A stretch of 64,000 nt of DNA from an uncultured Spirochaetaceae bacterium (GTDB lineage: Bacteria; Spirochaetota; Spirochaetia; Sphaerochaetales; Sphaerochaetaceae): assembly GCA_944389025.1 (NCBI GenBank), contig CALXKU010000014.1:1-64000 (forward strand). The letters are read 5' to 3'. The notes under the pieces were generated by a model that worked only from the letters and a program-made list of their open reading frames with translations, made no database searches and was not told the origin of the DNA. A program made the position numbers and the translations under genes. Positions 1-64,000 of the stretch are shown in pieces (the stretch's first letter is position 1; each line of letters starts with the position of its first letter).

Positions 1-729
1 AATCAAGGGCGTAGAAGCGATTTGAAAGAACTGATTTCTGCCAAATCTGATAGAAATTCGTCCTCTGATAATGATTTAACCTGTTTCCCAGCGGAAACAA
101 GTTCAGGTGAACAGATTCACACATTTAAAGACTTTTGTGAGGCAATAAAGGTTCCTTATAGCACCGCTAATCACTGGCTTGTCCTCTATGACCCTGATAA
201 AGACTATCTCCTTACAACGGAAGAATATAAGGATGAAAGGACTAAGGAGCTGGACGCTTTCTATGAATCCGTGCGCAAGAAGAGGGAGAAGATAGCGGGG
301 TACATACCGGAGGCGAAGGACATCAACCTCAAATGGAACAGGAACATAGTAGCATGGACCGATGCCGTTGAGAGGAAATTCGATGAGTGGCTTATAGCCA
401 AGGGGTATAAGGATATCGACCCCGATAAGGTTCTGTCGCTGCCTGCGTCTGAAGACTACGACGAATTCGGTCTATTCGGGTTCGAATACCTCGACAGCCT
501 TGCGAAGAAGTGCACCAAGAAGGTCTCAGGTGAAGGAGCCAAGGAATATCTGAACATGACCAAGGAGTACGGTCCGAGGATTCCCAAGGGGGTTGATACA
601 CGCAACATACTCAGGATTCCCGTGATAGTCGAGGCCGAGTTCGACGACCTCGACACGTTCCAGAAGAGGGAGACTGCGAAGGTGCTGTCTGAAATCATCA
701 TGAAGCTTGCATTGGAGGAGAAGAAATGA
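1..729 (+). CDS. Hypothetical protein of Mu-like element (5' end may be cut)
   Basis: I do not recognise a named family. The reading frame is already open at base 1, so the gene may start outside the window; within it the only plausible start is a TTG at 22, with only a weak Shine-Dalgarno match. Residues about 30-60 (TFKDFCEAIKVPYSTANHWL) look like a helix-turn-helix of the kind found in phage replication or small-terminase-like proteins, and the rest is charged and helical, ending in LEEKK. It overlaps the next gene by 4 bp (ATGA), so the two are probably translated together. It sits in a same-strand train that leads into the MuA-like transposase. Confidence 0.6.
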   Translation, partial: NQGRRSDLKELISAKSDRNSSSDNDLTCFPAETSSGEQIHTFKDFCEAIKVPYSTANHWLVLYDPDKDYLLTTEEYKDERTKELDAFYESVRKKREKIAGYIPEAKDINLKWNRNIVAWTDAVERKFDEWLIAKGYKDIDPDKVLSLPASEDYDEFGLFGFEYLDSLAKKCTKKVSGEGAKEYLNMTKEYGPRIPKGVDTRNILRIPVIVEAEFDDLDTFQKRETAKVLSEIIMKLALEEKK

Positions 730-1031
730 GCGAGAAGAATTGGACTGATTATGTGAACGGTTCTGATGGAGAAGAGGAGAAGAGGGTGTATTACCAGCAC
801 AAGAAGGAGGTGATTGAGAGGGAGCTGAAACCGGTGGCTGACGCATTGGGCTTGCGCACCTCGTATTATCGGACATCTTTCGGACATGAGCTCGTATCCG
901 TTGGTGACAGTGGACTCATAAATGTGACCGGATGCTCAATGGAAATTGTTAAACGTCGTTTTGTTGAGAAGATTTCTGCCATGATGGCGGATAAGAAGCT
1001 TGAATGGATATTCAGAGGGGAGGCTGTCTGA
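726..1031 (+). CDS. Small hypothetical protein of Mu-like element
   Basis: A 101-residue protein of unknown function, rich in acidic and basic residues, with no recognisable domain. The start ATG overlaps the previous stop (ATGA) and the end overlaps the next start by one base (TGATG), so it is embedded in a translationally coupled operon. That packing is the main reason to believe it is real. Codon use resembles its neighbours. It probably belongs to the accessory or early region of the element. Confidence 0.6.
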   Translation: MSEKNWTDYVNGSDGEEEKRVYYQHKKEVIERELKPVADALGLRTSYYRTSFGHELVSVGDSGLINVTGCSMEIVKRRFVEKISAMMADKKLEWIFRGEAV

Positions 1032-1354
1032 TGGAGATAAAGAACATTCTAAGGCTTGATCGCGACTACGAGAAACTCAGAGGGCAGCGGAATGCGATTC
1101 TCGTGGCGATGGTGCGTCTGCATGTCAATCCGAATGATCACGATCTGAAAAGATACGACGGAGAGTGGCGGGATGAGAAAGGGAATCTTCTTTGTGATGA
1201 TGAGATTAATGGAGTGTTCATCCAACTCATATTCGTGGGAGAAAAGGGGATTCCGTTCAGCGTTCTTCGTAAGTACAGGAAGACGGGATGGGATTTCTAT
1301 AACGAGAGAATAGGCTCGGAGTTCTGCTTCGAGATCAAGAACAGGAGGAGATAG
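1031..1354 (+). CDS. Small hypothetical protein of Mu-like element
   Basis: A 107-residue protein of unknown function. The frame is open further upstream (possible start at 1004), but the ATG at 1031 is preferred because it overlaps the upstream stop as TGATG, the coupling pattern seen through this operon. Residues about 60-100 contain a hydrophobic patch (FIQLIFVGEKGIPFSVL) but no clear membrane helix. The gene is followed within 3 bases by the next one, with an AGGAGGAG ribosome site inside its last codons. Confidence 0.55.
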   Translation: MEIKNILRLDRDYEKLRGQRNAILVAMVRLHVNPNDHDLKRYDGEWRDEKGNLLCDDEINGVFIQLIFVGEKGIPFSVLRKYRKTGWDFYNERIGSEFCFEIKNRRR

Positions 1355-1356
1355 AT

Positions 1357-1653
1357 ATGGATACTTATGAGTTCTATGTGAAAGTACCGGTGTATGTACC
1401 ATTCAGATGCGATGCTCCGGATATCGGAACAGCCAGAGATTTTGAGAAAAGGATAAAGAAATACTGGCCGGCATTTCTTAGAGACCGATGCAAGGTTACC
1501 GTACCGGGAATCAGAAAAGTTCAAAGCGGGGAGGAGGGGATGTGTATCTACCCTGAAAAAGCTCTTATTACGCACCATTTCGATTGGCTCAGCGTGGCGG
1601 AGAGCTTAGGCATCGTGAAGGATCCCGGAGAGGAGCTTCAATACAGGGAATAG
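1357..1653 (+). CDS. Small hypothetical protein of Mu-like element
   Basis: A 98-residue protein of unknown function. A strong Shine-Dalgarno sequence (AGGAGGAG, about 1343-1350) precedes the ATG. The N-terminus (MDTYEFYVKVPVYVPFRC) suggests a beta-strand start, and no catalytic motif is visible. It lies in the same co-directional run, four bases before the HAD-like gene. I cannot assign a role; position suggests an accessory phage or transposon function. Confidence 0.55.
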   Translation: MDTYEFYVKVPVYVPFRCDAPDIGTARDFEKRIKKYWPAFLRDRCKVTVPGIRKVQSGEEGMCIYPEKALITHHFDWLSVAESLGIVKDPGEELQYRE

Positions 1654-1657
1654 GGCA

Positions 1658-2032
1658 ATGGGCAGCGATTACGACTATGAGGCAATGGATAAGGTGGTGG
1701 CTTTCGATTTCGATGGTGTCGTTCATAGAAACGGCAAACTCTGGAAGGGTGTTGCGATTATCGAGGATGTTCCGAATCCGGGGATTCCCGAGCTTTTCAG
1801 GAAGCTGAAGGATGCGGGGTATTCGATAGTGATTCACACCTGCAGGGCTCTGACGCCTGAAGGGCGACGAGCCGTAGTGCACTGGCTGACAGCGAACCAC
1901 ATGATCGAGCTTATCGACAATGTGACGGCCCTTAAGCCGATAGCACGGTGTTACGTGGATGACAGGGCGATCCGTTTCGAAGGCTGTGAAGGACTGTTGA
2001 ATGCGATTGAGCAGTTCGGCAAGGGGGAGTGA
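1658..2032 (+). CDS. HAD-superfamily hydrolase-like small protein
   Basis: A 124-residue protein with the motif set of a minimal haloacid dehalogenase-type phosphatase: motif I is VAFDFDGVVH near residue 14 (nucleophile Asp and acid Asp two residues on), motif II is IVIHTCRA with the Thr, a Lys lies in TALKP, and motif IV is CYVDDRAI with paired Asp. Small HAD proteins like this occur in phages and mobile elements, where they may act on nucleotides or nucleic acid ends; the substrate cannot be read from sequence. No cap domain is present. ATG 1685 is a possible shorter start. The stop is followed within 2 bases by the next start. Confidence 0.75.
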   Translation: MGSDYDYEAMDKVVAFDFDGVVHRNGKLWKGVAIIEDVPNPGIPELFRKLKDAGYSIVIHTCRALTPEGRRAVVHWLTANHMIELIDNVTALKPIARCYVDDRAIRFEGCEGLLNAIEQFGKGE

Positions 2033-2033
2033 T

Positions 2034-2378
2034 ATGGAAGAGAGAAAAATTGAGACATGGAGGCGGGGGATAATGGATACGAGCCAGAACCCGAAGAAGG
2101 CGAAAGGAACGATAAGGATCAATGCGACACTGCATACCTACATTGTGTACACGCTTGGCCGTAGAGGGCTTTCACAGGCCGTTCTGGCGAAGGTTTGCGG
2201 ATGTTCTCCTACGTTCATAAATCAGATTGTAACAGGGCGAAAGAAAAGCGAGGAGATTCAGAAGAGGGTTGCAAGAATTCTCGGTTTCAGATCTTGGGAC
2301 CAGCTCCAGTGTGCGGCAATACGTTTCGATTTCGCAATGAACGGAGGAAAGGATGGTGTCGATGGGATTCAGGGATGA
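2034..2378 (+). CDS. Helix-turn-helix DNA-binding protein (Cro/CI-like)
   Basis: A 114-residue protein with an HTH about residues 45-90 (LSQAVLAKVCGCSPTFINQIVTG), of the kind found in phage Cro/CI or Ner-like regulators. Upstream in-frame start codons exist (2001), but the ATG at 2034 has an excellent Shine-Dalgarno (AAGGGGGAG, 2021-2029) and follows the preceding stop by one base. A likely role is transcriptional control of the transposition genes just downstream, by analogy with Ner or the c repressor of Mu, although in Mu the repressor is transcribed divergently and here it is co-directional. Confidence 0.65.
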   Translation: MEERKIETWRRGIMDTSQNPKKAKGTIRINATLHTYIVYTLGRRGLSQAVLAKVCGCSPTFINQIVTGRKKSEEIQKRVARILGFRSWDQLQCAAIRFDFAMNGGKDGVDGIQG

Positions 2379-2472
2379 AAAAAGAGGCATACTCTGCGAT
2401 TGCACTCCCGGGGTAGCCTCAAGAGCAATCCTACCAGAATCCGGAAAGAAGGAGAAGAGGTATGTGGGTTGA
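2353..2472 (+). CDS. Possible 39-residue small protein bridging to the transposase
   Basis: A short open frame bridges the gap between the HTH gene and the transposase. It begins with ATG 2353 after a strong purine-rich site (ACGGAGGAAAGG, 2341-2352), overlaps the HTH gene by 26 bases and runs 11 bases into the transposase gene. The product is basic with two Cys (CDC) and no known domain. It could be a real microprotein or a leader peptide that couples translation into the transposase. The ribosome site is the main evidence, and there is no family support. Confidence 0.35.
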   Translation: MVSMGFRDEKRGILCDCTPGVASRAILPESGKKEKRYVG

Positions 2473-4549
2473 AGTAAGCGAGCTTGCCGGATGCATCGGC
2501 GTGAATCCAAGAACGATTCAAAAAAAGATACAGTCCGGAGAGATATCGGCAAGGAAAAAGGATAGAAAGAGTTACGAGGTGGATACATCATCACTCCCTA
2601 CGGAGTATCTTGAAAAGCTTCCCAGTGTGATGAAGTATGCCCTTGCTCCCGTATCTCAGTCGAAGACGGTTCCTGCCGGAGTTCTCGGCCGCACTCTGAC
2701 GAAGAAGGATAAGCTGAAGCTTGAAGTGCAGAAGTTCTACAGGGGGCTTTCTCTTGGGGATAATGCGAAAGCCAGGTGTGAGATGACGGCTGCGAATTTC
2801 GGAATCTCCGTATCCTCCGTCCGCAGATATGTCAGGGACATAGAGGAGCACGGGGTGCTAGGCAAGGATGCGCCAAAGAAGCAGAGCTCATGGGATGCCG
2901 AGGCTGTCGAATATCTCAAAGGATACTATCTATCGTTCATGAAACAGACGAACGTTGTCTCGAAGAAGGCGGCATACGATGCTGTCGTCACCAAGGCTAC
3001 AGAGAAGGGCTGGAAGATAGGCGGGAGGACGAGCGCCTATGAGATCCTCTCTGAGATTCCGCAGATTCTCATTAACTATGCAAAGGGTGGAAGCAGGGCT
3101 CTGGACAACTTCTTCTACATCAAACGTGATTGGACATCTCTCAGGCCCAGTCAGGTCTGGATAGGGGACCAGCACATATGCGACTTCTGGGTTGTGGACA
3201 AGAGCAACCCTGATAAACCCCATTACTACAGGCCGACCCTGTATGTCTGGGAGGATGGTGCTACGAGATGCATTGCAGGGCTGGCTGTTGATGAGGACTA
3301 TTCGTCTGAGACCGTTCTTGAGGCTTTGAAGATGGGTATCAGAAGGTTCGGTCTTTTCGATTGTACCTATAACGATAACGGAACGAGTGAATGCAGTAGG
3401 GCTGTGACTCAGGTCATAGATGATCTGATACTCCTTTCGAACGGCAGGAGCCAGATGAAGGACCTGTCGGAACTTTACCGCACCGAATGGGGGCACTACG
3501 TGGTCGAAGATCCTGACGGGAATCCAGTATCCGTTACCGACAATCCTGCAATTTGGAGGAGGGATTACAGAAGGATCTATGCGAATGTCAGGAACGCCAA
3601 GGCCAAGCCGATAGAGAGGCTTTTCAACACGATTGAGACAAAGATGGCACAGCGCGGAATTCCCGGACATGTCGTAACACTCAATGCCCCTGCTGATCAG
3701 AACGAGAAGGAGCAGCAGATATTGGATAGGCAGAAGGCATCGGACCAGATCCTTACGCTTGAGCAGTTCATGGTGGAGCTCATAAGGACCATAGACGAGT
3801 ACGAGCGCACATACCACTCGATGCTGAATATGAGCCCTCTTGAAATGATGAGGAAGCATATTAGTGAAGGTTGGGTTGCAAGACGTCCGGACGAGAAGGA
3901 TCTTGATTTCATCTTTCTTGCCAGGACGCAGGCGAAAATCAGGAAAGGACGAGTGATGATAAACGGTACTGAGTACATGGGAGAGGAGCTTCCAAGGGCG
4001 GTCGTGGGTTTTGCCGATGTAGGGCTTACGCTCCATGAGGGTGAGATGTGCAGCCTCCGCTATGACAGGATGGATCCTTCGAGGGCCTATGCGGTATTCC
4101 CCAACTCCCCGGTAAGGATAAGGCTGTTGAAGCCTGTCGATGCAATATCAATGTTGGATGATGATCTGATGAAAGAGGCTATTGGATGGAAGCGCCGTCA
4201 GATGGCCGCAGTCAAGGAAATATTCAGGACGCTTGAGATACCGGAGGCGGATGTTATGGAAGCTACCGTCTCAACGGAGATAGCAGAAGCCGAGAAGAAG
4301 CTGATAGCTTCAGACGATATGGCCGAGGAACCTCGAAGAACTGCAGCTCGGATTGAGATGAGGAGATCACGGAAGGAGTTCTTCTCCTCGGATTACGAGC
4401 ATTACAGGTGGTGCCTTGAAGAGCTCATAGATGGAAAAGGCTTGAAGGCCGAGGACAAGACCTTCATGGGCGAGTACGAAGCGAGAGCCAGCTACGAGCA
4501 GGAGAAGAGCATATGGCAGGCTCTCAAAAGGATGGGAGGATTGGACTGA
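2462..4549 (+). CDS. Mu-like transposase (MuA family, DDE/rve core)
   Basis: A 695-residue DNA transposase. The N-terminal 60 residues resemble the MuA end-binding winged-helix segment (VSELAGCIGVNPRTIQKKI), followed by a second HTH near 105-130. The RNase H-like catalytic core shows Asp236 in WIGDQH, Asp305 in YNDNG and Glu385 in KPIERLFNTIE, matching the D-D-E triad of MuA in order and spacing style. A MuA-type C-terminal region follows. It would bind the element ends, cut and join them to target DNA with help from the ATPase encoded next. A GGAGAAGAGG site precedes the ATG, and the stop overlaps the next start (TGATGA). The length is close to MuA (about 660 residues) and the catalytic residues are intact, so it is probably functional. 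Confidence 0.93.
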   Translation: MWVEVSELAGCIGVNPRTIQKKIQSGEISARKKDRKSYEVDTSSLPTEYLEKLPSVMKYALAPVSQSKTVPAGVLGRTLTKKDKLKLEVQKFYRGLSLGDNAKARCEMTAANFGISVSSVRRYVRDIEEHGVLGKDAPKKQSSWDAEAVEYLKGYYLSFMKQTNVVSKKAAYDAVVTKATEKGWKIGGRTSAYEILSEIPQILINYAKGGSRALDNFFYIKRDWTSLRPSQVWIGDQHICDFWVVDKSNPDKPHYYRPTLYVWEDGATRCIAGLAVDEDYSSETVLEALKMGIRRFGLFDCTYNDNGTSECSRAVTQVIDDLILLSNGRSQMKDLSELYRTEWGHYVVEDPDGNPVSVTDNPAIWRRDYRRIYANVRNAKAKPIERLFNTIETKMAQRGIPGHVVTLNAPADQNEKEQQILDRQKASDQILTLEQFMVELIRTIDEYERTYHSMLNMSPLEMMRKHISEGWVARRPDEKDLDFIFLARTQAKIRKGRVMINGTEYMGEELPRAVVGFADVGLTLHEGEMCSLRYDRMDPSRAYAVFPNSPVRIRLLKPVDAISMLDDDLMKEAIGWKRRQMAAVKEIFRTLEIPEADVMEATVSTEIAEAEKKLIASDDMAEEPRRTAARIEMRRSRKEFFSSDYEHYRWCLEELIDGKGLKAEDKTFMGEYEARASYEQEKSIWQALKRMGGLD

Positions 4550-5481
4550 TGATTGGTTTGAATGAGGTTTTTGAAGAATACAGGAGAAGGGAGAAAAGAG
4601 ACGTGTCCCAAGCTGAGTTTGCAACATTGCTAGGATGGTCCACGGCCACAGTGTCTCTGCTTCTTTCGGGCAAATACAACAGCAGTGACAGGGAAGGGAA
4701 AATCAGACAGGCCGCACAGAGGCTCCTTGGTGCTGACTATTCAGCTTCTGATATTACGACTGGGGACTGGACTCCCATATCCGTGAAAAAGGATGTGATT
4801 ATAGCGACACCTGACTTCACTGATACGTATTCCCTCTGCAACGCTCTTCTGGACGACAATGAGAGCCTTACAGCCTCAATAGGTCTTGTCACTGGAGTTG
4901 CAGGACGTGGAAAGACTACGGCGGTCAGGAAGTTCGTGGCGGATCATCCTTACAACACGATATACATACTCAACATGGGATATACGAGGTCGACACTCTT
5001 CAGAGCGATAGCCGAGGAGCTCCTAGGTAGAAGTTATGGGACATACTGGAAGAACCTCAACCTCATCCTGGAAGCTACCAGAATATCGAGGAAGGTCATA
5101 GTCATAGATGAGGCGGACAGGATGCCCCTGTCTCTTCTCGAAGACCTGAGAACTCTTAATGAATCGGGCAGGGTTCCTATTCTGCTGGTTGGCGAGCCGC
5201 TTCTGACATCTACGGTAAGGAGGGCTGACCGCATCGAGTCCAGGATCCGAAAGCCGAGAATTGAATTCAGGCCTCTCGATTACCTTTCCCTCGCCGCACT
5301 CTATCAGGAGGCGTGTGGACTGAGCCTTTCGAAGGATGTGGCGAAAACTCTTGTGAAGATATCGAATGCGGATTTCAGGATAGCTGCGAACGACATGCAG
5401 GCAATCGCGAAGTTGATGAACGTCAACCATTACAAGGTCTTGGACCAGAAGGTGCTCGATGAATATGTCAAGAGAGGATAG
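4549..5481 (+). CDS. MuB-like AAA+ ATPase (target selection)
   Basis: A 310-residue ATPase of the MuB/TniB type. Residues 18-45 form an HTH (VSQAEFATLLGWSTATVS), as in MuB. Walker A is GVAGRGKT at 116-123 and Walker B is VIVIDEAD at 183-190, followed by a sensor region with GEP. In Mu, MuB binds target DNA in an ATP-dependent manner, recruits the transposase and gives target immunity. The ATG at 4549 overlaps the transposase stop, so a longer in-frame start at 4513 is rejected. Its 3' end overlaps the next gene. Confidence 0.92.
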   Translation: MIGLNEVFEEYRRREKRDVSQAEFATLLGWSTATVSLLLSGKYNSSDREGKIRQAAQRLLGADYSASDITTGDWTPISVKKDVIIATPDFTDTYSLCNALLDDNESLTASIGLVTGVAGRGKTTAVRKFVADHPYNTIYILNMGYTRSTLFRAIAEELLGRSYGTYWKNLNLILEATRISRKVIVIDEADRMPLSLLEDLRTLNESGRVPILLVGEPLLTSTVRRADRIESRIRKPRIEFRPLDYLSLAALYQEACGLSLSKDVAKTLVKISNADFRIAANDMQAIAKLMNVNHYKVLDQKVLDEYVKRG

Positions 5482-6199
5482 GGACAATCTTTTCGGGACG
5501 TCGAACATCTTGGATCAGATGGCGCTGTTCCTGATATCGCAACCTAAGCATATGGCTAAGGAGTCATATATGAGGATTGTGTTTTCCGATGTCTCCTCAG
5601 GAATGTTCCTTTCATCTCTTATCTCTCTTGAAACCCGTGGTGCGATCATCAGACAAGATGGGATCATCAAGGCTGTCGAGGAGAACATCGGCATCAGGGG
5701 GCATCTCAGCGACAGCCTCTGGAAGGTAGCCAGGATGGAGAAGGTGTTCACCATAAAGGTTCTCTCGGATTATGTGCCTGAAGCTTCAAGAGCGTTCATC
5801 CGTGAACTCATTCAGGACTGGATCAGCCTTGGCGCGGTTAAGAAGACGGGTGTCTTGAAAGATAAGAGGTCGAACATTTTCACCGTCGTCAAAGACAGCC
5901 CCATCAGACCGAAGAAGGATGTCGGCTGGCATCGTCCGTCAGATCTGGTGGATGGCATATGGGGGATGGTTCAAGATTTTGGAAGCAGAAGGGAGACTTT
6001 CACTTCCCTTGATATCTCTGCTCGGCTGGATGTCTCGAAGAGGTATCTCGCTGACCTTCTTAGACAGTGGCGGAGCGCAGGATACATAGAAGTAGTCACG
6101 GATAAGAGAAGATGCACGGATCCTGTAATCTACAGGTGCGTGTACATAGGCGAAAGACCGAATGTCGAGACACGTTCAAGGATGAGAAAGGAGGCGTAG
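5459..6199 (+). CDS. Mu-element protein with predicted winged-helix segments
   Basis: A 246-residue protein with no named family that I recognise. Two stretches, about residues 70-135 and 165-225, look like winged-helix DNA-binding modules (the second contains SLDISARLDVSKRYLADLLRQW). It overlaps the end of the MuB-like gene by 23 bp; ATG 5459 and ATG 5465 are both possible starts. In Mu-like phages the genes after B encode small proteins acting on replication and host functions, and this one fits that position. It may help load replication factors or regulate the operon, but that is inference. Confidence 0.65.
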   Translation: MNMSREDRDNLFGTSNILDQMALFLISQPKHMAKESYMRIVFSDVSSGMFLSSLISLETRGAIIRQDGIIKAVEENIGIRGHLSDSLWKVARMEKVFTIKVLSDYVPEASRAFIRELIQDWISLGAVKKTGVLKDKRSNIFTVVKDSPIRPKKDVGWHRPSDLVDGIWGMVQDFGSRRETFTSLDISARLDVSKRYLADLLRQWRSAGYIEVVTDKRRCTDPVIYRCVYIGERPNVETRSRMRKEA

Positions 6200-6721
6200 A
6201 TGGAAAGGTCGAAGATGATAGGTCTTATTCATGCCAAGGCTCAGAATATATACCGTTGCCGCATATGCGGAAGATTTCATGCTGGTCCGATATGCCTTGA
6301 ATGCGGCTCTTCAGCAATACAGGATTCTTTGGCAGGCATCGTTTATGAAAACTTCCTCTTCTCCCTTACCGGAAAGACGAGCTGCAGGGCACTTTCGGAT
6401 CAAGAGCTTGAGAAGGTTCTGGAAAGCCTTAGCCTGATATGCCTCGAGATGGAAAAACAGAAGAGGCGGGAGGCATGGATGGCCAGGCGAAAGCTAATGG
6501 GGATTATCAGAAGCCAGGCGACAAGAATGTTCGAAGCAAATGCTCAGATACGTGTTGATGGTTTCTGTGAGAAATGCATAGGGAAGGCTCTGGAACGTTG
6601 TAACGAGAAGGAGCTCAGAAAGGTTATAGGCTGGCTCAGAAGGCTTGAAAAAAGAGGAAAGAGCGAAGGGTATACTGGAGGTAGCAATGAAAAAGGCGAT
6701 GTACCGGATAATGATAGATAG
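6200..6721 (+). CDS. GemA (Mu gp16, DUF1018)-like protein with inserted zinc ribbon
   Basis: A 173-residue protein. The pieces MIGLIHAKAQ (6-15), FLFSLTGKTSCRALSDQELEKV (52-73) and the C-terminal ELRKVIGWLRRLEK match the GemA/DUF1018 layout of Mu-like phages, where the family reads roughly IHxAK..., LTGKxS...LsdaEL..VL. Between the first two blocks lies Cys20-x2-Cys23-x8-Cys32-x2-Cys35, a zinc ribbon not usual for the family, and a further CEKC pair lies near residue 125. Mu GemA affects host gene expression and DNA supercoiling. The gene sits in the expected early region, directly after the winged-helix protein with no gap. Assignment is by motif recall, so it needs a profile search. Confidence 0.65.
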   Translation: MERSKMIGLIHAKAQNIYRCRICGRFHAGPICLECGSSAIQDSLAGIVYENFLFSLTGKTSCRALSDQELEKVLESLSLICLEMEKQKRREAWMARRKLMGIIRSQATRMFEANAQIRVDGFCEKCIGKALERCNEKELRKVIGWLRRLEKRGKSEGYTGGSNEKGDVPDNDR

Positions 6722-6941
6722 GCTGGTGGTGCTGATGCTCCATCTGCTTAGCAGTGCGATCATGGTGATGTTCCTGTGGCTGCTGTTGCCGCTGCCATTT
6801 GCCGTGGCAGCAGTATGCTGCATGGATATCACAAAGCATTTCGCTATTTATTCGCGCTTCAGATGCTTAGAGCTTGATGCGATGCTATCTGACGTGATCG
6901 GTGTTTTATTTGGAGTAGCCATGGTAATGGTTCTCACATAG
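6687..6941 (+). CDS. Small two-helix membrane protein
   Basis: An 84-residue hydrophobic protein with two predicted membrane helices (LVVLMLHLLSSAIMVMFLWL and a C-terminal VIGVLFGVAMVMVL) and another hydrophobic stretch (LPLPFAVAAVCC). The longer start at 6645 is rejected because ATG 6687 has a good ribosome site (CTGGAGG). It overlaps the GemA-like gene by 35 bp in another frame. Position in the early region of a Mu-like element could suit a host-inhibition or holin-like role, but nothing in the sequence proves this. Confidence 0.5.
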   Translation: MKKAMYRIMIDRLVVLMLHLLSSAIMVMFLWLLLPLPFAVAAVCCMDITKHFAIYSRFRCLELDAMLSDVIGVLFGVAMVMVLT

Positions 6942-6952
6942 AGGAGGCAAAT

Positions 6953-7567
6953 ATGATTAAAGATATTGATGGAACTAGATACTACCTAAAGAGTGACGGA
7001 TCTCTGGTACCGGAGTCTCAGGTAAAGGATATCGATAAGCTGCGCGACCAGGTTGTTCAGGATGCGGCCGAGAAGCTCATGGATCTGAAGACAAGGATGA
7101 TCCAGGAGAAGACGGCCGTGGTGGATGATATTCTGGAATTTCTGAATGTTTCCGCAGATCAGTACGGCGTCAAGCTTGGAGGGGATAAGGGCAATCTGAC
7201 TCTGACAAGCATAGACGGCAATATCCGTGTCGAGTATAAGAATAGCGATACCATAACTTTCAACGAGCAAATCCAAGTTGCCAAGCAACTCATAGACGAA
7301 TATCTAGATGAGCTCACAAAGGATTCGAACCCAGAACTCAAGACAATCGTCTCGGCTGCATTCCGCCTTCGCCAGGGTAGGATAGATGTCAAGAGCGTCC
7401 TTAAACTTCGCGAATACAATATAAACGATGAGAGGTGGAAGAAGGCGATGGATATCATCGATGACGCGAAGCAGATAGTTTCCACCAAGAAGTGTCTTCG
7501 CCTTTATGTGAGGAATAAGCTCACAGGAGCGATGGAGAATCAGCCGTTCGATCTGAGTGTTCTGTAA
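6953..7567 (+). CDS. DUF3164 family protein of Mu-like phages
   Basis: A 204-residue protein that matches the DUF3164 family closely along its length: the N-terminal DGSLVPESQVKDIDKLRDQ, a coiled-coil helix, then YGVKLGGDKGNLTLTSIDG, FNEQIQVAKQLIDE and the C-terminal DERWKKAMDIIDDAKQIV block. The family is found in the early region of Mu-like phages; its function is not established. An AGGAGG site precedes the ATG. The length is normal for the family, so the gene appears intact. Its presence supports reading this region as a Mu-type element rather than an isolated transposase. Confidence 0.88.
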   Translation: MIKDIDGTRYYLKSDGSLVPESQVKDIDKLRDQVVQDAAEKLMDLKTRMIQEKTAVVDDILEFLNVSADQYGVKLGGDKGNLTLTSIDGNIRVEYKNSDTITFNEQIQVAKQLIDEYLDELTKDSNPELKTIVSAAFRLRQGRIDVKSVLKLREYNINDERWKKAMDIIDDAKQIVSTKKCLRLYVRNKLTGAMENQPFDLSVL

Positions 7568-7576
7568 GAGGTGGAA

Positions 7577-8284
7577 ATGGAGTACACTCTGGATCTTTTT
7601 CCTGAAGAGACGAACCAATCTGTTGTCAGCCATTATAACCTTTCCCTGCTGGACTATTATGCCCGGCAGGGTTTCCTGTTTCTCAATACCAGACAGGTTC
7701 AAAACGTTTTAAACAAATCCTATGGCCAGATACGTTATGCGATATTCAGCTATGAACTGGATGCATTCCTGATTGATGGTGACTATCGCATAACGCATAA
7801 GGCGGTCATGGATTATATCAATGCAGAGCAGGAGAGATATGAGGAGGCATATCACTACATTATGAGTCGCAGGGAGCTCTCCGGTGTGTATGCTGCAGCC
7901 ATGGGGTATAACCTATCTAGTGCCGTTAAAGCGCTTATCACGAAGCGTTATCCGATAACGGCCATAGATGGGATTTTGGAGAAGGATAGGACATATGAGT
8001 ATGATGCTCTTCCTCAAGGAGAGACCGTGGTAAGGGACTACTACGATATAGACGGTCTGGGGCTTCCCGATGAAGCCTCTGTGGGGGATTGGGCTAGGAT
8101 GCTCAACATAGCTCCACAGAGGTTGATTCGCGATTTAAAAATGCCGAACTCCGTTTATTTAATAAATTTAAAAGCGTTTAAAAAGTATCTTGTTGAAAGG
8201 GAGTTTGTGAATGCGAACATCCCTATTAAAGAGGATAATTCGCAATCTGACGAGGAATCCTCCATGCAACTGGAATTATTCTAG
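7577..8284 (+). CDS. Last gene of Mu-like element; C-terminal QLELF
   Basis: A 235-residue protein with no family that I recognise. ATG 7577 is preferred over GTG 7571 because of its spacing from AGAGG. The middle part reads like a helix-turn-helix DNA-binding protein (DEASVGDWARMLNIAPQRLIRDL near the C-terminal third). The last five residues, QLELF, fit the sliding-clamp-binding consensus QL[SD]LF, and a similar LDLF occurs at residues 5-8. That would suit a protein that brings the element to the host replisome, but this is inference. The gene's 3' end turns AT-rich, and the repeats of the element terminus start about 50 bp after its stop. Confidence 0.6.
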   Translation: MEYTLDLFPEETNQSVVSHYNLSLLDYYARQGFLFLNTRQVQNVLNKSYGQIRYAIFSYELDAFLIDGDYRITHKAVMDYINAEQERYEEAYHYIMSRRELSGVYAAAMGYNLSSAVKALITKRYPITAIDGILEKDRTYEYDALPQGETVVRDYYDIDGLGLPDEASVGDWARMLNIAPQRLIRDLKMPNSVYLINLKAFKKYLVEREFVNANIPIKEDNSQSDEESSMQLELF

Positions 8285-8335
8285 GAAAAACACGAGAAAA
8301 CAAAGGATTTAACGGTTAGACACGGTAAAAAATTG

Positions 8336-8398
8336 TCAAAATTCCCGGATTTAGTTTCAAAATGGCGGATTTTGTGTTCAAAATTTGCGGATTGTACA
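8336..8398 (+). repeat. Three 21-bp repeats forming the element terminus
   Basis: Three copies beginning TCAAAAT and containing GGAT start at 8336, 8357 and 8378, exactly 21 bp apart. The third ends at TGTACA (8393-8398). Read inward from the right, the end begins TGTACAATCCGC, a TG...CA-type terminus like that of Mu (5'-TGTA). Mu and relatives carry about 22-bp transposase sites in series at each end, so I interpret these as binding sites R1-R3 for the upstream transposase. A weak fourth copy (AAAACAAAGGAT) may lie near 8297. The opposite end is outside the window. Confidence 0.7.
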
Positions 8399-8449
8399 AT
8401 AGTCCTTATTTTGAGCAATGACGTTACATAAGTGTGCAACGCCGAAGTC

Positions 8450-8493
8450 AATTGGTCAGCTTTTGGTCAGCTTTTGGTCAGCCGAGACCAAAA
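8450..8493. repeat. Three 11-bp tandem repeats plus inverted copy
   Basis: The unit TTTTGGTCAGC occurs at 8461-8471 and 8472-8482, with a 9/11 match at 8450-8460. The last copy pairs with GACCAAAA (8486-8493) to form an 8-bp stem with a 6-base loop. An 11-bp period places the units on one face of the DNA helix, which would suit a protein-binding array. The origin is unknown; it could be a remnant of an older insertion next to the tRNA. Confidence 0.5.
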
Positions 8494-8512
8494 TGAGACC
8501 CATCAGAAATGA

Positions 8513-8541
8513 AATAAGTCCTTGCAGTGCAAGGACTTATT
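8513..8541 (-). terminator. Hairpin downstream of tRNA-Asp
   Basis: A perfect 14-bp inverted repeat, AATAAGTCCTTGCA and its complement, separated by a single G, lies 7 bases beyond the 3' end of the tRNA. It is likely the transcription terminator or processing stem of the tRNA transcript. The U-run after it on the minus strand is weak (TTTCATTT). Confidence 0.6.
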
Positions 8542-8547
8542 CGAATT

Positions 8548-8621
8548 CGTGAGAGACGGGGCTCGAACCCGCGATCTCCGGCGTGACAGGCCAGCGCGAT
8601 AACCAGCTTCGCTACTCCCAC
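8548..8621 (-). tRNA. tRNA-Asp (anticodon GTC)
   Basis: The reverse complement folds into a full cloverleaf: acceptor GTGGGAG/CTCTCAC, D arm with GCTGGTTA, anticodon loop CTGTCAC giving GTC, variable loop AGATC, and T arm with GTTCGAGC. The discriminator base is G73, as expected for Asp. The CCA end is not encoded. A good promoter lies upstream on the minus strand. The Mu-like element end lies about 150 bp downstream of its 3' end. Confidence 0.93.
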
Positions 8622-8632
8622 AAGCAAGAAGA

Positions 8633-8661
8633 AGATAACAGAAATCTGAGGATGATGTCAA
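8633..8661 (-). promoter_or_regulatory. Promoter of tRNA-Asp
   Basis: On the minus strand, TTGACA (8661-8656), a 17-base spacer and TTATCT (8638-8633) form a near-consensus vegetative promoter, placing the start of transcription a few bases before the tRNA. Confidence 0.75.
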
Positions 8662-8818
8662 TCATTTCTTGAAAAAATTTTTCTATTTCTTATTCAATTT
8701 TAATAATTGTTTACTCTGCAACAAATACTGTATTTTAAGATAATACTGCTTTTGCTTTATGAATGAAGTAGTTTTAGGGTTACAGTGATGTCACAGAATG
8801 CTACACTGAAGAACTCTG

Positions 8819-9484
8819 CTACAGTAATTTGAATTCATTCTTGTGGAATTCGATAATCTTTTCTTCCTTTAGACGAGAAAGCACGGAAGACAGTGCACTC
8901 CGGTCTACTGCAAGATAATCCGCAAGAGCCTGCCTGTCAAACGGGATGGAGAACTGATTGTTCCCGCATTTCTTCGCCTGATCTGAAAGATATGAAAGAA
9001 CCTTCTCCCGTGTGCTTCTTTTAGTAACCTGATTAATCTTCTGTACAAGATTACGGTTTTTCCTGGCAATCATGCAAAAAAGATTATCTATCAAGGATGT
9101 GTGAAATGGACAAGATGAGGAACATGTCCTTAATACCTTTTCCGCATTCAGAAAGAGAACGAGGCTCATTTCCTCTGCAATGACATCATTGAGTATCATC
9201 TCCTGATTAAAAGCATATGCTTCAGCAAAAATCTCACCAGGTGTGATCACTCCCAATATGTGGCGCTCACCCCAGAAATCCGTACTCTCGATACATACTT
9301 TGCCTGAAAGCAGAAGAGCGATGGAGTGTATTTTCTCTCCATATCTGAAAACATATTCTCCTTTTAAGAAACTTCTATTCTTCACACCAAGGCAATCAAG
9401 CATGCAAAGAATGTCCTTTCCTTCTATTCGTCCGAATAAGCCGGATTTCTCCAGCACTTCCAGATATTCAATCATTTTTTCCAT
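8819..9484 (-). CDS. Crp/Fnr-family transcription regulator
   Basis: A 221-residue regulator. Residues about 25-130 form a cyclic-nucleotide-binding-type beta barrel (FLKGEYVFRYGEKIHSIALLLSG), and residues 150-221 form a Crp-type winged helix with a recognition region RQALADYLAVDRSALSSVLSRL. Four Cys (27, 33, and the Cys residues near 119 and 124, in CSSSCPF) could hold an Fe-S cluster or sense redox state, but the Fnr spacing is not matched. It is divergent from a ferredoxin-type gene, a pairing seen in anaerobes for stress-response units around hybrid-cluster proteins. A short inverted repeat GTTG-N6-CAAC (9489-9502) just upstream of its start could be its operator. The start lacks a clear Shine-Dalgarno. 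Confidence 0.85.
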   Translation of the reverse strand: MEKMIEYLEVLEKSGLFGRIEGKDILCMLDCLGVKNRSFLKGEYVFRYGEKIHSIALLLSGKVCIESTDFWGERHILGVITPGEIFAEAYAFNQEMILNDVIAEEMSLVLFLNAEKVLRTCSSSCPFHTSLIDNLFCMIARKNRNLVQKINQVTKRSTREKVLSYLSDQAKKCGNNQFSIPFDRQALADYLAVDRSALSSVLSRLKEEKIIEFHKNEFKLL

Positions 9485-9571
9485 ATTCGTTGTAAAAACA
9501 ACATATTCATTTTTGTTTTTCCCTTATAGTAATGATATCTGAAACAAGAAGGAAGATAGGAAGATAAGATT

Positions 9572-10240
9572 ATGATCAGGAAAATAGTTCATATAGATGA
9601 AGAAAAATGCAATGGATGCGGAACATGTGCTGCAGCATGCCATGAGGGTGCAATCGCCATGATAAACGGCAAGGCGAGGCTTATAAGGGATGACTATTGC
9701 GATGGACTTGGAGATTGTCTGCCCTCATGTCCGACAGGAGCCATTGAGATAAGGGAGAGGGAGGCAAAAGCCTATGATGAGAAGGCTGTGGCAGCAAGAA
9801 AAGCTACTTTCATGTGTCCGTCAACTATGGCAAAGACAATCGAGAGAAAGGAGTGCTCTTACTCAAGTGGCGAAGAGAGTGCTCTGACGAACTGGCCTGT
9901 ACAGATAAAACTCGCACCATTTTCCGCCACTTACTATGATAAGGCAGAGCTTCTTATCGCTGCGGACTGTACCGCCTTTGCCTATGGCAGCTTTCACGCG
10001 GATTTCATCAGGGATAAGGTGACGCTGATTGGCTGTCCGAAACTTGACGGCATTAATTACGCAGAAAAACTGGAGGCTATAATCAGAGAAAATGACATAC
10101 GGGGCATTACGGTTGCGAGGATGGAGGTGCCTTGTTGCGGAGGGCTTGAGATTGCCCTGAAAAAAGCCGTAGATGCAAGTGGCAAGAACATTAAAGTCAA
10201 TGTTGTCACAATATCCACATCAGGAGAGATCCTGCAATGA
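9572..10240 (+). CDS. 4Fe-4S ferredoxin-type protein
   Basis: A 222-residue protein with an N-terminal two-cluster ferredoxin domain: CNGCGTCAAACHEGAI near residue 13, then CDGLGDCLPSCPTGAI near residue 47, whose first spacing (C-x5-C) is the variant typical of this subfamily. The remaining 150 residues carry further Cys (FMCPS, ADCTAF, IGCPKLD, VPCCGG) in an alpha/beta domain. It probably passes electrons to a redox enzyme, and the family is often encoded beside Crp/Fnr regulators and hybrid-cluster protein, though no hcp gene follows here. The next gene overlaps it by 4 bp. Confidence 0.85.
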   Translation: MIRKIVHIDEEKCNGCGTCAAACHEGAIAMINGKARLIRDDYCDGLGDCLPSCPTGAIEIREREAKAYDEKAVAARKATFMCPSTMAKTIERKECSYSSGEESALTNWPVQIKLAPFSATYYDKAELLIAADCTAFAYGSFHADFIRDKVTLIGCPKLDGINYAEKLEAIIRENDIRGITVARMEVPCCGGLEIALKKAVDASGKNIKVNVVTISTSGEILQ

Positions 10241-10642
10241 CGAAAGAGGAGAGGCTCATCTCTGCCCTGATAGGGCTCGTCAGGGCGGCAGAGGGAAATG
10301 AAGACTTAATCACAGCTGAGACAGACCGCATGATAATCGATTCTCTTGCAACGCTTCATGAGAGTGCTCTTGATGAGAGGCCAGTTCTGTGCCATGCCTT
10401 GCGGGAGGACAGGCGACTACGACATGTCCAACCTTTTAGACAATAGCATCGAGATTAGAAATGCTAAGGGCAGGATTCTCACACTGGCGGAAAGACTTGC
10501 AAAAGAAGATGGAAAAAGCAGGGATAAGATGAAGCTGATCTATAAGGCTCTGTACCATATAGGGCTCGATGACTGTGCACTGCTTTCCTACTCACTCATC
10601 ATCGAGGATTTGAAGGAAGCCCTGATTCAGGGAACGGAATGA
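10237..10642 (+). pseudogene. Frameshifted partner of the ferredoxin gene
   Basis: The first frame (10237-10446) reads MTKEERLISALIGLVRAAEG and continues sensibly to about HESALDER, then loses sense. Another frame (+1) continues from about 10380 with QFCAMPCGRTGDYDMSN and runs to 10642. Joining the two gives a single protein of about 134 residues with a conserved-looking CxxPCGRTxDYDM motif. I read this as one gene broken by a one-base shift near 10378-10386, from mutation or sequencing error; a programmed shift is possible but no classic slippery site is visible. The ATG at 10237 overlaps the ferredoxin gene stop. Confidence 0.6.
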
Positions 10643-10990
10643 ATGCTCTGCTCCTTGTTCTTTTTCTCTGAGTCTACGATAGCGGCCATGCTTTGGTGAC
10701 TTTTTTGTTAATAGTTCCTATATTTCTTTTGAAAACAGGAAGAAAGGATTCAAAGTCTCTTATCTCCAATGATATCTACAGTTCATATGCTGACACTCTT
10801 TTTCTATTGCTTTCATGAGCAAGCAGAGATGGCATTGTCCCCATACTCCAGTATGTCGGAAGGATAAGGCTGAAAGTGCTGATGTAAAACATTTTCGGTT
10901 CAGATCCTTCTGGAAATCAGCATGTCATATGGCTAAGCTGGAGTCCTATCAAGTTTAGTGACTGAAACCTCATTCAGGTGCTGTTTTCTC
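10643..10990. other. Gene-free region
   Basis: This 348-bp stretch lies between the ends of two convergent units. I see no supported gene, RNA, repeat or clear terminator in it. Confidence 0.6.
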
Positions 10991-11806
10991 TTACAGGTTG
11001 AAGAATTCAAGAGCTTTTATGATCGCATCTTCCCAGAACCTCCATTCGTGCTTCATCCCACTTTCCCTCCAGAACTCTATTGGTATGCTTTTTTCTTCGC
11101 ACTCTGCTTTGAATGATCTGAACTCTTCTGCGTAGAGAGGATCGTCATCTCCGCATGCAAAGAAGAGGCGTGGCAGGGTTCCTTCCGCGCTCATGGAGAG
11201 AATCATGGAGTAGTAATCGGTTTTCTTTTTGTATTCTTCCTCTCCACCCGCGTTACATATCCTGTTCTGCTGACGGATTTCTGAAATCCTATCCCTTCTT
11301 TTCCTGTATTTCTCAGCCCAGTCAGGGGACCTGAAATCCTCTGGAACGAATGAAAGTATTGCTCCTGCATTGAAAAGGTCGGGGTATTTTAGGATGTAAG
11401 ACAGTGCACCACGTCCTCCCATCGAAAGGCCTGCTATGTAGTTGTCCTCTTTTCTGCTGGATGCGGGAAACCAGTTATGCACAAGTGGCATCAGCTCGTT
11501 AATAAGATGGTTCTCAGCGTCATAGCCGAGTGCGAATGATGGCCATGAGACATAGTCTGAATTAAGCGCGCTTGGAAATACGCAGATGAGATCGTGCTCG
11601 GCCGCATAGAGCTCGATTCTTGTTTTTCTTATCCAGTCGCTCCAGTCACCATAGGTTCCGTGAAGCATCCACAACACCTTATACTTTTTCCCCGATTCAA
11701 AGAAATCCCTTGTCTTCACATATCTTGGTTTTTCGGGAAGAATCATAGCTATTGTGGTATTTGATCTCAGATAATGACTTTGAAAGTTGTATGTTACTAT
11801 GCCCAT
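10991..11806 (-). CDS. Esterase D/tributyrin esterase-type alpha/beta hydrolase
   Basis: A 271-residue esterase. The oxyanion region is LWMLHGTYGDWSDW, the nucleophile elbow is GLSMGG, and the distal acid and His are in GDDDPLY and GMKHEWRFW. This is the layout of the acetyl-esterase, FrmB and tributyrin esterase group, which removes acyl groups from sugars or small esters. No signal peptide is seen, so it acts in the cytoplasm. ATG 11806 is chosen because AAAGGAG lies just before it; a longer frame to 11833 lacks a site. It stands alone, with no operon partner. Confidence 0.85.
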   Translation of the reverse strand: MGIVTYNFQSHYLRSNTTIAMILPEKPRYVKTRDFFESGKKYKVLWMLHGTYGDWSDWIRKTRIELYAAEHDLICVFPSALNSDYVSWPSFALGYDAENHLINELMPLVHNWFPASSRKEDNYIAGLSMGGRGALSYILKYPDLFNAGAILSFVPEDFRSPDWAEKYRKRRDRISEIRQQNRICNAGGEEEYKKKTDYYSMILSMSAEGTLPRLFFACGDDDPLYAEEFRSFKAECEEKSIPIEFWRESGMKHEWRFWEDAIIKALEFFNL

Positions 11807-11873
11807 ATGCACTCCTTTAAGCCAGTTTAGCATATCTGTTCTATTTTATGTGTGCTTCTGCTAAACTATTCCC

Positions 11874-12242
11874 ATGAATGACAAGGATCTGGAGAAGAAG
11901 ATAAAAGAGGAGATGGAGCGCGAGATAGGGGAGAAGGGAACAGCCTCTCCCTCGGAGATCATGATGGCCCTTGGATGTCTTGAAAAGGGAGCTTTTGAGG
12001 ACTGGAGGCGTGGCAGGATCTCGTATCTTGAGAAATCGATCAAGCTCGGGCCTCAGAAAACTCTCCGTCTGATGGCTGTGATGAGTGCCCACGCGAAGAA
12101 GGAGGGCTATAAAGCTAAGAGCATCGATGACTATATTCTGCCAGGCACAGATAAGAGATTACGTTTTTCGCGCACCGGTAACGAGGTCATAGAAGCTCAG
12201 TTTGCAACGGTCTATGTCGATAAGTACTGGAGTGCCGATTAG
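11874..12242 (+). CDS. Conserved hypothetical protein
   Basis: A 122-residue protein that I believe belongs to a widespread uncharacterised family, recognisable by the C-terminal part LRFSRTGNEVIEAQFATVYV. The N-terminal half is helical, with a segment (SPSEIMMALGCLEKGAFEDW) that may be a small HTH or packing domain. No catalytic motif is visible. It overlaps the GNAT gene by 4 bp at the 3' end in convergent orientation. Confidence 0.7.
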   Translation: MNDKDLEKKIKEEMEREIGEKGTASPSEIMMALGCLEKGAFEDWRRGRISYLEKSIKLGPQKTLRLMAVMSAHAKKEGYKAKSIDDYILPGTDKRLRFSRTGNEVIEAQFATVYVDKYWSAD

Positions 12243-12688
12243 CCAAATTTTTTCTCCATCACATAGTTTCTGAGGATCTCACCTCTGATTTTGACATCCT
12301 GCGCTTTAACTACCACATATCCTCTTTTTTCGAAAAAGGGTCGGGCTGTGATGGATGCATGGGTCTCTATCCTCTTAAAGCCTTCTTCTATTCTTGAGCA
12401 GAGTGCACTTGCAATGCCTCTTCTCTGATAATCCTTATGCACGAATAGATGGTCCAGGTAACCATTTTCATCTATATCCGCGAAACCTGTTATCTTGCCA
12501 TCCTCAATGGCGAGAAGGGTCAGATTGTTTCTTAGCGCGGCATTCAGATGTTCATAGTCATTATCTTGCGGGGCCCATGCATCAAGCTGCTTTTCTTTGT
12601 AGTCCTTGGCATTGACTGTGTGAACCGTCTCGTAAAAAAGCGAGAGGATCTCAGCTTGGTCTTCCTCCCTGTATTCCCGTATTTCCAT
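12239..12688 (-). CDS. GNAT-family N-acetyltransferase
   Basis: A 149-residue GNAT protein. The acetyl-CoA site motif is LFVHKDYQRRGIASALCSRIEE (Q/RxxGxG/A type), preceded by the beta-strand ITGFADIDENGYLDHL. It resembles the YafP-like subgroup. The C-terminal RPFFEKRGYVVV is the usual end of the fold. The acceptor is unknown; small amines, amino acids or ribosomal proteins are all possible. It stands alone and is convergent with the preceding gene. Confidence 0.88.
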   Translation of the reverse strand: MEIREYREEDQAEILSLFYETVHTVNAKDYKEKQLDAWAPQDNDYEHLNAALRNNLTLLAIEDGKITGFADIDENGYLDHLFVHKDYQRRGIASALCSRIEEGFKRIETHASITARPFFEKRGYVVVKAQDVKIRGEILRNYVMEKKFG

Positions 12689-12750
12689 ACTTGAATTTTA
12701 TCTTGTATTTATTTTCACGCAACAGCCTGCAACATTTTTTTTTATTTAAT

Positions 12751-12779
12751 TTGCGTAATTCCGATTACCGCAATATAAT
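12751..12779 (+). promoter_or_regulatory. Promoter of NCS2 permease gene
   Basis: TTGCGT (12751-12756), a 17-base spacer and TATAAT (12774-12779) make a strong vegetative promoter about 60 bp before the ATG. No purine riboswitch core is visible in the leader. Confidence 0.75.
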
Positions 12780-12837
12780 TTTTATAGGCTATAGATGGAT
12801 TCAGGTCTGTTTCCATTAAAATAACAAAGGAGGATCT

Positions 12838-14232
12838 ATGAAAGAATTTTTCGCCCTAGAGGAGAAAAAGACGAGTGTCAGGACTGAGATTGTTGCAGGT
12901 CTGACAACGTTCTTTACGATGGCGTACATCATATTCGTAAATCCGAGTATGTTGAGCGCAACCGGAATGAGCTTTGAGGGGGTATTCGTCGCAACCTGTC
13001 TTTCTGCGGCGGTCGGTACGCTTATCATGGCACTCTTTGCCAACGTACCTTATGCGGTCGCTCCAGGAATGGGGCTTAACGCGCTTTTTGCATATACGGT
13101 GTGTCTTGCTGGCGGATTCTCATGGAAACAGGCACTTTCCATGGTATTCATCTGCGGTCTTATAAACATAATCATCACCGTAACTAAACTCAGGAAAGCG
13201 ATAGTGAAATCGATCCCGGAGAGTCTCCAGAATGCTATAGGAGGTGCAATCGGACTCTTTATTGCGTATCTCGGACTCAATAACGCGGGTCTCATATCAT
13301 TCACTCTTACTGCGACTGAGACCGGTTCCCTTGTTCTTAATGCGGGTGTTACACCGGGCATGATGGCATTCAGCAATCCTTCTCTCGTACTTGCCGTGAT
13401 AGGGCTGTTTATCATCGTCATACTGATGGTCATGAAAGTGAAGGGTGCCATCCTTATCGGAATCGTTGCAACGACAGTCATCGGTATCCCGATGGGGGTA
13501 ACGCAGATGCCTCAGTCGATAATGTCTGACTCTGGAACATGGCAGGGTTTCAAGGATGTGGCTTTCGCATTCTTTGGTGGGGATGGATTCATATCGCTGT
13601 TCTCCGATCCTGCTAAGATCCCATTCGTAATCGTTACGATATTCTCAATGTGTCTCTCCGATACGTTCGACTCCATTGGAACATTCATCGGAACCGGTAG
13701 GAAGAGCGGAATATTCGACGCAGAGGATGAGAAGGCGCTGGAAGGAAGCGGATTCAAGAGCCGCCTGGACAAGGCCCTTGTAGCAGACAGTTTCGCAACG
13801 AGCATAGGAGCTCTCCTTGGAACGAGTAACGCGACTACTTATGTTGAAAGCTCCGCGGGTATCGCAGCTGGTGGAAGAACTGGATTGACGAGCCTTACGA
13901 CCGCGATAATGTTCCTTATCTGCCTCCCGTTCGCGGGTCTTATCGGAATGGTTCCATCGGCAGCCACATCACCGGCTCTCATAGTCGTTGGTGTTCTCAT
14001 GGTCGAGCCGTTTGCCAAGATCAACTGGTCCGATCTCAATGATGCTGTTCCTGCGTTCTTCACCGTTGCCGTCATGAGCTTCACATATGGTATCACGAAC
14101 GGTATCGCAGCCGGATTCATCATGTACTGTATCACGAAGATCTGTACGAAGAAGGCTAGGGAGATTCATCCAATAATCGCAGTTGCTTCGATTCTCTTTG
14201 TTATCGATTTCATACTCAAGGCGATCGGCTGA
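12838..14232 (+). CDS. NCS2 purine permease (AzgA/PbuG type)
   Basis: A 464-residue membrane transporter for guanine, hypoxanthine or adenine. The N-terminus VRTEIVAGLTTFFTMAYIIFVNP is diagnostic of the AzgA/PbuG branch of NCS2 proton symporters. The core has about 12-14 membrane segments, and MGLNALFAYTVC and SDTFDSIGTFIGTG are family signatures. An AAAGGAGG site precedes the ATG. It is monocistronic, with its own promoter and terminator, and serves purine salvage. Which base it prefers cannot be told. Confidence 0.93.
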   Translation: MKEFFALEEKKTSVRTEIVAGLTTFFTMAYIIFVNPSMLSATGMSFEGVFVATCLSAAVGTLIMALFANVPYAVAPGMGLNALFAYTVCLAGGFSWKQALSMVFICGLINIIITVTKLRKAIVKSIPESLQNAIGGAIGLFIAYLGLNNAGLISFTLTATETGSLVLNAGVTPGMMAFSNPSLVLAVIGLFIIVILMVMKVKGAILIGIVATTVIGIPMGVTQMPQSIMSDSGTWQGFKDVAFAFFGGDGFISLFSDPAKIPFVIVTIFSMCLSDTFDSIGTFIGTGRKSGIFDAEDEKALEGSGFKSRLDKALVADSFATSIGALLGTSNATTYVESSAGIAAGGRTGLTSLTTAIMFLICLPFAGLIGMVPSAATSPALIVVGVLMVEPFAKINWSDLNDAVPAFFTVAVMSFTYGITNGIAAGFIMYCITKICTKKAREIHPIIAVASILFVIDFILKAIG

Positions 14233-14252
14233 TGTTTTTTCCTTACTTTCAC

Positions 14253-14289
14253 GGGCATGGGGTCATCTTCATGCCCATTTTTCTTTTTA
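14253..14289 (+). terminator. Intrinsic terminator of permease gene
   Basis: A 7-bp stem GGGCATG/CATGCCC (14253-14259 and 14270-14276) followed by a T-rich run lies 20 bp after the permease stop. The downstream ung start at 14308 is so close that ung may have its own weak promoter or rely on readthrough. Confidence 0.8.
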
Positions 14290-14307
14290 TTGTGCTATCA
14301 TTTTCCC

Positions 14308-14964
14308 ATGATAAACGTAGGAAACGACTGGCAACCCCTTTTCGATATTGAGCAGAACAAGGAATATTATCTTTTACTGAGAAAATTTCTTAAGCATGAA
14401 TATGCAACAAAGAGGATATACCCTCCGATGAATGAGATTTTCAACGCCTTCCGCCTGACACCATTTGAATCTGTCAAGGTCATAATCGTAGGACAGGATC
14501 CTTATCATGAAGAGGGACAGGCAATGGGATTGTCATTTTCCGTGCGTGAAGGCACCGAGGAGCCGCCATCTCTTAAGAACATACACCAGGAGCTTTTGAA
14601 CGAGGGCTTTGACGGCCCCTGGTCCTCCGATCTCTCGCGCTGGGCACGCCAAGGGGTGCTTCTTTTAAACAGCACACTAACTGTGGAGGCTCACAGGGCC
14701 GCATCCCATGCGGGAAAAGGGTGGGAGACCTTTACAGATAACGCAATAGCCGCACTTGGCCGCACCCCAAAACCGAAAGTCTTCATGCTCTGGGGCAGCT
14801 ATGCGCGAAGTAAGAAGGCTCTGATCGAGAACAGGAACCACCTGATTCTTGAGTCCGCCCATCCAAGTCCGCTAAGTGCGTACAGGGGATTCTTTGGCAA
14901 CAACCATTTCAGGCTGTGCAATGAGTTCCTGGAGAAGATGGGACTCGGTGGCATAGCCTGGTAG
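14308..14964 (+). CDS. ung: Uracil-DNA glycosylase
   Basis: A 218-residue family 1 uracil-DNA glycosylase, which removes uracil from DNA in base excision repair. The catalytic motif is GQDPYH with Asp64, and the minor-groove loop is HPSPLSAYRG with its His. The uracil-binding segment LLLNSTLTVEAHRAASHAGKGW and the length are normal. ATG 14308 is chosen because the frame upstream lies inside the terminator. It ends one base before the convergent acyl-CoA synthetase gene. Confidence 0.95.
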   Translation: MINVGNDWQPLFDIEQNKEYYLLLRKFLKHEYATKRIYPPMNEIFNAFRLTPFESVKVIIVGQDPYHEEGQAMGLSFSVREGTEEPPSLKNIHQELLNEGFDGPWSSDLSRWARQGVLLLNSTLTVEAHRAASHAGKGWETFTDNAIAALGRTPKPKVFMLWGSYARSKKALIENRNHLILESAHPSPLSAYRGFFGNNHFRLCNEFLEKMGLGGIAW

Positions 14965-16599
14965 TTAGCAGCTCTCCTTGAGTTCTTTCTTCCTTATTTT
15001 CCCGCTTATGGTCTTAGGCAGCTCATCAGTGAACTCGATGTACCTTATCCATTTGTATTCGGCAAGTTTCGAGTTTGTGAACTCCCTTATCTCTTTCTCA
15101 AGCTCTGATGAGGGCTTATAGCCGTGTGAGAGTACGATGAATGCTTTTATCGCCTGGCCGCGGAGAGGATCCGGAATTCCCACGACGCTGCACTCGAGTA
15201 CCGCATCATGCTTTATGAGGATGTTCTCTATCTCGAACGGACCGATTCTGAAACCGCCGCTTTTGATGATGTCGTCGAAACGGCCATGGAACCAGAAGTA
15301 ACCATCCTCATCCTTCCATGCCGAGTCTCCCGTATGGTAAACCCCTTTCTCCCAGGCGGCCTTGTAAAGCTCTTCATCGCCAAGATAGGACGAGAATACC
15401 CCAATCGGTTTCTTGCCGTTCTCAGGGACGATTACGATTTCCCCGATTTCACCCGTTTCAACCTCTTTACCGCTTTTATCTACAAGACGCAGGTCGTATA
15501 GGGGGCTCTTCACCCCCATCGAGCCTTCCTTGTTCATTATTCCCTTGTAGTTGGCGCTCAGCAGTGTGGTCTCCGTCTGTCCATAGCCTTCATTAAGATA
15601 GAGTCCGGTTTTTTCATAGAACTTCTTGAAAATCTCAGGATTGAGATACTCTCCTGCTGTTGCGGCACTCTTCAGGCTTGGCATCTCTGGTGCCCCTTTC
15701 TTTACCAGATAGCGGTACACGGTGGGAGGTGCGCAGAATGATGTGACCTTGTATTTGTTTATCACCTGTGTGAGCATCTTTGGATCGAAGTTGTCAAAGT
15801 CATATACCATTACAGCCGATCCAACGAGCCACTGTCCGTACATCTTGCCCCAGCTTGCCTTCGCCCATCCGGTCTCTGCAACAGTGAAATGAAGTCCACC
15901 GTCTTCAGCTCTCTGCCAGTATTTCGCAGTTACGATATGTGCAAGAGGGTAGCTGAAGTCATGAATGACCCCTTTCGGGTATCCGGTCGTACCGGATGTG
16001 AAATACATCATCATGCTATCGCTGACATTTGTCTTCACACGCGAAAATGTGTCACTCATGTCCTCTTTCAGCTTTGAGAGATTCACAAAACCGTCGACAT
16101 CCTCCCTTATGCTCATAAGAGTTGCACTCTTTTTCGCCTCAAAGAGGGCCTCTTTGATTCTTGATGGAACATCGTTCTCGTATGTCGTTATCACAGCTTT
16201 GATATCTGCTGCCGTGAATCGGTATTTGAAATCATCGGCTCTGAGCATGTGCGTAACCGGTACCATCACCGCACCGAGCTTATGAAGCGCTGTGGAGATG
16301 AACCAGTACTCGTAATGCTTTTTCAAACAGAGCATGACGAAATCACCTTTCCCTATGCCGAGTGACGAGAGGGCGTTCGCGTACCTGTTGGACTCTTTTG
16401 CCACATCAGAGAATGTGAAGGTCCTCTCTTCCTCGTTGGCATTGCACCATACTATAGCTCTTTTCTCCGGACTCTCTTTCGCAATCTCGTCCACGACATC
16501 GTAGGCGAAGTTGAAATCATCCGCATAGTGCATCTCTATTTTCCTCAGTGCCCCATTCTCATCCTCGTGGCACGTGCAGAATCTTTCATATATACTCAT
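14965..16599 (-). CDS. Acyl-CoA synthetase (medium-chain, AMP-forming)
   Basis: A 544-residue ANL-superfamily ligase that activates a carboxylic acid through an acyl-AMP to an acyl-CoA. The P-loop-like motif is MYFTSGTTGYPKGV, the adenine-site motif is YGQTETT, the hinge region is GRFDDIIKSGGFRIGP and the catalytic Lys is in KTISGKIRK. It resembles the MACS/acetyl-CoA synthetase-like group. It lies 12 bp after accA as the last gene of the fatty acid operon, which suggests it activates fatty or short-chain acids for that pathway or recycles free acids. The exact chain length is not readable. Confidence 0.9.
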   Translation of the reverse strand: MSIYERFCTCHEDENGALRKIEMHYADDFNFAYDVVDEIAKESPEKRAIVWCNANEEERTFTFSDVAKESNRYANALSSLGIGKGDFVMLCLKKHYEYWFISTALHKLGAVMVPVTHMLRADDFKYRFTAADIKAVITTYENDVPSRIKEALFEAKKSATLMSIREDVDGFVNLSKLKEDMSDTFSRVKTNVSDSMMMYFTSGTTGYPKGVIHDFSYPLAHIVTAKYWQRAEDGGLHFTVAETGWAKASWGKMYGQWLVGSAVMVYDFDNFDPKMLTQVINKYKVTSFCAPPTVYRYLVKKGAPEMPSLKSAATAGEYLNPEIFKKFYEKTGLYLNEGYGQTETTLLSANYKGIMNKEGSMGVKSPLYDLRLVDKSGKEVETGEIGEIVIVPENGKKPIGVFSSYLGDEELYKAAWEKGVYHTGDSAWKDEDGYFWFHGRFDDIIKSGGFRIGPFEIENILIKHDAVLECSVVGIPDPLRGQAIKAFIVLSHGYKPSSELEKEIREFTNSKLAEYKWIRYIEFTDELPKTISGKIRKKELKESC

Positions 16600-16611
16600 T
16601 TTTCTTAACTC

Positions 16612-17373
16612 CTAGAACGCCCTGAATCTCTTGTAGCGCTTTTCCTTGAAATCGGCATCCTTTCTTATCTGCCTGATCTCTTCGGCTATAGCAGAGCCGA
16701 GGGCAGAGAAGAACTCCTCCGTTCCAAGTCCCTCCTCAGGTATTATTCTCTCAATCAGAGAGAAGGAGAGGGCGTCATCTGCTGTGAGCTTGAGACACTC
16801 GGCCGCCTCGGGGGCCTTCTTGCTGTCCTTGAAAAGTATGCTCGCGCATCCCTCTGGAGAGATTACGGAGTATACCGCGTTTTCAAGCATCCATACGCGG
16901 TCGGCAACAGCCAGACCAAGAGCACCACCGCTTCCACCTTCTCCTATGAGAATGGAAATGATAGGTACATCAAGATCCATCATCTCCATGAGGTTTCTAG
17001 CAATAGCCTCTCCTTCGCCCCTTTCCTCGGCCTCTATGCCGCAGAACGCACCGGATGTGTCAACGAATGTGATGACCGGACGATTGAATTTCTCCGCTTC
17101 CATCATGAGCCTCAGGGCCTTTCTGTATCCCTCCGGACTTGCAGAGCCGAAATTACGCATCGTGCGCTCTGCCGCGGTACGTCCTTTTTCTATTGCGATT
17201 ACCGTGACCGGCATTCCATCAAGCTCGGCAATACCAGCGACGATGGCTCCGTCATCTTTTGCTCTCCTGTCCCCATGCAGCTCTATGAAAGAGGAGAATA
17301 TGCTGTTTATGTATACAAGTCCTGTAGGGCGCCCGGAAGAGCGGGCGATTCTGACCTTGTCGTATGCGTTCAT
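16612..17373 (-). CDS. accA: Acetyl-CoA carboxylase carboxyltransferase subunit alpha
   Basis: A 253-residue crotonase-fold subunit. Features are [21 protein letters not shown], the [14 protein letters not shown] region and [19 protein letters not shown] with the GG oxyanion pair, and [14 protein letters not shown] near the C-terminus. It pairs with AccD to move CO2 from biotin to acetyl-CoA, giving malonyl-CoA. It is shorter than the E. coli protein (319), lacking the N-terminal helical extension, as in other short AccA forms. Its start overlaps the accD stop by 4 bp. Confidence 0.95.
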
Positions 17374-18221
17374 CCGATATTCTCCTTTCCTTCTTTTTCT
17401 ATCCCATGGAGGATCAGAAGCTGCCTGAGCGTGTATTCAAGATCCTTGCGGTGAACAATCTTGTCGATAAACCCGCACTTTAAAAGGAACTCGGCCTTCT
17501 GGAACCCTTTTGGAAGCTCTTTCTTCGTCGTCTGCTCGATGACCCTTTTACCAGCGAAGCCTATGAGCGCGCCAGGCTCGGAGAGGATTATGTCCGCCTC
17601 CATTGCAAAGCTTGCGGTCACCCCTCCTGTTGTAGGGTCTGTCAGTACTGCGATGTATAGAAGGCCCGCATTGCTGTGCCTTTTCACCGCGCCGCTAACT
17701 TTTGCCATCTGCATGAGGGATATGAGACCCTCCTGCATGCGTGCTCCACCTGAGGCTGTGAAACCGATGACAGGGAGCCTGTTAGCAAGAGCGTATTCGA
17801 ATAGTTTAGTTATCTTCTCTCCTGTAACATGTCCCATGCTACCCATCATGAATAGGCTTTCCATGACGAATACGGCGACTTTCCTTCCATCAATGCTTGC
17901 TATTCCCGTTATTACGGATTCATTTTCCCCACTTGCCTTTCTTGCTTTCTCAAGCTTATCACCATAGCCGGGGAAAGAGAGGATATCACGTGTCTTCTCA
18001 TCCTCGAAAAGCTCTGAGAAGCCGTTGAAGAAAAGTCCTATCCTCGCCCTTGCCTTAAGGCGGAAATGATGGCCACATGAGCATGTCATGAACGGAAGGA
18101 TATCATTCTTCTTGAGCGTTCTATGACAGTTCGGACATACGATCTCATCCTCGGGGGAGGGGATGTTGTCCCTTCCTTCCTTTTCGAGCTCGTTCTCCGG
18201 TTTCATTCTGAAACTGATCAT
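17370..18221 (-). CDS. accD: Acetyl-CoA carboxylase carboxyltransferase subunit beta
   Basis: A 283-residue subunit with the N-terminal zinc finger [21 protein letters not shown] (four Cys near residues 28-50), then the crotonase-like domain with [18 protein letters not shown] and [14 protein letters not shown]. It joins AccA to form the carboxyltransferase. ATG 18221 overlaps the accC stop by 4 bp; an internal Met at residue 6 is an alternative start. Confidence 0.95.
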
Positions 18222-19528
18222 CTTATCGCCTCCATGCTTGTCGTATCGTAAGTGCCTGATACGAAAGACGGCTCCTTTAGTATTCTCAGCTGCTGCTCAA
18301 TATTAGTCTCGACCCCGACTATCTGAAGCTCGCAGAGGTAAGCTCTCATCTTTCTTATCGCCTCATCCCTGTTTTGCGCATATACTATGAGTTTTCCAAG
18401 GAGGGAATCATAATACGGTGTGATTACCGAACCCTTTTCAAGATACGTGTCGAATCTCACGAAAGGGCCTCCAGGAATATGGATTTCCTCAATCACTCCC
18501 GTGCTTCTTGCGTTGATTCTGCATTCGATTGCCGCACCTTTTGTGCGCACATCGCTGTTCGTGAAAGAGAGCGGGATTCCTGCCGCGATTCTTATCTGCC
18601 ATTTCACAATGTCTATGGAAGAGAGTATCTCGCTCACAGGATGCTCGACCTGGAGACGCACGTTCATCTCCATGAAGTAGAACTTCCTGTCATTGGAGAA
18701 GAGGAACTCAAGGGTTCCCGCGTTCCTGTAGCCCATGCTGATGGTGGCTTTTCTTGCCTTTTCCATGAGCTCGGCCCTCTCTTCTTCAGTGACTTTCGCA
18801 CTCGGGCTTTCCTCTATGAGTTTCTGATGATTTCTCTGCATCGAGCAGTCCCGCTCTGCGAAACTCACCGCATTGCCGAACTCATCAGCAAGAACCTGGA
18901 CCTCGATATGGCTTGCAGGCATGATGTATTTCTCTATGTAGAGTGCACCATCGGAAAAACTCTGCTCGGCCTCTCCCTTTGCAATGGGGTAGAGCTTTTC
19001 AAGGTCTTCATCGCTCTCTATGAGCCTGATTCCCCTTCCGCCCCCTCCGCTTCTTGCTTTCAGCATTACGGGGTAGCCAATCTCTGCGGCTTTCTTCTTC
19101 GCATCCTCAAGGCTTGAGAGTATGCCCGTACCAGGAATCGTATCAAGTCCTGCCTCTTTGGCTATCTCCTTCATCCTTGTCTTGTCGCTCAGCCTTTTCA
19201 TCAGCTCTGAGCTCGGACCTATGAAGGCTATTCCGTTTTCTTCGCAGAGGGATGCGAACTCGGCGTTCTCGGAAAGAAATCCATAGCCGGGATGTATCGC
19301 CTTTGCCCCTGTAAGAAGGGCGGCGCTTATTATCCTGTCGGCCCTGAGATAGCTCTCTCCCGCCTCTCCCGGTCCAATGCATACGCTCTCATCCGCCATG
19401 AACCTGTGCAGCGAGTTCCTGTCCGCCTCCGAGTAGACAGCGACACTTCTGATGCCCATTTCGCTTAAGGCGCGTATTATTCTTATCGCTATCTCTCCAC
19501 GGTTCGCAATCAGGATTTTTGAGAACAT
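18218..19528 (-). CDS. accC: Acetyl-CoA carboxylase biotin carboxylase subunit
   Basis: A 436-residue ATP-grasp enzyme that carboxylates biotin on AccB. The N-terminus FSKILIANRGEIAIRIIRA is diagnostic. The ATP-grasp glycine loop is MLKARSGGGGRGIRL, and the metal site includes FMEMNVRLQVEHPVSE. The C-terminal biotin-carboxylase domain is present. The length is close to E. coli AccC (449). It overlaps the 3' end of fabZ by 19 bp. Confidence 0.96.
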   Translation of the reverse strand: MFSKILIANRGEIAIRIIRALSEMGIRSVAVYSEADRNSLHRFMADESVCIGPGEAGESYLRADRIISAALLTGAKAIHPGYGFLSENAEFASLCEENGIAFIGPSSELMKRLSDKTRMKEIAKEAGLDTIPGTGILSSLEDAKKKAAEIGYPVMLKARSGGGGRGIRLIESDEDLEKLYPIAKGEAEQSFSDGALYIEKYIMPASHIEVQVLADEFGNAVSFAERDCSMQRNHQKLIEESPSAKVTEEERAELMEKARKATISMGYRNAGTLEFLFSNDRKFYFMEMNVRLQVEHPVSEILSSIDIVKWQIRIAAGIPLSFTNSDVRTKGAAIECRINARSTGVIEEIHIPGGPFVRFDTYLEKGSVITPYYDSLLGKLIVYAQNRDEAIRKMRAYLCELQIVGVETNIEQQLRILKEPSFVSGTYDTTSMEAIR

Positions 19529-19950
19529 AATGCGCTCTTATCCGCAAGGGCGAACGAATACTCGGCCCTGATTTTGAGTTCACCGTTCACAAAACCCTCT
19601 CCTTCCGCGAAATAGAAGATTCCTTTGCTCTTGACGATTTTACACTTCGTCTCGAACTTGTCTCCTGGAAGAACCGGGCTTTTGAATCTCACCTTGTCCA
19701 GACCCGCATAAAGGCATACCTTGCCTTCCTGCATCTTATCTTTCAGAAGTACTGCCGTGCTCTGTGCAAGAATCTCACAAAGTATTACACCCGGAACGAT
19801 TGGAAATCCGGGAAAATGGCCGTCAAGGAAGAATTCGTTGCCTTTGATCGTATAGCATCCATGGGCGAATCCATCCTCCTCGTAAGCCTCATCTAGAAGC
19901 AGCATGCTGTTTCTGTGCGGCAGTATCTCCATAAGCTCGCTCTTGGTCAA
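19510..19950 (-). CDS. fabZ: 3-hydroxyacyl-ACP dehydratase
   Basis: A 146-residue hotdog-fold dehydratase that converts 3-hydroxyacyl-ACP to trans-2-enoyl-ACP. The catalytic His lies in DGHFPGFPIVPGV and the catalytic Glu in LCEILAQ. The N-terminal LPHRNSMLLLDE is typical. It sits between accB (4-bp overlap) and accC. Confidence 0.95.
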   Translation of the reverse strand: MTKSELMEILPHRNSMLLLDEAYEEDGFAHGCYTIKGNEFFLDGHFPGFPIVPGVILCEILAQSTAVLLKDKMQEGKVCLYAGLDKVRFKSPVLPGDKFETKCKIVKSKGIFYFAEGEGFVNGELKIRAEYSFALADKSALCSQKS

Positions 19951-20384
19951 TTTGTCCTCCTGTAAGTGAATAGGGGAGTGCCGAACTCCACAGCGTCCCC
20001 GTTCCTGACAAGGACCTTCTCGATTACGCCATCATCTTCGGCTTTGATCTCATTCATGAGTTTCATCGCCTCGATTATGCAGATAGTGTCCCCCTTCCTG
20101 AACTGTGAGCCGATTTTTACGAAATCCTCCTTATCCTCCGCACTTGCAGAGTAGAAGAGTCCGACCATCGGGGATTTTATCTCAAGAGTTCCCTCAGTGC
20201 TCTTTTCTGCAACATCAGCACTATCGCTATTTTCAGCGACCTCTTCATAGCTTGGTGTACTCTGGCTTGGTACACTGTTCCTTTCCATGCGGAAGGTCCT
20301 TCCCCCTTCGCTGATTTCAAAAGCACTCAGCTTGAGCTCCTTCATGAGCTCACCGTATTTCCTCAGTTCAGACAGTTCCATCAT
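19947..20384 (-). CDS. accB: Biotin carboxyl carrier protein of acetyl-CoA carboxylase
   Basis: A 145-residue carrier. The C-terminal biotinyl domain contains EAMKLMNEI, whose Lys is the biotin attachment site, preceded by IKSPMVGLFYSAS. The N-terminal MELSELRKYGELMKELKLSAFEI is the usual helical start, and an acidic Ser/Glu-rich linker follows. It overlaps fabF by 4 bp. Confidence 0.95.
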   Translation of the reverse strand: MMELSELRKYGELMKELKLSAFEISEGGRTFRMERNSVPSQSTPSYEEVAENSDSADVAEKSTEGTLEIKSPMVGLFYSASAEDKEDFVKIGSQFRKGDTICIIEAMKLMNEIKAEDDGVIEKVLVRNGDAVEFGTPLFTYRRTN

Positions 20385-21619
20385 ACCCTCCTGAAGGCCA
20401 GTGTGGCGTTGTGTCCACCGAAACCGAGGGAGTTTGAAAGTGAGAGTGTGATATCCTTCTTTCCTGCTTTATTCGCTGTGTAGTCAAGGTCGCACTCCTC
20501 ATCCCTCTCAAGAAGATTGATCGTAGGAGGAATGATTCCGCTTTCAAGGGCTTTGATGGCAACGATTGCCTCGATCGCACCGGCGGCTCCAAGCATATGG
20601 CCAGTCATGCTCTTTGTTGAGCTGATTGCCGCTCTTCTTGCAGCATCCTCTCCAAGGGAATGCTTGATTGCAAGAGTCTCCGCCTTGTCGTTCAGAGGTG
20701 TTCCTGTACCATGTGCGTTTATGTAAACGCTGTCTGAATCGGTGTAGCCAGCTTCCTTGAGTGCCTGGCTCATCGCTCTGCGCGCACCCTCTGCATCCGC
20801 TCTAGGTGCTGTGATATGATAAGCATCGCTTGTGGAGCCGTAGCCGACGAGCTCTGCGAATATTGTGGCATTCCTTCTCTTTGCATGCTCGTACTCTTCA
20901 AGTATGAGTGCAGCTCCTCCTTCTGCGATTACGAAACCGCTTCTTCTCTTATCGAACGGAAGGCTTGCTTCGTTCTTATCCGTGGCTGTGCTGAGTGCCT
21001 GCATGTTTATGAAGCCTGCGACTCCGCATTCGGAGATTGCAGCCTCGCTTCCACCTGCAATGACAGCATTGGCATAGCCATGCCTTATCAGGCGCATCGC
21101 TTCTCCGATGGCATTGGAGCCTGAGGCGCAGGCGGTAACAGCCGGCATCGCAGGTCCCTGTGCATTATATCTTATCGAAAGAAGGCCTGATGACATGTTT
21201 GCGATCATCATCGGTACGAAGAACGGGGATACGCGGCTCGGTCCCCTCTTTAAAAGGGTGTTGTGCTCTTTTGTAAATGTTGCCATTCCTCCGATTCCCG
21301 TTCCGAAATATACGGCGAATCTTTCAGGATCGACATTGCCGACGATACCGCTCATCTGGACAGCCTCAGATGCGGCTGCGATTGCGAACTGCGCATATCT
21401 GTCTGTCTTGAGCACATCGGATTTCTCCATATAGTCCCTTGGATTGAAGTCCTTGACCTCACCATCGAGCTTTGCTTTGTAATCTGTTGTATCAAAAAGT
21501 GTTATGTTGTCTATTCCATTAACGCCAGCAACAAGGTTGTTCCAGTTCTCCTCAAGCCCTTTCCCTACCGGACTTATGGCACCCATACCCGTTACGACGA
21601 CTCTTCTCCATTCTGCCAT
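20381..21619 (-). CDS. fabF: 3-oxoacyl-ACP synthase II
   Basis: A 412-residue condensing enzyme of chain elongation. The catalytic Cys lies in TACASGSNAIGEA, and the two active-site His in NAHGTGTPLND and MTGHMLGAAGA. The N-terminus RRVVVTGMGAISPVG is diagnostic. Since no fabH is seen in this operon, chain initiation must use a fabH elsewhere or another route. It lies 11 bp downstream of fabG. Confidence 0.96.
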   Translation of the reverse strand: MAEWRRVVVTGMGAISPVGKGLEENWNNLVAGVNGIDNITLFDTTDYKAKLDGEVKDFNPRDYMEKSDVLKTDRYAQFAIAAASEAVQMSGIVGNVDPERFAVYFGTGIGGMATFTKEHNTLLKRGPSRVSPFFVPMMIANMSSGLLSIRYNAQGPAMPAVTACASGSNAIGEAMRLIRHGYANAVIAGGSEAAISECGVAGFINMQALSTATDKNEASLPFDKRRSGFVIAEGGAALILEEYEHAKRRNATIFAELVGYGSTSDAYHITAPRADAEGARRAMSQALKEAGYTDSDSVYINAHGTGTPLNDKAETLAIKHSLGEDAARRAAISSTKSMTGHMLGAAGAIEAIVAIKALESGIIPPTINLLERDEECDLDYTANKAGKKDITLSLSNSLGFGGHNATLAFRRV

Positions 21620-21630
21620 TTCTTTCTCCT

Positions 21631-22359
21631 TTACATTGCTATTCCGCCATCGACTCTGATGACTTCCCCTGTTATGTAGCTTGCCTCTGCGAGGAATGCG
21701 ACAGCCTCTGCCACCTCATCCGTCTCTCCAAAGCGCCTGAGGGGAATCATCTGAACAAGCGGATTGTCATCCGAGATGTTCTCCGTCATATCGGTTCTTA
21801 TGAAACCCGGGGCAACCGCGTTAACGGTTATGTTCTTTCCTGCGAGTTCCTTAGCAGCAGATTTTGTCAGTCCGATCACCCCTGCCTTTGAGGCCGAGTA
21901 GTTCGCTTGTCCTGCGTTACCGATCATGCCGGATACTGATGATATGTTTATGATCCTTCCACTCTTTGCCCTTATCATGAGGGGGCAGAAATGACGGATC
22001 ATGTTAAATGTCCCTTTCAGATTCGTATCGATGACGCTGTCGAACGCGTCCTCACTCATCATCGCGATGAGTCCATCTTTGACTATTCCCGCATTGTTGA
22101 CGAGGATATCGACGCGGGAGAAGTCCTCCCTTATCCTCTTTGCAAGTTCCTTCGCCTCCTCGTAAGAGGAGACATCCGCCTTGTATGAGACCGCTTTTAC
22201 CCCAAGGCTCTCAATCTCTCTTACTGTCTCTTCGGCTTTTTCGCTGTTGCCATGGTAGACAACGGCGATAGCTGAGCCGAGAGAGGCGAGCTTAAGGGCT
22301 ACGGCCCTACCGATTCCACGGGAGGCTCCCGTGACAACGCTGACTTTACCGTTTAACAT
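21631..22359 (-). CDS. fabG: 3-oxoacyl-ACP reductase
   Basis: A 242-residue short-chain dehydrogenase that reduces 3-oxoacyl-ACP with NADPH. The cofactor loop is VTGASRGIGRA, the NNAG motif is ILVNNAGIVKDGL, and the catalytic Ser and Tyr-x3-Lys are in NISSVSGMIG and YSASKAG. The C-terminus ends with VDGGIAM as in FabG. It overlaps fabD by 7 bp. Confidence 0.95.
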   Translation of the reverse strand: MLNGKVSVVTGASRGIGRAVALKLASLGSAIAVVYHGNSEKAEETVREIESLGVKAVSYKADVSSYEEAKELAKRIREDFSRVDILVNNAGIVKDGLIAMMSEDAFDSVIDTNLKGTFNMIRHFCPLMIRAKSGRIINISSVSGMIGNAGQANYSASKAGVIGLTKSAAKELAGKNITVNAVAPGFIRTDMTENISDDNPLVQMIPLRRFGETDEVAEAVAFLAEASYITGEVIRVDGGIAM

Positions 22360-23267
22360 GAGACCTCCTCCTGGATTTTCTTTATCGCATCAAGATTTCC
22401 TGCAGGGTATACCCTCTGGTTCTTATCTATCTTTCTTATTATTGATGTGAGCGTCGTTCCCGGTCCGATCTCAATGAAAGTATCCACACCTCGTCTGATC
22501 ATGTCCTCAACGCTCTTCTGCCAGAGCACAGGGTTGTTAATCTGTTTTGCAAGGATATCCTTTACCGAATGCTCGTAAGGAGCGCCCAGATAGTTGGAGT
22601 ATGTTGTGATTTTCGGGTTGTCCACGATTGTCGAATCGAGGAAGGATGCGAATTTCTCCGCCGCCTCATCCATGAAAGGGGAGTGGAATGCGCCTTTGAC
22701 GCTAAGCCTTACGCACCTTCCGCCATTTTCTTTTACATCCGATTCGAAACTTGCGATTTCGTTTTCAAGACCTGAGCAGACAATCTGACCAGGACAATTG
22801 AAATTCACGGGAAACACGTAATCGTATTTTTCCGCAATCTCATACACCTTGTCCTCATCAAGGCGGATTACCGCGGTCATTATCGCATCGTATTTTTCCG
22901 AGTCCTCCTGCATGAATTCGGCCCTTTTCGATACGATGTTCATACCGCTTTCCCTGCTGAAAGAGCCAGCATATGCGAGTGCCGCGATCTCTCCCAATGA
23001 GAAGCCTGCTGCTATGTCCGCCCTGACTCCCATCTCTGTAAGAAGAGATGAGATTGCCGTCTCTATGGCATAGAGTGCCGGCTGTGTGTTTATAGTCTTC
23101 ATAAGTTCCTCATCGCTGGAGCTGAAAATCGAATCCAGCAGTCCATGATGAACCTTATCAAGTTTTTCAAGTGTCGCACGGAAAGTGGGGTAGGTATCGT
23201 AAAGATCCCTGCACATTCCGACTTTCTGATCTCCCTGTCCTGAGAACACGAAGGCTATTTTACCCAT
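22353..23267 (-). CDS. fabD: Malonyl-CoA:ACP transacylase
   Basis: A 304-residue transacylase that loads malonyl groups onto ACP. The nucleophile Ser is in AGFSLGEIAAL, and the catalytic His in KGAFHSPFM. The N-terminus IAFVFSGQGDQKVGM is the classic GQG start, and FIEIGPGTTLTS is near the C-terminus. It overlaps fabK by 13 bp. Confidence 0.95.
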   Translation of the reverse strand: MGKIAFVFSGQGDQKVGMCRDLYDTYPTFRATLEKLDKVHHGLLDSIFSSSDEELMKTINTQPALYAIETAISSLLTEMGVRADIAAGFSLGEIAALAYAGSFSRESGMNIVSKRAEFMQEDSEKYDAIMTAVIRLDEDKVYEIAEKYDYVFPVNFNCPGQIVCSGLENEIASFESDVKENGGRCVRLSVKGAFHSPFMDEAAEKFASFLDSTIVDNPKITTYSNYLGAPYEHSVKDILAKQINNPVLWQKSVEDMIRRGVDTFIEIGPGTTLTSIIRKIDKNQRVYPAGNLDAIKKIQEEVSC

Positions 23268-24199
23268 TTCAAAGCTCCTTTAAGCGTTTCTTCCAGTCCT
23301 TTCATCACATCGAGAACGATCTCTTTGGCACTCTCTTCCTTCTTTACGACGGCTGCCACCTGCCCTGATAGGAAGCATCCATTCTCCAGGTCTCCCTCCT
23401 TCACGGCTTTCCTGAGTGCTCCGACTCCGAGCTTCTCAAGCTCATCATCAGGCATCCCACCATATTCGGCTTCCTGGTATCTTCTTGCGAAGCTTGTTCT
23501 CAGGCTTCTGACAGGATGCCCGAGTCTCTTACCTGTTACCATCGTACAAAGGTCATTTGCCTTTATGATCCTCTCCTTGTAAACAGGAGAAATGTTGCAT
23601 TCTTTTGCAGAAAGGAATCTTGTTCCCATCTGTATTCCTACCGCACCGAGCATGAATGTTGCCGCCGCAGCTCTTCCGTCCGCGATTCCACCGGCAGCGA
23701 TTACCGGAAGATCGGTCGCATCCACAATCTGAGGAACAAGTACGATAGTTGTGAGTTCTCCCACATGACCACCGCTCTCTCCACCCTCGGCAATCAGGGC
23801 ATCGGCTCCGACCCTCTTCATAAGCTTGGCCATTGCGACTGATGCTACAACAGGAATCACCGTGATTCCCGCTTCCTTCCATGCCTTCATGTATTTGCTC
23901 GGGTTTCCTGCCCCCGTGGTGACGACTTTCACTTTCTCCTCGACAACGAGCTCTGCGATGTCATCAGCATATGGGCTCATGAGCATGATGTTGACTCCGA
24001 ACGGCTTCTCAGTAAGGCTTTTTGCCTTCTGAATCTCGGCTTTAACGTAATCTTTCGGTGCGTTTCCAGCCGCTATGATTCCGAGTCCTCCGGCATTTGA
24101 GACCGCGGAAGCGAGCTCGCCATCCGCGATCCATGCCATGCCTCCCTGAAAAAGAGGGTACTCTATACCCAGCATTTCTGTTATAGGAGTTGCTATCAT
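23255..24199 (-). CDS. fabK: Enoyl-ACP reductase II (FMN-dependent)
   Basis: A 314-residue TIM-barrel flavoprotein of the FabK/2-nitropropane dioxygenase family. Signatures are the N-terminus MLGIEYPLFQGGMAWIAD, the flavin-binding AEGGESGGHVG and VIAAGGIADGRAAAATF. It catalyses the last reduction of each elongation cycle. FabK replaces FabI, which would make the organism tolerant of triclosan-type inhibitors; that is a known family property. It lies directly after acpP. Confidence 0.93.
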   Translation of the reverse strand: MIATPITEMLGIEYPLFQGGMAWIADGELASAVSNAGGLGIIAAGNAPKDYVKAEIQKAKSLTEKPFGVNIMLMSPYADDIAELVVEEKVKVVTTGAGNPSKYMKAWKEAGITVIPVVASVAMAKLMKRVGADALIAEGGESGGHVGELTTIVLVPQIVDATDLPVIAAGGIADGRAAAATFMLGAVGIQMGTRFLSAKECNISPVYKERIIKANDLCTMVTGKRLGHPVRSLRTSFARRYQEAEYGGMPDDELEKLGVGALRKAVKEGDLENGCFLSGQVAAVVKKEESAKEIVLDVMKGLEETLKGALKWVK

Positions 24200-24209
24200 G
24201 AAACTTTCC

Positions 24210-24437
24210 TTAAAGAGCTGCGATGAAATCTACGAGGTCCTTTACGGTCTCGAGCTTCTTATCGACTTCGATTGTGACTCCGAGCTTGTCCTCGAGGTTC
24301 ATCAGAAGTTCAACAGTGTCGAGGCTGTCGATTCCGAGTTCGCGGAATGTGCTCTCCATCTTAATATCGTCGATATTGGCGTCCGTGCGCTCTGCAACTG
24401 TCTCTCTGATTGCATCAAAAATTGTTTTCTCGTCCAT
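24210..24437 (-). CDS. acpP: Acyl carrier protein
   Basis: A 75-residue acidic ACP. Ser38 in GIDSLDTVELL is the phosphopantetheine site. ATG 24437 is chosen over the longer open frame because GGAGAAAGGAA lies before it and the product then has the usual ACP length. It is the first gene of the fatty acid operon. Confidence 0.95.
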   Translation of the reverse strand: MDEKTIFDAIRETVAERTDANIDDIKMESTFRELGIDSLDTVELLMNLEDKLGVTIEVDKKLETVKDLVDFIAAL

Positions 24438-24471
24438 TTCCTTTCTCCTGAAAATTAATGTTTTGTAGTCT

Positions 24472-24503
24472 AATATTGACATATTTTCAAAAAGTGTCAA
24501 TAT
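24472..24503 (-). promoter_or_regulatory. Fatty acid operon promoter within an inverted repeat
   Basis: ATATTGACA (24473-24481) and TGTCAATAT (24495-24503) form a 9-bp inverted repeat with a 13-bp centre. The right arm supplies a perfect minus-strand -35 box TTGACA (24500-24495); after 17 bases a -10-like AATATT (24477-24472) overlaps the left arm. A regulator bound here would block the promoter. No FapR or FabT gene is nearby, so its identity is unknown. Confidence 0.6.
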
Positions 24504-24638
24504 ATCAACTACTTTATTCTGATGAAATTAGAGCTCATATAATCCTTTTCATATATAGCTATTTCTAACTATTCCTAGTTTTGAGCCATAGCTATTTCCC
24601 CACTGGTATTTCCTTACCGTACTTGAGAAAGAAAGCTA

Positions 24639-25034
24639 TCATAGCGCTCTATAGATGAAGTTCTGAACGGCTTTCCCACCCTCTTCGAGGAAGACCTCTT
24701 TTCTTCTGGAATTAATGATTAAAGATACGCGTGGACGCCAGAATCTTCTTTTTTTTATGCTTATTTCTATCGACTCATCATCCCATGCCGTACATTTGAT
24801 TACAGCGAAAGAGGGTAGGGCGAGAAGTAGGATTTTCCCATCTCTGTTCCTGTACCTTGAACTGAAAAAGTAAAGCGTGGAAGTCGGGCTGACCGGCTCT
24901 GCAGAGCTCTGGACCAGCTCAAGGTAGGTGGAATAGGAAGAGGGTCCCCTTCCTATCCTTTTCTCAAGATTAACTATTCCGACATCCTTGATTCTCATCT
25001 CCAGGACTTCTTCAATTGTCATGTTCCTTGCCAT
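24639..25034 (-). CDS. Hypothetical protein downstream of Lon-like gene
   Basis: A 131-residue basic protein with no family that I recognise. It begins MARNMTIEEVLEMRIKDVG and contains hydrophobic strands in the middle (ILLLALPSFAVIKC). It starts 14 bp after the Lon-like gene stop and is probably co-transcribed with it. It could be an adaptor or a substrate, but there is no direct evidence. Confidence 0.6.
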   Translation of the reverse strand: MARNMTIEEVLEMRIKDVGIVNLEKRIGRGPSSYSTYLELVQSSAEPVSPTSTLYFFSSRYRNRDGKILLLALPSFAVIKCTAWDDESIEISIKKRRFWRPRVSLIINSRRKEVFLEEGGKAVQNFIYRAL

Positions 25035-25048
25035 TCTGTTTTTTCCTC

Positions 25049-26692
25049 CTATCTTGAAACTTCTGTTTTCTTAAGGCTTGCGGGCATTACCAGAGCCACC
25101 GCCTCTTCGAAAGATGAGATGAAGTGGATGTTTATTGATTTCCTCAGCTTGGTCTCGAGGCCTGTAAGCTCCTTCCTGTTCGCTTCAGGAATCAGGATGT
25201 CATGTATGCCGTATCTTATCGCGGCCTGGAGCTTGGAAATGATTCCTCCTACGGGGAGGGTGAAACCTTTCATGGAAATCGCACCCGTTACCGCGATATC
25301 TGAACGCAGGGCGGTTCCCGTGTACTCGCTCAGGATTGCAAGAGCTGTCGCAAGGCCTGCACTGTCCCCGTTGCGCCTTATTGACGCCATGTAGTTGACG
25401 CTCACACCTCCAACACTCTCCCCGTATTTTTCCCTTGTGTACGAGTCGGCGAGCTCATATGCGATGAGTGCGTTCTCCTTCATCATGTTCTCGCAGAGTC
25501 CGTATACAGAGAGTCCGGTCATATCCTTGCATATTTTCACTTCAATCGGGGAGAGGTAGCCTTCAAATGTGGATGTGACCGCAATAGCGTTTATCATGCC
25601 GGTCTTGAAATACTTCTCAGGCTGTTCGATTATCTCTATCGCATCCCTCTTGAAAAGCGCTTCTACCGTCTTTGCTCCTACAAGAAGCGAGTTTATTTTC
25701 GGATCTTTCATGAACACCGATGCCTTTGATGCGAAAATCTTGGAAACTGCATCCCTGATAGGTCGTGCAGAGTAGTTCAGCATTCCCCTGTTTAAGACAA
25801 GTGCTTTTATCGCTTCCGCATCGAACTCGATCGTTCTCGGGGCTATCGATGCGTTCATATCCTTTATGATTCTCTTTGTGATCTTCTCAAGGTCATTCAT
25901 GTCATAGTCCTTCATCTCTATGATTCTCAGCCTGTCCAGAAGCGGCTCTGGAATTCCCTCGAGCGTGTTTGCAGTAAAGAGCGTCCAGGCTTTGGAAAGA
26001 TCGAAGGGGAGGGTGAGGAAATCATCGGTGAAATCGGTTTTCCTGTCATCCTCAAGCAGATCCATGAATGCGTCCGCAGCCTTTCCGTATCCGTCGCTTT
26101 TGCCGAGCTTATCAAGTTCATCAAAGATTATTACTGGAGAGAGGGTCTTTGTCCTCACAAGCGTCTCAAGCACTTTTCCGTGCGACGCTCCTTTCCACTG
26201 AGTATCGCTACCTTTAATCATGAACGATCCTGTGAATCCTGATAGCGAGATGACTTCGAACCCTTTTCCAAGTCCATGTGCCAGTGATGTAAGCAGGCTT
26301 GTCTTTCCGCATCCCGGCTTACCAACTAGGAGCATTGGACGCGGAGTCCTTTTTGAGATGACGGCGTTGGCTACCTCATCAAGAAGTTCGTTTTTAATGC
26401 TTTCAAGTCCTTCATGGCTCCTGTCCATCGTCCTTCTCGCCCTGAAATAATCCATTGTCGTATATGGCTGGCTTTTCAGATCCACGAGGCTGAGCAGCAG
26501 TGCTTTCCTTTTTGTCGTGTAATCGTCATCTTCTCTTTTCAGGAAAAGCTCGATGTACCCGTCTATGAGCGCTCTTGCTGTATGCTCGCAGATTCCCCTA
26601 TCGCTGTCGCTGAGCCGCTCAAGGATGTACTTGTCACTTTCATCCGCGTTTTCGAGAAATGAACTGTCGATGTAAATCTTTCTAGCTAACAT
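25049..26692 (-). CDS. Lon-like ATP-dependent protease lacking the LON N-domain
   Basis: A 547-residue protein with a AAA+ module and a C-terminal S16 protease domain. Walker A is GKPGCGKT at 124-131, Walker B is VIIFDELDK at 187-195, sensor 1 is TAN at 240-242, and an arginine-finger region is LLDRLR at 251-256. The catalytic dyad is Ser444 (RNGDSAG) and Lys487 (GGIISK), 43 residues apart exactly as in E. coli Lon. The N-terminal substrate-binding LON domain and long coiled coil of canonical Lon (about 780 residues) are missing, replaced by about 100 helical residues. ATG 26692 follows GGAG with good spacing; a GTG-started extension to 26827 has no ribosome site. A role in protein quality control is likely. 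Confidence 0.88.
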   Translation of the reverse strand: MLARKIYIDSSFLENADESDKYILERLSDSDRGICEHTARALIDGYIELFLKREDDDYTTKRKALLLSLVDLKSQPYTTMDYFRARRTMDRSHEGLESIKNELLDEVANAVISKRTPRPMLLVGKPGCGKTSLLTSLAHGLGKGFEVISLSGFTGSFMIKGSDTQWKGASHGKVLETLVRTKTLSPVIIFDELDKLGKSDGYGKAADAFMDLLEDDRKTDFTDDFLTLPFDLSKAWTLFTANTLEGIPEPLLDRLRIIEMKDYDMNDLEKITKRIIKDMNASIAPRTIEFDAEAIKALVLNRGMLNYSARPIRDAVSKIFASKASVFMKDPKINSLLVGAKTVEALFKRDAIEIIEQPEKYFKTGMINAIAVTSTFEGYLSPIEVKICKDMTGLSVYGLCENMMKENALIAYELADSYTREKYGESVGGVSVNYMASIRRNGDSAGLATALAILSEYTGTALRSDIAVTGAISMKGFTLPVGGIISKLQAAIRYGIHDILIPEANRKELTGLETKLRKSINIHFISSFEEAVALVMPASLKKTEVSR

Positions 26693-27056
26693 CTTTTTTT
26701 CTCCTTGTTTTTTTGTTGTTTCACTAGCTTCTGAGTCCCCTGAAAGGGGATTCTCCTCCTTTATCGGCAATTGGAGACAATCGTTCGTAATCTGCTTTCG
26801 CTCTCCTCTTTTTCCGATAAAAGACACAAGAAGGTTGAGTCGCAGTATGCGACAAAAATAAAAAGTTTCTGTCTGGAGGCGCGGAACGCGCAGTCGATGA
26901 CTTAAGTACGATATACTTATATAGGTGTAAACAAAAATATCTTAATTTGACCAAAAAATAGAGAAAAATTAATATAGGGGGGAGGTATTAGTAAGAAACA
27001 ATTTCACCAGCTTTAAAGGCAATCTTCTTGTTTGAATGGTAAAATGGATTAAAAAA
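26693..27056. other. Gene-free leader and promoter region of the Lon-like gene
   Basis: I see no supported gene. On the minus strand there is a possible promoter, TTTACA then TACTTA after 17 bases (about 26903-26932), followed by a leader of about 200 bases. The leader contains a hairpin GTCGCA/TGCGAC (26839-26853), a GCGC stem and CCCC/GGGG near the 3' part, plus an unused AAAGGAGGAG. A structured 5' leader is possible. Confidence 0.4.
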
Positions 27057-29165
27057 CTAACGTGCGGTAGTTTTTTCGCTTTTCTTGCGATAGTTTTTAA
27101 AGAATTCGGAGCGTATCTTGCGTGCCGTATCATTTTTAATGATTATGAAAGGCTCAGCTTTCTCCTCTGCGGTCTTACTTTCCCGAATTGCACCGAATAT
27201 TAGCTTCTTATCGCATATGAGCATGGGAAAAAGCGTTCTGTCCCTTTTGGATTCTTTTGTCGTACTCTGATATAGCGATGCATTTCTCCCATATCTTCTT
27301 ATGTCCCTTTTGAGAGCCTCTCTCATTTCCTCTGAGAGTGCTCTGGGAATGAAGCATTTCAACCTTCCTGAGCTCTTATCCATCCAGAATTCCCTTCTCA
27401 GGGCCCATGCGGATGTTGAAGAGTCGTTATTGCGGCTCTTTTCTCCCGTCTTCCCAGGCAGTCCGATGGACGCCATCTCTTCAAATTCCGAGTTAAGCAT
27501 GTTTATGAAAGATCGTAGTCGTTTCTCATTATCTGAGTTCTCCGTTATATCAAGCAGCGCGTTAAGCGATTCATATCTGGCTTTTGAATTACGCCTGAGA
27601 AAGCTCAAATTTGCTACAAGCACAAAGCCGAGTTTTGCTCTTGAGACGGCGACATTTATAAGCCTGTCGCTATCTCCGTTCCTGTTAGGCAGATAGTGAC
27701 TGAGAAGGAGTGAAAGAGATTCCTTTCCATCCGTATCTGTTGAGTCGGGGATATCGAAGATGACGAAATCCGCTTCCTTGCCCTGAAAAGCGTGAACGGT
27801 ATCTATCATGATACGGATTTTTAACTCTTTCTCTGCAGATAGGAATGTCTCCAGCAGCCTTTTTTCCGCGATATATGGGGTTATGAGTGCAATCTCCGCA
27901 CCCTCAAAGGTCCTGGCATAGTGCATTGCGGTCATGAATGAGAAGAAGGCTGAAATGAAGTTCATCTTGCTTCCATCTTCCCTGTATTCAAGGCAGTTGA
28001 AAGGGGAGAGGTCCAATGAGGAGAGCGGGGATGGGAATATTTTCTCTGTCATCTTGTCCCTCTCTCTTCTCCGCCCTGAGAGAGATGTAGAATAGATGAG
28101 CCTTCCAGAGTAGAAAGTTTCGCTTATAAATGCTGTGAGAGGACGGCACATCCTGTATTCCTTTCTCAGCATCTTTAAAAGGCAGTTTTCTTCGTTGTCT
28201 CCCATTGAAGATATCCCAAGCCTGTCGTAGATCATCGGGCTCTCATCAGCCACTCTTTCAACCGGAGCAAGCTGCTTGTGGTCCCCGTATATGAAGAACC
28301 CTTTTTTCGCCATGAACGAAATGTATAAGAAGCTGTCGAGTCTGACGATGCCAGCCTCATCTATGAGAACGTAATCGAAGCGCGGTTCGATGAGGCTGAA
28401 GAAATCCGGGTAGTCCATCAGAGCTTTGGATATCGTGGTGCAGAGTACACCATCAATCTTTTCCAGAGGCGCTCTCCGCTCATATAGGTACGCCTTGATA
28501 CCATTTTTCACAAGGCTTTCATATATGTTGTTTATACTCTCATTGTTGTTACATGCGATCAGAACGGACTTTCTGCGTCTGACCTCTTTCCCTGCTTTCT
28601 TAATGATCTCATATGTTTTTCCTGTTCCGGGCGGTCCCCACACGAAACCGATTTTCCCCTCATATCTTTCCAGCTTCCTTGCTCTCTCGGAAAAGGGCTC
28701 GTCACTTTCTGAAAGAAGCGATAGCAGCGCGTAATGAGGCCTTTCCTCTTTTAAGCGTATTGAGTCCAGAATCTCTGGAACCCTTAAAAGAAAGGATTCG
28801 CTTAAAGGGTGTATCACAAGCTTTTTCTTCTCTAAAAGCTCATTCTTATGTTTTTGTAAAGAGCCTGATTCAAGTCTGATCCGACTCTCTTCAATCCTGA
28901 TTTTCAGACGGTTGAACCTGCCATCACTGCTTATATAGGTGTATATCTCATTTCTTCGAAGCTTTTCAGTGTCACGGGCTCTGCGCTCGGCTAGAAATGC
29001 CCCGGAGGTAAACGAGTCGGGCAGTACGGGGAATGTCAGACTGTCCCTTTCCCACTTCTCAAGAAAAAAGGAGAGTCGTTCCTTGAGTTCTTTGAATTCA
29101 GTTTCTACCGTGCTTTTGATTGCATTCATCAGTTTTCTCCGGGAAAAGACAGATTCCTTTCCCAA
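27057..29165 (-). CDS. SF1 helicase of the DNA2/NAM7 group, unusual C-terminus
   Basis: A 702-residue helicase. Motif I is GPPGTGKT at 177-184, motif II is DEAG at 269-272, motif III is GDHKQLAPV at 294-302, and motifs V/VI appear as DTVHAFQGKEADFVIFD and INVAVSRAK. This is the Upf1/Dna2-like SF1B set. The last 100 residues (FWMDKSSGRLKCFIPRALSE onward to LICDKKLIFGAIRES) resemble a phospholipase D-type nuclease fold, but the HxK part of the HKD motif is absent. Its 5' end is divergent from the ROK gene with only 22 bp between. The cellular role is unknown; repair, RNA handling or defence are all open. Confidence 0.83.
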   Translation of the reverse strand: MGKESVFSRRKLMNAIKSTVETEFKELKERLSFFLEKWERDSLTFPVLPDSFTSGAFLAERRARDTEKLRRNEIYTYISSDGRFNRLKIRIEESRIRLESGSLQKHKNELLEKKKLVIHPLSESFLLRVPEILDSIRLKEERPHYALLSLLSESDEPFSERARKLERYEGKIGFVWGPPGTGKTYEIIKKAGKEVRRRKSVLIACNNNESINNIYESLVKNGIKAYLYERRAPLEKIDGVLCTTISKALMDYPDFFSLIEPRFDYVLIDEAGIVRLDSFLYISFMAKKGFFIYGDHKQLAPVERVADESPMIYDRLGISSMGDNEENCLLKMLRKEYRMCRPLTAFISETFYSGRLIYSTSLSGRRRERDKMTEKIFPSPLSSLDLSPFNCLEYREDGSKMNFISAFFSFMTAMHYARTFEGAEIALITPYIAEKRLLETFLSAEKELKIRIMIDTVHAFQGKEADFVIFDIPDSTDTDGKESLSLLLSHYLPNRNGDSDRLINVAVSRAKLGFVLVANLSFLRRNSKARYESLNALLDITENSDNEKRLRSFINMLNSEFEEMASIGLPGKTGEKSRNNDSSTSAWALRREFWMDKSSGRLKCFIPRALSEEMREALKRDIRRYGRNASLYQSTTKESKRDRTLFPMLICDKKLIFGAIRESKTAEEKAEPFIIIKNDTARKIRSEFFKNYRKKSEKTTAR

Positions 29166-29175
29166 TAATATATGA

Positions 29176-29181
29176 TATACT
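29176..29181 (+). promoter_or_regulatory. Possible -10 box of ROK gene
   Basis: TATACT lies 6 bases before the ATG of the ROK gene, with no good -35 box and no clear Shine-Dalgarno. If used, transcription would begin at or near the start codon, giving a leaderless mRNA. Confidence 0.3.
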
Positions 29182-29187
29182 GGGACA

Positions 29188-30348
29188 ATGGAAACAGAAA
29201 AGGATGCCGTGGAAGAGGTTGGCAGGGGAGGTTCTCTTTCCCTGAAAGAGACGAACCTGAAGCTCGTACTCAGAAAGATGTACGAGAAGAGGAAGACTAC
29301 TAAGCTGGAGCTAGCTCAGTCCTTGAACATGAGTATCCCGACAGTAACAACCTGCATAAGAAAATACATGGATGCCAATCTGGTAAGGCTTTCGGATGAG
29401 GCGGTATATACCGGAGGTCGCAAGGCGAAGGTTTTCGAGTTCAACTCCCTTGGCCGTATCGCGATAGGTGTGAAGCTTCTGAAAGAATCGGCGGAAATAG
29501 TGGCAACCGACCTTTATGGCTCCATCCTTGAGGAATCCACATTCGACAGGCCTTTTGAGGACGATGAAAGCTACTACGAGTCATTCGGGACCTGGGTGAA
29601 TAATTTCATACTTGCCCTGCCTTATGAGCAATCGCTGATACTAGGGGTGTGCATAGCACTCCAGGGGCTTGTCTCCATGGATGGGGAGGAGGTCTATTAC
29701 ACGGAGATTCTTAAAAGCCCGGGAATAAGCAGGGCAACCTTCCAGAGGCACATACTTTTCAAGGTCTTTCTGATGCATGACCTTGAAGCTTCCGCATTCT
29801 TCGAACTCATGGTAAGACGTGATATAAGGAATGCTGTTTATTTGATTTTAAATAAGAATTTCGGTGGGCTCTTAATTCTGGAAAGATCTGTAAAAAACAT
29901 GCTTGGTGTTCCTTGCTCAACAATCGAGCACCTGACAATAGATCCAAGCGGTCCTGAGTGCTATTGCGGAAAAAGAGGGTGCGTAGAGTCTTTCTGCTCT
30001 GCCGATACCCTCAGACGGGAGATAGGAACGGAGAGCTTCACGGAGTTTTTTAAAAAGATGCATGACGGTGATGAGCGGGAAATGCTTATATGGAAGAGAT
30101 ATGTTGGCTACCTTGCGTCTGCAATCAACAATGTACGCATGATATTGAATCTCGACATCCTGCTTGGCGGTTATCTCGTGCAGTTCATGAATGACGACGA
30201 TGTTGCTTATATAAGAGAGGAAGTGGACAGAACCTATCCCTTCTCAAGGATAGGCTCTGTTACGATTAAAGTGAGCAGGTATTCGGATGATACCATAAAG
30301 CTCGGTGCCGCCCTGTATCTGATAGACAGGGCGCTGGAGGTGCTTTAG
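29188..30348 (+). CDS. ROK-family transcriptional regulator
   Basis: A 386-residue regulator. An N-terminal winged helix (TKLELAQSLNMSIPTVTTCIRKY, about 38-60) is followed by a ROK sugar-kinase-like domain with the zinc motif CYCGKRGCVESFC and the His in IEHLTID. The ATP loop is poorly conserved, as in XylR/NagC-type repressors rather than kinases. It probably senses a sugar or sugar phosphate. It lies convergent to a sugar/polyol dehydrogenase gene (4-bp overlap), so it might control that gene or others. Confidence 0.9.
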   Translation: METEKDAVEEVGRGGSLSLKETNLKLVLRKMYEKRKTTKLELAQSLNMSIPTVTTCIRKYMDANLVRLSDEAVYTGGRKAKVFEFNSLGRIAIGVKLLKESAEIVATDLYGSILEESTFDRPFEDDESYYESFGTWVNNFILALPYEQSLILGVCIALQGLVSMDGEEVYYTEILKSPGISRATFQRHILFKVFLMHDLEASAFFELMVRRDIRNAVYLILNKNFGGLLILERSVKNMLGVPCSTIEHLTIDPSGPECYCGKRGCVESFCSADTLRREIGTESFTEFFKKMHDGDEREMLIWKRYVGYLASAINNVRMILNLDILLGGYLVQFMNDDDVAYIREEVDRTYPFSRIGSVTIKVSRYSDDTIKLGAALYLIDRALEVL

Positions 30349-31379
30349 GCCTCGAGGTCGATGAGAACCTTCATCGCCTTTTCCCTGTTCTGATCGATGT
30401 ACTCGTATGCCTTCTGATACTCATTGAACGGGAACGTGTTGCTCATTAGGCTTTCAAGATCGATTTTCTTCTCATTGACGAGTTCAATCGCTTTCTCATA
30501 GTCCTCATGGCGGTACATCATGGTCGTGTTCAGATCAAGTTCATGGTCATTTAATACTGCGAGATCCACATTCGCCATGCCAGCATAGACCGCGACGAGT
30601 ATGATCGTGCTCCCCTTGCGTGCCGATCTTATGGCACTGTTCATCGTTATGTCATTTCCAGCACAGTCGTATATGATATCTGCCTTGTCCGGGCCGAAGC
30701 AGTCGATAAGATCCGCATTATAATCGCTTTCCCTGGTGTTATACACCGCATCGATTCCTACTTTCTTACCAAGAGAAAGCCTGTAGTCGCTCACGTCCGA
30801 GAGCATGACCCGTTCCGCTCCCATCGCTTTCGCACTCTGAGCTACAAGGTTTCCTATCGGGCCAGCCCCGATTACGGAGACTCTCTTCCCCCTTATATCC
30901 CCAGCTCTGGAGATTGCATGTACTGCTACCGCGAGCGGCTCGATCATGGCTCCTTTGCTGTAGTCCATATCATCTGGAAGTTTCGTAACATTGAGCTCCG
31001 GAGCTTTGAAATACTCTGAGGCGGTTCCTGTCGTCTGGAAGCCCATAACCTTGAGCTCCTCGCAGAGGTTGTATTTGCCATGCCTGCATGGATAGCATTT
31101 TCCGCATCTTACCTGGGGCTCGATTGTTACCCTGTCTCCGGCCTTGACCTTGCTTACGTTCTTTCCAACCTCGACAACCTCTCCAGAGACCTCGTGCCCC
31201 TGTGTTACAGGATAGCTCGTGAATGGGTGGGTCCCATGGTAGACATGGATGTCACTTCCGCAGATTCCGATTTTCTTTATCTTGATAAGTACCTCATCGT
31301 CCCCGACTTCAGGGATATCGATCTCCCTGAAAATTATCTCCTTAGGAGCTGTCATTACCTGTTGAAGCATCTTTTTCAT
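30345..31379 (-). CDS. Zinc-dependent sugar/polyol dehydrogenase (MDR family)
   Basis: A 344-residue medium-chain dehydrogenase of the sorbitol/idonate/threonine dehydrogenase group. The catalytic zinc ligands are in GICGSDIHVYHG and GHEVSGEVVEVG, the structural zinc site is CGKCYPCRHGKYNLC, and the Rossmann loop is VIGAGPIGNLVAQ. It oxidises a secondary alcohol of a polyol or sugar acid with NAD(P). The substrate is not resolved. It is encoded alone, opposite the ROK regulator. Confidence 0.9.
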   Translation of the reverse strand: MKKMLQQVMTAPKEIIFREIDIPEVGDDEVLIKIKKIGICGSDIHVYHGTHPFTSYPVTQGHEVSGEVVEVGKNVSKVKAGDRVTIEPQVRCGKCYPCRHGKYNLCEELKVMGFQTTGTASEYFKAPELNVTKLPDDMDYSKGAMIEPLAVAVHAISRAGDIRGKRVSVIGAGPIGNLVAQSAKAMGAERVMLSDVSDYRLSLGKKVGIDAVYNTRESDYNADLIDCFGPDKADIIYDCAGNDITMNSAIRSARKGSTIILVAVYAGMANVDLAVLNDHELDLNTTMMYRHEDYEKAIELVNEKKIDLESLMSNTFPFNEYQKAYEYIDQNREKAMKVLIDLEA

Positions 31380-31501
31380 TTTCTTTGTCCTTTGCTTTAG
31401 CTTACCATCAAGAAAAGAATAAGTAAAGAAAATAAAATAGTTTTAAAAAGTGGTTTAAAAAGAAGAAAAACTAATTACTTCCCATCATTTGAAAAGGGTG
31501 G

Positions 31502-31531
31502 TTGAAGAGGACAAGAGAAAAAAAATAAAAT
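31502..31531 (+). promoter_or_regulatory. Possible promoter of glnN
   Basis: TTGAAG (31502-31507), 18 bases, then TAAAAT (31526-31531) lie about 75 bp before the chosen start of glnN. Confidence 0.4.
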
Positions 31532-31607
31532 ATGGCTCATGAGCACGGACTGATCTTTTTTCTTGTTTTCTGATGATGAGTGCCGTGGATTCAAGAGGAT
31601 GGTGAAA

Positions 31608-33686
31608 ATGGCTGTTAAGGAGATACCAGAGATATTCGGAAGCATGGTGTTCAATGACCATGTGATGAGACAGATGCTGCCTAAAACGGTATACAAGTCC
31701 CTTAAGAGGACGATGCAGGAGGGAACGGCGCTGGAAAGCGATGTCGCAGATGTTGTTGCCGCATGCATGAAGGACTGGGCGGTAAGCAAGGGAGCGACGC
31801 ATTTTTCTCACTGGTTCCAGCCTATGACCGGCATAACGGCTGAGAAGCATGATTCCTTCATCAGCCCCGACGGTAATGGCAACGTCCTCATGGATTTCTC
31901 CGGTAAGGAGCTTGTTAAGGGAGAGCCTGATGCATCATCATTCCCTTCCGGCGGGCTCAGAGCGACGTTCGAGGCGCGTGGCTATACGGCGTGGGATCCG
32001 ACGAGCTACGCGTTCATAAAGGATGACACCCTTTTCATCCCAACAGCATTCTGCTCTTATACGGGGCAGATCCTCGATAAGAAGACACCGCTTCTCAGAA
32101 GCATGGATGCGATAAGCGTGGAGGCTGTACGTACCCTCCGTCTATTTGGTAAGAGCGTGAAGCGTGTCACCCCGACCGTAGGACCTGAGCAGGAGTATTT
32201 CCTCATAGACATGAGGGACTATGAGAGAAGGCTTGATCTCAAGCTTACGGGGAGAACCCTGTTCGGGTCCCCGTCTCCGAAGGGGCAGGAGAAGGAAGAC
32301 CATTATTTCGGCTCAATCAGGCCGAGGGTTAAGGCTTTCATGGCGGATCTTGATGAGGAGCTCTGGAAGCTTGGAATACCATCGAAGACCGAGCATAACG
32401 AGGTAGCACCGTGTCAGCATGAGATGGCCCCGGTTTTCGAGACTGCGAATATCGCAACAGATGCGAACCAGCTTACGATGGAGGTTATGAAACAGGTTGC
32501 TGAGAAGCATGGGTTTGCATGCCTTCTTCATGAGAAGCCGTTCGAGGGGATAAATGGGTCTGGAAAGCATAACAACTGGTCGCTGACCACGGATACAGGA
32601 GAGAATCTCTTTGATCCGGGAAAGACACCGAGTGAGAACGCGCAGTTCATACTCTTTTTAACCGCGGTCATAAAAGCGGTGGATGAAAACCAGGATCTCT
32701 TGCGGCTTTCCGTAGCATCGGCTGGAAACGATCACCGTCTTGGCGGTAACGAGGCCCCTCCCGCAATCCTCTCGATATTCGTAGGGGAAGAGCTTGAGGA
32801 AGTTATCAATTCCATAATTGAAGGCCGGATTGCAAGAAGCGGAGGAAGGAACAGAATAGAGCTTGGTATGGTGCTTCCAAAGCTTCCTCAGGACAACAGC
32901 GACAGGAACAGGACGAGTCCGTTCGCATTCACAGGTAACAAGTTCGAGTTCAGGATGCTGGGCTCATCTTTCAACATCGCCTGTACTAATACGATTCTCA
33001 ACACCGCCGTTGCGGAGAGTCTCAGGGTTTTCAATGATGAGCTTGAGGGTTCTGCGGATTTCTCAAAAGCGCTTCATGTGCTTATAAAGAGGGAGCTCAG
33101 TACCCATAGCAGGATTCTTTTCAATGGCAATGGTTATAGCCGTGAATGGGAGGAGGAAGCGAAGAGTAGGGGACTTCTCAATTATAAGAGGACTCCGGAT
33201 GCCCTTGTCCATTATACGGATGAGAAGAACGTGGAGCTTTTCAAGCGACATGGAATCTATACCCGTGAGGAGTTAAAGAGCAGGGAGGAGGTTCTGATAG
33301 ACGAGTACCGTAAACAGGTGAGGATCGAGGCTCTCACCATGCTGGAGATGATACGCAAGCAAATCGTGCCGGCATCAATATCCTATTCTTCAAAGCTTGC
33401 AGGAAGTGTTGCATCAAAGAAAGAGATAGGCCTTGATGTTTCGGCGGAGCTTGAGCTCTGCAGGAGCATTACGAATGACATTTCAGCGCTCCTTTCCTTT
33501 GCGGACAAACTCGATGAGGATGTGAGGAAAACCCCCGAGGACGTTTATGAAGCGGCAAGATATTCGGCGGATGTGCTCATTCCTGATATGGATAGCTCAC
33601 GAGGTATAGCTGATCATCTTGAGACCGTGGTGGATAAGAAGGAGTGGCCTATGCCGACATACTCCGACATTCTTTTCTACTGTTAG
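31608..33686 (+). CDS. glnN: Glutamine synthetase type III
   Basis: A 692-residue GSIII enzyme that joins ammonia to glutamate. Family features are the N-terminal FGSMVFNDHVMRQMLPK, SHWFQPMTGITAEKHDSF, the Glu-containing VGPEQEYFLID, EHNEVAPCQHEMAP, GSGKHNNWSL and GNDHRLGGNEAPPA. ATG 31608 is chosen because AAGAGG lies 9 bases before; TTG and ATG codons further upstream (31563, 31599) lack a spaced site. GSIII is common in Bacteroidetes, cyanobacteria and anaerobes of the gut. The next gene begins 26 bp later. Confidence 0.94.
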   Translation: MAVKEIPEIFGSMVFNDHVMRQMLPKTVYKSLKRTMQEGTALESDVADVVAACMKDWAVSKGATHFSHWFQPMTGITAEKHDSFISPDGNGNVLMDFSGKELVKGEPDASSFPSGGLRATFEARGYTAWDPTSYAFIKDDTLFIPTAFCSYTGQILDKKTPLLRSMDAISVEAVRTLRLFGKSVKRVTPTVGPEQEYFLIDMRDYERRLDLKLTGRTLFGSPSPKGQEKEDHYFGSIRPRVKAFMADLDEELWKLGIPSKTEHNEVAPCQHEMAPVFETANIATDANQLTMEVMKQVAEKHGFACLLHEKPFEGINGSGKHNNWSLTTDTGENLFDPGKTPSENAQFILFLTAVIKAVDENQDLLRLSVASAGNDHRLGGNEAPPAILSIFVGEELEEVINSIIEGRIARSGGRNRIELGMVLPKLPQDNSDRNRTSPFAFTGNKFEFRMLGSSFNIACTNTILNTAVAESLRVFNDELEGSADFSKALHVLIKRELSTHSRILFNGNGYSREWEEEAKSRGLLNYKRTPDALVHYTDEKNVELFKRHGIYTREELKSREEVLIDEYRKQVRIEALTMLEMIRKQIVPASISYSSKLAGSVASKKEIGLDVSAELELCRSITNDISALLSFADKLDEDVRKTPEDVYEAARYSADVLIPDMDSSRGIADHLETVVDKKEWPMPTYSDILFYC

Positions 33687-33712
33687 AGCCTGTTTTTGAT
33701 GGGAACCTGCGT

Positions 33713-34795
33713 ATGAGCAATAAGATTTACATGATTTACGGCAAGGATCCTTTTTCGATGAGCATGGAGCTTCTTTCCGCTATCCAGGCTGAAAAACTCA
33801 TAGAAAGAAAGGATGCGAGAATAATAATCAAACCGAATTTCGTAATCGCGGACCGCCCAGAGAGGGGAGCGACAACCCACACGGAAATCGTGGAAGCGGT
33901 CATCGTCTATTTAAAGTATCATGGCTTTCATGACATAACAGTAGCCGAGGGTTCCTGGGTGGGAGCCAGGACAGCTGATGCGTTCCGTCTTCTTGGCTAT
34001 CATGAGATGGCACGCAAATATGATATAAAGCTTCTGGATACAAAGAAGGACAGTTACAGGAAGATTGTGAGCCATGGCATCAGGATGGAGATATCAGAGA
34101 GCGTTCTGGATTCCGATTTCATCATCAACATACCTGTTCTGAAAGGACATTGCCAGACACTGATGACTCATGCCATGAAGAATCTGAAGGGCTTCCTCTC
34201 TGACCGTTCAAAGAGGGACTTCCATTCTCAAGGTCTTATGGAGCCCATTGCCGCACTTTCTGATATCATACGTCCCGGACTCATAATCTCAGACAGCATA
34301 TGCGGGGATCTGGATTTCGAGGAGGGAGGCAATCCTGTTGAGAGCGATAGGATGATGGCAGCAACCGACCAGTTCCTTCTCGATTCCTTTTCCGCATCAC
34401 TAATGGGTTATGATGTAAGTGATATAGGCTATCTGGAGGTAGCAAAGGAGTGGGGCATAGGAGATACGGATTTCTCTCATGCGGATATAATTGAGCTCAA
34501 TAAACCTGTAGTCAAGCCAGTCAGGCCTTGCCAGATGGCTATTCATCTGGCAAAGTACACGGATGCGGATGAAGCCTGCTCCGCGTGCTACGCATCACTT
34601 ATACGTGCCCTTAAGAGATTTGAGGAAACTGGTGGCCTCACATCCCTTAAAGGGAGGAAAATCGCTATCGGGCAGGGCTTTAAAGGAAAGCATCCCGAAC
34701 TCGGGGTAGGAATCTGCTGCCAAGGGGCGGAGAAATTTGTCAAAGGATGTCCTGCAAAGGCGGATGACATACTCAGAATGCTTGAAGAGTTATGA
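33713..34795 (+). CDS. DUF362 family protein
   Basis: A 360-residue DUF362 protein. Typical segments are IIIKPNFV, HTEIVEAVIVYLK, VAEGSWVGARTADAFR, IINIPVLKGHCQTLMTHAMKNLKG and the C-terminal ACSACYASLIRAL with Cys pairs, plus GICCQGAEKFVKGCP. The family is common in anaerobes and is suspected of redox or cofactor roles, but none is proven. The longer frame to 33644 runs into glnN and is rejected. It overlaps the convergent MATE gene by 6 bp. Confidence 0.85.
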   Translation: MSNKIYMIYGKDPFSMSMELLSAIQAEKLIERKDARIIIKPNFVIADRPERGATTHTEIVEAVIVYLKYHGFHDITVAEGSWVGARTADAFRLLGYHEMARKYDIKLLDTKKDSYRKIVSHGIRMEISESVLDSDFIINIPVLKGHCQTLMTHAMKNLKGFLSDRSKRDFHSQGLMEPIAALSDIIRPGLIISDSICGDLDFEEGGNPVESDRMMAATDQFLLDSFSASLMGYDVSDIGYLEVAKEWGIGDTDFSHADIIELNKPVVKPVRPCQMAIHLAKYTDADEACSACYASLIRALKRFEETGGLTSLKGRKIAIGQGFKGKHPELGVGICCQGAEKFVKGCPAKADDILRMLEEL

Positions 34796-36127
34796 TGAGC
34801 GTCTTCTTCTCATCATGAAATAGGCATACGGGTATTCGAAAAGGATCATCATTATCCAGCCTACCGCACAGGCGATGGCAATCGACTCGATGCCCATGAA
34901 GTTAATCAGTATGAAAGTGAATATCACCCTCAGTACCACCTGTATAGTGGTCGATATGAGGGTGATTCTCATTTTTCCCATACCTCTCATGAAGCCCTGT
35001 ATCCCGTTCGTAAGGGAAGGCAGCAGGTAGAAGAAGGACATGAGAAAAAGATACCTTTCCCCCTCAGCAAGGACTTGAGAGGAGTTCTCTCCTGAGAGGA
35101 ACAGGGTCATGATTTTCTCTCTGAGAATAAAGACCGTGATTCCTATGAAGAGCGCGTATGACACTTCAAGAAGAAGGCCGCTGCGAAGGCCTAGCCGGAT
35201 TCTGTCCTCTTTCTTAGCTCCTCTGTTCTGAGCTGTGAATGTCGTGATTGCGTGTCCTATGTTCTGCTCCGGGGTAAGTGCGAAGTCGTCGACCCTTGCT
35301 GCCGCGTTGAAAGCTGCAATCACATCAACACCAAGGGAATTCACAGCACTCTGTATCATGAGCTTACCGACAGGCTGTACCGACTGCTGGAGGGCTGTAA
35401 GTGAGCCGTAGCTCAGAATCTGGCCAAGCATCTTCCCATCCATTGACAGATCCCCTCTTCTGAGGCGTAGCAGGGGTACGCTTTTCTGTATGTATGAGAA
35501 TGATAGTATGGCCGATACCGCTTCCGCAATTACGGTTGTCGTAGCACTGCATCTTATGCCAAATCCCAAGAAGCCTACGAATATGATATCGAGTATGAGA
35601 TTTAGAGCAGAGGAGAAAAGAAGGAATTTAAGCGGGGTGGAGGAGTCCCCAACGCTTTTCAGCGCACTTGAGAGCGCGTTGTAAAAATAAGTGAATGGGG
35701 TTGCAAGGAATATAATCCTTAAATAAGAGGCGCTTATCTCCCTTATGTCCTGTGGCGTGTTTATCCAGATGAGAATTCGATCTGCCAGAATGAATCCTGC
35801 TAGGCTTACGACAAGAGAGAAGACGATGCCGAAAAGGAGCAGTGTCGAGAGGGCTTTCTTCAGTCTTTCCTCATCCTGCGCCCCGTAGTACTGGCTCATG
35901 AGTACCCCGCTACCGATGCTCAGCCCTGATATTGAGAGGATTAGAAGATTCATTACAGGAGCGGAGATACCTGTTGCTGCAAGAGCATCTCTCCCGATGA
36001 ACCGTCCAGCGATTATGCTGTCCGCAGCGTTATAAAACAGCTGGAAAGCAGATGCGAGTACCAATGGGATGGCATATCGGATCATGTGTCTCATCGGACT
36101 GTTCTCAGTCATTCTCATTTCGGCCAT
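34790..36127 (-). CDS. MATE-family multidrug/cation exporter
   Basis: A 445-residue transporter with about 12 membrane helices. The N-terminus MRHMIRYAIPLVLASAFQLFYNAADSIIAGRFIG is the MATE entry helix, and GIRCSATTTVIAE and ISSxxNxxxD-like segments follow. MATE pumps exchange Na+ or H+ for drugs or metabolites. It is transcribed alone, opposite the pectin ABC operon, so a shared regulatory region lies at 36128-36318. The substrate is not known. Confidence 0.9.
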   Translation of the reverse strand: MAEMRMTENSPMRHMIRYAIPLVLASAFQLFYNAADSIIAGRFIGRDALAATGISAPVMNLLILSISGLSIGSGVLMSQYYGAQDEERLKKALSTLLLFGIVFSLVVSLAGFILADRILIWINTPQDIREISASYLRIIFLATPFTYFYNALSSALKSVGDSSTPLKFLLFSSALNLILDIIFVGFLGFGIRCSATTTVIAEAVSAILSFSYIQKSVPLLRLRRGDLSMDGKMLGQILSYGSLTALQQSVQPVGKLMIQSAVNSLGVDVIAAFNAAARVDDFALTPEQNIGHAITTFTAQNRGAKKEDRIRLGLRSGLLLEVSYALFIGITVFILREKIMTLFLSGENSSQVLAEGERYLFLMSFFYLLPSLTNGIQGFMRGMGKMRITLISTTIQVVLRVIFTFILINFMGIESIAIACAVGWIMMILFEYPYAYFMMRRRRSS

Positions 36128-36318
36128 GAATGCTTTATAGCACTAAAGAGGGGGAAAAGAAAGAAGAAAATGCCAGTAGCCGTTTTTTCCGCTCTGCAAA
36201 CGGTAAAAGTGGTACTAACGGAAGAAAAAAACTTGAAAAGGTCTGAATTGTACAAAAAAGCTCATGCATTTTCTTTTTTTTTCGCCTTATCGTTAATCTA
36301 TACAGGTGGAAGCAAACA

Positions 36319-37293
36319 ATGACAACTAACAAAAACAAAGCAACAAATGGTTCGACGGTTGTAGTGAATGCGCCTTTAAATAGCAAAGGCCGCCTAGGAA
36401 AGGAGATCAGGAGGCACGCCTCTGTGTACCTTCTCCTGATAATTCCTCTGGTTTACTACATCATTTTCAAGTACGTTCCAATCTGGAACGCACAGATTGC
36501 GTTCAAGGACTTCCAGGCCCGTAAGGGTGTGCTTGGAAGCGCATGGATCGGATTCCAGAACTTCTCTGATTTTATCAACTCCTTCTATTTCTGGGAGCTT
36601 TTGAGGAATACGGTCTTCTACAGCGTGGGAAAGATTATCATCAGTCTTCCGCTGTCAATCATCCTTGCAATCGCCATCTACGAGTGTACTCGTCCGATTC
36701 TCAGAAAAATCGTACAGACGCTCGCATATCTTCCTCACTTCCTGTCATGGGTTATCATGTATGGTATCCTTCTTTCACTTCTTGCTCCGGCAGACGGTGT
36801 TCTCAATGACCTTATAAAGCTCTGCGGCGGTGCACCGATTGACTTCCTTTCAAGCGTTGATGCGTTCCCATGGGTTGTTCTTATATCGGATGCCTGGAAG
36901 GAGATGGGATGGAGTGCAATCATCTTCATCGCCGCTCTCATGGGAATCGACGTATCCCTTTTTGAAGCTGCAATGGTTGAGGGTGCGAACAGCTGGCAGA
37001 GAATCAAGTATATAACGCTTCCTGCAATCAAGCCGGTTATCGTAACCGTTCTTCTTCTCAAGATCGGTACGATTCTTGATGCTGGATTCGATCAGATCTA
37101 CATGCTCTACAGCCAGCCTGTCTACTCTGTCGCGGATATCATCGACACATGGGTTTACAGACAGGGACTTCTGCAGTTCGAGTTCGGACTTGCTACCGCT
37201 GTAGGTCTTTTCAAGGGTGTGTTCGGTATGATACTCATGCTTGTTTCGAACAAGCTCGTTTCTAAGATGAACGAAGGTTCATCAATCTTCTGA
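36319..37293 (+). CDS. Sugar ABC transporter permease (LplB type)
   Basis: A 324-residue inner-membrane permease of the CUT1 class. An N-terminal cytoplasmic tail precedes ASVYLLLIIPLVYYIIFKYVP, and six helices follow. The EAA loop is FEAAMVEGANSWQRIKYITLPAI, which contacts the ATPase. Together with the next two genes it forms an LplB/YtcP/LplA-like importer, a subfamily linked to pectin and rhamnogalacturonan oligosaccharides. No ATPase gene is nearby, so a shared MsmX-type ATPase is presumed. AGGTGG precedes the ATG. Confidence 0.92.
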   Translation: MTTNKNKATNGSTVVVNAPLNSKGRLGKEIRRHASVYLLLIIPLVYYIIFKYVPIWNAQIAFKDFQARKGVLGSAWIGFQNFSDFINSFYFWELLRNTVFYSVGKIIISLPLSIILAIAIYECTRPILRKIVQTLAYLPHFLSWVIMYGILLSLLAPADGVLNDLIKLCGGAPIDFLSSVDAFPWVVLISDAWKEMGWSAIIFIAALMGIDVSLFEAAMVEGANSWQRIKYITLPAIKPVIVTVLLLKIGTILDAGFDQIYMLYSQPVYSVADIIDTWVYRQGLLQFEFGLATAVGLFKGVFGMILMLVSNKLVSKMNEGSSIF

Positions 37294-37308
37294 TAGGAGG
37301 TGCTGGAA

Positions 37309-38283
37309 ATGGCAGAGAAAGAAATGAATGTTAAGGCTGCGGCAGTACCTGCTACAGATAAGAAAAAGAAGGAGAAGGTTCATCTCAAGCCGAATCTCCA
37401 CAATAAGACTGTCCGTCCTACTACGGCAGACCACGTCTTCCAGATACTTGTTGACGTGTTCATGGTGTTCATCCTTATTGTGATTGTTGTGCCTGTATGG
37501 TCAACCATTACACTCTCTTTCAGACCGAACACCTACATCGGAACATATCTTGAGGGAATGTTCCTTCCCCCATGGGATTGGTCGATTGACGCTTATAAGG
37601 CTCTTTTGGGCAATGATGGGTTTGCAATGGCATTCTTCAACAGCCTCAAGATACTCGTTGGCGGAGTCTTCTGTGCACTCTTCTTAACGATTCCGATGGC
37701 ATATGTTATGTCGATCAAGACTCTTCCTGGAAGAAAGATTCTTTCGACACTCGTAATCATCCCGTATGTTTTCAACGTCGGCATGATTCCTGCATACCTC
37801 CTTGTCACAGGAATAGGGCTTCAGAACCATCTGGCGTCGGTATTCCTCCCTGGTGCGATTTCGACTTACAACCTCATCATTATGAGGCAGTTCTTTGATG
37901 GAATCCCGGGAGAGCTCAAGGAGAGTGCGAGAATCGATGGCTGTTCTGAAATACAGGTTCTCATAAGGATTATCATGCCGCTTTCAAAAGCGATCATCAT
38001 GACAATCGGACTGTATTACGGTGTATCGTTCTGGAACAACTTCTTCAATGCGATGCTCTATATCAGCAATGACTCGCTCTATCCGCTCCCGATTCTTCTG
38101 AGAAACATTCTCATGGCTTCCGGTATGAACGAGTTCGTAGAGGTCAATGCATTCGGAAATGCTCCTGTCCAGGCGATCAAAGCGGCATCGGTATTCCTTT
38201 CCGCAATCCCGATGGTAATTGCCTATCCGTTCATACAGAAGTATTTCACAAAGGGTACACTCCTCGGCTCAGTAAAGGGCTGA
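37309..38283 (+). CDS. Sugar ABC transporter permease (YtcP type)
   Basis: A 324-residue permease partner. The first 50 residues are a charged cytoplasmic tail (TDKKKKEKVHLK), then about six membrane helices. The EAA loop is LKESARIDGCSEIQVLIRIIMPL. ATG 37309 is chosen because TAGGAGG lies 8 bases before it. The closest architecture is YtcP of Bacillus. It would form a heterodimer with the upstream permease. Confidence 0.92.
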   Translation: MAEKEMNVKAAAVPATDKKKKEKVHLKPNLHNKTVRPTTADHVFQILVDVFMVFILIVIVVPVWSTITLSFRPNTYIGTYLEGMFLPPWDWSIDAYKALLGNDGFAMAFFNSLKILVGGVFCALFLTIPMAYVMSIKTLPGRKILSTLVIIPYVFNVGMIPAYLLVTGIGLQNHLASVFLPGAISTYNLIIMRQFFDGIPGELKESARIDGCSEIQVLIRIIMPLSKAIIMTIGLYYGVSFWNNFFNAMLYISNDSLYPLPILLRNILMASGMNEFVEVNAFGNAPVQAIKAASVFLSAIPMVIAYPFIQKYFTKGTLLGSVKG

Positions 38284-38320
38284 TGGTTTAGATACTGAAA
38301 TTAAGAAAAAGGAGATTCTT

Positions 38321-39892
38321 ATGAAGAAATTTGCAATCGTACTGTTCGCACTGGCTCTTCTTGCGTCACCGCTTTTCGCTCAGGGGTCGAAAGATTCTGC
38401 TTCTGCAGCGGGAAGCAATGAGCCTGTTACAATTGAGGTCTGGTATGGTGCAGCCATCACAGAGGCTGGTCCTGTTCCAGATGACTGGGTCGGCTATGAC
38501 ATACTGCGCGATGAGCATAACATCAATCTTGTCCTGACGGCTCTTCCTTCGAATGAGAACGATCAGGATGTGAGAATTCAGGCAGCCGGTGCAGCCAATG
38601 ATCTGCCAGAGCTTTTCATGGTACGCCGTCCGGTACTGCAGAACCTTGTTCGCCAGGGTCTTGTAGCACCTGTCGATGACTATTTCGCACTCATGCCTCA
38701 CAGAACTGAGATCATGTATGATGAGAATGCCATCAGAATGGCTACGATAGATGGAGAATGCTACGGCTTTGCTTCTCCTGGAGCAATTGCTAGGAACGAA
38801 GGTCTTCTCATCAGGAAGGACTGGCTCGACAATCTCGGACTTGAAGTTCCTACGACAACAGAGGAGCTCAGAGAGGTACTCAGAGCTTTCACGTTCGATG
38901 ATCCAGATGGAAATGGAAGGGACGATACCTGGGGCTTCGGTGCATTCGTAGAGAGTGACATGACGATAAACGGTTATCCTGGATCAAGGTTCTTCCCGCT
39001 TCTCGGAGCTTTTGACGTGGCTGGTCTCTGGTCACTTGATGGTGATCACCTTGGACTCAACGTTCTTCGCCCAGAGTTCTATGATGCCATGGTTTATATC
39101 CGCTCTCTCATTGCAGAGGGACTTGTTGATCCGAACTGGCTCTCTTATAGAAAGGATGATTTCCGTGCGGCTTGGAAGCAGGGTAGATTCGGTGTCATGA
39201 AGGAGCAGAACGCTGCGTTTGCGGCTGAGTCCAACTATGCTCCGTTTGATGCCAACTTCCCAGATGGAGAATGGATTGTTGTCGATGCTATTGAAGGTCC
39301 TGACGGATATGCCGCAATCGGTGCATATGACCAGAATTACAGAATCCTTGCAATCAGCCAGGAAGCAGTCGATGCTGGAAAGGCAGAGAAGATCTGTGAA
39401 CTGCTAGAATGGATGAGTTCCGATGAGGGATACCTGCTCTGCGGATGGGGACAGGAAGGAATAAACTATGTTCTCGATGAGAATGGAATCCCGACCGCTG
39501 GAGATCTTGGAGATATGGCTTTCTCAGGAACAGCTGGACAGGTATATACGCAGCTTAGGAACATGGTATTCTACAATAGCGATACCGAGCTCGCATCCAG
39601 ATATCCGACATATACGACAGCCGTATCAGGAAAGACGATGTCAGCTCTGGCGACATTGAGGGAGATGCAGTCCAAGGAATGGATTCCTGCAATCGGTTCT
39701 GGAATGATGCCGACTCCTAATGCTGATGTATTCAGATATTTCGAGCAGTCACTTGCCGAGTTCCTTTCTGGACAGAAGGAGCTTACACCTGAGAACTGGC
39801 AGGCTTTCCTTGATCAGTTTGACAAGATCGGCGGTGGTGCATGGAATGCTGAAGGCGTTGCATATGCCCAGGAGAACGGTCTGGTTTATTAA
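38321..39892 (+). CDS. Extracellular sugar-binding protein (LplA type)
   Basis: A 523-residue solute-binding protein. A signal peptide is clear (MKKFAIVLFALALLASPLFA), with cleavage probably after SPLFA; no lipobox Cys is present, so it is likely free in the periplasm. The mature protein is the large CUT1 binding-protein fold typical of LplA, whose members bind oligosaccharides from pectin. It is followed by a strong hairpin before the GH105 gene, which may keep its mRNA abundant. Confidence 0.92.
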   Translation: MKKFAIVLFALALLASPLFAQGSKDSASAAGSNEPVTIEVWYGAAITEAGPVPDDWVGYDILRDEHNINLVLTALPSNENDQDVRIQAAGAANDLPELFMVRRPVLQNLVRQGLVAPVDDYFALMPHRTEIMYDENAIRMATIDGECYGFASPGAIARNEGLLIRKDWLDNLGLEVPTTTEELREVLRAFTFDDPDGNGRDDTWGFGAFVESDMTINGYPGSRFFPLLGAFDVAGLWSLDGDHLGLNVLRPEFYDAMVYIRSLIAEGLVDPNWLSYRKDDFRAAWKQGRFGVMKEQNAAFAAESNYAPFDANFPDGEWIVVDAIEGPDGYAAIGAYDQNYRILAISQEAVDAGKAEKICELLEWMSSDEGYLLCGWGQEGINYVLDENGIPTAGDLGDMAFSGTAGQVYTQLRNMVFYNSDTELASRYPTYTTAVSGKTMSALATLREMQSKEWIPAIGSGMMPTPNADVFRYFEQSLAEFLSGQKELTPENWQAFLDQFDKIGGGAWNAEGVAYAQENGLVY

Positions 39893-39904
39893 TCTAAATA
39901 CTAA

Positions 39905-39928
39905 GGTCGGCTGTCTATGCAGCCGGCC
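39905..39928 (+). promoter_or_regulatory. Intercistronic hairpin after binding-protein gene
   Basis: GGTCGGCTG (39905-39913) and CAGCCGGCC (39920-39928) form a 9-bp stem with a 6-base loop and no U-run. Such stems after binding-protein genes often protect the upstream mRNA from 3' decay. Confidence 0.6.
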
Positions 39929-39948
39929 ATCTTGAAAAGGAAATGGAA

Positions 39949-41037
39949 ATGGAAGCACTTTCTCTGAAAATGGCAAACAGCGTTAAGTCGTATTACAGGC
40001 CTGGCGATATGAAATGGCATTATGAGCACGGCCTTGTCCTCTATGCATCCCTCAGGGCGGGAAATCATTATGGAGATGATTCGATTTACCCTTGGGTCTA
40101 CTCGATGTATGACAGACTGATTGGAGATGATGGATCTATTGCCACTTACAGGGAAGGTGAGTTCAATCTTGACCAGATCAATGCTGGACGAGCACTTTTT
40201 GAGCTGTACGACAGATCTGGTGAAGAAAGGTTCATAAAGGCCGCAGATAGACTTAGGAGTCAGCTCATCCATCAGCCAAGATGCCTCAATGGCGTGTACT
40301 GGCATAAGGAAATCTATCCATGGCAGATCTGGCTTGATGGGCTGTACATGGAAGGGCCATTCAACGCGGAGTATGCGAAAAGGAATTCGGATGATGCCGT
40401 CTTTGATGATATCGCATCACAGCTTGAGAAGACGTATGAATGCCTCCTGGATGAGAAGACTGGGCTTGTATATCACGCGTATGACGAGTCCAGAGGACAG
40501 AGATGGAGCAATGCGATTACAGGAAAGAGCCCGCATTTCTGGTCAAGAAGCATCGGTTGGTACCTTATGGCCTTAATTGATGTTCTTGACTATCTTCCTG
40601 AGGATCATAAAGAGAGGAATAATCTTATCTCCATCTTCAATAAACTCATGAAAGCTGTTCTTGTTTTCCAGGATGAGAGCGGGATGTGGTATCAGGTACC
40701 GGATGAGAAGGGAAGGGATAAGAACTATCTTGAAACCAGCGGAAGCAGCATGTTCGCTTACGCGCTCTTTAAGAGCATCCGCATGGGTTATTCAGATGAT
40801 TCATCATATATACCTGCCGCAAGGAAGGCTATGGATGGAATCAGAAAGACATATCTTACTCTTGATGAGAAGGGGATTTATCATCTGGGCGGAATATGTT
40901 CAGTGGCGGGGCTTGGAGGTAACCCGTACCGTGATGGCTCTTTTGCCTACTATGTAAAAGAGAAAATCGCGACTGACGATTTCAAAGGTGTAGGGCCGTT
41001 TATTCTAGCCTGTCTGGAAGAGGAGGAGAGCAGATAA
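39949..41037 (+). CDS. GH105 unsaturated rhamnogalacturonyl hydrolase
   Basis: A 362-residue alpha/alpha-barrel hydrolase of the GH88/GH105 group (YesR/YteR). It removes unsaturated galacturonyl residues from rhamnogalacturonan oligosaccharides by hydration. The proposed acid is Asp130 in WLDGLYM. Other family segments are YHAYDESRGQRWSN and SRSIGWYLMALIDVLDYLP. No signal peptide, so it works in the cytoplasm on imported sugars. ATG 39949 is spaced better from AAAAGG than ATG 39943. Confidence 0.92.
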   Translation: MEALSLKMANSVKSYYRPGDMKWHYEHGLVLYASLRAGNHYGDDSIYPWVYSMYDRLIGDDGSIATYREGEFNLDQINAGRALFELYDRSGEERFIKAADRLRSQLIHQPRCLNGVYWHKEIYPWQIWLDGLYMEGPFNAEYAKRNSDDAVFDDIASQLEKTYECLLDEKTGLVYHAYDESRGQRWSNAITGKSPHFWSRSIGWYLMALIDVLDYLPEDHKERNNLISIFNKLMKAVLVFQDESGMWYQVPDEKGRDKNYLETSGSSMFAYALFKSIRMGYSDDSSYIPAARKAMDGIRKTYLTLDEKGIYHLGGICSVAGLGGNPYRDGSFAYYVKEKIATDDFKGVGPFILACLEEEESR

Positions 41038-41079
41038 GCTTCCACTTTAGAGTCTCTTCCTCTTCCAGCAGCATTTAAA

Positions 41080-41955
41080 TCAGATTGAATCAAGGTAGAG
41101 GAGGGTCTCTTTCAAGGTGGATGGCTTGAGATTCTCCAAGAGGATTGGAACGTCGATTCCGTATTCCCTGAGAAGGGAGAATATGACTGACCAGTCGACG
41201 ACGCCTTCCATGAGCGGTTTGTTCCCGATTTTCCAGCCATTGGAATCCAGAACGTAGTTCTTGGCATGGATGGCTACGATATCGGGTGCAAGAAGGTCGA
41301 GATCCGCTCTCACAGCCCTCCCCACCGCCTCTTTGCTTGGCTTTTCGCGCACAGAGCCATCCTCCTCTTCGATTCCAAGCCAGCTGGTGAGGTTGATAGG
41401 ATCGTAGATGACTTTCAGGCTGTCGCTTCTGAAGGTGTCAAGAACTCTTCTCATGCGTTTCGCGGAGCAGATGGTGTGTTGTCTTGATACCGCCTCAAGG
41501 GTGACGACCGCTCCCACGTCTTCCGCTTTTCTGAGAAGACGTTCGACGGAGGAGAGGAAGAGTGAGAAGTTCTCTTCTTCAAAAGTGAGGGGATTGTAGG
41601 AGCAATCGGGATTTGCACTTCCCGTTTCTGTCCCTACATATCTGCATCCGAACTCCTCGTGGAGTTCGAGATTCCTCTCGAACCGTCTCAGGTGATCTTC
41701 CCTTGCGGAAGGATCTGGATGTACGGGATTGATGTAGCATCCGATTATGGCGACAGATACTCCGTGTTCTCTGAGGGTATCGCGTACGGATGATATGTAC
41801 TCCGGTGTATACTCGCTGTACTTCGGAGATGATGGGATGACCTTGTTCAAGGCGAGCTGTATCTGGCTCCTCTTCTTATAGGTCTCGATAGTTGATGCAA
41901 GCGACTCGACAGAGTCGAACTTGCCAAAATCATGAGCTCTGAATCCAATTTCCAT
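41080..41955 (-). CDS. Sugar phosphate isomerase/epimerase-like TIM-barrel protein
   Basis: A 291-residue AP-endonuclease-2-fold protein. Segments are IGCYINPVHPDPSAREDHLRRF, ETGSANPD, TLEAVSRQHTIC, VIYDPINL and HAKNYVL, with the Glu and His pattern expected of metal-binding isomerases. It probably interconverts a keto-sugar or sugar acid from pectin breakdown, but the exact reaction is unknown. It is on the opposite strand to its neighbours within the pectin locus. Confidence 0.8.
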   Translation of the reverse strand: MEIGFRAHDFGKFDSVESLASTIETYKKRSQIQLALNKVIPSSPKYSEYTPEYISSVRDTLREHGVSVAIIGCYINPVHPDPSAREDHLRRFERNLELHEEFGCRYVGTETGSANPDCSYNPLTFEEENFSLFLSSVERLLRKAEDVGAVVTLEAVSRQHTICSAKRMRRVLDTFRSDSLKVIYDPINLTSWLGIEEEDGSVREKPSKEAVGRAVRADLDLLAPDIVAIHAKNYVLDSNGWKIGNKPLMEGVVDWSVIFSLLREYGIDVPILLENLKPSTLKETLLYLDSI

Positions 41956-42004
41956 ATTAAGGAAATTTTAAATTCAGAAACTAAGGTTTGTAAAGGAAGA
42001 AGGT

Positions 42005-43351
42005 ATGGAATTTGAATCTATTCTCTCTTACGGTGCGATTGGCGATGGAAAACATGATGATAGTGCCGCATTCAGGAAGGCTCTTTCTCTTGGCCGATGG
42101 ATAACTGTTCCCTCCGGGAAATATCTTACAGGTCCGCTTGATGTCGCAAGTGGTACCCGCCTCCAGCTTGAAAAAGGGGCGGTGATTGTCTTCAAACCCG
42201 AGTTCGAGCAGTATGAACCCATTTACACGAGATGGGAAGGTGTTAACTGCTATGCAATGCATCCCTGCATGCTGATTAAGGATGCAGAGAATGTCTCAAT
42301 AGTCGGAGATGGAATTATTGATGGAAGCGGGCAGGCATGGTGGGAGACTGCGGAATACAAGAGATATAATCAGGTCAAGCCTGAGAGTGAGATCGAGATG
42401 CGTTTCGCCGCTCTCAATCCTGGCTATGAGAGTCAGCCGGGTGGAGGTGGTGGCAGACAGTGCCAGTTCCTCAGACCCCCACTTCTCCAGACTCTGAATT
42501 CAAAGAATATTGAGATTCGTGGAGTAAGGCTTCAGAACAGTCCTTTCTGGACGCTGCATCCTGTCTATACGGATCATCTTGTGATTGAGAATGTCGATAT
42601 CAAGAATCCGTATAACAGCCCCAACACCGATGGAATAGATGTTGATTCCTGTACGAACGTGAGCATAATCGGGTGCACTGTGGATGTCGGTGACGACGGA
42701 ATCGCAATCAAGAGTGGAAGCGGTGAGGATGGAATAAGAACAGGGCGCATCACGGAGAATGTTTGCGTCTCTTCCTGCACTGTTCGCTCAGCGCATGGAG
42801 GAATCGTAATAGGAAGCGAGACCGCTGCTGGAATCAGGAACATATCGGCAGAGAACTGTCAGTTCATTGGTACGGACAGGGGAATAAGGATCAAGACCAG
42901 GAGAGGAAGAGGTGGTAAGATCGAGAATCTCTCATTCAAAGGTCTAAGAATCGAAAACAATATCTGTCCGATTGCGATTAACATGTATTATCGTTGCGGC
43001 TGTGATGATAAGAGCTGCTTCAGTCTCGATTCTCTTCCTGTGAATCCAGCAACTCCTTCGATTAGCAATGTGGATATCGAGGATTGTCATGCAACGGGTA
43101 GCAAGGCATCAAACGGATTCATCGTTGGACTTCCGGAAATGCCTGTAACCGGGCTCAGGATCAGAAATTGCTCATTCGCTCTGGAAGAAAAACCTTCTGA
43201 GGCGATAGACAAGAGCGAGATGTATGAAGGACTTCCTGTAATTGAGAGTCGTGCCATAAGGCTCAGAAATGTGGAAGTCGAGATTGAAAACGTATCGGTT
43301 ACCGGTTCTAAGGAGCCGTTCCTCATCGAGGATGGCTGCCTTATCCGATGA
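42005..43351 (+). CDS. GH28 polygalacturonase (cytoplasmic, probably exo-acting)
   Basis: A 448-residue beta-helix enzyme. The GH28 catalytic signature is complete: NTDG with Asp209, GDD with Asp230 and Asp231, HGG with His264, and R295-I-K297. The N-terminus SYGAIGDGKHDDSAAFRKAL is the typical start. There is no signal peptide, pointing to an intracellular enzyme that trims imported galacturonan or rhamnogalacturonan oligosaccharides. A Cys-rich stretch, YRCGCDDKSC near 325, is unusual for a cytoplasmic beta-helix protein. Confidence 0.93.
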   Translation: MEFESILSYGAIGDGKHDDSAAFRKALSLGRWITVPSGKYLTGPLDVASGTRLQLEKGAVIVFKPEFEQYEPIYTRWEGVNCYAMHPCMLIKDAENVSIVGDGIIDGSGQAWWETAEYKRYNQVKPESEIEMRFAALNPGYESQPGGGGGRQCQFLRPPLLQTLNSKNIEIRGVRLQNSPFWTLHPVYTDHLVIENVDIKNPYNSPNTDGIDVDSCTNVSIIGCTVDVGDDGIAIKSGSGEDGIRTGRITENVCVSSCTVRSAHGGIVIGSETAAGIRNISAENCQFIGTDRGIRIKTRRGRGGKIENLSFKGLRIENNICPIAINMYYRCGCDDKSCFSLDSLPVNPATPSISNVDIEDCHATGSKASNGFIVGLPEMPVTGLRIRNCSFALEEKPSEAIDKSEMYEGLPVIESRAIRLRNVEVEIENVSVTGSKEPFLIEDGCLIR

Positions 43352-43380
43352 TAGTATAACAACATTGTTCTCCTTTATTT

Positions 43381-43402
43381 CCTCCAAGGGTTTCCTTGGA
43401 GG
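43381..43402 (+). promoter_or_regulatory. Intercistronic hairpin after GH28 gene
   Basis: CCTCCAAGG (43381-43389) and CCTTGGAGG (43394-43402) make a perfect 9-bp stem with loop GTTT. There is no good U-run, so it is more likely an mRNA-stability or weak attenuation element between GH28 and the esterase gene. Confidence 0.55.
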
Positions 43403-43427
43403 ATTTCCGTAAAACAGGGAGGGATTT

Positions 43428-44093
43428 ATGCCGAGATTATTCATATTCGGAGATTCGACAGCGGCAATCAAGAGTGATGACGCCAGGCCGGAGACCGGCT
43501 GGGGAGAATGTTTTTCCCCGTACCTCTCTCCATCCTGGGTTCTTGATAACCGCGCTGTCAATGGCAGAAGCACCCGTCAGGTTCTTCAGAACGGGGAATT
43601 CTTCCGAGCTCTCTCAATTGCAGCCGCATCTGATGCCGCTTTGATTCAATATGGGCATAATGAGAGTAAGCCGGATGCGGAGAGGCATACCGAGCCTTGG
43701 ACCGATTTTGTGGATAATTTATCACTTATGGCCGATTCTCTGCACTCAAAAGGGGTAGCTGTATTCTTTCTTACCCCGATAAGCAGGAGAAGGTTCTCGG
43801 ACGGAATCCTACTTGATACCCATGGCGACTATCCTCTGGCGATGAAGGAGGCGGGAAGAAGGCTCTCTGTTCCGGTGCTTGATGTTACGGATGCTACCAT
43901 GAAGTTGCTTTCTGAGCTTGGAGAGGAGAAGAGCAGGGAGCTCTTTATGAATTTTGATTCCGGGTTATACCCTAATTACCCTGATGGGGATGATGATAAT
44001 ACCCATCTAAGACCTTATGGGGCAAAAACCATAGCAAAAATCATTGCAGATCTGTTGGTAGAATATAAGCCACCTTTTTTAAAAAAGATGTGA
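43428..44093 (+). CDS. SGNH acetylesterase (rhamnogalacturonan acetylesterase-like)
   Basis: A 221-residue SGNH hydrolase. Block I is FIFGDSTAA with the Ser, block II has Gly in NRAVNGRSTRQVL, block III has Asn in YGHNES, and block V is DNTHL with Asp and His. The arrangement is that of rhamnogalacturonan acetylesterase, which removes acetyl groups from the pectin backbone. No signal peptide is visible. It lies between GH28 and the regulator in the same direction. Confidence 0.88.
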   Translation: MPRLFIFGDSTAAIKSDDARPETGWGECFSPYLSPSWVLDNRAVNGRSTRQVLQNGEFFRALSIAAASDAALIQYGHNESKPDAERHTEPWTDFVDNLSLMADSLHSKGVAVFFLTPISRRRFSDGILLDTHGDYPLAMKEAGRRLSVPVLDVTDATMKLLSELGEEKSRELFMNFDSGLYPNYPDGDDDNTHLRPYGAKTIAKIIADLLVEYKPPFLKKM

Positions 44094-44119
44094 TATAATT
44101 GCGCCAAAAGGAGCAGATA

Positions 44120-47100
44120 TTGAAAGGGCGAAGGATTGGGTTTACTCTTGCCAGCATTCATACGGGGTCATCTCAGAGCCTGTGGGCGAAGCTTGCCGAA
44201 CATGTGTCTGAGGGGGAAGACCAGCTATTCATATTTCCCATAGGACGTCTTGAGTATAAAGAGGAGAATGAGGAGATGAGGGCTGGTGTTGTGAATCTTG
44301 TCAACAGCCGGAATATCGATGCTCTCATATCCTGGGCTTCCACTCTTGGAGGAGCTGTCTCCTTGGATAAGGTGGAAAGTTTTCATAAAGAGCACTTTTC
44401 TGATATCCCGTATGTGACGATAGGCCATAAGGTGGATGAACATGCCGTGATAAGCTTTGATGCCTACGATGGATTTAAAAGTGCGATTCTTCATCTTATA
44501 AAGATTCATGGGATAAAGAAGATAGCACTGATAAGGGGGCCTGTGAACCATGAGTCTGCAGAGGATCGCTACAGGGCCTACCTCGATAGCCTCAGAGAAT
44601 CTGGAATCGAAATCGATCAGAGCCTGATATCATCCCCTTTCCCATGGTCCAGCGGTGAAGATGCTATAAGGGAACTTGTTGAGAATAGAGGTCTCAGGCC
44701 CGGAGTGGATTTCGAAGCCTTATGCTGTGTAAGCGATCTTATGATGCTTTCTGCTGGAAGGTATCTTGAGAGAATGCATGTCAGGATTCCCAAGGACCTG
44801 AAGATAATAGGTTTCAATAACAGTACGGAAAGTCAGCTACTTCGTGTTCCATGCACCACTGTTGCCATGCCGTATGAGAGAATGGGAATCATGGCATATA
44901 CGCTGGTAAAAGGGGTCATGAACTCAGCTGATGAGACATTCGAATGCCCCGATGTCGTACTTCCTGCGGAGCTGATAATAAGAAGGAGCTGCGGTTGCTC
45001 TGACAGCCTTGGAGGGAAGGCTGTTGCTAAAATGCTCATACGGGATAAACAGCGCCTTGGGGACTGGGCCAACAGGGCGTTCCGTTTCACCGAGAATGAG
45101 AGGGAGCTTTTCAATGGGGTTCTGAAACTCGCCTTTGCCTATCCCTTGCTTGAAGATGAGGAGGAGGAACTCCTGTTCCGATTCGCAAGCCTCATAGAAA
45201 CCCTTTTAAGACGTTCCGTCGATGTCAATCTTGTCTACGAGCTCATCGGATGGATGATGCTTGTGAATGAGAATGACGATTTCAGGGATTTCGTACACAG
45301 CAGGCTCCTTCAGCTTGTTGGTACTTCTCTTGTCAGGGTCAATCTGTTAAAGGATGCAAGGGAACATGAAAAGGAAAGAATCCTCAATAGTCTCAAATGT
45401 GAATTATTAAGCCTTAAGAGCTTTTCCCATCTTGCAATGAGCCTTTCGGAATATCTTCCATCCCTTTCCGTCACAGCCGCTTTCGTGGTCCTCAGAACAG
45501 AGAATCTGAATTCACGTTTCGTTGGAGGCTTCGATTGTGACAGGCTCTATAGTGAGGAAATAGAGTTTGAGGATGAGTTGCTGCTTCCTGGGAGTATCAT
45601 GGATTCCCTTGCCCACGGTGTCTTTGTCGTGAACGAGCTCTTTTCGGAGAACACGGATCTCGGCTATCTTGTCATAAGGACCGAAAACTATGATGGAATA
45701 CTTATTGAGGAGCTGAGAACATCACTTTCATCCGCTGTCCAGGGGGCTTACCTTTTTGAGAGCAGTAACAAGGCCAGACTCAGAGCCGAGAACGCGGAGA
45801 AAGCAAGAAACGAGTTTTTCTCGAACGTATCTGATGACCTCAGGGATCCTCTGCTCCGGATACGTGAGCTTATTAGCGGAAATTGTGATCTGGAAACGTT
45901 GAAAAATGGTATTTCCCATGAGATAGCGATTGCAAATCACATGCTGGATCTCTCTTTGGCACAGACTGGCGATCTCGAGCTCGATATCCGCCTGATAAAC
46001 GCTGCGTACAAGCTCCGTGATTTCTGCTTTTCCTCTGCCATTGAGTTTAAGAGCTATGGTGATATACCTCTGATTCTTTTTGATCCCGTTCGTTTTAGCG
46101 AGGTGCTTGAGCTCCTTACGAATCTGACAAGGGATAACTCCTGTTCTCCATCGTTTGAAATCATGCTTAAGAGGGGCGAGGTGTCAATAGTAATGAGAAA
46201 CGACGGAAACATGCTTGATTACAGGCTTTTTCTTAACGATGCCTCGTACCTGCTTGCAGAAAAGATAATGGTGATGCATCAGGGGCTGATGACTCCGAGT
46301 CATGGCTCCGTGACTCTTTCTTTTCCCCTTCCAACGTTCTCATCCCTCCAGGCGAAAGATGTTAGTGGCAAGATTATAACACTTGGTGGGGATCTCGGCC
46401 CATCATCCTATTATGATGGTGTTTTTGAAATAGGGGATTTAAAGAACAGGAAAAGATTTGCAGAGCTTCCTGTCGCTGCAATAAGCTGGAACATGGAAGA
46501 TAAAAGCTATGATACCCTCAGTGTCTTGAGGATTCTTTCCAGGGAGTCATCCACATCGAGGATTCCGCTCTATTTCTATGGGGATGCGGAGCTCGCTGCG
46601 AATCCCATATCTCTTATAGACTATCTCATGAGGGATTTTGACATTCCTCCTGTCATCATTCTTGGAAATCTTCCCGATCCTCTGAAAGGGGTGCTTTCAG
46701 AGAAGAACACTATCTTCATAAGTGCTCTGGATGAGTATGTAACAAAGGATAGCGGGCGGCGTGCAAGGATGATGATCATAACAAGGGAGATAAATGCAAA
46801 GGAGCTTTCGGATTTCAAAAAGGATAACGATGTCAATTTCAACATAGTTATCATGTTGGGAACATTTTCCTCCTCTTATGCCGATTCCATATGCTCGATT
46901 CCACGTGTGATGCTGGTAAACACTTGCATAGCCGAGTCCGAGGATTTCATATCGCGTTTCAATTCCATCATAGCTGGGGCTGAGCTCCTTCCGGCTTTCA
47001 CAGGGGCCCTTGTTAAGAAAGCACTTGGCTACCTCGTCGAACATGCTACGAGCCAGATTACGAGATGGCAGCTTGCGGAGAGCGTAAATGTGAGCGAGGA

Positions 47101-47317
47101 CTATCTTACAAGGATTTTCCGTAAGGAACTCGGACTTTCCCCATGGGATTATCTTAACCGTTACAGGATTTATCTTGCTTCAGAACTCTTAAGACAGAAG
47201 GCCATGAGTGTTAACGAGGTCGCTTACCGCACAGGTTTCCAGGATCAGGCATATTTCTGCCGTGTTTTCAAGAAGATAAAAGGTGTCACCCCCGGTAAGC
47301 TCAGAAGCCGCACCTGA
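44120..47317 (+). CDS. LacI-sensor/pseudo-histidine-kinase/AraC hybrid regulator
   Basis: A 1065-residue cytoplasmic regulator. Residues about 5-295 are a LacI-type ligand-binding domain without its HTH, ending IIRRSCGC. Residues about 560-745 look like a histidine kinase core, but the H-box reads SNVSDDLRDPL, with Asp572 where His is expected, and the glycine-rich ATP boxes are missing. A receiver-like segment follows (about 760-920), then an AraC HTH (ITRWQLAESVNVSEDYLTRIF to the end). Start: TTG 44120 is 6 bases after AAAAGGAG. It likely senses imported pectin sugars and activates this locus without phosphotransfer. No membrane helix is present. Confidence 0.82.
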   Translation: MKGRRIGFTLASIHTGSSQSLWAKLAEHVSEGEDQLFIFPIGRLEYKEENEEMRAGVVNLVNSRNIDALISWASTLGGAVSLDKVESFHKEHFSDIPYVTIGHKVDEHAVISFDAYDGFKSAILHLIKIHGIKKIALIRGPVNHESAEDRYRAYLDSLRESGIEIDQSLISSPFPWSSGEDAIRELVENRGLRPGVDFEALCCVSDLMMLSAGRYLERMHVRIPKDLKIIGFNNSTESQLLRVPCTTVAMPYERMGIMAYTLVKGVMNSADETFECPDVVLPAELIIRRSCGCSDSLGGKAVAKMLIRDKQRLGDWANRAFRFTENERELFNGVLKLAFAYPLLEDEEEELLFRFASLIETLLRRSVDVNLVYELIGWMMLVNENDDFRDFVHSRLLQLVGTSLVRVNLLKDAREHEKERILNSLKCELLSLKSFSHLAMSLSEYLPSLSVTAAFVVLRTENLNSRFVGGFDCDRLYSEEIEFEDELLLPGSIMDSLAHGVFVVNELFSENTDLGYLVIRTENYDGILIEELRTSLSSAVQGAYLFESSNKARLRAENAEKARNEFFSNVSDDLRDPLLRIRELISGNCDLETLKNGISHEIAIANHMLDLSLAQTGDLELDIRLINAAYKLRDFCFSSAIEFKSYGDIPLILFDPVRFSEVLELLTNLTRDNSCSPSFEIMLKRGEVSIVMRNDGNMLDYRLFLNDASYLLAEKIMVMHQGLMTPSHGSVTLSFPLPTFSSLQAKDVSGKIITLGGDLGPSSYYDGVFEIGDLKNRKRFAELPVAAISWNMEDKSYDTLSVLRILSRESSTSRIPLYFYGDAELAANPISLIDYLMRDFDIPPVIILGNLPDPLKGVLSEKNTIFISALDEYVTKDSGRRARMMIITREINAKELSDFKKDNDVNFNIVIMLGTFSSSYADSICSIPRVMLVNTCIAESEDFISRFNSIIAGAELLPAFTGALVKKALGYLVEHATSQITRWQLAESVNVSEDYLTRIFRKELGLSPWDYLNRYRIYLASELLRQKAMSVNEVAYRTGFQDQAYFCRVFKKIKGVTPGKLRSRT

Positions 47318-47353
47318 TTCCTTATCATATGAAAGAGTGCTAGAATCCATCTT

Positions 47354-48295
47354 ATGATAGATTTCCATACCGATACGATTTACCGCCTTGTTATGAGCCA
47401 AAGCGGTGAGACTCTCCTGAAAAACAGTTTTTCTGTCGATATCGAGAGAATGCTTTCCGCTGGAGTGAGGGCTGTATGCCTGGCATTATTCACTCCAAAG
47501 GAGAATGATCTTGGCTTTTCCAGATGGTCTCTGTTTGAAAAACTTCATGAGCGCTTTGTCCTTGAGCTTGCAAATGCGTCCGCTTACATAACACAGGCAA
47601 CAACGGCTGGGGATATCGAAAAGAACAGGCTCAGCGCTGTACTGACTGTTGAGGATATCGGGCCCCTTGACGGGGATGTTGGAAAGCTTTCGCTTCTTAA
47701 AAGCTGGGGTGTCAGGATCGCTTCTCTTATCTGGAACAATGAGAACGCGTATGCTTATCCTAATTCCAGAGATGGAAGCATCATGTCTCGCGGCCTGAAA
47801 AAGAAAGGGCTTGAGGCTGTCGAAGCTCTATCTTCCATGGGCATCATAATAGATGTCTCGCATTTGAATGACGGTGGATTCTATGATGTATTCTCAAGTG
47901 GTGTGAATATGGTGGCAACGCATTCCAACTCGCGTGCACTCTGCAATCATCCGAGGAATATAACGGATGACATGGCAAGGAAAATCGTCGATCGTGGTGG
48001 CATAATAGGACTTAACGTGTGCCCGCTCTTTTTACGTGATTACCCGGAAAGCTCCAGCGAGGAGTCCCTTCTTTCCTCAGTTTCAGACATGGTGCGTCAT
48101 GTCATGCACTTTTATAAGATTGCAGGAGAGGATGTGCTCGCCATTGGAAGCGATCTTGATGGCACAGACGGTGTGCTTGAAATCGCGAGTCCTCTTGATT
48201 ATGAGAAATTGAGGGAGCCTCTTAGAAAAGCCGGCCTTAGCGAGCGTCAGCTTGATAAGTTCTATTTTCTCAACGGACTGAGGGTTCTAGGATGA
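47354..48295 (+). CDS. Membrane dipeptidase-type peptidase (M19)
   Basis: A 313-residue M19 metallopeptidase. The first zinc motif is DFHTDT, the bridging Glu is in LTVEDIGPL, and the other His ligands are in IDVSHLND and ATHSNSRALCNHPRN, with IGSDLDG near the C-terminus. The family cleaves dipeptides, including some with D-residues. It is shorter than the renal enzyme but similar to bacterial forms. It overlaps the methyltransferase gene by 4 bp, suggesting one operon. Confidence 0.9.
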   Translation: MIDFHTDTIYRLVMSQSGETLLKNSFSVDIERMLSAGVRAVCLALFTPKENDLGFSRWSLFEKLHERFVLELANASAYITQATTAGDIEKNRLSAVLTVEDIGPLDGDVGKLSLLKSWGVRIASLIWNNENAYAYPNSRDGSIMSRGLKKKGLEAVEALSSMGIIIDVSHLNDGGFYDVFSSGVNMVATHSNSRALCNHPRNITDDMARKIVDRGGIIGLNVCPLFLRDYPESSSEESLLSSVSDMVRHVMHFYKIAGEDVLAIGSDLDGTDGVLEIASPLDYEKLREPLRKAGLSERQLDKFYFLNGLRVLG

Positions 48296-49446
48296 GGAGA
48301 AAAGATATCTGTCCGCTTTTCTCACGTTGCGGAGGTTGCGATTATTCCCTCTCCTATAAGGAGGAGCTCCAGCGGAAGACCGAGTACGTGCACTCCCTTT
48401 TTTATTCGCACTGTCCGACCTATGAGACGATAGGTTCATCTCCTACGCGTTACAGGAACAAGGTCGCATCCACATTCGGTTATGACAGAAAAGGAAACAT
48501 AATATCTGGGCTCTACATAAAAGGGACACATCATCTAATCGAGAAAAGAGACTGTCAGCTTGAGTTTGAAGAGGCGTCAGGCATTCTGAGAGCCATACGT
48601 CGTCTTATGAAAAGCTACAAAATGAGATGCTATGATGAGGATGCAAGGCATGGGGATCTGCGCCATGTTCTCTTACGCAAAGGGCATAGGACGGGTGAGA
48701 TCCTTGTCCTCCTGATATTCGGCAGTGACAGATATGAAAGGAAGAAGGAGTTCGCGAACTCACTCTGCGACATGTGTCCTGAGATAACTACGGTATGCTA
48801 CCAGGTGAACGGAGAGAAAACATCCATGCTTCTATCTGAGGCTCCTGTCCATACCCTTATTGGCAAAGGCTTCATAGAATCTCGACTATTCGGCCTTTCT
48901 TTCCGAGTATCTCCCACATCGTTTTTCCAGGTGAATGCGGATCAGACGGAGGTACTCTACGATATGGCCATGCATATGGCAGGGCTTCATGGTAATGAGA
49001 AAGTATTGGATGCTTATTCCGGAACCGGAACGATAGCTATAATTGCATCTTTAAGAGCTAAATGTGTCACCGCTGTCGAGAGTAATCATGGGGCGGTGCT
49101 TTCAGCTATCAGAAGTGCTAAGGATAACGCGATAGAAAATGTCTCATTTGTGGAAGATGATGCTTCTCTCTTTCTTAAGGCGGAGGCTGCTCGGAAAGAG
49201 AGGTATGATGTCGCGTTCCTGGATCCTCCGCGCTCTGGCTCCGATGAGCGTTTCCTCTCATCGCTCATAAAGCTTTCCCCTGAGAAAATCGTATACATAA
49301 GTTGCAATCCAGAGACGCAGGAAAGGGATTTGAGGTATCTAGAACGCTTCGGCTCGTATGTTCCAATTGCAATTCAGCCTGTGGACATGTTCCCCCGTAC
49401 CGCACATGTTGAGACTGTTCTTCTCTTGGTGAAGGGAAAAATGTAG
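48292..49446 (+). CDS. 23S rRNA (uracil-5)-methyltransferase, RlmD/RlmC-like
   Basis: A 384-residue TrmA-family enzyme that methylates uracil-C5 in RNA. The N-terminal CPLFSRCGGC plus a later Cys form the 4Fe-4S site. The SAM site is LDAYSGTGTIAI, and the catalytic motifs are FLDPPRSG and YISCNPETQERDL with the nucleophilic Cys. There is no TRAM domain. The exact position (747, 1939, or tRNA 54) cannot be told from sequence. Confidence 0.9.
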   Translation: MRRKDICPLFSRCGGCDYSLSYKEELQRKTEYVHSLFYSHCPTYETIGSSPTRYRNKVASTFGYDRKGNIISGLYIKGTHHLIEKRDCQLEFEEASGILRAIRRLMKSYKMRCYDEDARHGDLRHVLLRKGHRTGEILVLLIFGSDRYERKKEFANSLCDMCPEITTVCYQVNGEKTSMLLSEAPVHTLIGKGFIESRLFGLSFRVSPTSFFQVNADQTEVLYDMAMHMAGLHGNEKVLDAYSGTGTIAIIASLRAKCVTAVESNHGAVLSAIRSAKDNAIENVSFVEDDASLFLKAEAARKERYDVAFLDPPRSGSDERFLSSLIKLSPEKIVYISCNPETQERDLRYLERFGSYVPIAIQPVDMFPRTAHVETVLLLVKGKM

Positions 49447-49503
49447 GACGATTTTTCTTTCTTCCTTCTTACTCCTCATATATAATAGAGCCGGAGAGAT
49501 TTC

Positions 49504-50874
49504 ATGGGGGAAGGACTTAGAAGAACGGACATGTTGAACGGCAACCTGTTCTCTGGCATCCTGATGTTTGCCATTCCTCTTGCCGCTAGCAGCATACTTC
49601 AGCAACTATTCAATTCGGTCGATGTGGCTGTTGTCGGTCATTTTGCACAGAACAGGGCGGTCGCTACGGCGGCTGTTGGAAGCAACGGATCGGTTATCAA
49701 CCTGATAATCAACCTTTTCGTCGGTATTTCCGTGGGGGCGAACGTCGTGATATCCAACTATATCGGACGTGGAGAGAGGAAGAAGGCCAACAGCTGTGTG
49801 CATACTGCTATGACAATTGCGATCATAAGCGGCGTCTTCCTGCTTTTCTTGGGACTTTTCATAGCACGTCCGCTTCTCGAGCTGATGAGCACTCCGGAAG
49901 ATGTTCTTCCTTATGCCGTGCAGTATCTTCATATCTATTTTCTAGGAATGCCGTTCATAATGGTATACAATTTCGGATCCGCCATCCTGCGCTGCATCGG
50001 GGATACGAGAAGACCTCTGTACTGCCTGATAATCTCTGGCGTGCTGAATGCCGCACTTAACCTCTTCCTTGTCATAGCATTTCATATGGATGTAGCAGGC
50101 GTCGCGATAGCCACGGTGATATCCAACATCGTAAGCGCCTCCCTTGTATGTGTTTTCCTTTTGAGGGAGAAGAGCGAGATAACCTTCTCCATTCGTAAAA
50201 TGGGCATAAGGCGTGATGATCTGGTGAGAATGCTGAGAATCGGAGTGCCTGCCGGACTCCAATCGATGCTTTTCTCGATATCCAACGTGTTCATCCAGTC
50301 GGTACTCAACCGCTTTGGAACCTCTGTCGTGGCAGGCTCTGCTGTTACGCTCAACTTTGAAAATTTCTCGTACTACATCATTTCCGCGTTCAGTCAGGCA
50401 TGTGTCACTTTCACAAGCCAGAACATCGGAGCATCACGTGTGGACAGATGCAAGAAGATTTTTCGCCTTAGCATGCTCATGAGCGTGATTCTTTCCCTAA
50501 TAATGAATTACACGTTCTTCTTTGGTCGCGGTTTCTTCATATACCTGTTCACTTCCGATGAAACGGTGGCGTACTATGCTGCCATAAGGATGCTTTACAT
50601 CCTCGCCCCTTATTTCCTTATTAACACCTACGAGATAAGCGGTGCGGCACTCAGAGGAATGGGTTATTCGCTTACTCCTGCCATGATGTCAGTATTTGGA
50701 ACATGTATATTCCGCCTGATATGGGCATACACGATTCCGAAGCTAAATCAGAGCTTAGGTGCTCTATACATCGTATATCCGATTTCATGGATCATAACTG
50801 GTACATTGGTCCTTTCCTCATATATCATAATAAGGAGGGAGGTGTTTTCAAAGATCGAAAAAGGGAGGGATTAA
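49504..50874 (+). CDS. MATE-family exporter
   Basis: A 456-residue transporter with about 12 helices, beginning LNGNLFSGILMFAIPLAASSILQQLFNSVDV, the MATE entry helix. It is distinct from the other MATE at 34790. GGAGAG precedes the ATG. Substrate unknown. In the same frame the sequence stays open for 49 codons after the stop, giving a lysine- and arginine-rich tail; see findings. Confidence 0.9.
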   Translation: MGEGLRRTDMLNGNLFSGILMFAIPLAASSILQQLFNSVDVAVVGHFAQNRAVATAAVGSNGSVINLIINLFVGISVGANVVISNYIGRGERKKANSCVHTAMTIAIISGVFLLFLGLFIARPLLELMSTPEDVLPYAVQYLHIYFLGMPFIMVYNFGSAILRCIGDTRRPLYCLIISGVLNAALNLFLVIAFHMDVAGVAIATVISNIVSASLVCVFLLREKSEITFSIRKMGIRRDDLVRMLRIGVPAGLQSMLFSISNVFIQSVLNRFGTSVVAGSAVTLNFENFSYYIISAFSQACVTFTSQNIGASRVDRCKKIFRLSMLMSVILSLIMNYTFFFGRGFFIYLFTSDETVAYYAAIRMLYILAPYFLINTYEISGAALRGMGYSLTPAMMSVFGTCIFRLIWAYTIPKLNQSLGALYIVYPISWIITGTLVLSSYIIIRREVFSKIEKGRD

Positions 50875-51007
50875 GTATTCTTAAGTTATGATGAAAGAAA
50901 AGATTTAAAAAGAAGTTTTAATCGTTCAAGTAAACGAGGGAGAAAAAGAGATATAAAATCAAAAGCTCAGAAATGGGCAAAAGATAAGGAGAAGGAGGAT
51001 AATTTAA

Positions 51008-51400
51008 ATGGAAGAGATTCTTGATTATCTGAAAAAATGTTCAACCTATTACCTAGCTACAATTGATGGGAAAGAACCGCGTGTAAGGCCTTTTGGAACA
51101 ATTGAAGTATTCGAAGGAAAACTTTACATACAGACCGGTAAAGTAAAGAAAGTATCAAAAGAGATGAAAGGAAACCCAAATATCGAGATATGCGCATTCG
51201 ATGGAAAGACGTGGATGAGGGTATCTGCTAAGGCATATCTCGATGACAGACGTGAGGCAAGAGTGCATATGCTTGATAAGTACCCTGAGCTAAGAAGAAT
51301 GTATGATCCTGATGATGGAAATACGGAAGTCTTCGCTCTTGAAGATGTTAAAGCAACATTGTACTCTTTTACATCAGAACCAAGAGAAATAAAGGTCTGA
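51008..51400 (+). CDS. Pyridoxamine 5'-phosphate oxidase-fold flavoprotein
   Basis: A 130-residue split-barrel protein. Segments LATIDGKEPRVRPFGTIEVFEGKLY and IQTGKVKKVSKEMKGNPNIEIC match the PNPOx-like family that binds FMN or F420/heme. An AAGGAGAAGGAGG site precedes the ATG. The partner and substrate are unknown; small members often act in redox detoxification. It sits at the start of an AT-rich stretch. Confidence 0.88.
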   Translation: MEEILDYLKKCSTYYLATIDGKEPRVRPFGTIEVFEGKLYIQTGKVKKVSKEMKGNPNIEICAFDGKTWMRVSAKAYLDDRREARVHMLDKYPELRRMYDPDDGNTEVFALEDVKATLYSFTSEPREIKV

Positions 51401-51434
51401 ATAAAAGTTCTAGATTGGATAATTAACATAATAC

Positions 51435-51485
51435 CCGGTTTTTATACCATGATTGAGAATACTCAATCAAGAAAATGAAAACCGG
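51435..51485 (+). terminator. Nested double hairpin after the PNPOx-like gene
   Basis: An outer stem CCGGTTTT (51435-51442)/AAAACCGG (51478-51485) encloses a perfect inner stem TGATTGAG (51450-51457)/CTCAATCA (51462-51469). It lies 35 bp after the stop. It may end the transcript, though no U-run follows; a cruciform-forming site or remnant of a mobile end is an alternative. Confidence 0.45.
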
Positions 51486-51936
51486 ATCATACATTAGTGC
51501 AAAATTAACTATAATAATAACTTTAAAATAGAAATCTGTGTTCAAAATAAATAATAACAAAGCAAAATAAGACATCATATATCAATTAGACCGATGTTAT
51601 GCAATTAAAAAAATAGTAAGCAGGAGTTCTTTATATGAGTATACGAAAACAAGCCAGAAATTGGTCGTAAAAAAAGTTAGCTGCAAATTAAAAAATATAT
51701 ACAAAGACATTTGGAATGATAGTCGAAAAGAGAGATATAAAAGAATTAGAAAGATCGCTGTAAAGCTTGCACTTATAACTATGAGAATTATAGACCGAAA
51801 ATTAAGTTGTATTAATAATTTTTAAGTTTAAAAAGAAAGGGAAATGAAGCAGAAATAAATAAGATAAACAGATGAGCCAAATTCAAAGGAGAAGAAAAAC
51901 GATAGCCTAATTTATAAAGAATTGTCAAAATTTTGT

Positions 51937-51965
51937 TTGAAATATTAGAAATAGGATGTTATAAT
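51937..51965 (+). promoter_or_regulatory. Promoter of the 52021 orphan gene
   Basis: TTGAAA (51937-51942), 17 bases, TATAAT (51960-51965). This is a near-consensus promoter, and GGGAGG lies before the start codon of the orphan gene. Confidence 0.7.
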
Positions 51966-52020
51966 GTAAATGTAAAAGGAAAAATCTTTTAGAGATTAAG
52001 AAAATGGGAGGAATGAAGAG

Positions 52021-52701
52021 ATGTTTACTAGAAATAAACTGAGTTACTTGAATTCTTCCTGTATCTCTTTGGGATATAAGATACCTTCGGCGGGTTTTCT
52101 TCGAAAAGGGAATGCTGATTTTCTCTTCTCTGCTAAGGTATCGGGCCCTTACGAATTCTTGAATCATGTCTCCAAGGAACTTGACGGTCAGGTTAAAAAG
52201 GTTTTCGGAGATAAGGCGATATACATTGAGGCCATTGCGAAAGTAAGGGCCGTAACCGATGCATCTGTCGATGAGGCGATATCCTCTCTTGGCAGATCTG
52301 CATTCTCGAATCTGTTTGAATCTTTTGATCCTGGGGAATTCTTCTCTTCCCTGGATCGCAAAGAGATTTTCAACTTCCTCCAATCGTACTCAGCAACTGC
52401 CTGTTTCTTTATTTCGGCAATTAAGGATACCGATTTAAAGAACAGGGCAATTGTTGATGTGCGTACAAAGATGAATGGTCTCAGGGAAGGTGGTACGACT
52501 GATATTGATGTTGTCGTATGGAGGTTCCTTAATTTGTTGAGCCTTCTTTATTACCTCTGCGTGATCAGCTTCATGATTTCTTCCCATTCCTATTCATCAT
52601 CTTATGCGTGGCAATTTCTGAGCGTAGCTTCCGGCGCGGCGGATGATGGCGGCGATTGTTCACTGTCCTTACTGATGCCGGTTGAAGCCTGTCTCGCATA
52701 G
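52021..52701 (+). CDS. Orphan protein with C-terminal membrane helix
   Basis: A 226-residue protein with no family that I recognise. The N-terminal 150 residues look globular, and a hydrophobic stretch near 168-188 (FLNLLSLLYYLCVISFMI) could span the membrane, followed by a Ser- and Gly-rich tail. A strong promoter and GGGAGG ribosome site precede it, so it is expressed. Its composition is less AT-rich than the DNA around it. It is flanked by an AT-rich stretch and a GntR regulator. Confidence 0.6.
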   Translation: MFTRNKLSYLNSSCISLGYKIPSAGFLRKGNADFLFSAKVSGPYEFLNHVSKELDGQVKKVFGDKAIYIEAIAKVRAVTDASVDEAISSLGRSAFSNLFESFDPGEFFSSLDRKEIFNFLQSYSATACFFISAIKDTDLKNRAIVDVRTKMNGLREGGTTDIDVVVWRFLNLLSLLYYLCVISFMISSHSYSSSYAWQFLSVASGAADDGGDCSLSLLMPVEACLA

Positions 52702-52754
52702 GAATTTAATCCGAATTAATTTAGCGCAACGGCGCATTTTTGGTGGGGTCGTTT

Positions 52755-52796
52755 GGATTTCCTGAGAAATCAGGGAATCCGGCATTTGTGCTTTTT
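52755..52796 (+). terminator. Terminator after the orphan gene
   Basis: An 11-bp stem GGATTTCCTGA/TCAGGGAATCC (52755-52765 and 52770-52780, one G-U pair) with a GAAA tetraloop, then a T-rich run ending CTTTTT. It could serve both the orphan gene and the convergent GntR gene. Confidence 0.6.
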
Positions 52797-52835
52797 GGAA
52801 TATTAATTTAAAAATATTATTCCTAATTCGGAATT

Positions 52836-53519
52836 TTATATGTGTTTAGGATAAGAGTTTAAAATCAATGAACTTTCGTAGGAATATATGTTCATTGAGG
52901 CCTCTGACATCATCGAGTCTTTTTTCTCAATGTACTCTAGGATCTTTTCAAGCAATTCGTTCGTCTTTCTCAGGTCCGTGTCGTAATTGAGACGTCCCCA
53001 GCAATAGAAGACACCTTTGAAACTCTCTGCAATAGCGGCATAAAGAAAATTATGTGATGCAATGAATATTCCTTTATGGAATTCAAGATGAGCGTCTGCG
53101 AAATCTTCCATTTTTTCTGAACTTATGATCTTTTTGAGTGCGGATCTCAGATGTTTGATGTCTTCATCTGTTCGTCGCTGCGCTGCTAGAGCTGCGCATT
53201 TTCCCTCATTGATTATCCTGAATTCCTCAAAAGCTTTTATCAGTTCTTCGTTTGGAAGACGCTCTGCCACTTTTACAATAGCGGGAAGGGTTAGCGGGGT
53301 TGGGTAGTTTTTCCAGTCCGCAACGACGGTTTTCTTTCTGGGATAGGTTGTTATGAGTCCTTCTTTTTCAAGCGCGATTTTTATCGAGTTCGCTACACTC
53401 TTACTGATTGACTCATTCTCTGCCATCTCTCTTTGCGTGGGCATTATGGTCCCACTTTTCAGCTCGCCGTGGATAATTTTCGTTCTGTACTTATCTAGGA
53501 TTTTATCTTTCAATTCCAT
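52836..53519 (-). CDS. GntR-family regulator with FCD-type domain
   Basis: A 227-residue regulator. The N-terminal winged helix contains GTIMPTQREMAENESISKSVANSIKIALEKEGLI (wHTH of GntR). The helical C-terminal part (EEFRIINEGKCAALAAQRRTDEDI, then HLEFHKGIFIASHN) matches the FCD ligand-binding domain of FadR-type regulators, which bind acids through a metal. Target genes are unknown; the upstream non-coding region at 53520-53983 could hold its operator. Confidence 0.87.
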   Translation of the reverse strand: MELKDKILDKYRTKIIHGELKSGTIMPTQREMAENESISKSVANSIKIALEKEGLITTYPRKKTVVADWKNYPTPLTLPAIVKVAERLPNEELIKAFEEFRIINEGKCAALAAQRRTDEDIKHLRSALKKIISSEKMEDFADAHLEFHKGIFIASHNFLYAAIAESFKGVFYCWGRLNYDTDLRKTNELLEKILEYIEKKDSMMSEASMNIYSYESSLILNSYPKHI

Positions 53520-53699
53520 AGTCTGATCTAAATTTTAAAGGCACAGAAAAGAATTTTCAAGTTTTTATTGCATTTTTTAGTTTTTGTGATAGTATTATTT
53601 TGGTCATGTAGGGTTTCATATGATTTTGCTTATGCCTAAAGTGTGTTGTTTTCTTGAAGTTTTGGCATAATCGTTTGAAATGTGAATCATATTGTTTAA

Positions 53700-53867
53700 T
53701 ATATGTTCTATATGGACCAGTGGTGGTATGGGGTTTTCGCGATTCCATTTCATCAGATGAAATATCACCTTAGTGGTGTTTGAGGTTGGGTTTTTGTTTT
53801 TGGAAACTCAATCCTAGTGCCCATCCCCTTTTCCGACCCAGAATGCACCTCCTCTGGGTCGGTTTTT
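53700..53867 (+). ncRNA. Candidate small RNA or regulatory leader
   Basis: Several stems precede a strong terminator: ATGGGGT/ATTCCAT (53728-53748), ATTTCATC/GATGAAAT (53747-53763, overlapping the first and so alternative to it), CACC/GGTG (53766-53778) and the terminator stem. No known RNA family is recognised. It could be an independent RNA ending at the terminator or an attenuator of the aldo/keto reductase gene 117 bp downstream. The 5' end is a guess. Confidence 0.4.
53833..53867 (+). terminator. Strong intrinsic terminator without an upstream gene
   Basis: CCGACCCAGA (53833-53842) and TCTGGGTCGG (53853-53862) form a perfect 10-bp stem with a 10-base loop, followed by TTTTT. No plus-strand gene lies in the 300 bp before it. 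Confidence 0.85.
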
Positions 53868-53983
53868 GTGTTAATGTTTCTCTTTTTTATTGATTATGAT
53901 ATTCCTTCTAAAATAAAAAATACACATTAAATGTTTGCCAAAACAATCTGGTAGGGTGTACCCTTTGCTAGAGGTGAATAAAT

Positions 53984-55087
53984 ATGGATAGTAAAATAAA
54001 AGGTCGTTTCGGTTTTGGCATGATGAGGCTTCCGAAAATTGGTGATGAGGTCAATATTGAAGAGACCAGGCGCATGGTCGATTACTTCATGGCAAACGGG
54101 TTCAATTATTTCGATACCGCTTACGGTTATCTTGATAAGAGGAGCGAGATCGTCATCAAAGAGGTACTTGCGAGCCGTTATGACAGAGAGAGCTACGTCC
54201 TTACAGATAAGCTTACTCATCTTTATTATGAGAGAGAGGAGGATATACGGCCACTTTTTGAGAGCCAGCTTGAGAGGACCGGAGTCTCATATTTTAATTA
54301 CTATCTTGTACATGCCGTAAAAAAGGAGAACATAGAACATTACAGGAAGACAAGGGCGTTTGAGACGGTGAGAAAGCTGAAGGAAGAGGGTAAGGTAAGG
54401 CATATCGGCTTCTCGTTCCATGATCAGCCTGAATTCCTTGACAAGCTGCTCTCCGAGTTCCCTTATGTGGATGTGGTTCAGCTTCAGTTTAATTATCTTG
54501 ATTTCGATAACCCGGCAGTACGTAGCAGGGAGTGCTATGAAGTTTGCATGAGGCATGGCAAGGAGGTCATCGTGATGGAGCCTGTCAAAGGTGGAAACCT
54601 TGCATCCCTTCCTCTGGGGGCGGTAAGTATAATCGAGGATCTGGGTTCCAGCCCCGCATCCCTTGCTCTGCGCTTCGTAGCGGGATTCGATGGGGTTAAG
54701 ATGATACTCTCCGGCATGAGCGATTTTTCACAGATGAAAGAGAATGTCGATACGATGAGAGCTGAGAAAAGGCTTACATCAGAGGAGGAGATGGGGCTTT
54801 CGAAGATTGTGAACACTATAAACGGTGCTGATATCATAGAGTGCACAGCCTGCCGTTACTGTGTTGAGGACTGTCCTAAGAAGATCTTAATCCCGGATCT
54901 GTTCTCCTGTTACAACTCATCCGAGTCTGCAATCTGGGATGCAGAAGGCAATTACTCAAGCTTCACATCCGGTGGTCACGGAAAGGCTTCTGAATGCATA
55001 AGATGCGGCAAATGTGAAAGGACCTGTCCTCAGCATCTTCCGGTAAGGAAGCTTTTAGAGAAAGTCGCATCAAGATTCGAGTTCTAG
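53984..55087 (+). CDS. Aldo/keto reductase with C-terminal 4Fe-4S ferredoxin domain
   Basis: A 367-residue protein. The N-terminal TIM barrel is an aldo/keto reductase with GFGMMRLP, FDTAYGY (Asp and Tyr of the tetrad) and LVHAV. The last 90 residues carry CTACRYCVEDCPKKI and CIRCGKCERTCP, two ferredoxin clusters. This architecture is common in anaerobes and may couple a reductase to ferredoxin. The substrate is unknown. It stands alone, convergent with the DUF4186 gene (18-bp overlap). Confidence 0.92.
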   Translation: MDSKIKGRFGFGMMRLPKIGDEVNIEETRRMVDYFMANGFNYFDTAYGYLDKRSEIVIKEVLASRYDRESYVLTDKLTHLYYEREEDIRPLFESQLERTGVSYFNYYLVHAVKKENIEHYRKTRAFETVRKLKEEGKVRHIGFSFHDQPEFLDKLLSEFPYVDVVQLQFNYLDFDNPAVRSRECYEVCMRHGKEVIVMEPVKGGNLASLPLGAVSIIEDLGSSPASLALRFVAGFDGVKMILSGMSDFSQMKENVDTMRAEKRLTSEEEMGLSKIVNTINGADIIECTACRYCVEDCPKKILIPDLFSCYNSSESAIWDAEGNYSSFTSGGHGKASECIRCGKCERTCPQHLPVRKLLEKVASRFEF

Positions 55088-55444
55088 CTCATCTTTTATG
55101 AAGCGCATTATGACGGAGATGGCGTATTCTATTTCGCCCTCTGTCAACGCATGATTCCTATCTATATGATGCCATTTTTCCATGCAGCCTCTGCAACAGA
55201 GCGCGGTTGCATGCTGGGCAATGAATACGGGGTGTCCTTTCATCGGTGTCTGCTTCCCGTCGTTCGGAATATGACTGGGGGCAAGGCGCTTTCTTATAAA
55301 GTCTTCAGCATGGCTCTCAATCGTGTCATATCCTTTAAGATGCACATATTCCTTATCATGCGGGCTAAGGTGGAAACGGGAGCGGAAGGTGGATCTGCCT
55401 AGCCTCGTTTTAAGGCCTTGCCATTCGTAGTCACTAATTATCAT
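55070..55444 (-). CDS. DUF4186 family protein
   Basis: A 124-residue protein that fits DUF4186: RSTFRSRFHLSPHDKEYV, ESHAEDFIRKRLAP, NDGKQTPMKGHPVFIAQHATA and CCRGCMEKWH. The invariant His and Cys residues suggest metal binding. Function unknown. It is not in an operon. Confidence 0.85.
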   Translation of the reverse strand: MIISDYEWQGLKTRLGRSTFRSRFHLSPHDKEYVHLKGYDTIESHAEDFIRKRLAPSHIPNDGKQTPMKGHPVFIAQHATALCCRGCMEKWHHIDRNHALTEGEIEYAISVIMRFIKDELELES

Positions 55445-55547
55445 GGATTAACCTTCCTTTTTTCTGCTTATAGCCTAACAGTGGGTAAATCAACTTGAAA
55501 TCAAGCTAAAAATTGTCTGTTAGACTATCATAATAGGTTTTGATAAC

Positions 55548-57065
55548 TCAGAAAAGCCCACGAGCGGAAAGCCTGTTAAGCTTCTTAAGCCTTTCTCTTA
55601 TCTCTGTTGTGAACTCTCCCTTCCTCATTCTCCAGCTCCAGTTTATGTCATTGCATGTCGATGGAATATTCATTCTCGCATCACAATCAAGACAGAGAAG
55701 ATCCTGTGTGGAGAATACTGTATAATCGGCATTGCTCATCATCAGAGCCCTGATAAGGGTCCAGCAGATATCGTTCTCTGTGCAGTCAAGGTATTCAAGC
55801 ACATGATTTTTCATCCTATCATTCAGGCTTGAGAACCAGCCCTTTATCGTGTTATTGTCGTGCGTTCCAGGGTATGCGACGAAATGCCTGGTGTAGTTAT
55901 GAGGCAGGAATGTGTCCCTGCTGTTCAGCAAGCCGTCAGCAGTCTCTCCGAAACCATCCTGTACGATTTTCATACCTGGAAAGCCGTATTTCATCCTGAG
56001 TTTTTCGACACTCTCCGTTATGAACCCAAGATCTTCGGCGATTATGTTAAGCTTGCCGAACTCTTTCTCAAGAGCATTGAACAGCTTATCACCAGGGCTT
56101 TTAACCCAGATCCCTCTTTCTGCGGTCTTTTCTTTCGCATCTATTTCAAAATATGCGTCAAATCCCCTGAAATGGTCGATTCTGAGGATGTCCACGGTCT
56201 CAAGAGTTCTCCTTATTCGCTCTTTCCACCATTTGAAGTCCGTCTCCTCGTGCTTTTGCCAGTCATATACAGGATTGCCCCATAGCTGCCCGGTAGGGGA
56301 GAAGCTGTCTGGAGGAACTCCTGATACCTTGTTGATATTACCGCACTCATCCCTTTTAAAGAGTTCAGGATGACTCCATGTGTCCGCGCTGTCCCTTCCG
56401 ACGAAAATCGGTATGTCTCCTATAATCGAGATATGTTTTAAAGAGGCATATGCCTTGATCGCGTTCCATTGCTTATGAAAGAGATACTGCATGGCAAGAT
56501 AGATCTTAATCTCATCAGCACGCTCTTCCATTATCCTTTCCATGACAGCAGTCTCTCTGTTTCTTTCTCCCTTTTCCCAGAGCATCCAGCGTGCATCCTG
56601 GTATTTCTCATAAAGTATCATGAAGATGGCATAGTCATATATCCAGAACCTCTCCGCATCCAGAAAGGAATTGAAATCCTCTTCTTCTTTTCCTTCTTTA
56701 AGAAAGTTGATAGCGGCTTTTCTAAGCAGTGGCATCTTGTAGGCTCTGACCTTGTCGAATTCCGTCTTGTCTTCTCTGAATGATGGCACATCTTTAACAT
56801 CATCTTTTGTAAGATATCCATCTCTTATGAGCTCATCAGGGCTTATTAAGAGTTCATTGAATGCGAATGAGCTTCTCGGGGAATACGGGGAGTTGCCATA
56901 TCCCGTTGGTCCGAGCGGGAGTATCTGCCATAGGTCCGCACCAGAGGCATGTATCGCGTCTATGAAATCATATGCGCCATCTCCTAGGTCTCCTATTCCG
57001 TACCGTGAGGGTAGGCTTGTGACATGCATCAGTATCCCGCAGTGTCTCTTATAGTCTATGTTCAT
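55548..57065 (-). CDS. malQ: 4-alpha-glucanotransferase
   Basis: A 505-residue GH77 amylomaltase that transfers alpha-1,4-glucan segments between maltodextrins. Catalytic features are the nucleophile Asp in ILRIDHFRGF, the acid Glu in IIAEDLGF and the third Asp in PGTHDNNTIKGW. The N-terminus RHCGILMHVTSLPSRYGIGDLG is typical. No signal peptide. Its start lies 17 bp inside the 3' end of the LacI gene, so it is the last gene of the alpha-glucan operon. Confidence 0.95.
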   Translation of the reverse strand: MNIDYKRHCGILMHVTSLPSRYGIGDLGDGAYDFIDAIHASGADLWQILPLGPTGYGNSPYSPRSSFAFNELLISPDELIRDGYLTKDDVKDVPSFREDKTEFDKVRAYKMPLLRKAAINFLKEGKEEEDFNSFLDAERFWIYDYAIFMILYEKYQDARWMLWEKGERNRETAVMERIMEERADEIKIYLAMQYLFHKQWNAIKAYASLKHISIIGDIPIFVGRDSADTWSHPELFKRDECGNINKVSGVPPDSFSPTGQLWGNPVYDWQKHEETDFKWWKERIRRTLETVDILRIDHFRGFDAYFEIDAKEKTAERGIWVKSPGDKLFNALEKEFGKLNIIAEDLGFITESVEKLRMKYGFPGMKIVQDGFGETADGLLNSRDTFLPHNYTRHFVAYPGTHDNNTIKGWFSSLNDRMKNHVLEYLDCTENDICWTLIRALMMSNADYTVFSTQDLLCLDCDARMNIPSTCNDINWSWRMRKGEFTTEIRERLKKLNRLSARGLF

Positions 57066-58089
57066 CGTTGACGCTCTCTCCTTCTATAAGCTCGTAGCCG
57101 ACCATGCATGGTCCTTTACTTATCTCTTTACCCTGAACGAGGGAAAAGAGCATGTCCGCAGCTTTCCGTCCCTTTTCGGAGGCGGCCTGCCTTATCGTGG
57201 TAAGGGGGATGTATGCGGATATGTTCTCCAGCCCGTCAAAGCCTATGATGCTCAAGTCCTCTGGAATCCTTATGCCTCTCTCTCTCGCCCTTTTCATCAC
57301 GCCGAAGCAGATCGCATCAGCCATGGCTATGATGCAGGTGATCTTCCGTCCGGAATCGATGATGTTATCAAGAACCCTGACTCCAGCATCAATCGTTGGC
57401 TCCGTGGTTATTACAAGTGTATCTGAAAGGGATAGCCCGTATTCCGATAGTGCCCTCTCATAGCCTTTGAGCCTTCTGTTGCCGGTTGTGTCCCTGATAT
57501 CACCTTTTCTCTCATACTCATCCCTTCCGAGCGCTATCACGGCAAATTCCCTGTGCCCTCTCTTAAGAGCGTAGGATATCTGCTCGTATGCAGCCATCTC
57601 GTCGTCGATGTTTATTGAGGGCAGTCCGTCCTGCTTCCTTCCATCTATGCACACGACAGGAATCTTGCGACTCTTGAGAGCTTCCTTTATGCTCTCACTG
57701 AAACTGATTCCCATTGTGATAAGACCATCGACCGCGGCGAATTTGACAGCTTCCGCAATGGATGAGTGGAGTGGGGGGATCAGATTGACGGAATATCCGT
57801 TCTTCTCGCACGATTCGCCTATGCCTTTAAGCACCTCGATCGCGTACGGGTTGTTCAGACTCACATCGATTCTCTGCGGCAGAAGAAATCCGATAGTGTA
57901 GTTCTTCCCCTCACTCAGTCTTTTTGCCATCGGATCAGGGATGTAGTTAAGCCGTTTAGCCACATCCATGATTCTCTCATAAGTCTCTCTTTTAATTTTG
58001 TCAGGGCTGTTGAAAGCGAAGGAGACGGATGCTTTCGATACTCCGCATTCCTTGGCAATGTCCATCATCGTAACTCTCTTCGCTTTCAT
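57049..58089 (-). CDS. LacI-family regulator
   Basis: A 346-residue LacI/GalR repressor. The HTH is TMMDIAKECGVSKASVSFAFNSPDKI followed by the hinge NYIPDPMAKRLSEGK, then a periplasmic-binding-fold effector domain. ATG 58089 follows GGAGGGAC; the frame to 58104 is longer but unsupported. It sits inside the alpha-glucan operon and is the best candidate for binding the palindromes at 61200-61248. Confidence 0.92.
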   Translation of the reverse strand: MKAKRVTMMDIAKECGVSKASVSFAFNSPDKIKRETYERIMDVAKRLNYIPDPMAKRLSEGKNYTIGFLLPQRIDVSLNNPYAIEVLKGIGESCEKNGYSVNLIPPLHSSIAEAVKFAAVDGLITMGISFSESIKEALKSRKIPVVCIDGRKQDGLPSINIDDEMAAYEQISYALKRGHREFAVIALGRDEYERKGDIRDTTGNRRLKGYERALSEYGLSLSDTLVITTEPTIDAGVRVLDNIIDSGRKITCIIAMADAICFGVMKRARERGIRIPEDLSIIGFDGLENISAYIPLTTIRQAASEKGRKAADMLFSLVQGKEISKGPCMVGYELIEGESVNDEHRL

Positions 58090-58100
58090 AGTCCCTCCTG

Positions 58101-58934
58101 TCAACCTTTTACCGCGCCTGCAAGAACTCCCTTTATGATGTGTTTCTGGCAGACAAGATAGAATATGATTACTGGTACCATTGCCAGTACGAGCATCGCC
58201 ATCATCGCACCCATGTCGACAGCTCCGTATCCTCCTCTGAGGTACTGGATTGCAACAGGGATGGTCCTGTAATTTGTTCCTATTGTCAGGTATGGCATCA
58301 GATAGTCATTCCAGATCCACATTGTATTGAGGATGGCAATCGTGACTGCTGTGCTCTTGAGCATGGGAAGAACGACCTGGAAGAATGTCGTAACCGGTCC
58401 AGCGCCATCGATCATGGCAGCCTCCTCAAGTGCGAGTGGGATACCCTTGATGAATCCTGAGAACATGAAAGATGCCATTCCGGCCCCGAACCCGACATAC
58501 AGGATTATGATTCCCACCGGATTATCAAGGCTGAGCATGTTCGCTATCTTGCTCATAGTGAACATGACCATCTGGAATGGTACGATCATGGAAAAGACGA
58601 GGGCGTAGTAGATTATCTGCGTGACTATCCCCTTTACCCTGGTGATGTACCATGCGAGCATGCTTGTAAGCAGCAGTATGATCGCAACAGAGGCGACGGT
58701 TATCCAGAGCGAGTAGCCGAACGCGGAGAAAAAGCCTGTCTTCGCAAGTCCTTCCGTGTAGTTTGTCATCCCGACAAACGCATCACCCTTTGGAATAGAG
58801 AAAGGTTCGGATGAGATGAAGAGCCTTCCCTTGAATGAGTTGATAAGCACTACGAGAATAGGGAAGAGTACGAATGCTGCGAAGATGAGCATAAGTAAAA
58901 GCAGAATGTAGGTAGAGATGTTTTTCTTTTTCAT
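58101..58934 (-). CDS. Sugar ABC permease (MalG type)
   Basis: A 277-residue CUT1 permease with six predicted helices. The EAA loop is IPLALEEAAMIDGAGPVTTFFQVVLP. The start overlaps the upstream permease stop by one base (TGATG). It forms the channel with the MalF-type partner; both lack a nearby ATPase. Most likely imports maltose, maltodextrin or a similar alpha-glucoside, given malQ in the operon. Confidence 0.92.
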   Translation of the reverse strand: MKKKNISTYILLLLMLIFAAFVLFPILVVLINSFKGRLFISSEPFSIPKGDAFVGMTNYTEGLAKTGFFSAFGYSLWITVASVAIILLLTSMLAWYITRVKGIVTQIIYYALVFSMIVPFQMVMFTMSKIANMLSLDNPVGIIILYVGFGAGMASFMFSGFIKGIPLALEEAAMIDGAGPVTTFFQVVLPMLKSTAVTIAILNTMWIWNDYLMPYLTIGTNYRTIPVAIQYLRGGYGAVDMGAMMAMLVLAMVPVIIFYLVCQKHIIKGVLAGAVKG

Positions 58935-59779
58935 CAGTTCTCAATCTCCTTTCTTCTCGTTGTGTAAAGCTGAAGAAGCGCAATCATGGCTACGAGTATC
59001 GTGAAAATGACAGCCTTAGCCTGTCCGACTCCTTCGAATCCAATTCTTGAATAGAATGTGTTGAATATGTTCAGAGCCAGCATTTCAGTCTGATGGTTCG
59101 GGTTTCCAGCGGTAAGTGCGAGGTTCTGGTCGTAAAGTTTGAAACCGTTTGTCGTCGTGAGGAACAGACAGATTGTTATTGAAGGCATTACAGCTGGAAT
59201 TATGATTTTCCTGAGTTTTGTCCAGTAATTCGCTCCGTCTATGTCTGCTGCTTCCAGCATGTCTGTCGGTATGTTCTGTATTGCAGCGATGTATATGACC
59301 ATCATGTAACCGACATTCTGCCAGTTCATAAGCACAACGAGCCCCCAGAAACCGTAGGCGGCATCGACTGCTATGGTCTTTTCGAAGTAGGCGAGCACTC
59401 CGTTTATTATTACCTGCCATATCCAGCCGAGTACGATGCCTCCGATAAGATTCGGCATGAAGAATATCGTTCTGAATGCGTTCGTCCCGGGAATCGACCT
59501 TGTAAGAGCGAGTGCTAGGGCGAAAGCAATTATGTTTATCGTTATCACGCTAACAATTGCGAAAGCCAGCGTGAAGAAGAAAGCGTGCGTGAAGTAGTTA
59601 TCAACTGTAAAAGCCCTTACATAGTTTTTAAAGCCTACAAACGTTACATCCGTTATGGTTGTGAATTCACAGAACGAGAGGACGAAACCCCAGATGAACG
59701 GAATGACGAATGAGATCAGGAAGCAGATAAGAGCGGGCAGTGCGAAGAGTGCGAAATATTTCTTAATCGATTTTTCCAT
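58934..59779 (-). CDS. Sugar ABC permease (MalF type)
   Basis: A 281-residue permease. The EAA loop is IPTDMLEAADIDGANYWTKLRKIIIP. ATG 59779 is preferred to the longer frame at 59806 because GAGGGT lies just before it. The ribosome site directly follows the intercistronic hairpin, so termination there would affect this gene and all downstream ones. Confidence 0.91.
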   Translation of the reverse strand: MEKSIKKYFALFALPALICFLISFVIPFIWGFVLSFCEFTTITDVTFVGFKNYVRAFTVDNYFTHAFFFTLAFAIVSVITINIIAFALALALTRSIPGTNAFRTIFFMPNLIGGIVLGWIWQVIINGVLAYFEKTIAVDAAYGFWGLVVLMNWQNVGYMMVIYIAAIQNIPTDMLEAADIDGANYWTKLRKIIIPAVMPSITICLFLTTTNGFKLYDQNLALTAGNPNHQTEMLALNIFNTFYSRIGFEGVGQAKAVIFTILVAMIALLQLYTTRRKEIEN

Positions 59780-59790
59780 GATGACCCTCG

Positions 59791-59818
59791 AAAAAGGCCG
59801 TCCCATTCAAAGACGGCC
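59791..59818 (-). terminator. Partial terminator between binding protein and permease genes
   Basis: On the minus strand GGCCGTC (59818-59812) and GACGGCC (59802-59796) form a 7-bp stem, followed at once by TTTTT (59795-59791). It probably ends most transcripts after the binding-protein gene, with some readthrough into the permease genes. Confidence 0.7.
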
Positions 59819-59836
59819 CGTACTTTTAATTTCTGG

Positions 59837-61168
59837 TTATCTTCCTGCGATTTCAGCTTCGACCGACCAGGAATTCCTTGCAATCTCTACGACCGCGTTC
59901 CAGTCCATGCTTCCATTGATATACTGAAGAAGAGCTCCGCCGAAATCCTGCTTCCACTGCTCAGAAGGGATTCCCTGGAATGCCCATGGTACGCTTGTAA
60001 CGCCATCCATGTTCATCCATCTGTTGACTTCTTTTGCAAGCGGATCTTCAGGAAGTTCCTCCTCCGTGAATGAATTGAACGGTGTGATGAACATCAGGTT
60101 CTCTTTCACAATCTTCTTTCCAGTCTCGCTTGAGAAGAGCCATGTAAGGAACGTGTCCGCATTTTTCTTTGCCTCATCACTTGCATGGATGTTGATTGAA
60201 AGGTAGTTCTCGGTTCCTACGCAGAGTCCCTGGCTCTCTTCCCCTTCGAATCCCATGTAGAGTGGGAGGAATTTGATGTCTTCTGATGCTACGACGTTAC
60301 CGGCCTGACCGAGAATCTGAGCTGCTCCCCAGTTCCCGTTCTGAACCATGGCACACTGTCCGAGTGCGAATTCGGCCATGCTGTCCGCATCGGTCTTTGC
60401 GCTTACCATGCCCTTGGCTGTCGTGCTGTTGTCAAGATAGAGATCCCATAGTGCCTTGTAGTTCTCGTTATATGTGAACTCGAATGTTGAAGCCTCAGTT
60501 GTTGTCAGGATGTCTCCGAACTCCTTCCAAAGAGGCATGTTAAAGAGGTGAGTCTGCCATCTCCAGTCCGTTCCGCTAGCCATTGAAGTGGATGCGAAGA
60601 CTCCTTTGATTCCAAGCTCGTCTAGATGCTTCGTCATGTCCTCAACAACTGCCTTGAGGGTAGCGAAGTTCCTGATCTCGTCCGCACTTGAGATGTCGAC
60701 AGCCTTATCAGGAAGAGCGAAATACTTTCTCATAATCGCATCATTGTATATGATTCCGTATCCTTCTACCGCGTATGGAATTCCAACAACATGTCCATTC
60801 TGCTCGATTGCCATGCTCTTATCGGCGAGAAGAGCGTAGAACCCAGTATCCTCGAGCGGTGCAACATCGTTCGTGAATGCCTGTACTCCGACCGGTCCGT
60901 TAACCTGGAAGATTACAGGTGGGTTGCTCTTTGCCATTTCTGAGCGCAGTGTCGTCTGGTACTGGTTCGATGCAGCTGTGACGACGCGAAGACTTAGGCC
61001 TGTCTCCTCTTCAAACGCTGGTGCTACAATGTCGGTATAGACGTCTGCGATTTCCGGCTTGAAGTTGAGGAAATAAACCTCGTTTGCATTGCTTTCACTG
61101 GCGCCGCCTGCGAAAGCAGATGAAAGAGCAAGAGCGATGATCAGGATAATGCTCAGTGTCTTTTTCAT
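59837..61168 (-). CDS. Extracellular sugar-binding protein (MalE type)
   Basis: A 443-residue solute-binding protein of the CUT1 class. The signal peptide (MKKTLSIILIIALALSSAFA, then GGASES) has no lipobox Cys. Mature segments such as GIPYAVEGYGIIYNDAIM and WLFSSETGKKIVKENLM are typical of family 1 binding proteins. AAGGAG precedes the ATG. It is the first gene of the operon and the one kept by the partial terminator. Confidence 0.93.
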   Translation of the reverse strand: MKKTLSIILIIALALSSAFAGGASESNANEVYFLNFKPEIADVYTDIVAPAFEEETGLSLRVVTAASNQYQTTLRSEMAKSNPPVIFQVNGPVGVQAFTNDVAPLEDTGFYALLADKSMAIEQNGHVVGIPYAVEGYGIIYNDAIMRKYFALPDKAVDISSADEIRNFATLKAVVEDMTKHLDELGIKGVFASTSMASGTDWRWQTHLFNMPLWKEFGDILTTTEASTFEFTYNENYKALWDLYLDNSTTAKGMVSAKTDADSMAEFALGQCAMVQNGNWGAAQILGQAGNVVASEDIKFLPLYMGFEGEESQGLCVGTENYLSINIHASDEAKKNADTFLTWLFSSETGKKIVKENLMFITPFNSFTEEELPEDPLAKEVNRWMNMDGVTSVPWAFQGIPSEQWKQDFGGALLQYINGSMDWNAVVEIARNSWSVEAEIAGR

Positions 61169-61199
61169 TTTCTTCTCCTTTTTTATGGGGATGTCCCCG

Positions 61200-61215
61200 A
61201 TTTAACCGGTTTAAT
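61200..61215. promoter_or_regulatory. LacI-type operator O2 (one mismatch)
   Basis: ATTTAACCGGTTTAAT matches the perfect palindrome at 61233 except for one base. Its centre is 33 bp, about three helical turns, from the other operator, and it lies between the -10 box and the ATG. Confidence 0.75.
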
Positions 61216-61230
61216 AACCTTTGTATTTTT

Positions 61231-61259
61231 AGATTAAACCGGTTTAATTCAGCCGTCAA
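61231..61259 (-). promoter_or_regulatory. Promoter of the alpha-glucan operon
   Basis: On the minus strand TTGACG (61259-61254), 17 bases, then TAATCT (61236-61231). The spacer is almost filled by the operator palindrome, so bound repressor would block polymerase directly. Confidence 0.7.
61233..61248. promoter_or_regulatory. LacI-type operator O1 (perfect palindrome)
   Basis: ATTAAACCGGTTTAAT is a perfect 16-bp palindrome with the central CCGG typical of LacI-family operators. It sits in the spacer of the operon promoter. The LacI regulator of the same operon is the likely binder. Confidence 0.8.
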
Positions 61260-61268
61260 GAAAAAGTT

Positions 61269-61997
61269 TCAGATTTTCACCGCTTCCAGTACAAGCATCA
61301 TGGGCCGCCTGCTTTCATTCCTCATCTCTTCTAGATTCTTAAGATGATTTGGTACTTCAGGTTCCTTTATGGCCGTAATCGTGAATCCCTCATTTAAAAG
61401 GGCAGAGACATAGCTGGTAAGTGTTCTGTGGTATTTCATGACCTTGAATCCGATGAAGTTCGTCTCCCGCCCTCCTTCCTCGAAATACCTGTCTACCGGG
61501 AAGTGCCTGATTTCCCCGCTCTCATCATAGCACCAGTCCTCGCTGCCTTCTGCCGTGAAAACGGGATGTTCGATCGAAAAGAGAAAGAGGCCACCTTTCT
61601 TTAGGGATGAGTGAACCCTTTTGACGAGCCTCTGATAATCCTTTACATAGTGTATTGCCAGGGAGCTGAAAACCATGTCATATGACTCACTTTTCATCTC
61701 AAAGCTTTCAATATCGCCGAGTCTGTATTCTATTTTCTCATCATTGTTGATTTCCCTGGCTCTGCAAAGCATTTTCTCGCTCATGTCGATTGCGAGAACC
61801 GATGACGCGCCATTTTCCACAAAGTATTTCGCATGCCAGCCGAATCCGCATCCAAGATCCAGGATGGAGAGGTCGGAAAGAGGAGGAAGAAGAGATTTCA
61901 CACATTCCCATTCCCCTGAGCCTCTCAGCCCCTCTTTTGATCGTGTCATATCCGAATAGGCCGAAAAGAATTCACTGTTATCATAGATATTTGCCAT
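61269..61997 (-). CDS. Class I SAM-dependent methyltransferase
   Basis: A 242-residue methyltransferase. Motif I is ILDLGCGFGWHAKYF, motif II is VLAIDMSEKML, motif III is MVFSSLAIHYV and a post-motif is HSSLKKGGLFLFSIEHPV. It resembles small-molecule or ubiquinone-type methyltransferases. ATG 61997 is preferred over 62024, which has a hydrophobic extension with no ribosome site. It is convergent with no gene and divergent from the next. Confidence 0.88.
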   Translation of the reverse strand: MANIYDNSEFFSAYSDMTRSKEGLRGSGEWECVKSLLPPLSDLSILDLGCGFGWHAKYFVENGASSVLAIDMSEKMLCRAREINNDEKIEYRLGDIESFEMKSESYDMVFSSLAIHYVKDYQRLVKRVHSSLKKGGLFLFSIEHPVFTAEGSEDWCYDESGEIRHFPVDRYFEEGGRETNFIGFKVMKYHRTLTSYVSALLNEGFTITAIKEPEVPNHLKNLEEMRNESRRPMMLVLEAVKI

Positions 61998-62036
61998 GAA
62001 AAAGAGGATAACACAAAAAAGCATTGGAAAAACAGA

Positions 62037-63062
62037 ATGGAGAGCTCTAGAATAATTTTTATGGATATCCGGAGATTCCCAAAGAAAAAGAGTGCTCTTC
62101 GTCCTCAGGTGCCGGTTCTGCTGAATGCCAGCGATAACGAGCTGATGTTTATCAAAGCGATGGGAATCGACAATCTTTCCCTGGTATTAAGAAGAGAGGA
62201 GTTAAAAGGGGATCTATTCCATCGCGGTATGGAAAGATTCAGAAGGAACGGATTTACAGTAACCGATGCCGCATGCATGGAACTGCAGAAGAACAGGGCA
62301 ATACATCTCGGTCTTGAAACTAGGGACAGCGAGATAGAGGCATTCATTGACTCCATCAGGCTTTTCTCCTCAGAGGGAATCGAATTCACATCGGTTGCAT
62401 GGCAACCACATGGGATACTCAGAACAGATAAGAGGGTAGGAGAGCATACGAGGGGCCAGAGGGCTCTTTATTGCGATGCCTGTGAGATTCTCTCCCGCCA
62501 GAGCAGGGAGGAGAGGGAATATGGTGAGGAGGAGATATGGGGTAATTTCTCATATTTTGCTAAAGCCGTGATTCCGGAACTTGAGAGGCTCGGCATGAAG
62601 ATGGCAATCCATCCTAATGATCCTCCCCTCCCGGAGGCTGAGGGCATTTCCTCCCTTTTCTTTTCGACAGAATCTTTCAGACGAATACTGAGAGAGTGCT
62701 CTTATTCTCCATCAGTAGGAATGAAGATGTGCATCGGATGCTATCTTGAGGCTGGAGAGTACTATGGTGACTTGCTTTCCGATATCGCTGAGTTCGGAAA
62801 GGCTGGACGCATACTCTGCGTACACTTCAGAAATGTCTCATCTACTCTTCCCGTATTTGAGGAGGTTCTCATCGAGGACGGGTATGCCAACATGTATACT
62901 GTCATGAAGGCACTGGTCGCAAGTGAAACCGATGCTGTGATATCCATAGACCACGCTGCCGATGCCATTGAGGGATATGGTGGTCTGATAGGTTCGTTCG
63001 CATATCCTACGGGGTATATGAAAGGGCTTCTCTCTGCCGCGGAGAATGAGGTTTATGGCTAG
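62037..63062 (+). CDS. Mannonate dehydratase-like protein (divergent UxuA relative)
   Basis: A 341-residue TIM-barrel protein. MKMAIHPNDPPLPE, VGMKMCIGCYLEAG, ILCVHFRNV and ANMYTVMKAL match the UxuA plan, and the DHAA near the C-terminus is where UxuA has DHGR. In hexuronate breakdown UxuA dehydrates D-mannonate to KDG. The identity is divergent, so another sugar-acid dehydratase is possible. ATG 62037 has only a weak ribosome site; ATG 62061 is an alternative. Overlaps the next start. Confidence 0.7.
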   Translation: MESSRIIFMDIRRFPKKKSALRPQVPVLLNASDNELMFIKAMGIDNLSLVLRREELKGDLFHRGMERFRRNGFTVTDAACMELQKNRAIHLGLETRDSEIEAFIDSIRLFSSEGIEFTSVAWQPHGILRTDKRVGEHTRGQRALYCDACEILSRQSREEREYGEEEIWGNFSYFAKAVIPELERLGMKMAIHPNDPPLPEAEGISSLFFSTESFRRILRECSYSPSVGMKMCIGCYLEAGEYYGDLLSDIAEFGKAGRILCVHFRNVSSTLPVFEEVLIEDGYANMYTVMKALVASETDAVISIDHAADAIEGYGGLIGSFAYPTGYMKGLLSAAENEVYG

Positions 63063-63561
63063 AATTGCAGGTTCTGATGAAATAATCCGAATGCTTGAAG
63101 AGAAAGGCATTCCATATTCTCTTATTGAGCATAAGAGGGTATTCTCGATTGCGGAACTTGACGAAATTGATGCGGATGAAAAGGATTCGATTGTCAAGAA
63201 CATCGTGCTCTGTGATGATAAGAAGAAGTCTTTTTTTCTCCTTACCATCCCACCACATATGAAGGTGGATATTAAGGCACTTCGTACAGTGCTTTCATCA
63301 AGGCCTTTGAGTTTCCTTGCTGAGGAGAGGCTTCATGCACTTTTGAAGATAGGAAAAGGGGAGGCGACTCCCTTTGCCTTACTCAATGACGAGGGGAATC
63401 TGTTTTCTTTCATCCTTGACAGTAGCCTTCTGGATAAGAGGATAGGAATACATCCGAACGACAATTCTAAAACCGTATTTATGAATTCCCTCAGCCTTCT
63501 TGAGGTATTGAAAGAGCATGGGAAAAAATGCCTTGTCCTGGAAGTTCCCCGTTTGATTTGA
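63055..63561 (+). CDS. YbaK/ProX-type aminoacyl-tRNA deacylase
   Basis: A 168-residue protein of the YbaK/EbsC/ProX editing family, which hydrolyses mischarged Ala- or Cys-tRNA-Pro. Segments IPYSLIEHKRVFSIAEL, KNIVLCDDKKKSFFLLTIP and GIHPNDNSKTVFM are typical, the last with the Gly and the Asn residues of the substrate pocket. It starts 7 bp before the end of the preceding gene. Confidence 0.88.
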   Translation: MARIAGSDEIIRMLEEKGIPYSLIEHKRVFSIAELDEIDADEKDSIVKNIVLCDDKKKSFFLLTIPPHMKVDIKALRTVLSSRPLSFLAEERLHALLKIGKGEATPFALLNDEGNLFSFILDSSLLDKRIGIHPNDNSKTVFMNSLSLLEVLKEHGKKCLVLEVPRLI

Positions 63562-63607
63562 CTATGTTGCAATAAGCCCTTATTTTCTTTTCATGGAGGA
63601 ACGTATT

Positions 63608-64000
63608 ATGAAAATAGTTCTTTTTGATGTCAAATCTTATGACAAGAAACATTTCGAGGCAGCCAACAAGGAGTTCGGGTATGAGATAACATATTACGAA
63701 CCCGCACTCAACGTCCATACCGCTGTGATGGCGAAAGGCTCTGATGTCGTATGTCCCTTCGTCAACTGCACCGTGGATAAAGAGGTAATAGATATACTCA
63801 AGGAATGCGGAGTGAAGCTTATTGCAATGCGCTCCGCGGGATTCAATAATGTCGATTACAATTACGCACTTAAGAACGGGATTCCAGTAGTGCGTGTTCC
63901 CGCATACAGCCCGTATGCGGTTGCAGAGCACTCTTTCGCTCTTCTTCTTGCTCTTGTGAGAAAGCTTACCCATGCATATGTCAGGACAAGGGAGTTCAAT
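63608..64000 (+). CDS. D-2-hydroxyacid dehydrogenase, D-lactate dehydrogenase-like (3' cut)
   Basis: The first 131 codons of a D-isomer-specific 2-hydroxyacid dehydrogenase. MKIVLFDVKSYDKKHFE starts it, and LIAMRSAGFNNVDYNYALKNGIPVVRVPAYSPYAVAEHSFALLLAL is the substrate-binding stretch typical of fermentative LdhA. GGAGGA precedes the ATG. The window ends before the NAD loop and catalytic residues, so the assignment as LdhA is likely but not complete. Confidence 0.85.
   Translation, partial: MKIVLFDVKSYDKKHFEAANKEFGYEITYYEPALNVHTAVMAKGSDVVCPFVNCTVDKEVIDILKECGVKLIAMRSAGFNNVDYNYALKNGIPVVRVPAYSPYAVAEHSFALLLALVRKLTHAYVRTREFN

Follow-up and report, generated by a model that had tools for sequence, protein, structure and literature searches.

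Conserved tandem repeats at the early-gene end of a Mu-like prophage in an uncultured Spirochaetaceae bacterium

Three bipartite repeats follow a Mu-like early operon

The stretch of DNA analyzed here (the window) comprises 64,000 nucleotides of contig CALXKU010000014.1 from an uncultured Spirochaetaceae bacterium. It opens with an operon of early phage genes, which is followed by three repeats, a short host flank, and a tRNA gene.

1 to 729, plus strand: conserved early gene truncated by the contig start; its homologue adjoins the repressor in relatives
2001 to 2378, plus strand: helix-turn-helix protein, positioned as Mu Ner (HTH_31/HTH_3)
2462 to 4549, plus strand: MuA-type DDE transposase, 695 aa (phrog_310, E 3e-56; D236, D305, E385)
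4513 to 5481, plus strand: MuB-type AAA ATPase, target-capture activator (phrog_296, E 7e-38; AAA_22, TniB)
5459 to 6199, plus strand: winged-helix-like early protein (phrog_2030, E 5e-8; homologues in relatives)
6200 to 6721, plus strand: GemA-like early protein (PF06252, E 3e-8)
6953 to 7567, plus strand: DUF3164 early protein (PF11363, E 7e-60)
7571 to 8284, plus strand: 237-aa protein of unassigned role, last gene of the operon (homologues in relatives)
8336 to 8398, minus strand: left (early-gene) prophage end with three bipartite sites of about 21 bp (conserved in 18 phages; boundary from empty sites)
8399 to 8403, no strand: ATAGT, target duplication of 5 bp on the right (its left-hand counterpart is at G000:C31, 2088 to 2092)
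8399 to 8546, no strand: host DNA separating the insertion from tRNA-Asp (from the sequence and the empty-site comparison)
8547 to 8622, minus strand: host tRNA-Asp gene (GTC), 149 bp away from the prophage terminus

The operon harbors two of the features expected of a Mu-like transposable phage, a MuA-family DDE transposase and an adjoining MuB-type ATPase. Residues D236, D305, and E385 of the transposase are invariant across 13 sequences and would correspond to D269, D336, and E392 of the Mu transposase (PMC3362531), as judged from the order of the motifs. A profile search with the transposase retrieved a chain of the Mu transpososome (PDB 4fcy, E 2e-6), and a Foldseek search with its structure model, predicted with intermediate confidence (mean pLDDT 68), retrieved TnsB and MuA transpososomes with E values of about 1e-16. 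A Pfam search of the 237-aa protein gave zero matches.

The three site copies start at 8336, 8357, and 8378 (TCAAAATTCCCGGATTTAGTT, TCAAAATGGCGGATTTTGTGT, and TCAAAATTTGCGGATTGTACA). An initial, sequence-only reading had described three repeats spaced exactly 21 bp apart; this holds for the TCAAAA half-motif (21 and 21 bp), but the GGATT half-motif is spaced by 20 and 22 bp. The distance of 52 bp from the last gene of a Mu-like operon that it gave holds for the first repeat copy, the last early gene ending at 8284. The TG...CA-type terminus, TGTACA, ends at 8398 and is followed by ATAGT. Read inward, the sites take the form AATCC...TTTGA. The copies have no 9-base exact seed in common in register; they make up the top-scoring period-21 triple of the window, an offset of a few bases being allowed, and none of 2,000 shuffles of the intergenic region equalled the score of this triple at any period from 18 to 25. 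We consider the three repeats very likely to be sites at which the transposase would bind.

The far end, the target duplication, and the empty site

The window begins with the first base of contig C14, one of the 39 contigs of the assembly, and the far end of the element therefore lies outside it. The far end was located by searching the same genome with the left-hand part of the empty site, which contig C31 (G000:C31) matches identically over 468 bases that end with ATAGT. The far end is base 2093 of this contig and starts TGTAGAATCC, the sequence after ATAGT reading TGTAGAATCCAGAGAAAGTGACACAAATAATCC. The sequence-only reading had anticipated an inverted far end preceded by ATAGT and starting TGTACAATCCGC. 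Such an end was indeed found behind ATAGT, but its actual start is TGTAGAATCCAG, and a genome search with TGTACAATCCGC as the start of the inverted copy returned only the left end itself because the sequence of the far end differs. Moreover, two sites are visible at the far end, not the expected three.

The 28 bases after the terminus at 8398 are present in single copy in six further genomes of the genus. The proposed comparison with related genomes lacking the insertion yielded empty sites in G006, G019, G061, and G035, in which the uninterrupted site runs into ...GATGGAGTTGAG (or GTTCAG) and the integrase gene on one side and into tRNA-Asp on the other. ATAGT stands at both prophage junctions and is present as a single copy in the empty sites, and the far-end prediction therefore stands. 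Repeats unaccompanied by the transposase, which would have spoken against the initial reading, were seen solely in genome G071, whose copy of the phage is internally deleted, and are absent from the phage-free genomes of the genus. Together with the far end, these empty sites support the view that the repeats are MuA-type sites, to which the transposase is predicted to bind.

The insertion is flanked by a tyrosine integrase gene and tRNA-Asp, and the repeats might accordingly be viewed as arm-type or core sites for that integrase, i.e., as part of the attachment site of an integrative element. This explanation, to which we give practically no credence, is refuted because the empty sites retain the integrase and the tRNA without the repeats; furthermore, the repeats accompany the transposase to unrelated locations. 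The host flank itself contains three TTGGTCAGC direct repeats at about 8452 to 8482, which are possible arm sites of the integrase.

The element is a Mu-like prophage with head and tail genes

Positions 2093 to 19240 of C31 encode tail-fibre, fibre assembly, tape-measure, major capsid, and protease proteins. Of these, the tail-fibre, tape-measure, capsid, and protease proteins are about 42 to 60% identical to those on contigs that bear the same kind of MuA operon together with the left end. On G073:C12 and G072:C18, both of which also carry the early operon and the left end, the homologues are arranged in the same order. Since C31 carries tail and head genes, we are dealing with a prophage and not with a bare transposon. 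The repeats had been proposed to fix the end of an unknown Mu-like element; the end and the Mu-like character stand, but the element is no small transposon. Based on the spacing in relatives, about 10 kb would be missing between C31 and C14, giving a prophage of about 35 kb, and it is likewise from the relatives that we take the prophage to be complete in the source genome. A single contig of G071 bears capsid and protease genes of the C31 type and the left end, arranged as predicted, with the transposase missing between them. The transposase region of this related prophage (G071:C76) is missing, and a 293-aa serine-protease-like gene is found near the junction.

Region 4547 to 7160 of G000:C31, with a tail-collar fibre gene on one side and a tyrosine recombinase on the other, harbors seven copies of TTGAGACATTACCGGA in both orientations, four of them exact and three with 2 or 3 mismatches. 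From its layout, this region of the Mu-like prophage is a putative shufflon-like, invertible tail-fibre cassette.

Both ends are conserved among relatives

The transposase family has 14 members among 139 genomes of the host family, and the named transposase records belong to uncultured Spirochaetales, uncultured Spirochaetaceae, and one Sphaerochaeta. Three virus contigs matched the transposase alignment, while the window transposase as a single query retrieved zero virus contigs, matches being obtained only with the alignment as the query. Eighteen left ends, the one in the window included, start TGTACAATCC and have three bipartite boxes each, with departures in G003 (TGTACTTTCC) and G327 (TGTACAATTC), and this motif is kept across the 18 phages with transposase identity down to about 36%. 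Ten far ends have in common TGTnnAATCC and two boxes; the far end of G327 was not found within the stretch examined. All complete insertions (9/9) are flanked by a 5-bp target duplication, namely, ATAGT for the window prophage and ATGGA, GTGCA, CTATC, GATAC, ATTGT, ATAGA, ATTTT, and GTAAT for the others. Relatives that are complete are between 32.2 and 37.5 kb long, and a repressor, terminase, portal, and tape measure are present; Mu-like transposable phages have about 36 to 39 kb, including genes for the head, packaging, and tail. Transposases from another family of the class (f24, E of about 1e-150) were excluded from the comparison set because, in our scan, their genes lacked an adjoining end motif of this kind.

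Two further contigs and a short fragment were noted in the course of this comparison. The 8-kb contig CALUYR010000342.1, assigned by binning to Candidatus Gastranaerophilales, encodes an early-region transposase 87% identical to that of the window and ends 1 base past the phage terminus; it is probably a misbinned phage contig. The virus contig IMGVR_UViG_2061766007_000309 is 35,881 bp long, and its ends coincide with both phage termini within one base. A piece of 896 bp with both phage ends (G074:C60:43286-44181) was considered as a mini-element and rejected, as it has no target duplication; it contains part of an apparent IS30-like gene and is a remnant of a related prophage.

Could the repeats instead mark the end of a non-phage transposon of the Tn7/CAST-like or Tn5053-like type? 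Elements of this kind also end in TGT...ACA, carry TnsB sites in tandem, and leave 5-bp duplications, the TnsB of type V-K CAST, similar in transposase fold, ranked level with MuA in the Foldseek search, and the early ATPase gave a weak match to TniB. Type V-K CAST and Tn7 elements, however, are devoid of phage genes, whereas head and tail genes lie within the element both in the source genome and in relatives, and the relatives of 32 to 38 kb carry a repressor, terminase, and portal. In addition, the early operon includes GemA and DUF3164, and no match to TniQ/TnsD was found among the ten early proteins scanned. The 5-bp duplication that brackets the element argues against a separate, nested phage as the source of the structural genes. 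We therefore hold a non-phage transposon to be very improbable.

The DDE transposase and the head and tail genes are observed, as are both ends with their 5-bp duplication, the empty site, and the conservation of the ends along with the transposase family. As predicted from these features, the repeats are almost certainly the transposase-binding sites of a Mu-like (transposable) prophage at its early-gene end. Replicative transposition, which together with the packaging of host DNA is characteristic of Mu-like phages, and continuing phage activity are presumed. It is well supported that these phages form a new Mu-like lineage in uncultured Spirochaetales and Sphaerochaeta, although the kind of phage is already known.

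Comparison with known systems

The prophage resembles Mu in the D, D, E order of the DDE residues, the MuB-type ATPase, GemA, the tandem end sites, the TG...CA ends, and the 5-bp duplication. It differs in that the similarity of the transposase is weak, the end sequence is different, and one end has three sites while two are visible at the opposite end. Furthermore, the early operon of Mu is transcribed away from the phage end, while here it reads towards it. A similar direction is found in BcepMu-type phages, whose early/transposition operon reads towards the phage end with the other modules opposite, a likeness in arrangement. In the phage collection, the closest named transposase match was that of Bacillus phage BalMu-1, annotated as Mu-like (24% identity over 45% of the protein). 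Transposable prophages of 35 to 40 kb are also known from another spirochaete, Leptospira, with TG-CA ends in many and 6-bp duplications of the B3/Tn552 type (PMC8705779). The present lineage is distinct from this B3/Leptospira type because its duplications are of 5 bp in all nine cases.

By analogy with Mu, MuA-type subunits would bind the three bipartite sites here and the two at the far end, and the ends would be paired. The transposase would then cut after the terminal CA (8398), and the 3' ends would be joined with a 5-bp stagger to target DNA brought by the MuB homologue, leaving ATAGT on both sides.

Insertions cluster near an integrase start and tRNA genes

Of the seven insertions located in the genus, four lie near the start codon of one kind of tyrosine integrase gene, at offsets of -49 (window prophage), -38, +49, and +77 bp, and by tRNA-Asp where this is seen, the tRNA being off-contig for G018 and G070, the tRNA-like stretch of G071 not being called a tRNA, and the integrase of G070 perhaps belonging to another locus. 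These insertions represent four species and both orientations within a span of about 130 bp. The loci are window 8399 to 8546 with L026:785-2092 (G000:C31), L010:90-128, L033:77-108, and L076:1532-1609. Moreover, 5 of the 12 insertions with adequate flanks are at most 400 bp from a tRNA gene (once each for tRNA-Asp, Gly, and Ala, and twice for tRNA-Phe), versus 0.19 expected from 37 to 49 tRNA genes per genome under a null that is uniform over the genome, with a single flank seen for G071, G072, G073, and G327 (p of about 8e-7, or about 2e-5 without one of the two tRNA-Phe cases, which come from related species). Elsewhere, the G025 insertion falls in a hydrolase gene, 864 bp from tRNA-Val, and that of G074 has 3 kb free of tRNA genes on both sides. 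The idea of an integration site specific to the tRNA was rejected, as the insertion points vary and fall outside the tRNA.

The insertion sites do not look random, as those of Mu are described to be, but selection may account for the pattern. Integration of the Leptospira prophages has been described as random (PMC8705779), and a Pseudomonas transposable phage has insertion hot spots near REP-like repeats (PMC5977238).

The hot spot could reflect survival in dispensable island DNA and not targeting, an explanation that we find rather likely and that concerns the hot spot only. Insertions survive better in dispensable DNA while those in essential genes are lost, islands adjoin tRNA genes, and there are insertions away from the hot spot, as in G025 and G074. 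However, tolerance alone seems a weak explanation for a 130-bp cluster around one integrase start, and the excess near tRNA genes also speaks against it, although the sample is small and the expectation treats the genome as uniform. The other explanation, which we consider possible but rather doubtful, is that the lineage is drawn in a nonrandom manner to the attachment regions of integrative elements beside tRNA genes, i.e., to the integrase promoter and start. Such an attraction may operate via the MuB homologue or a conserved early protein of unassigned role, and it would be akin to that of the Tn5053-type "res hunters," which are drawn to resolvase sites.

Significance

Overall, both ends are fixed to the base for a transposable phage lineage of uncultured spirochaetes that is without a close relative in the phage collection searched. 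The end sequences and the transposase pair represent a candidate genetic tool of the mini-Mu style for related hosts. Finally, the clustering at integrase and tRNA genes raises a concrete and testable question, namely, whether some Mu-like phages choose their targets.
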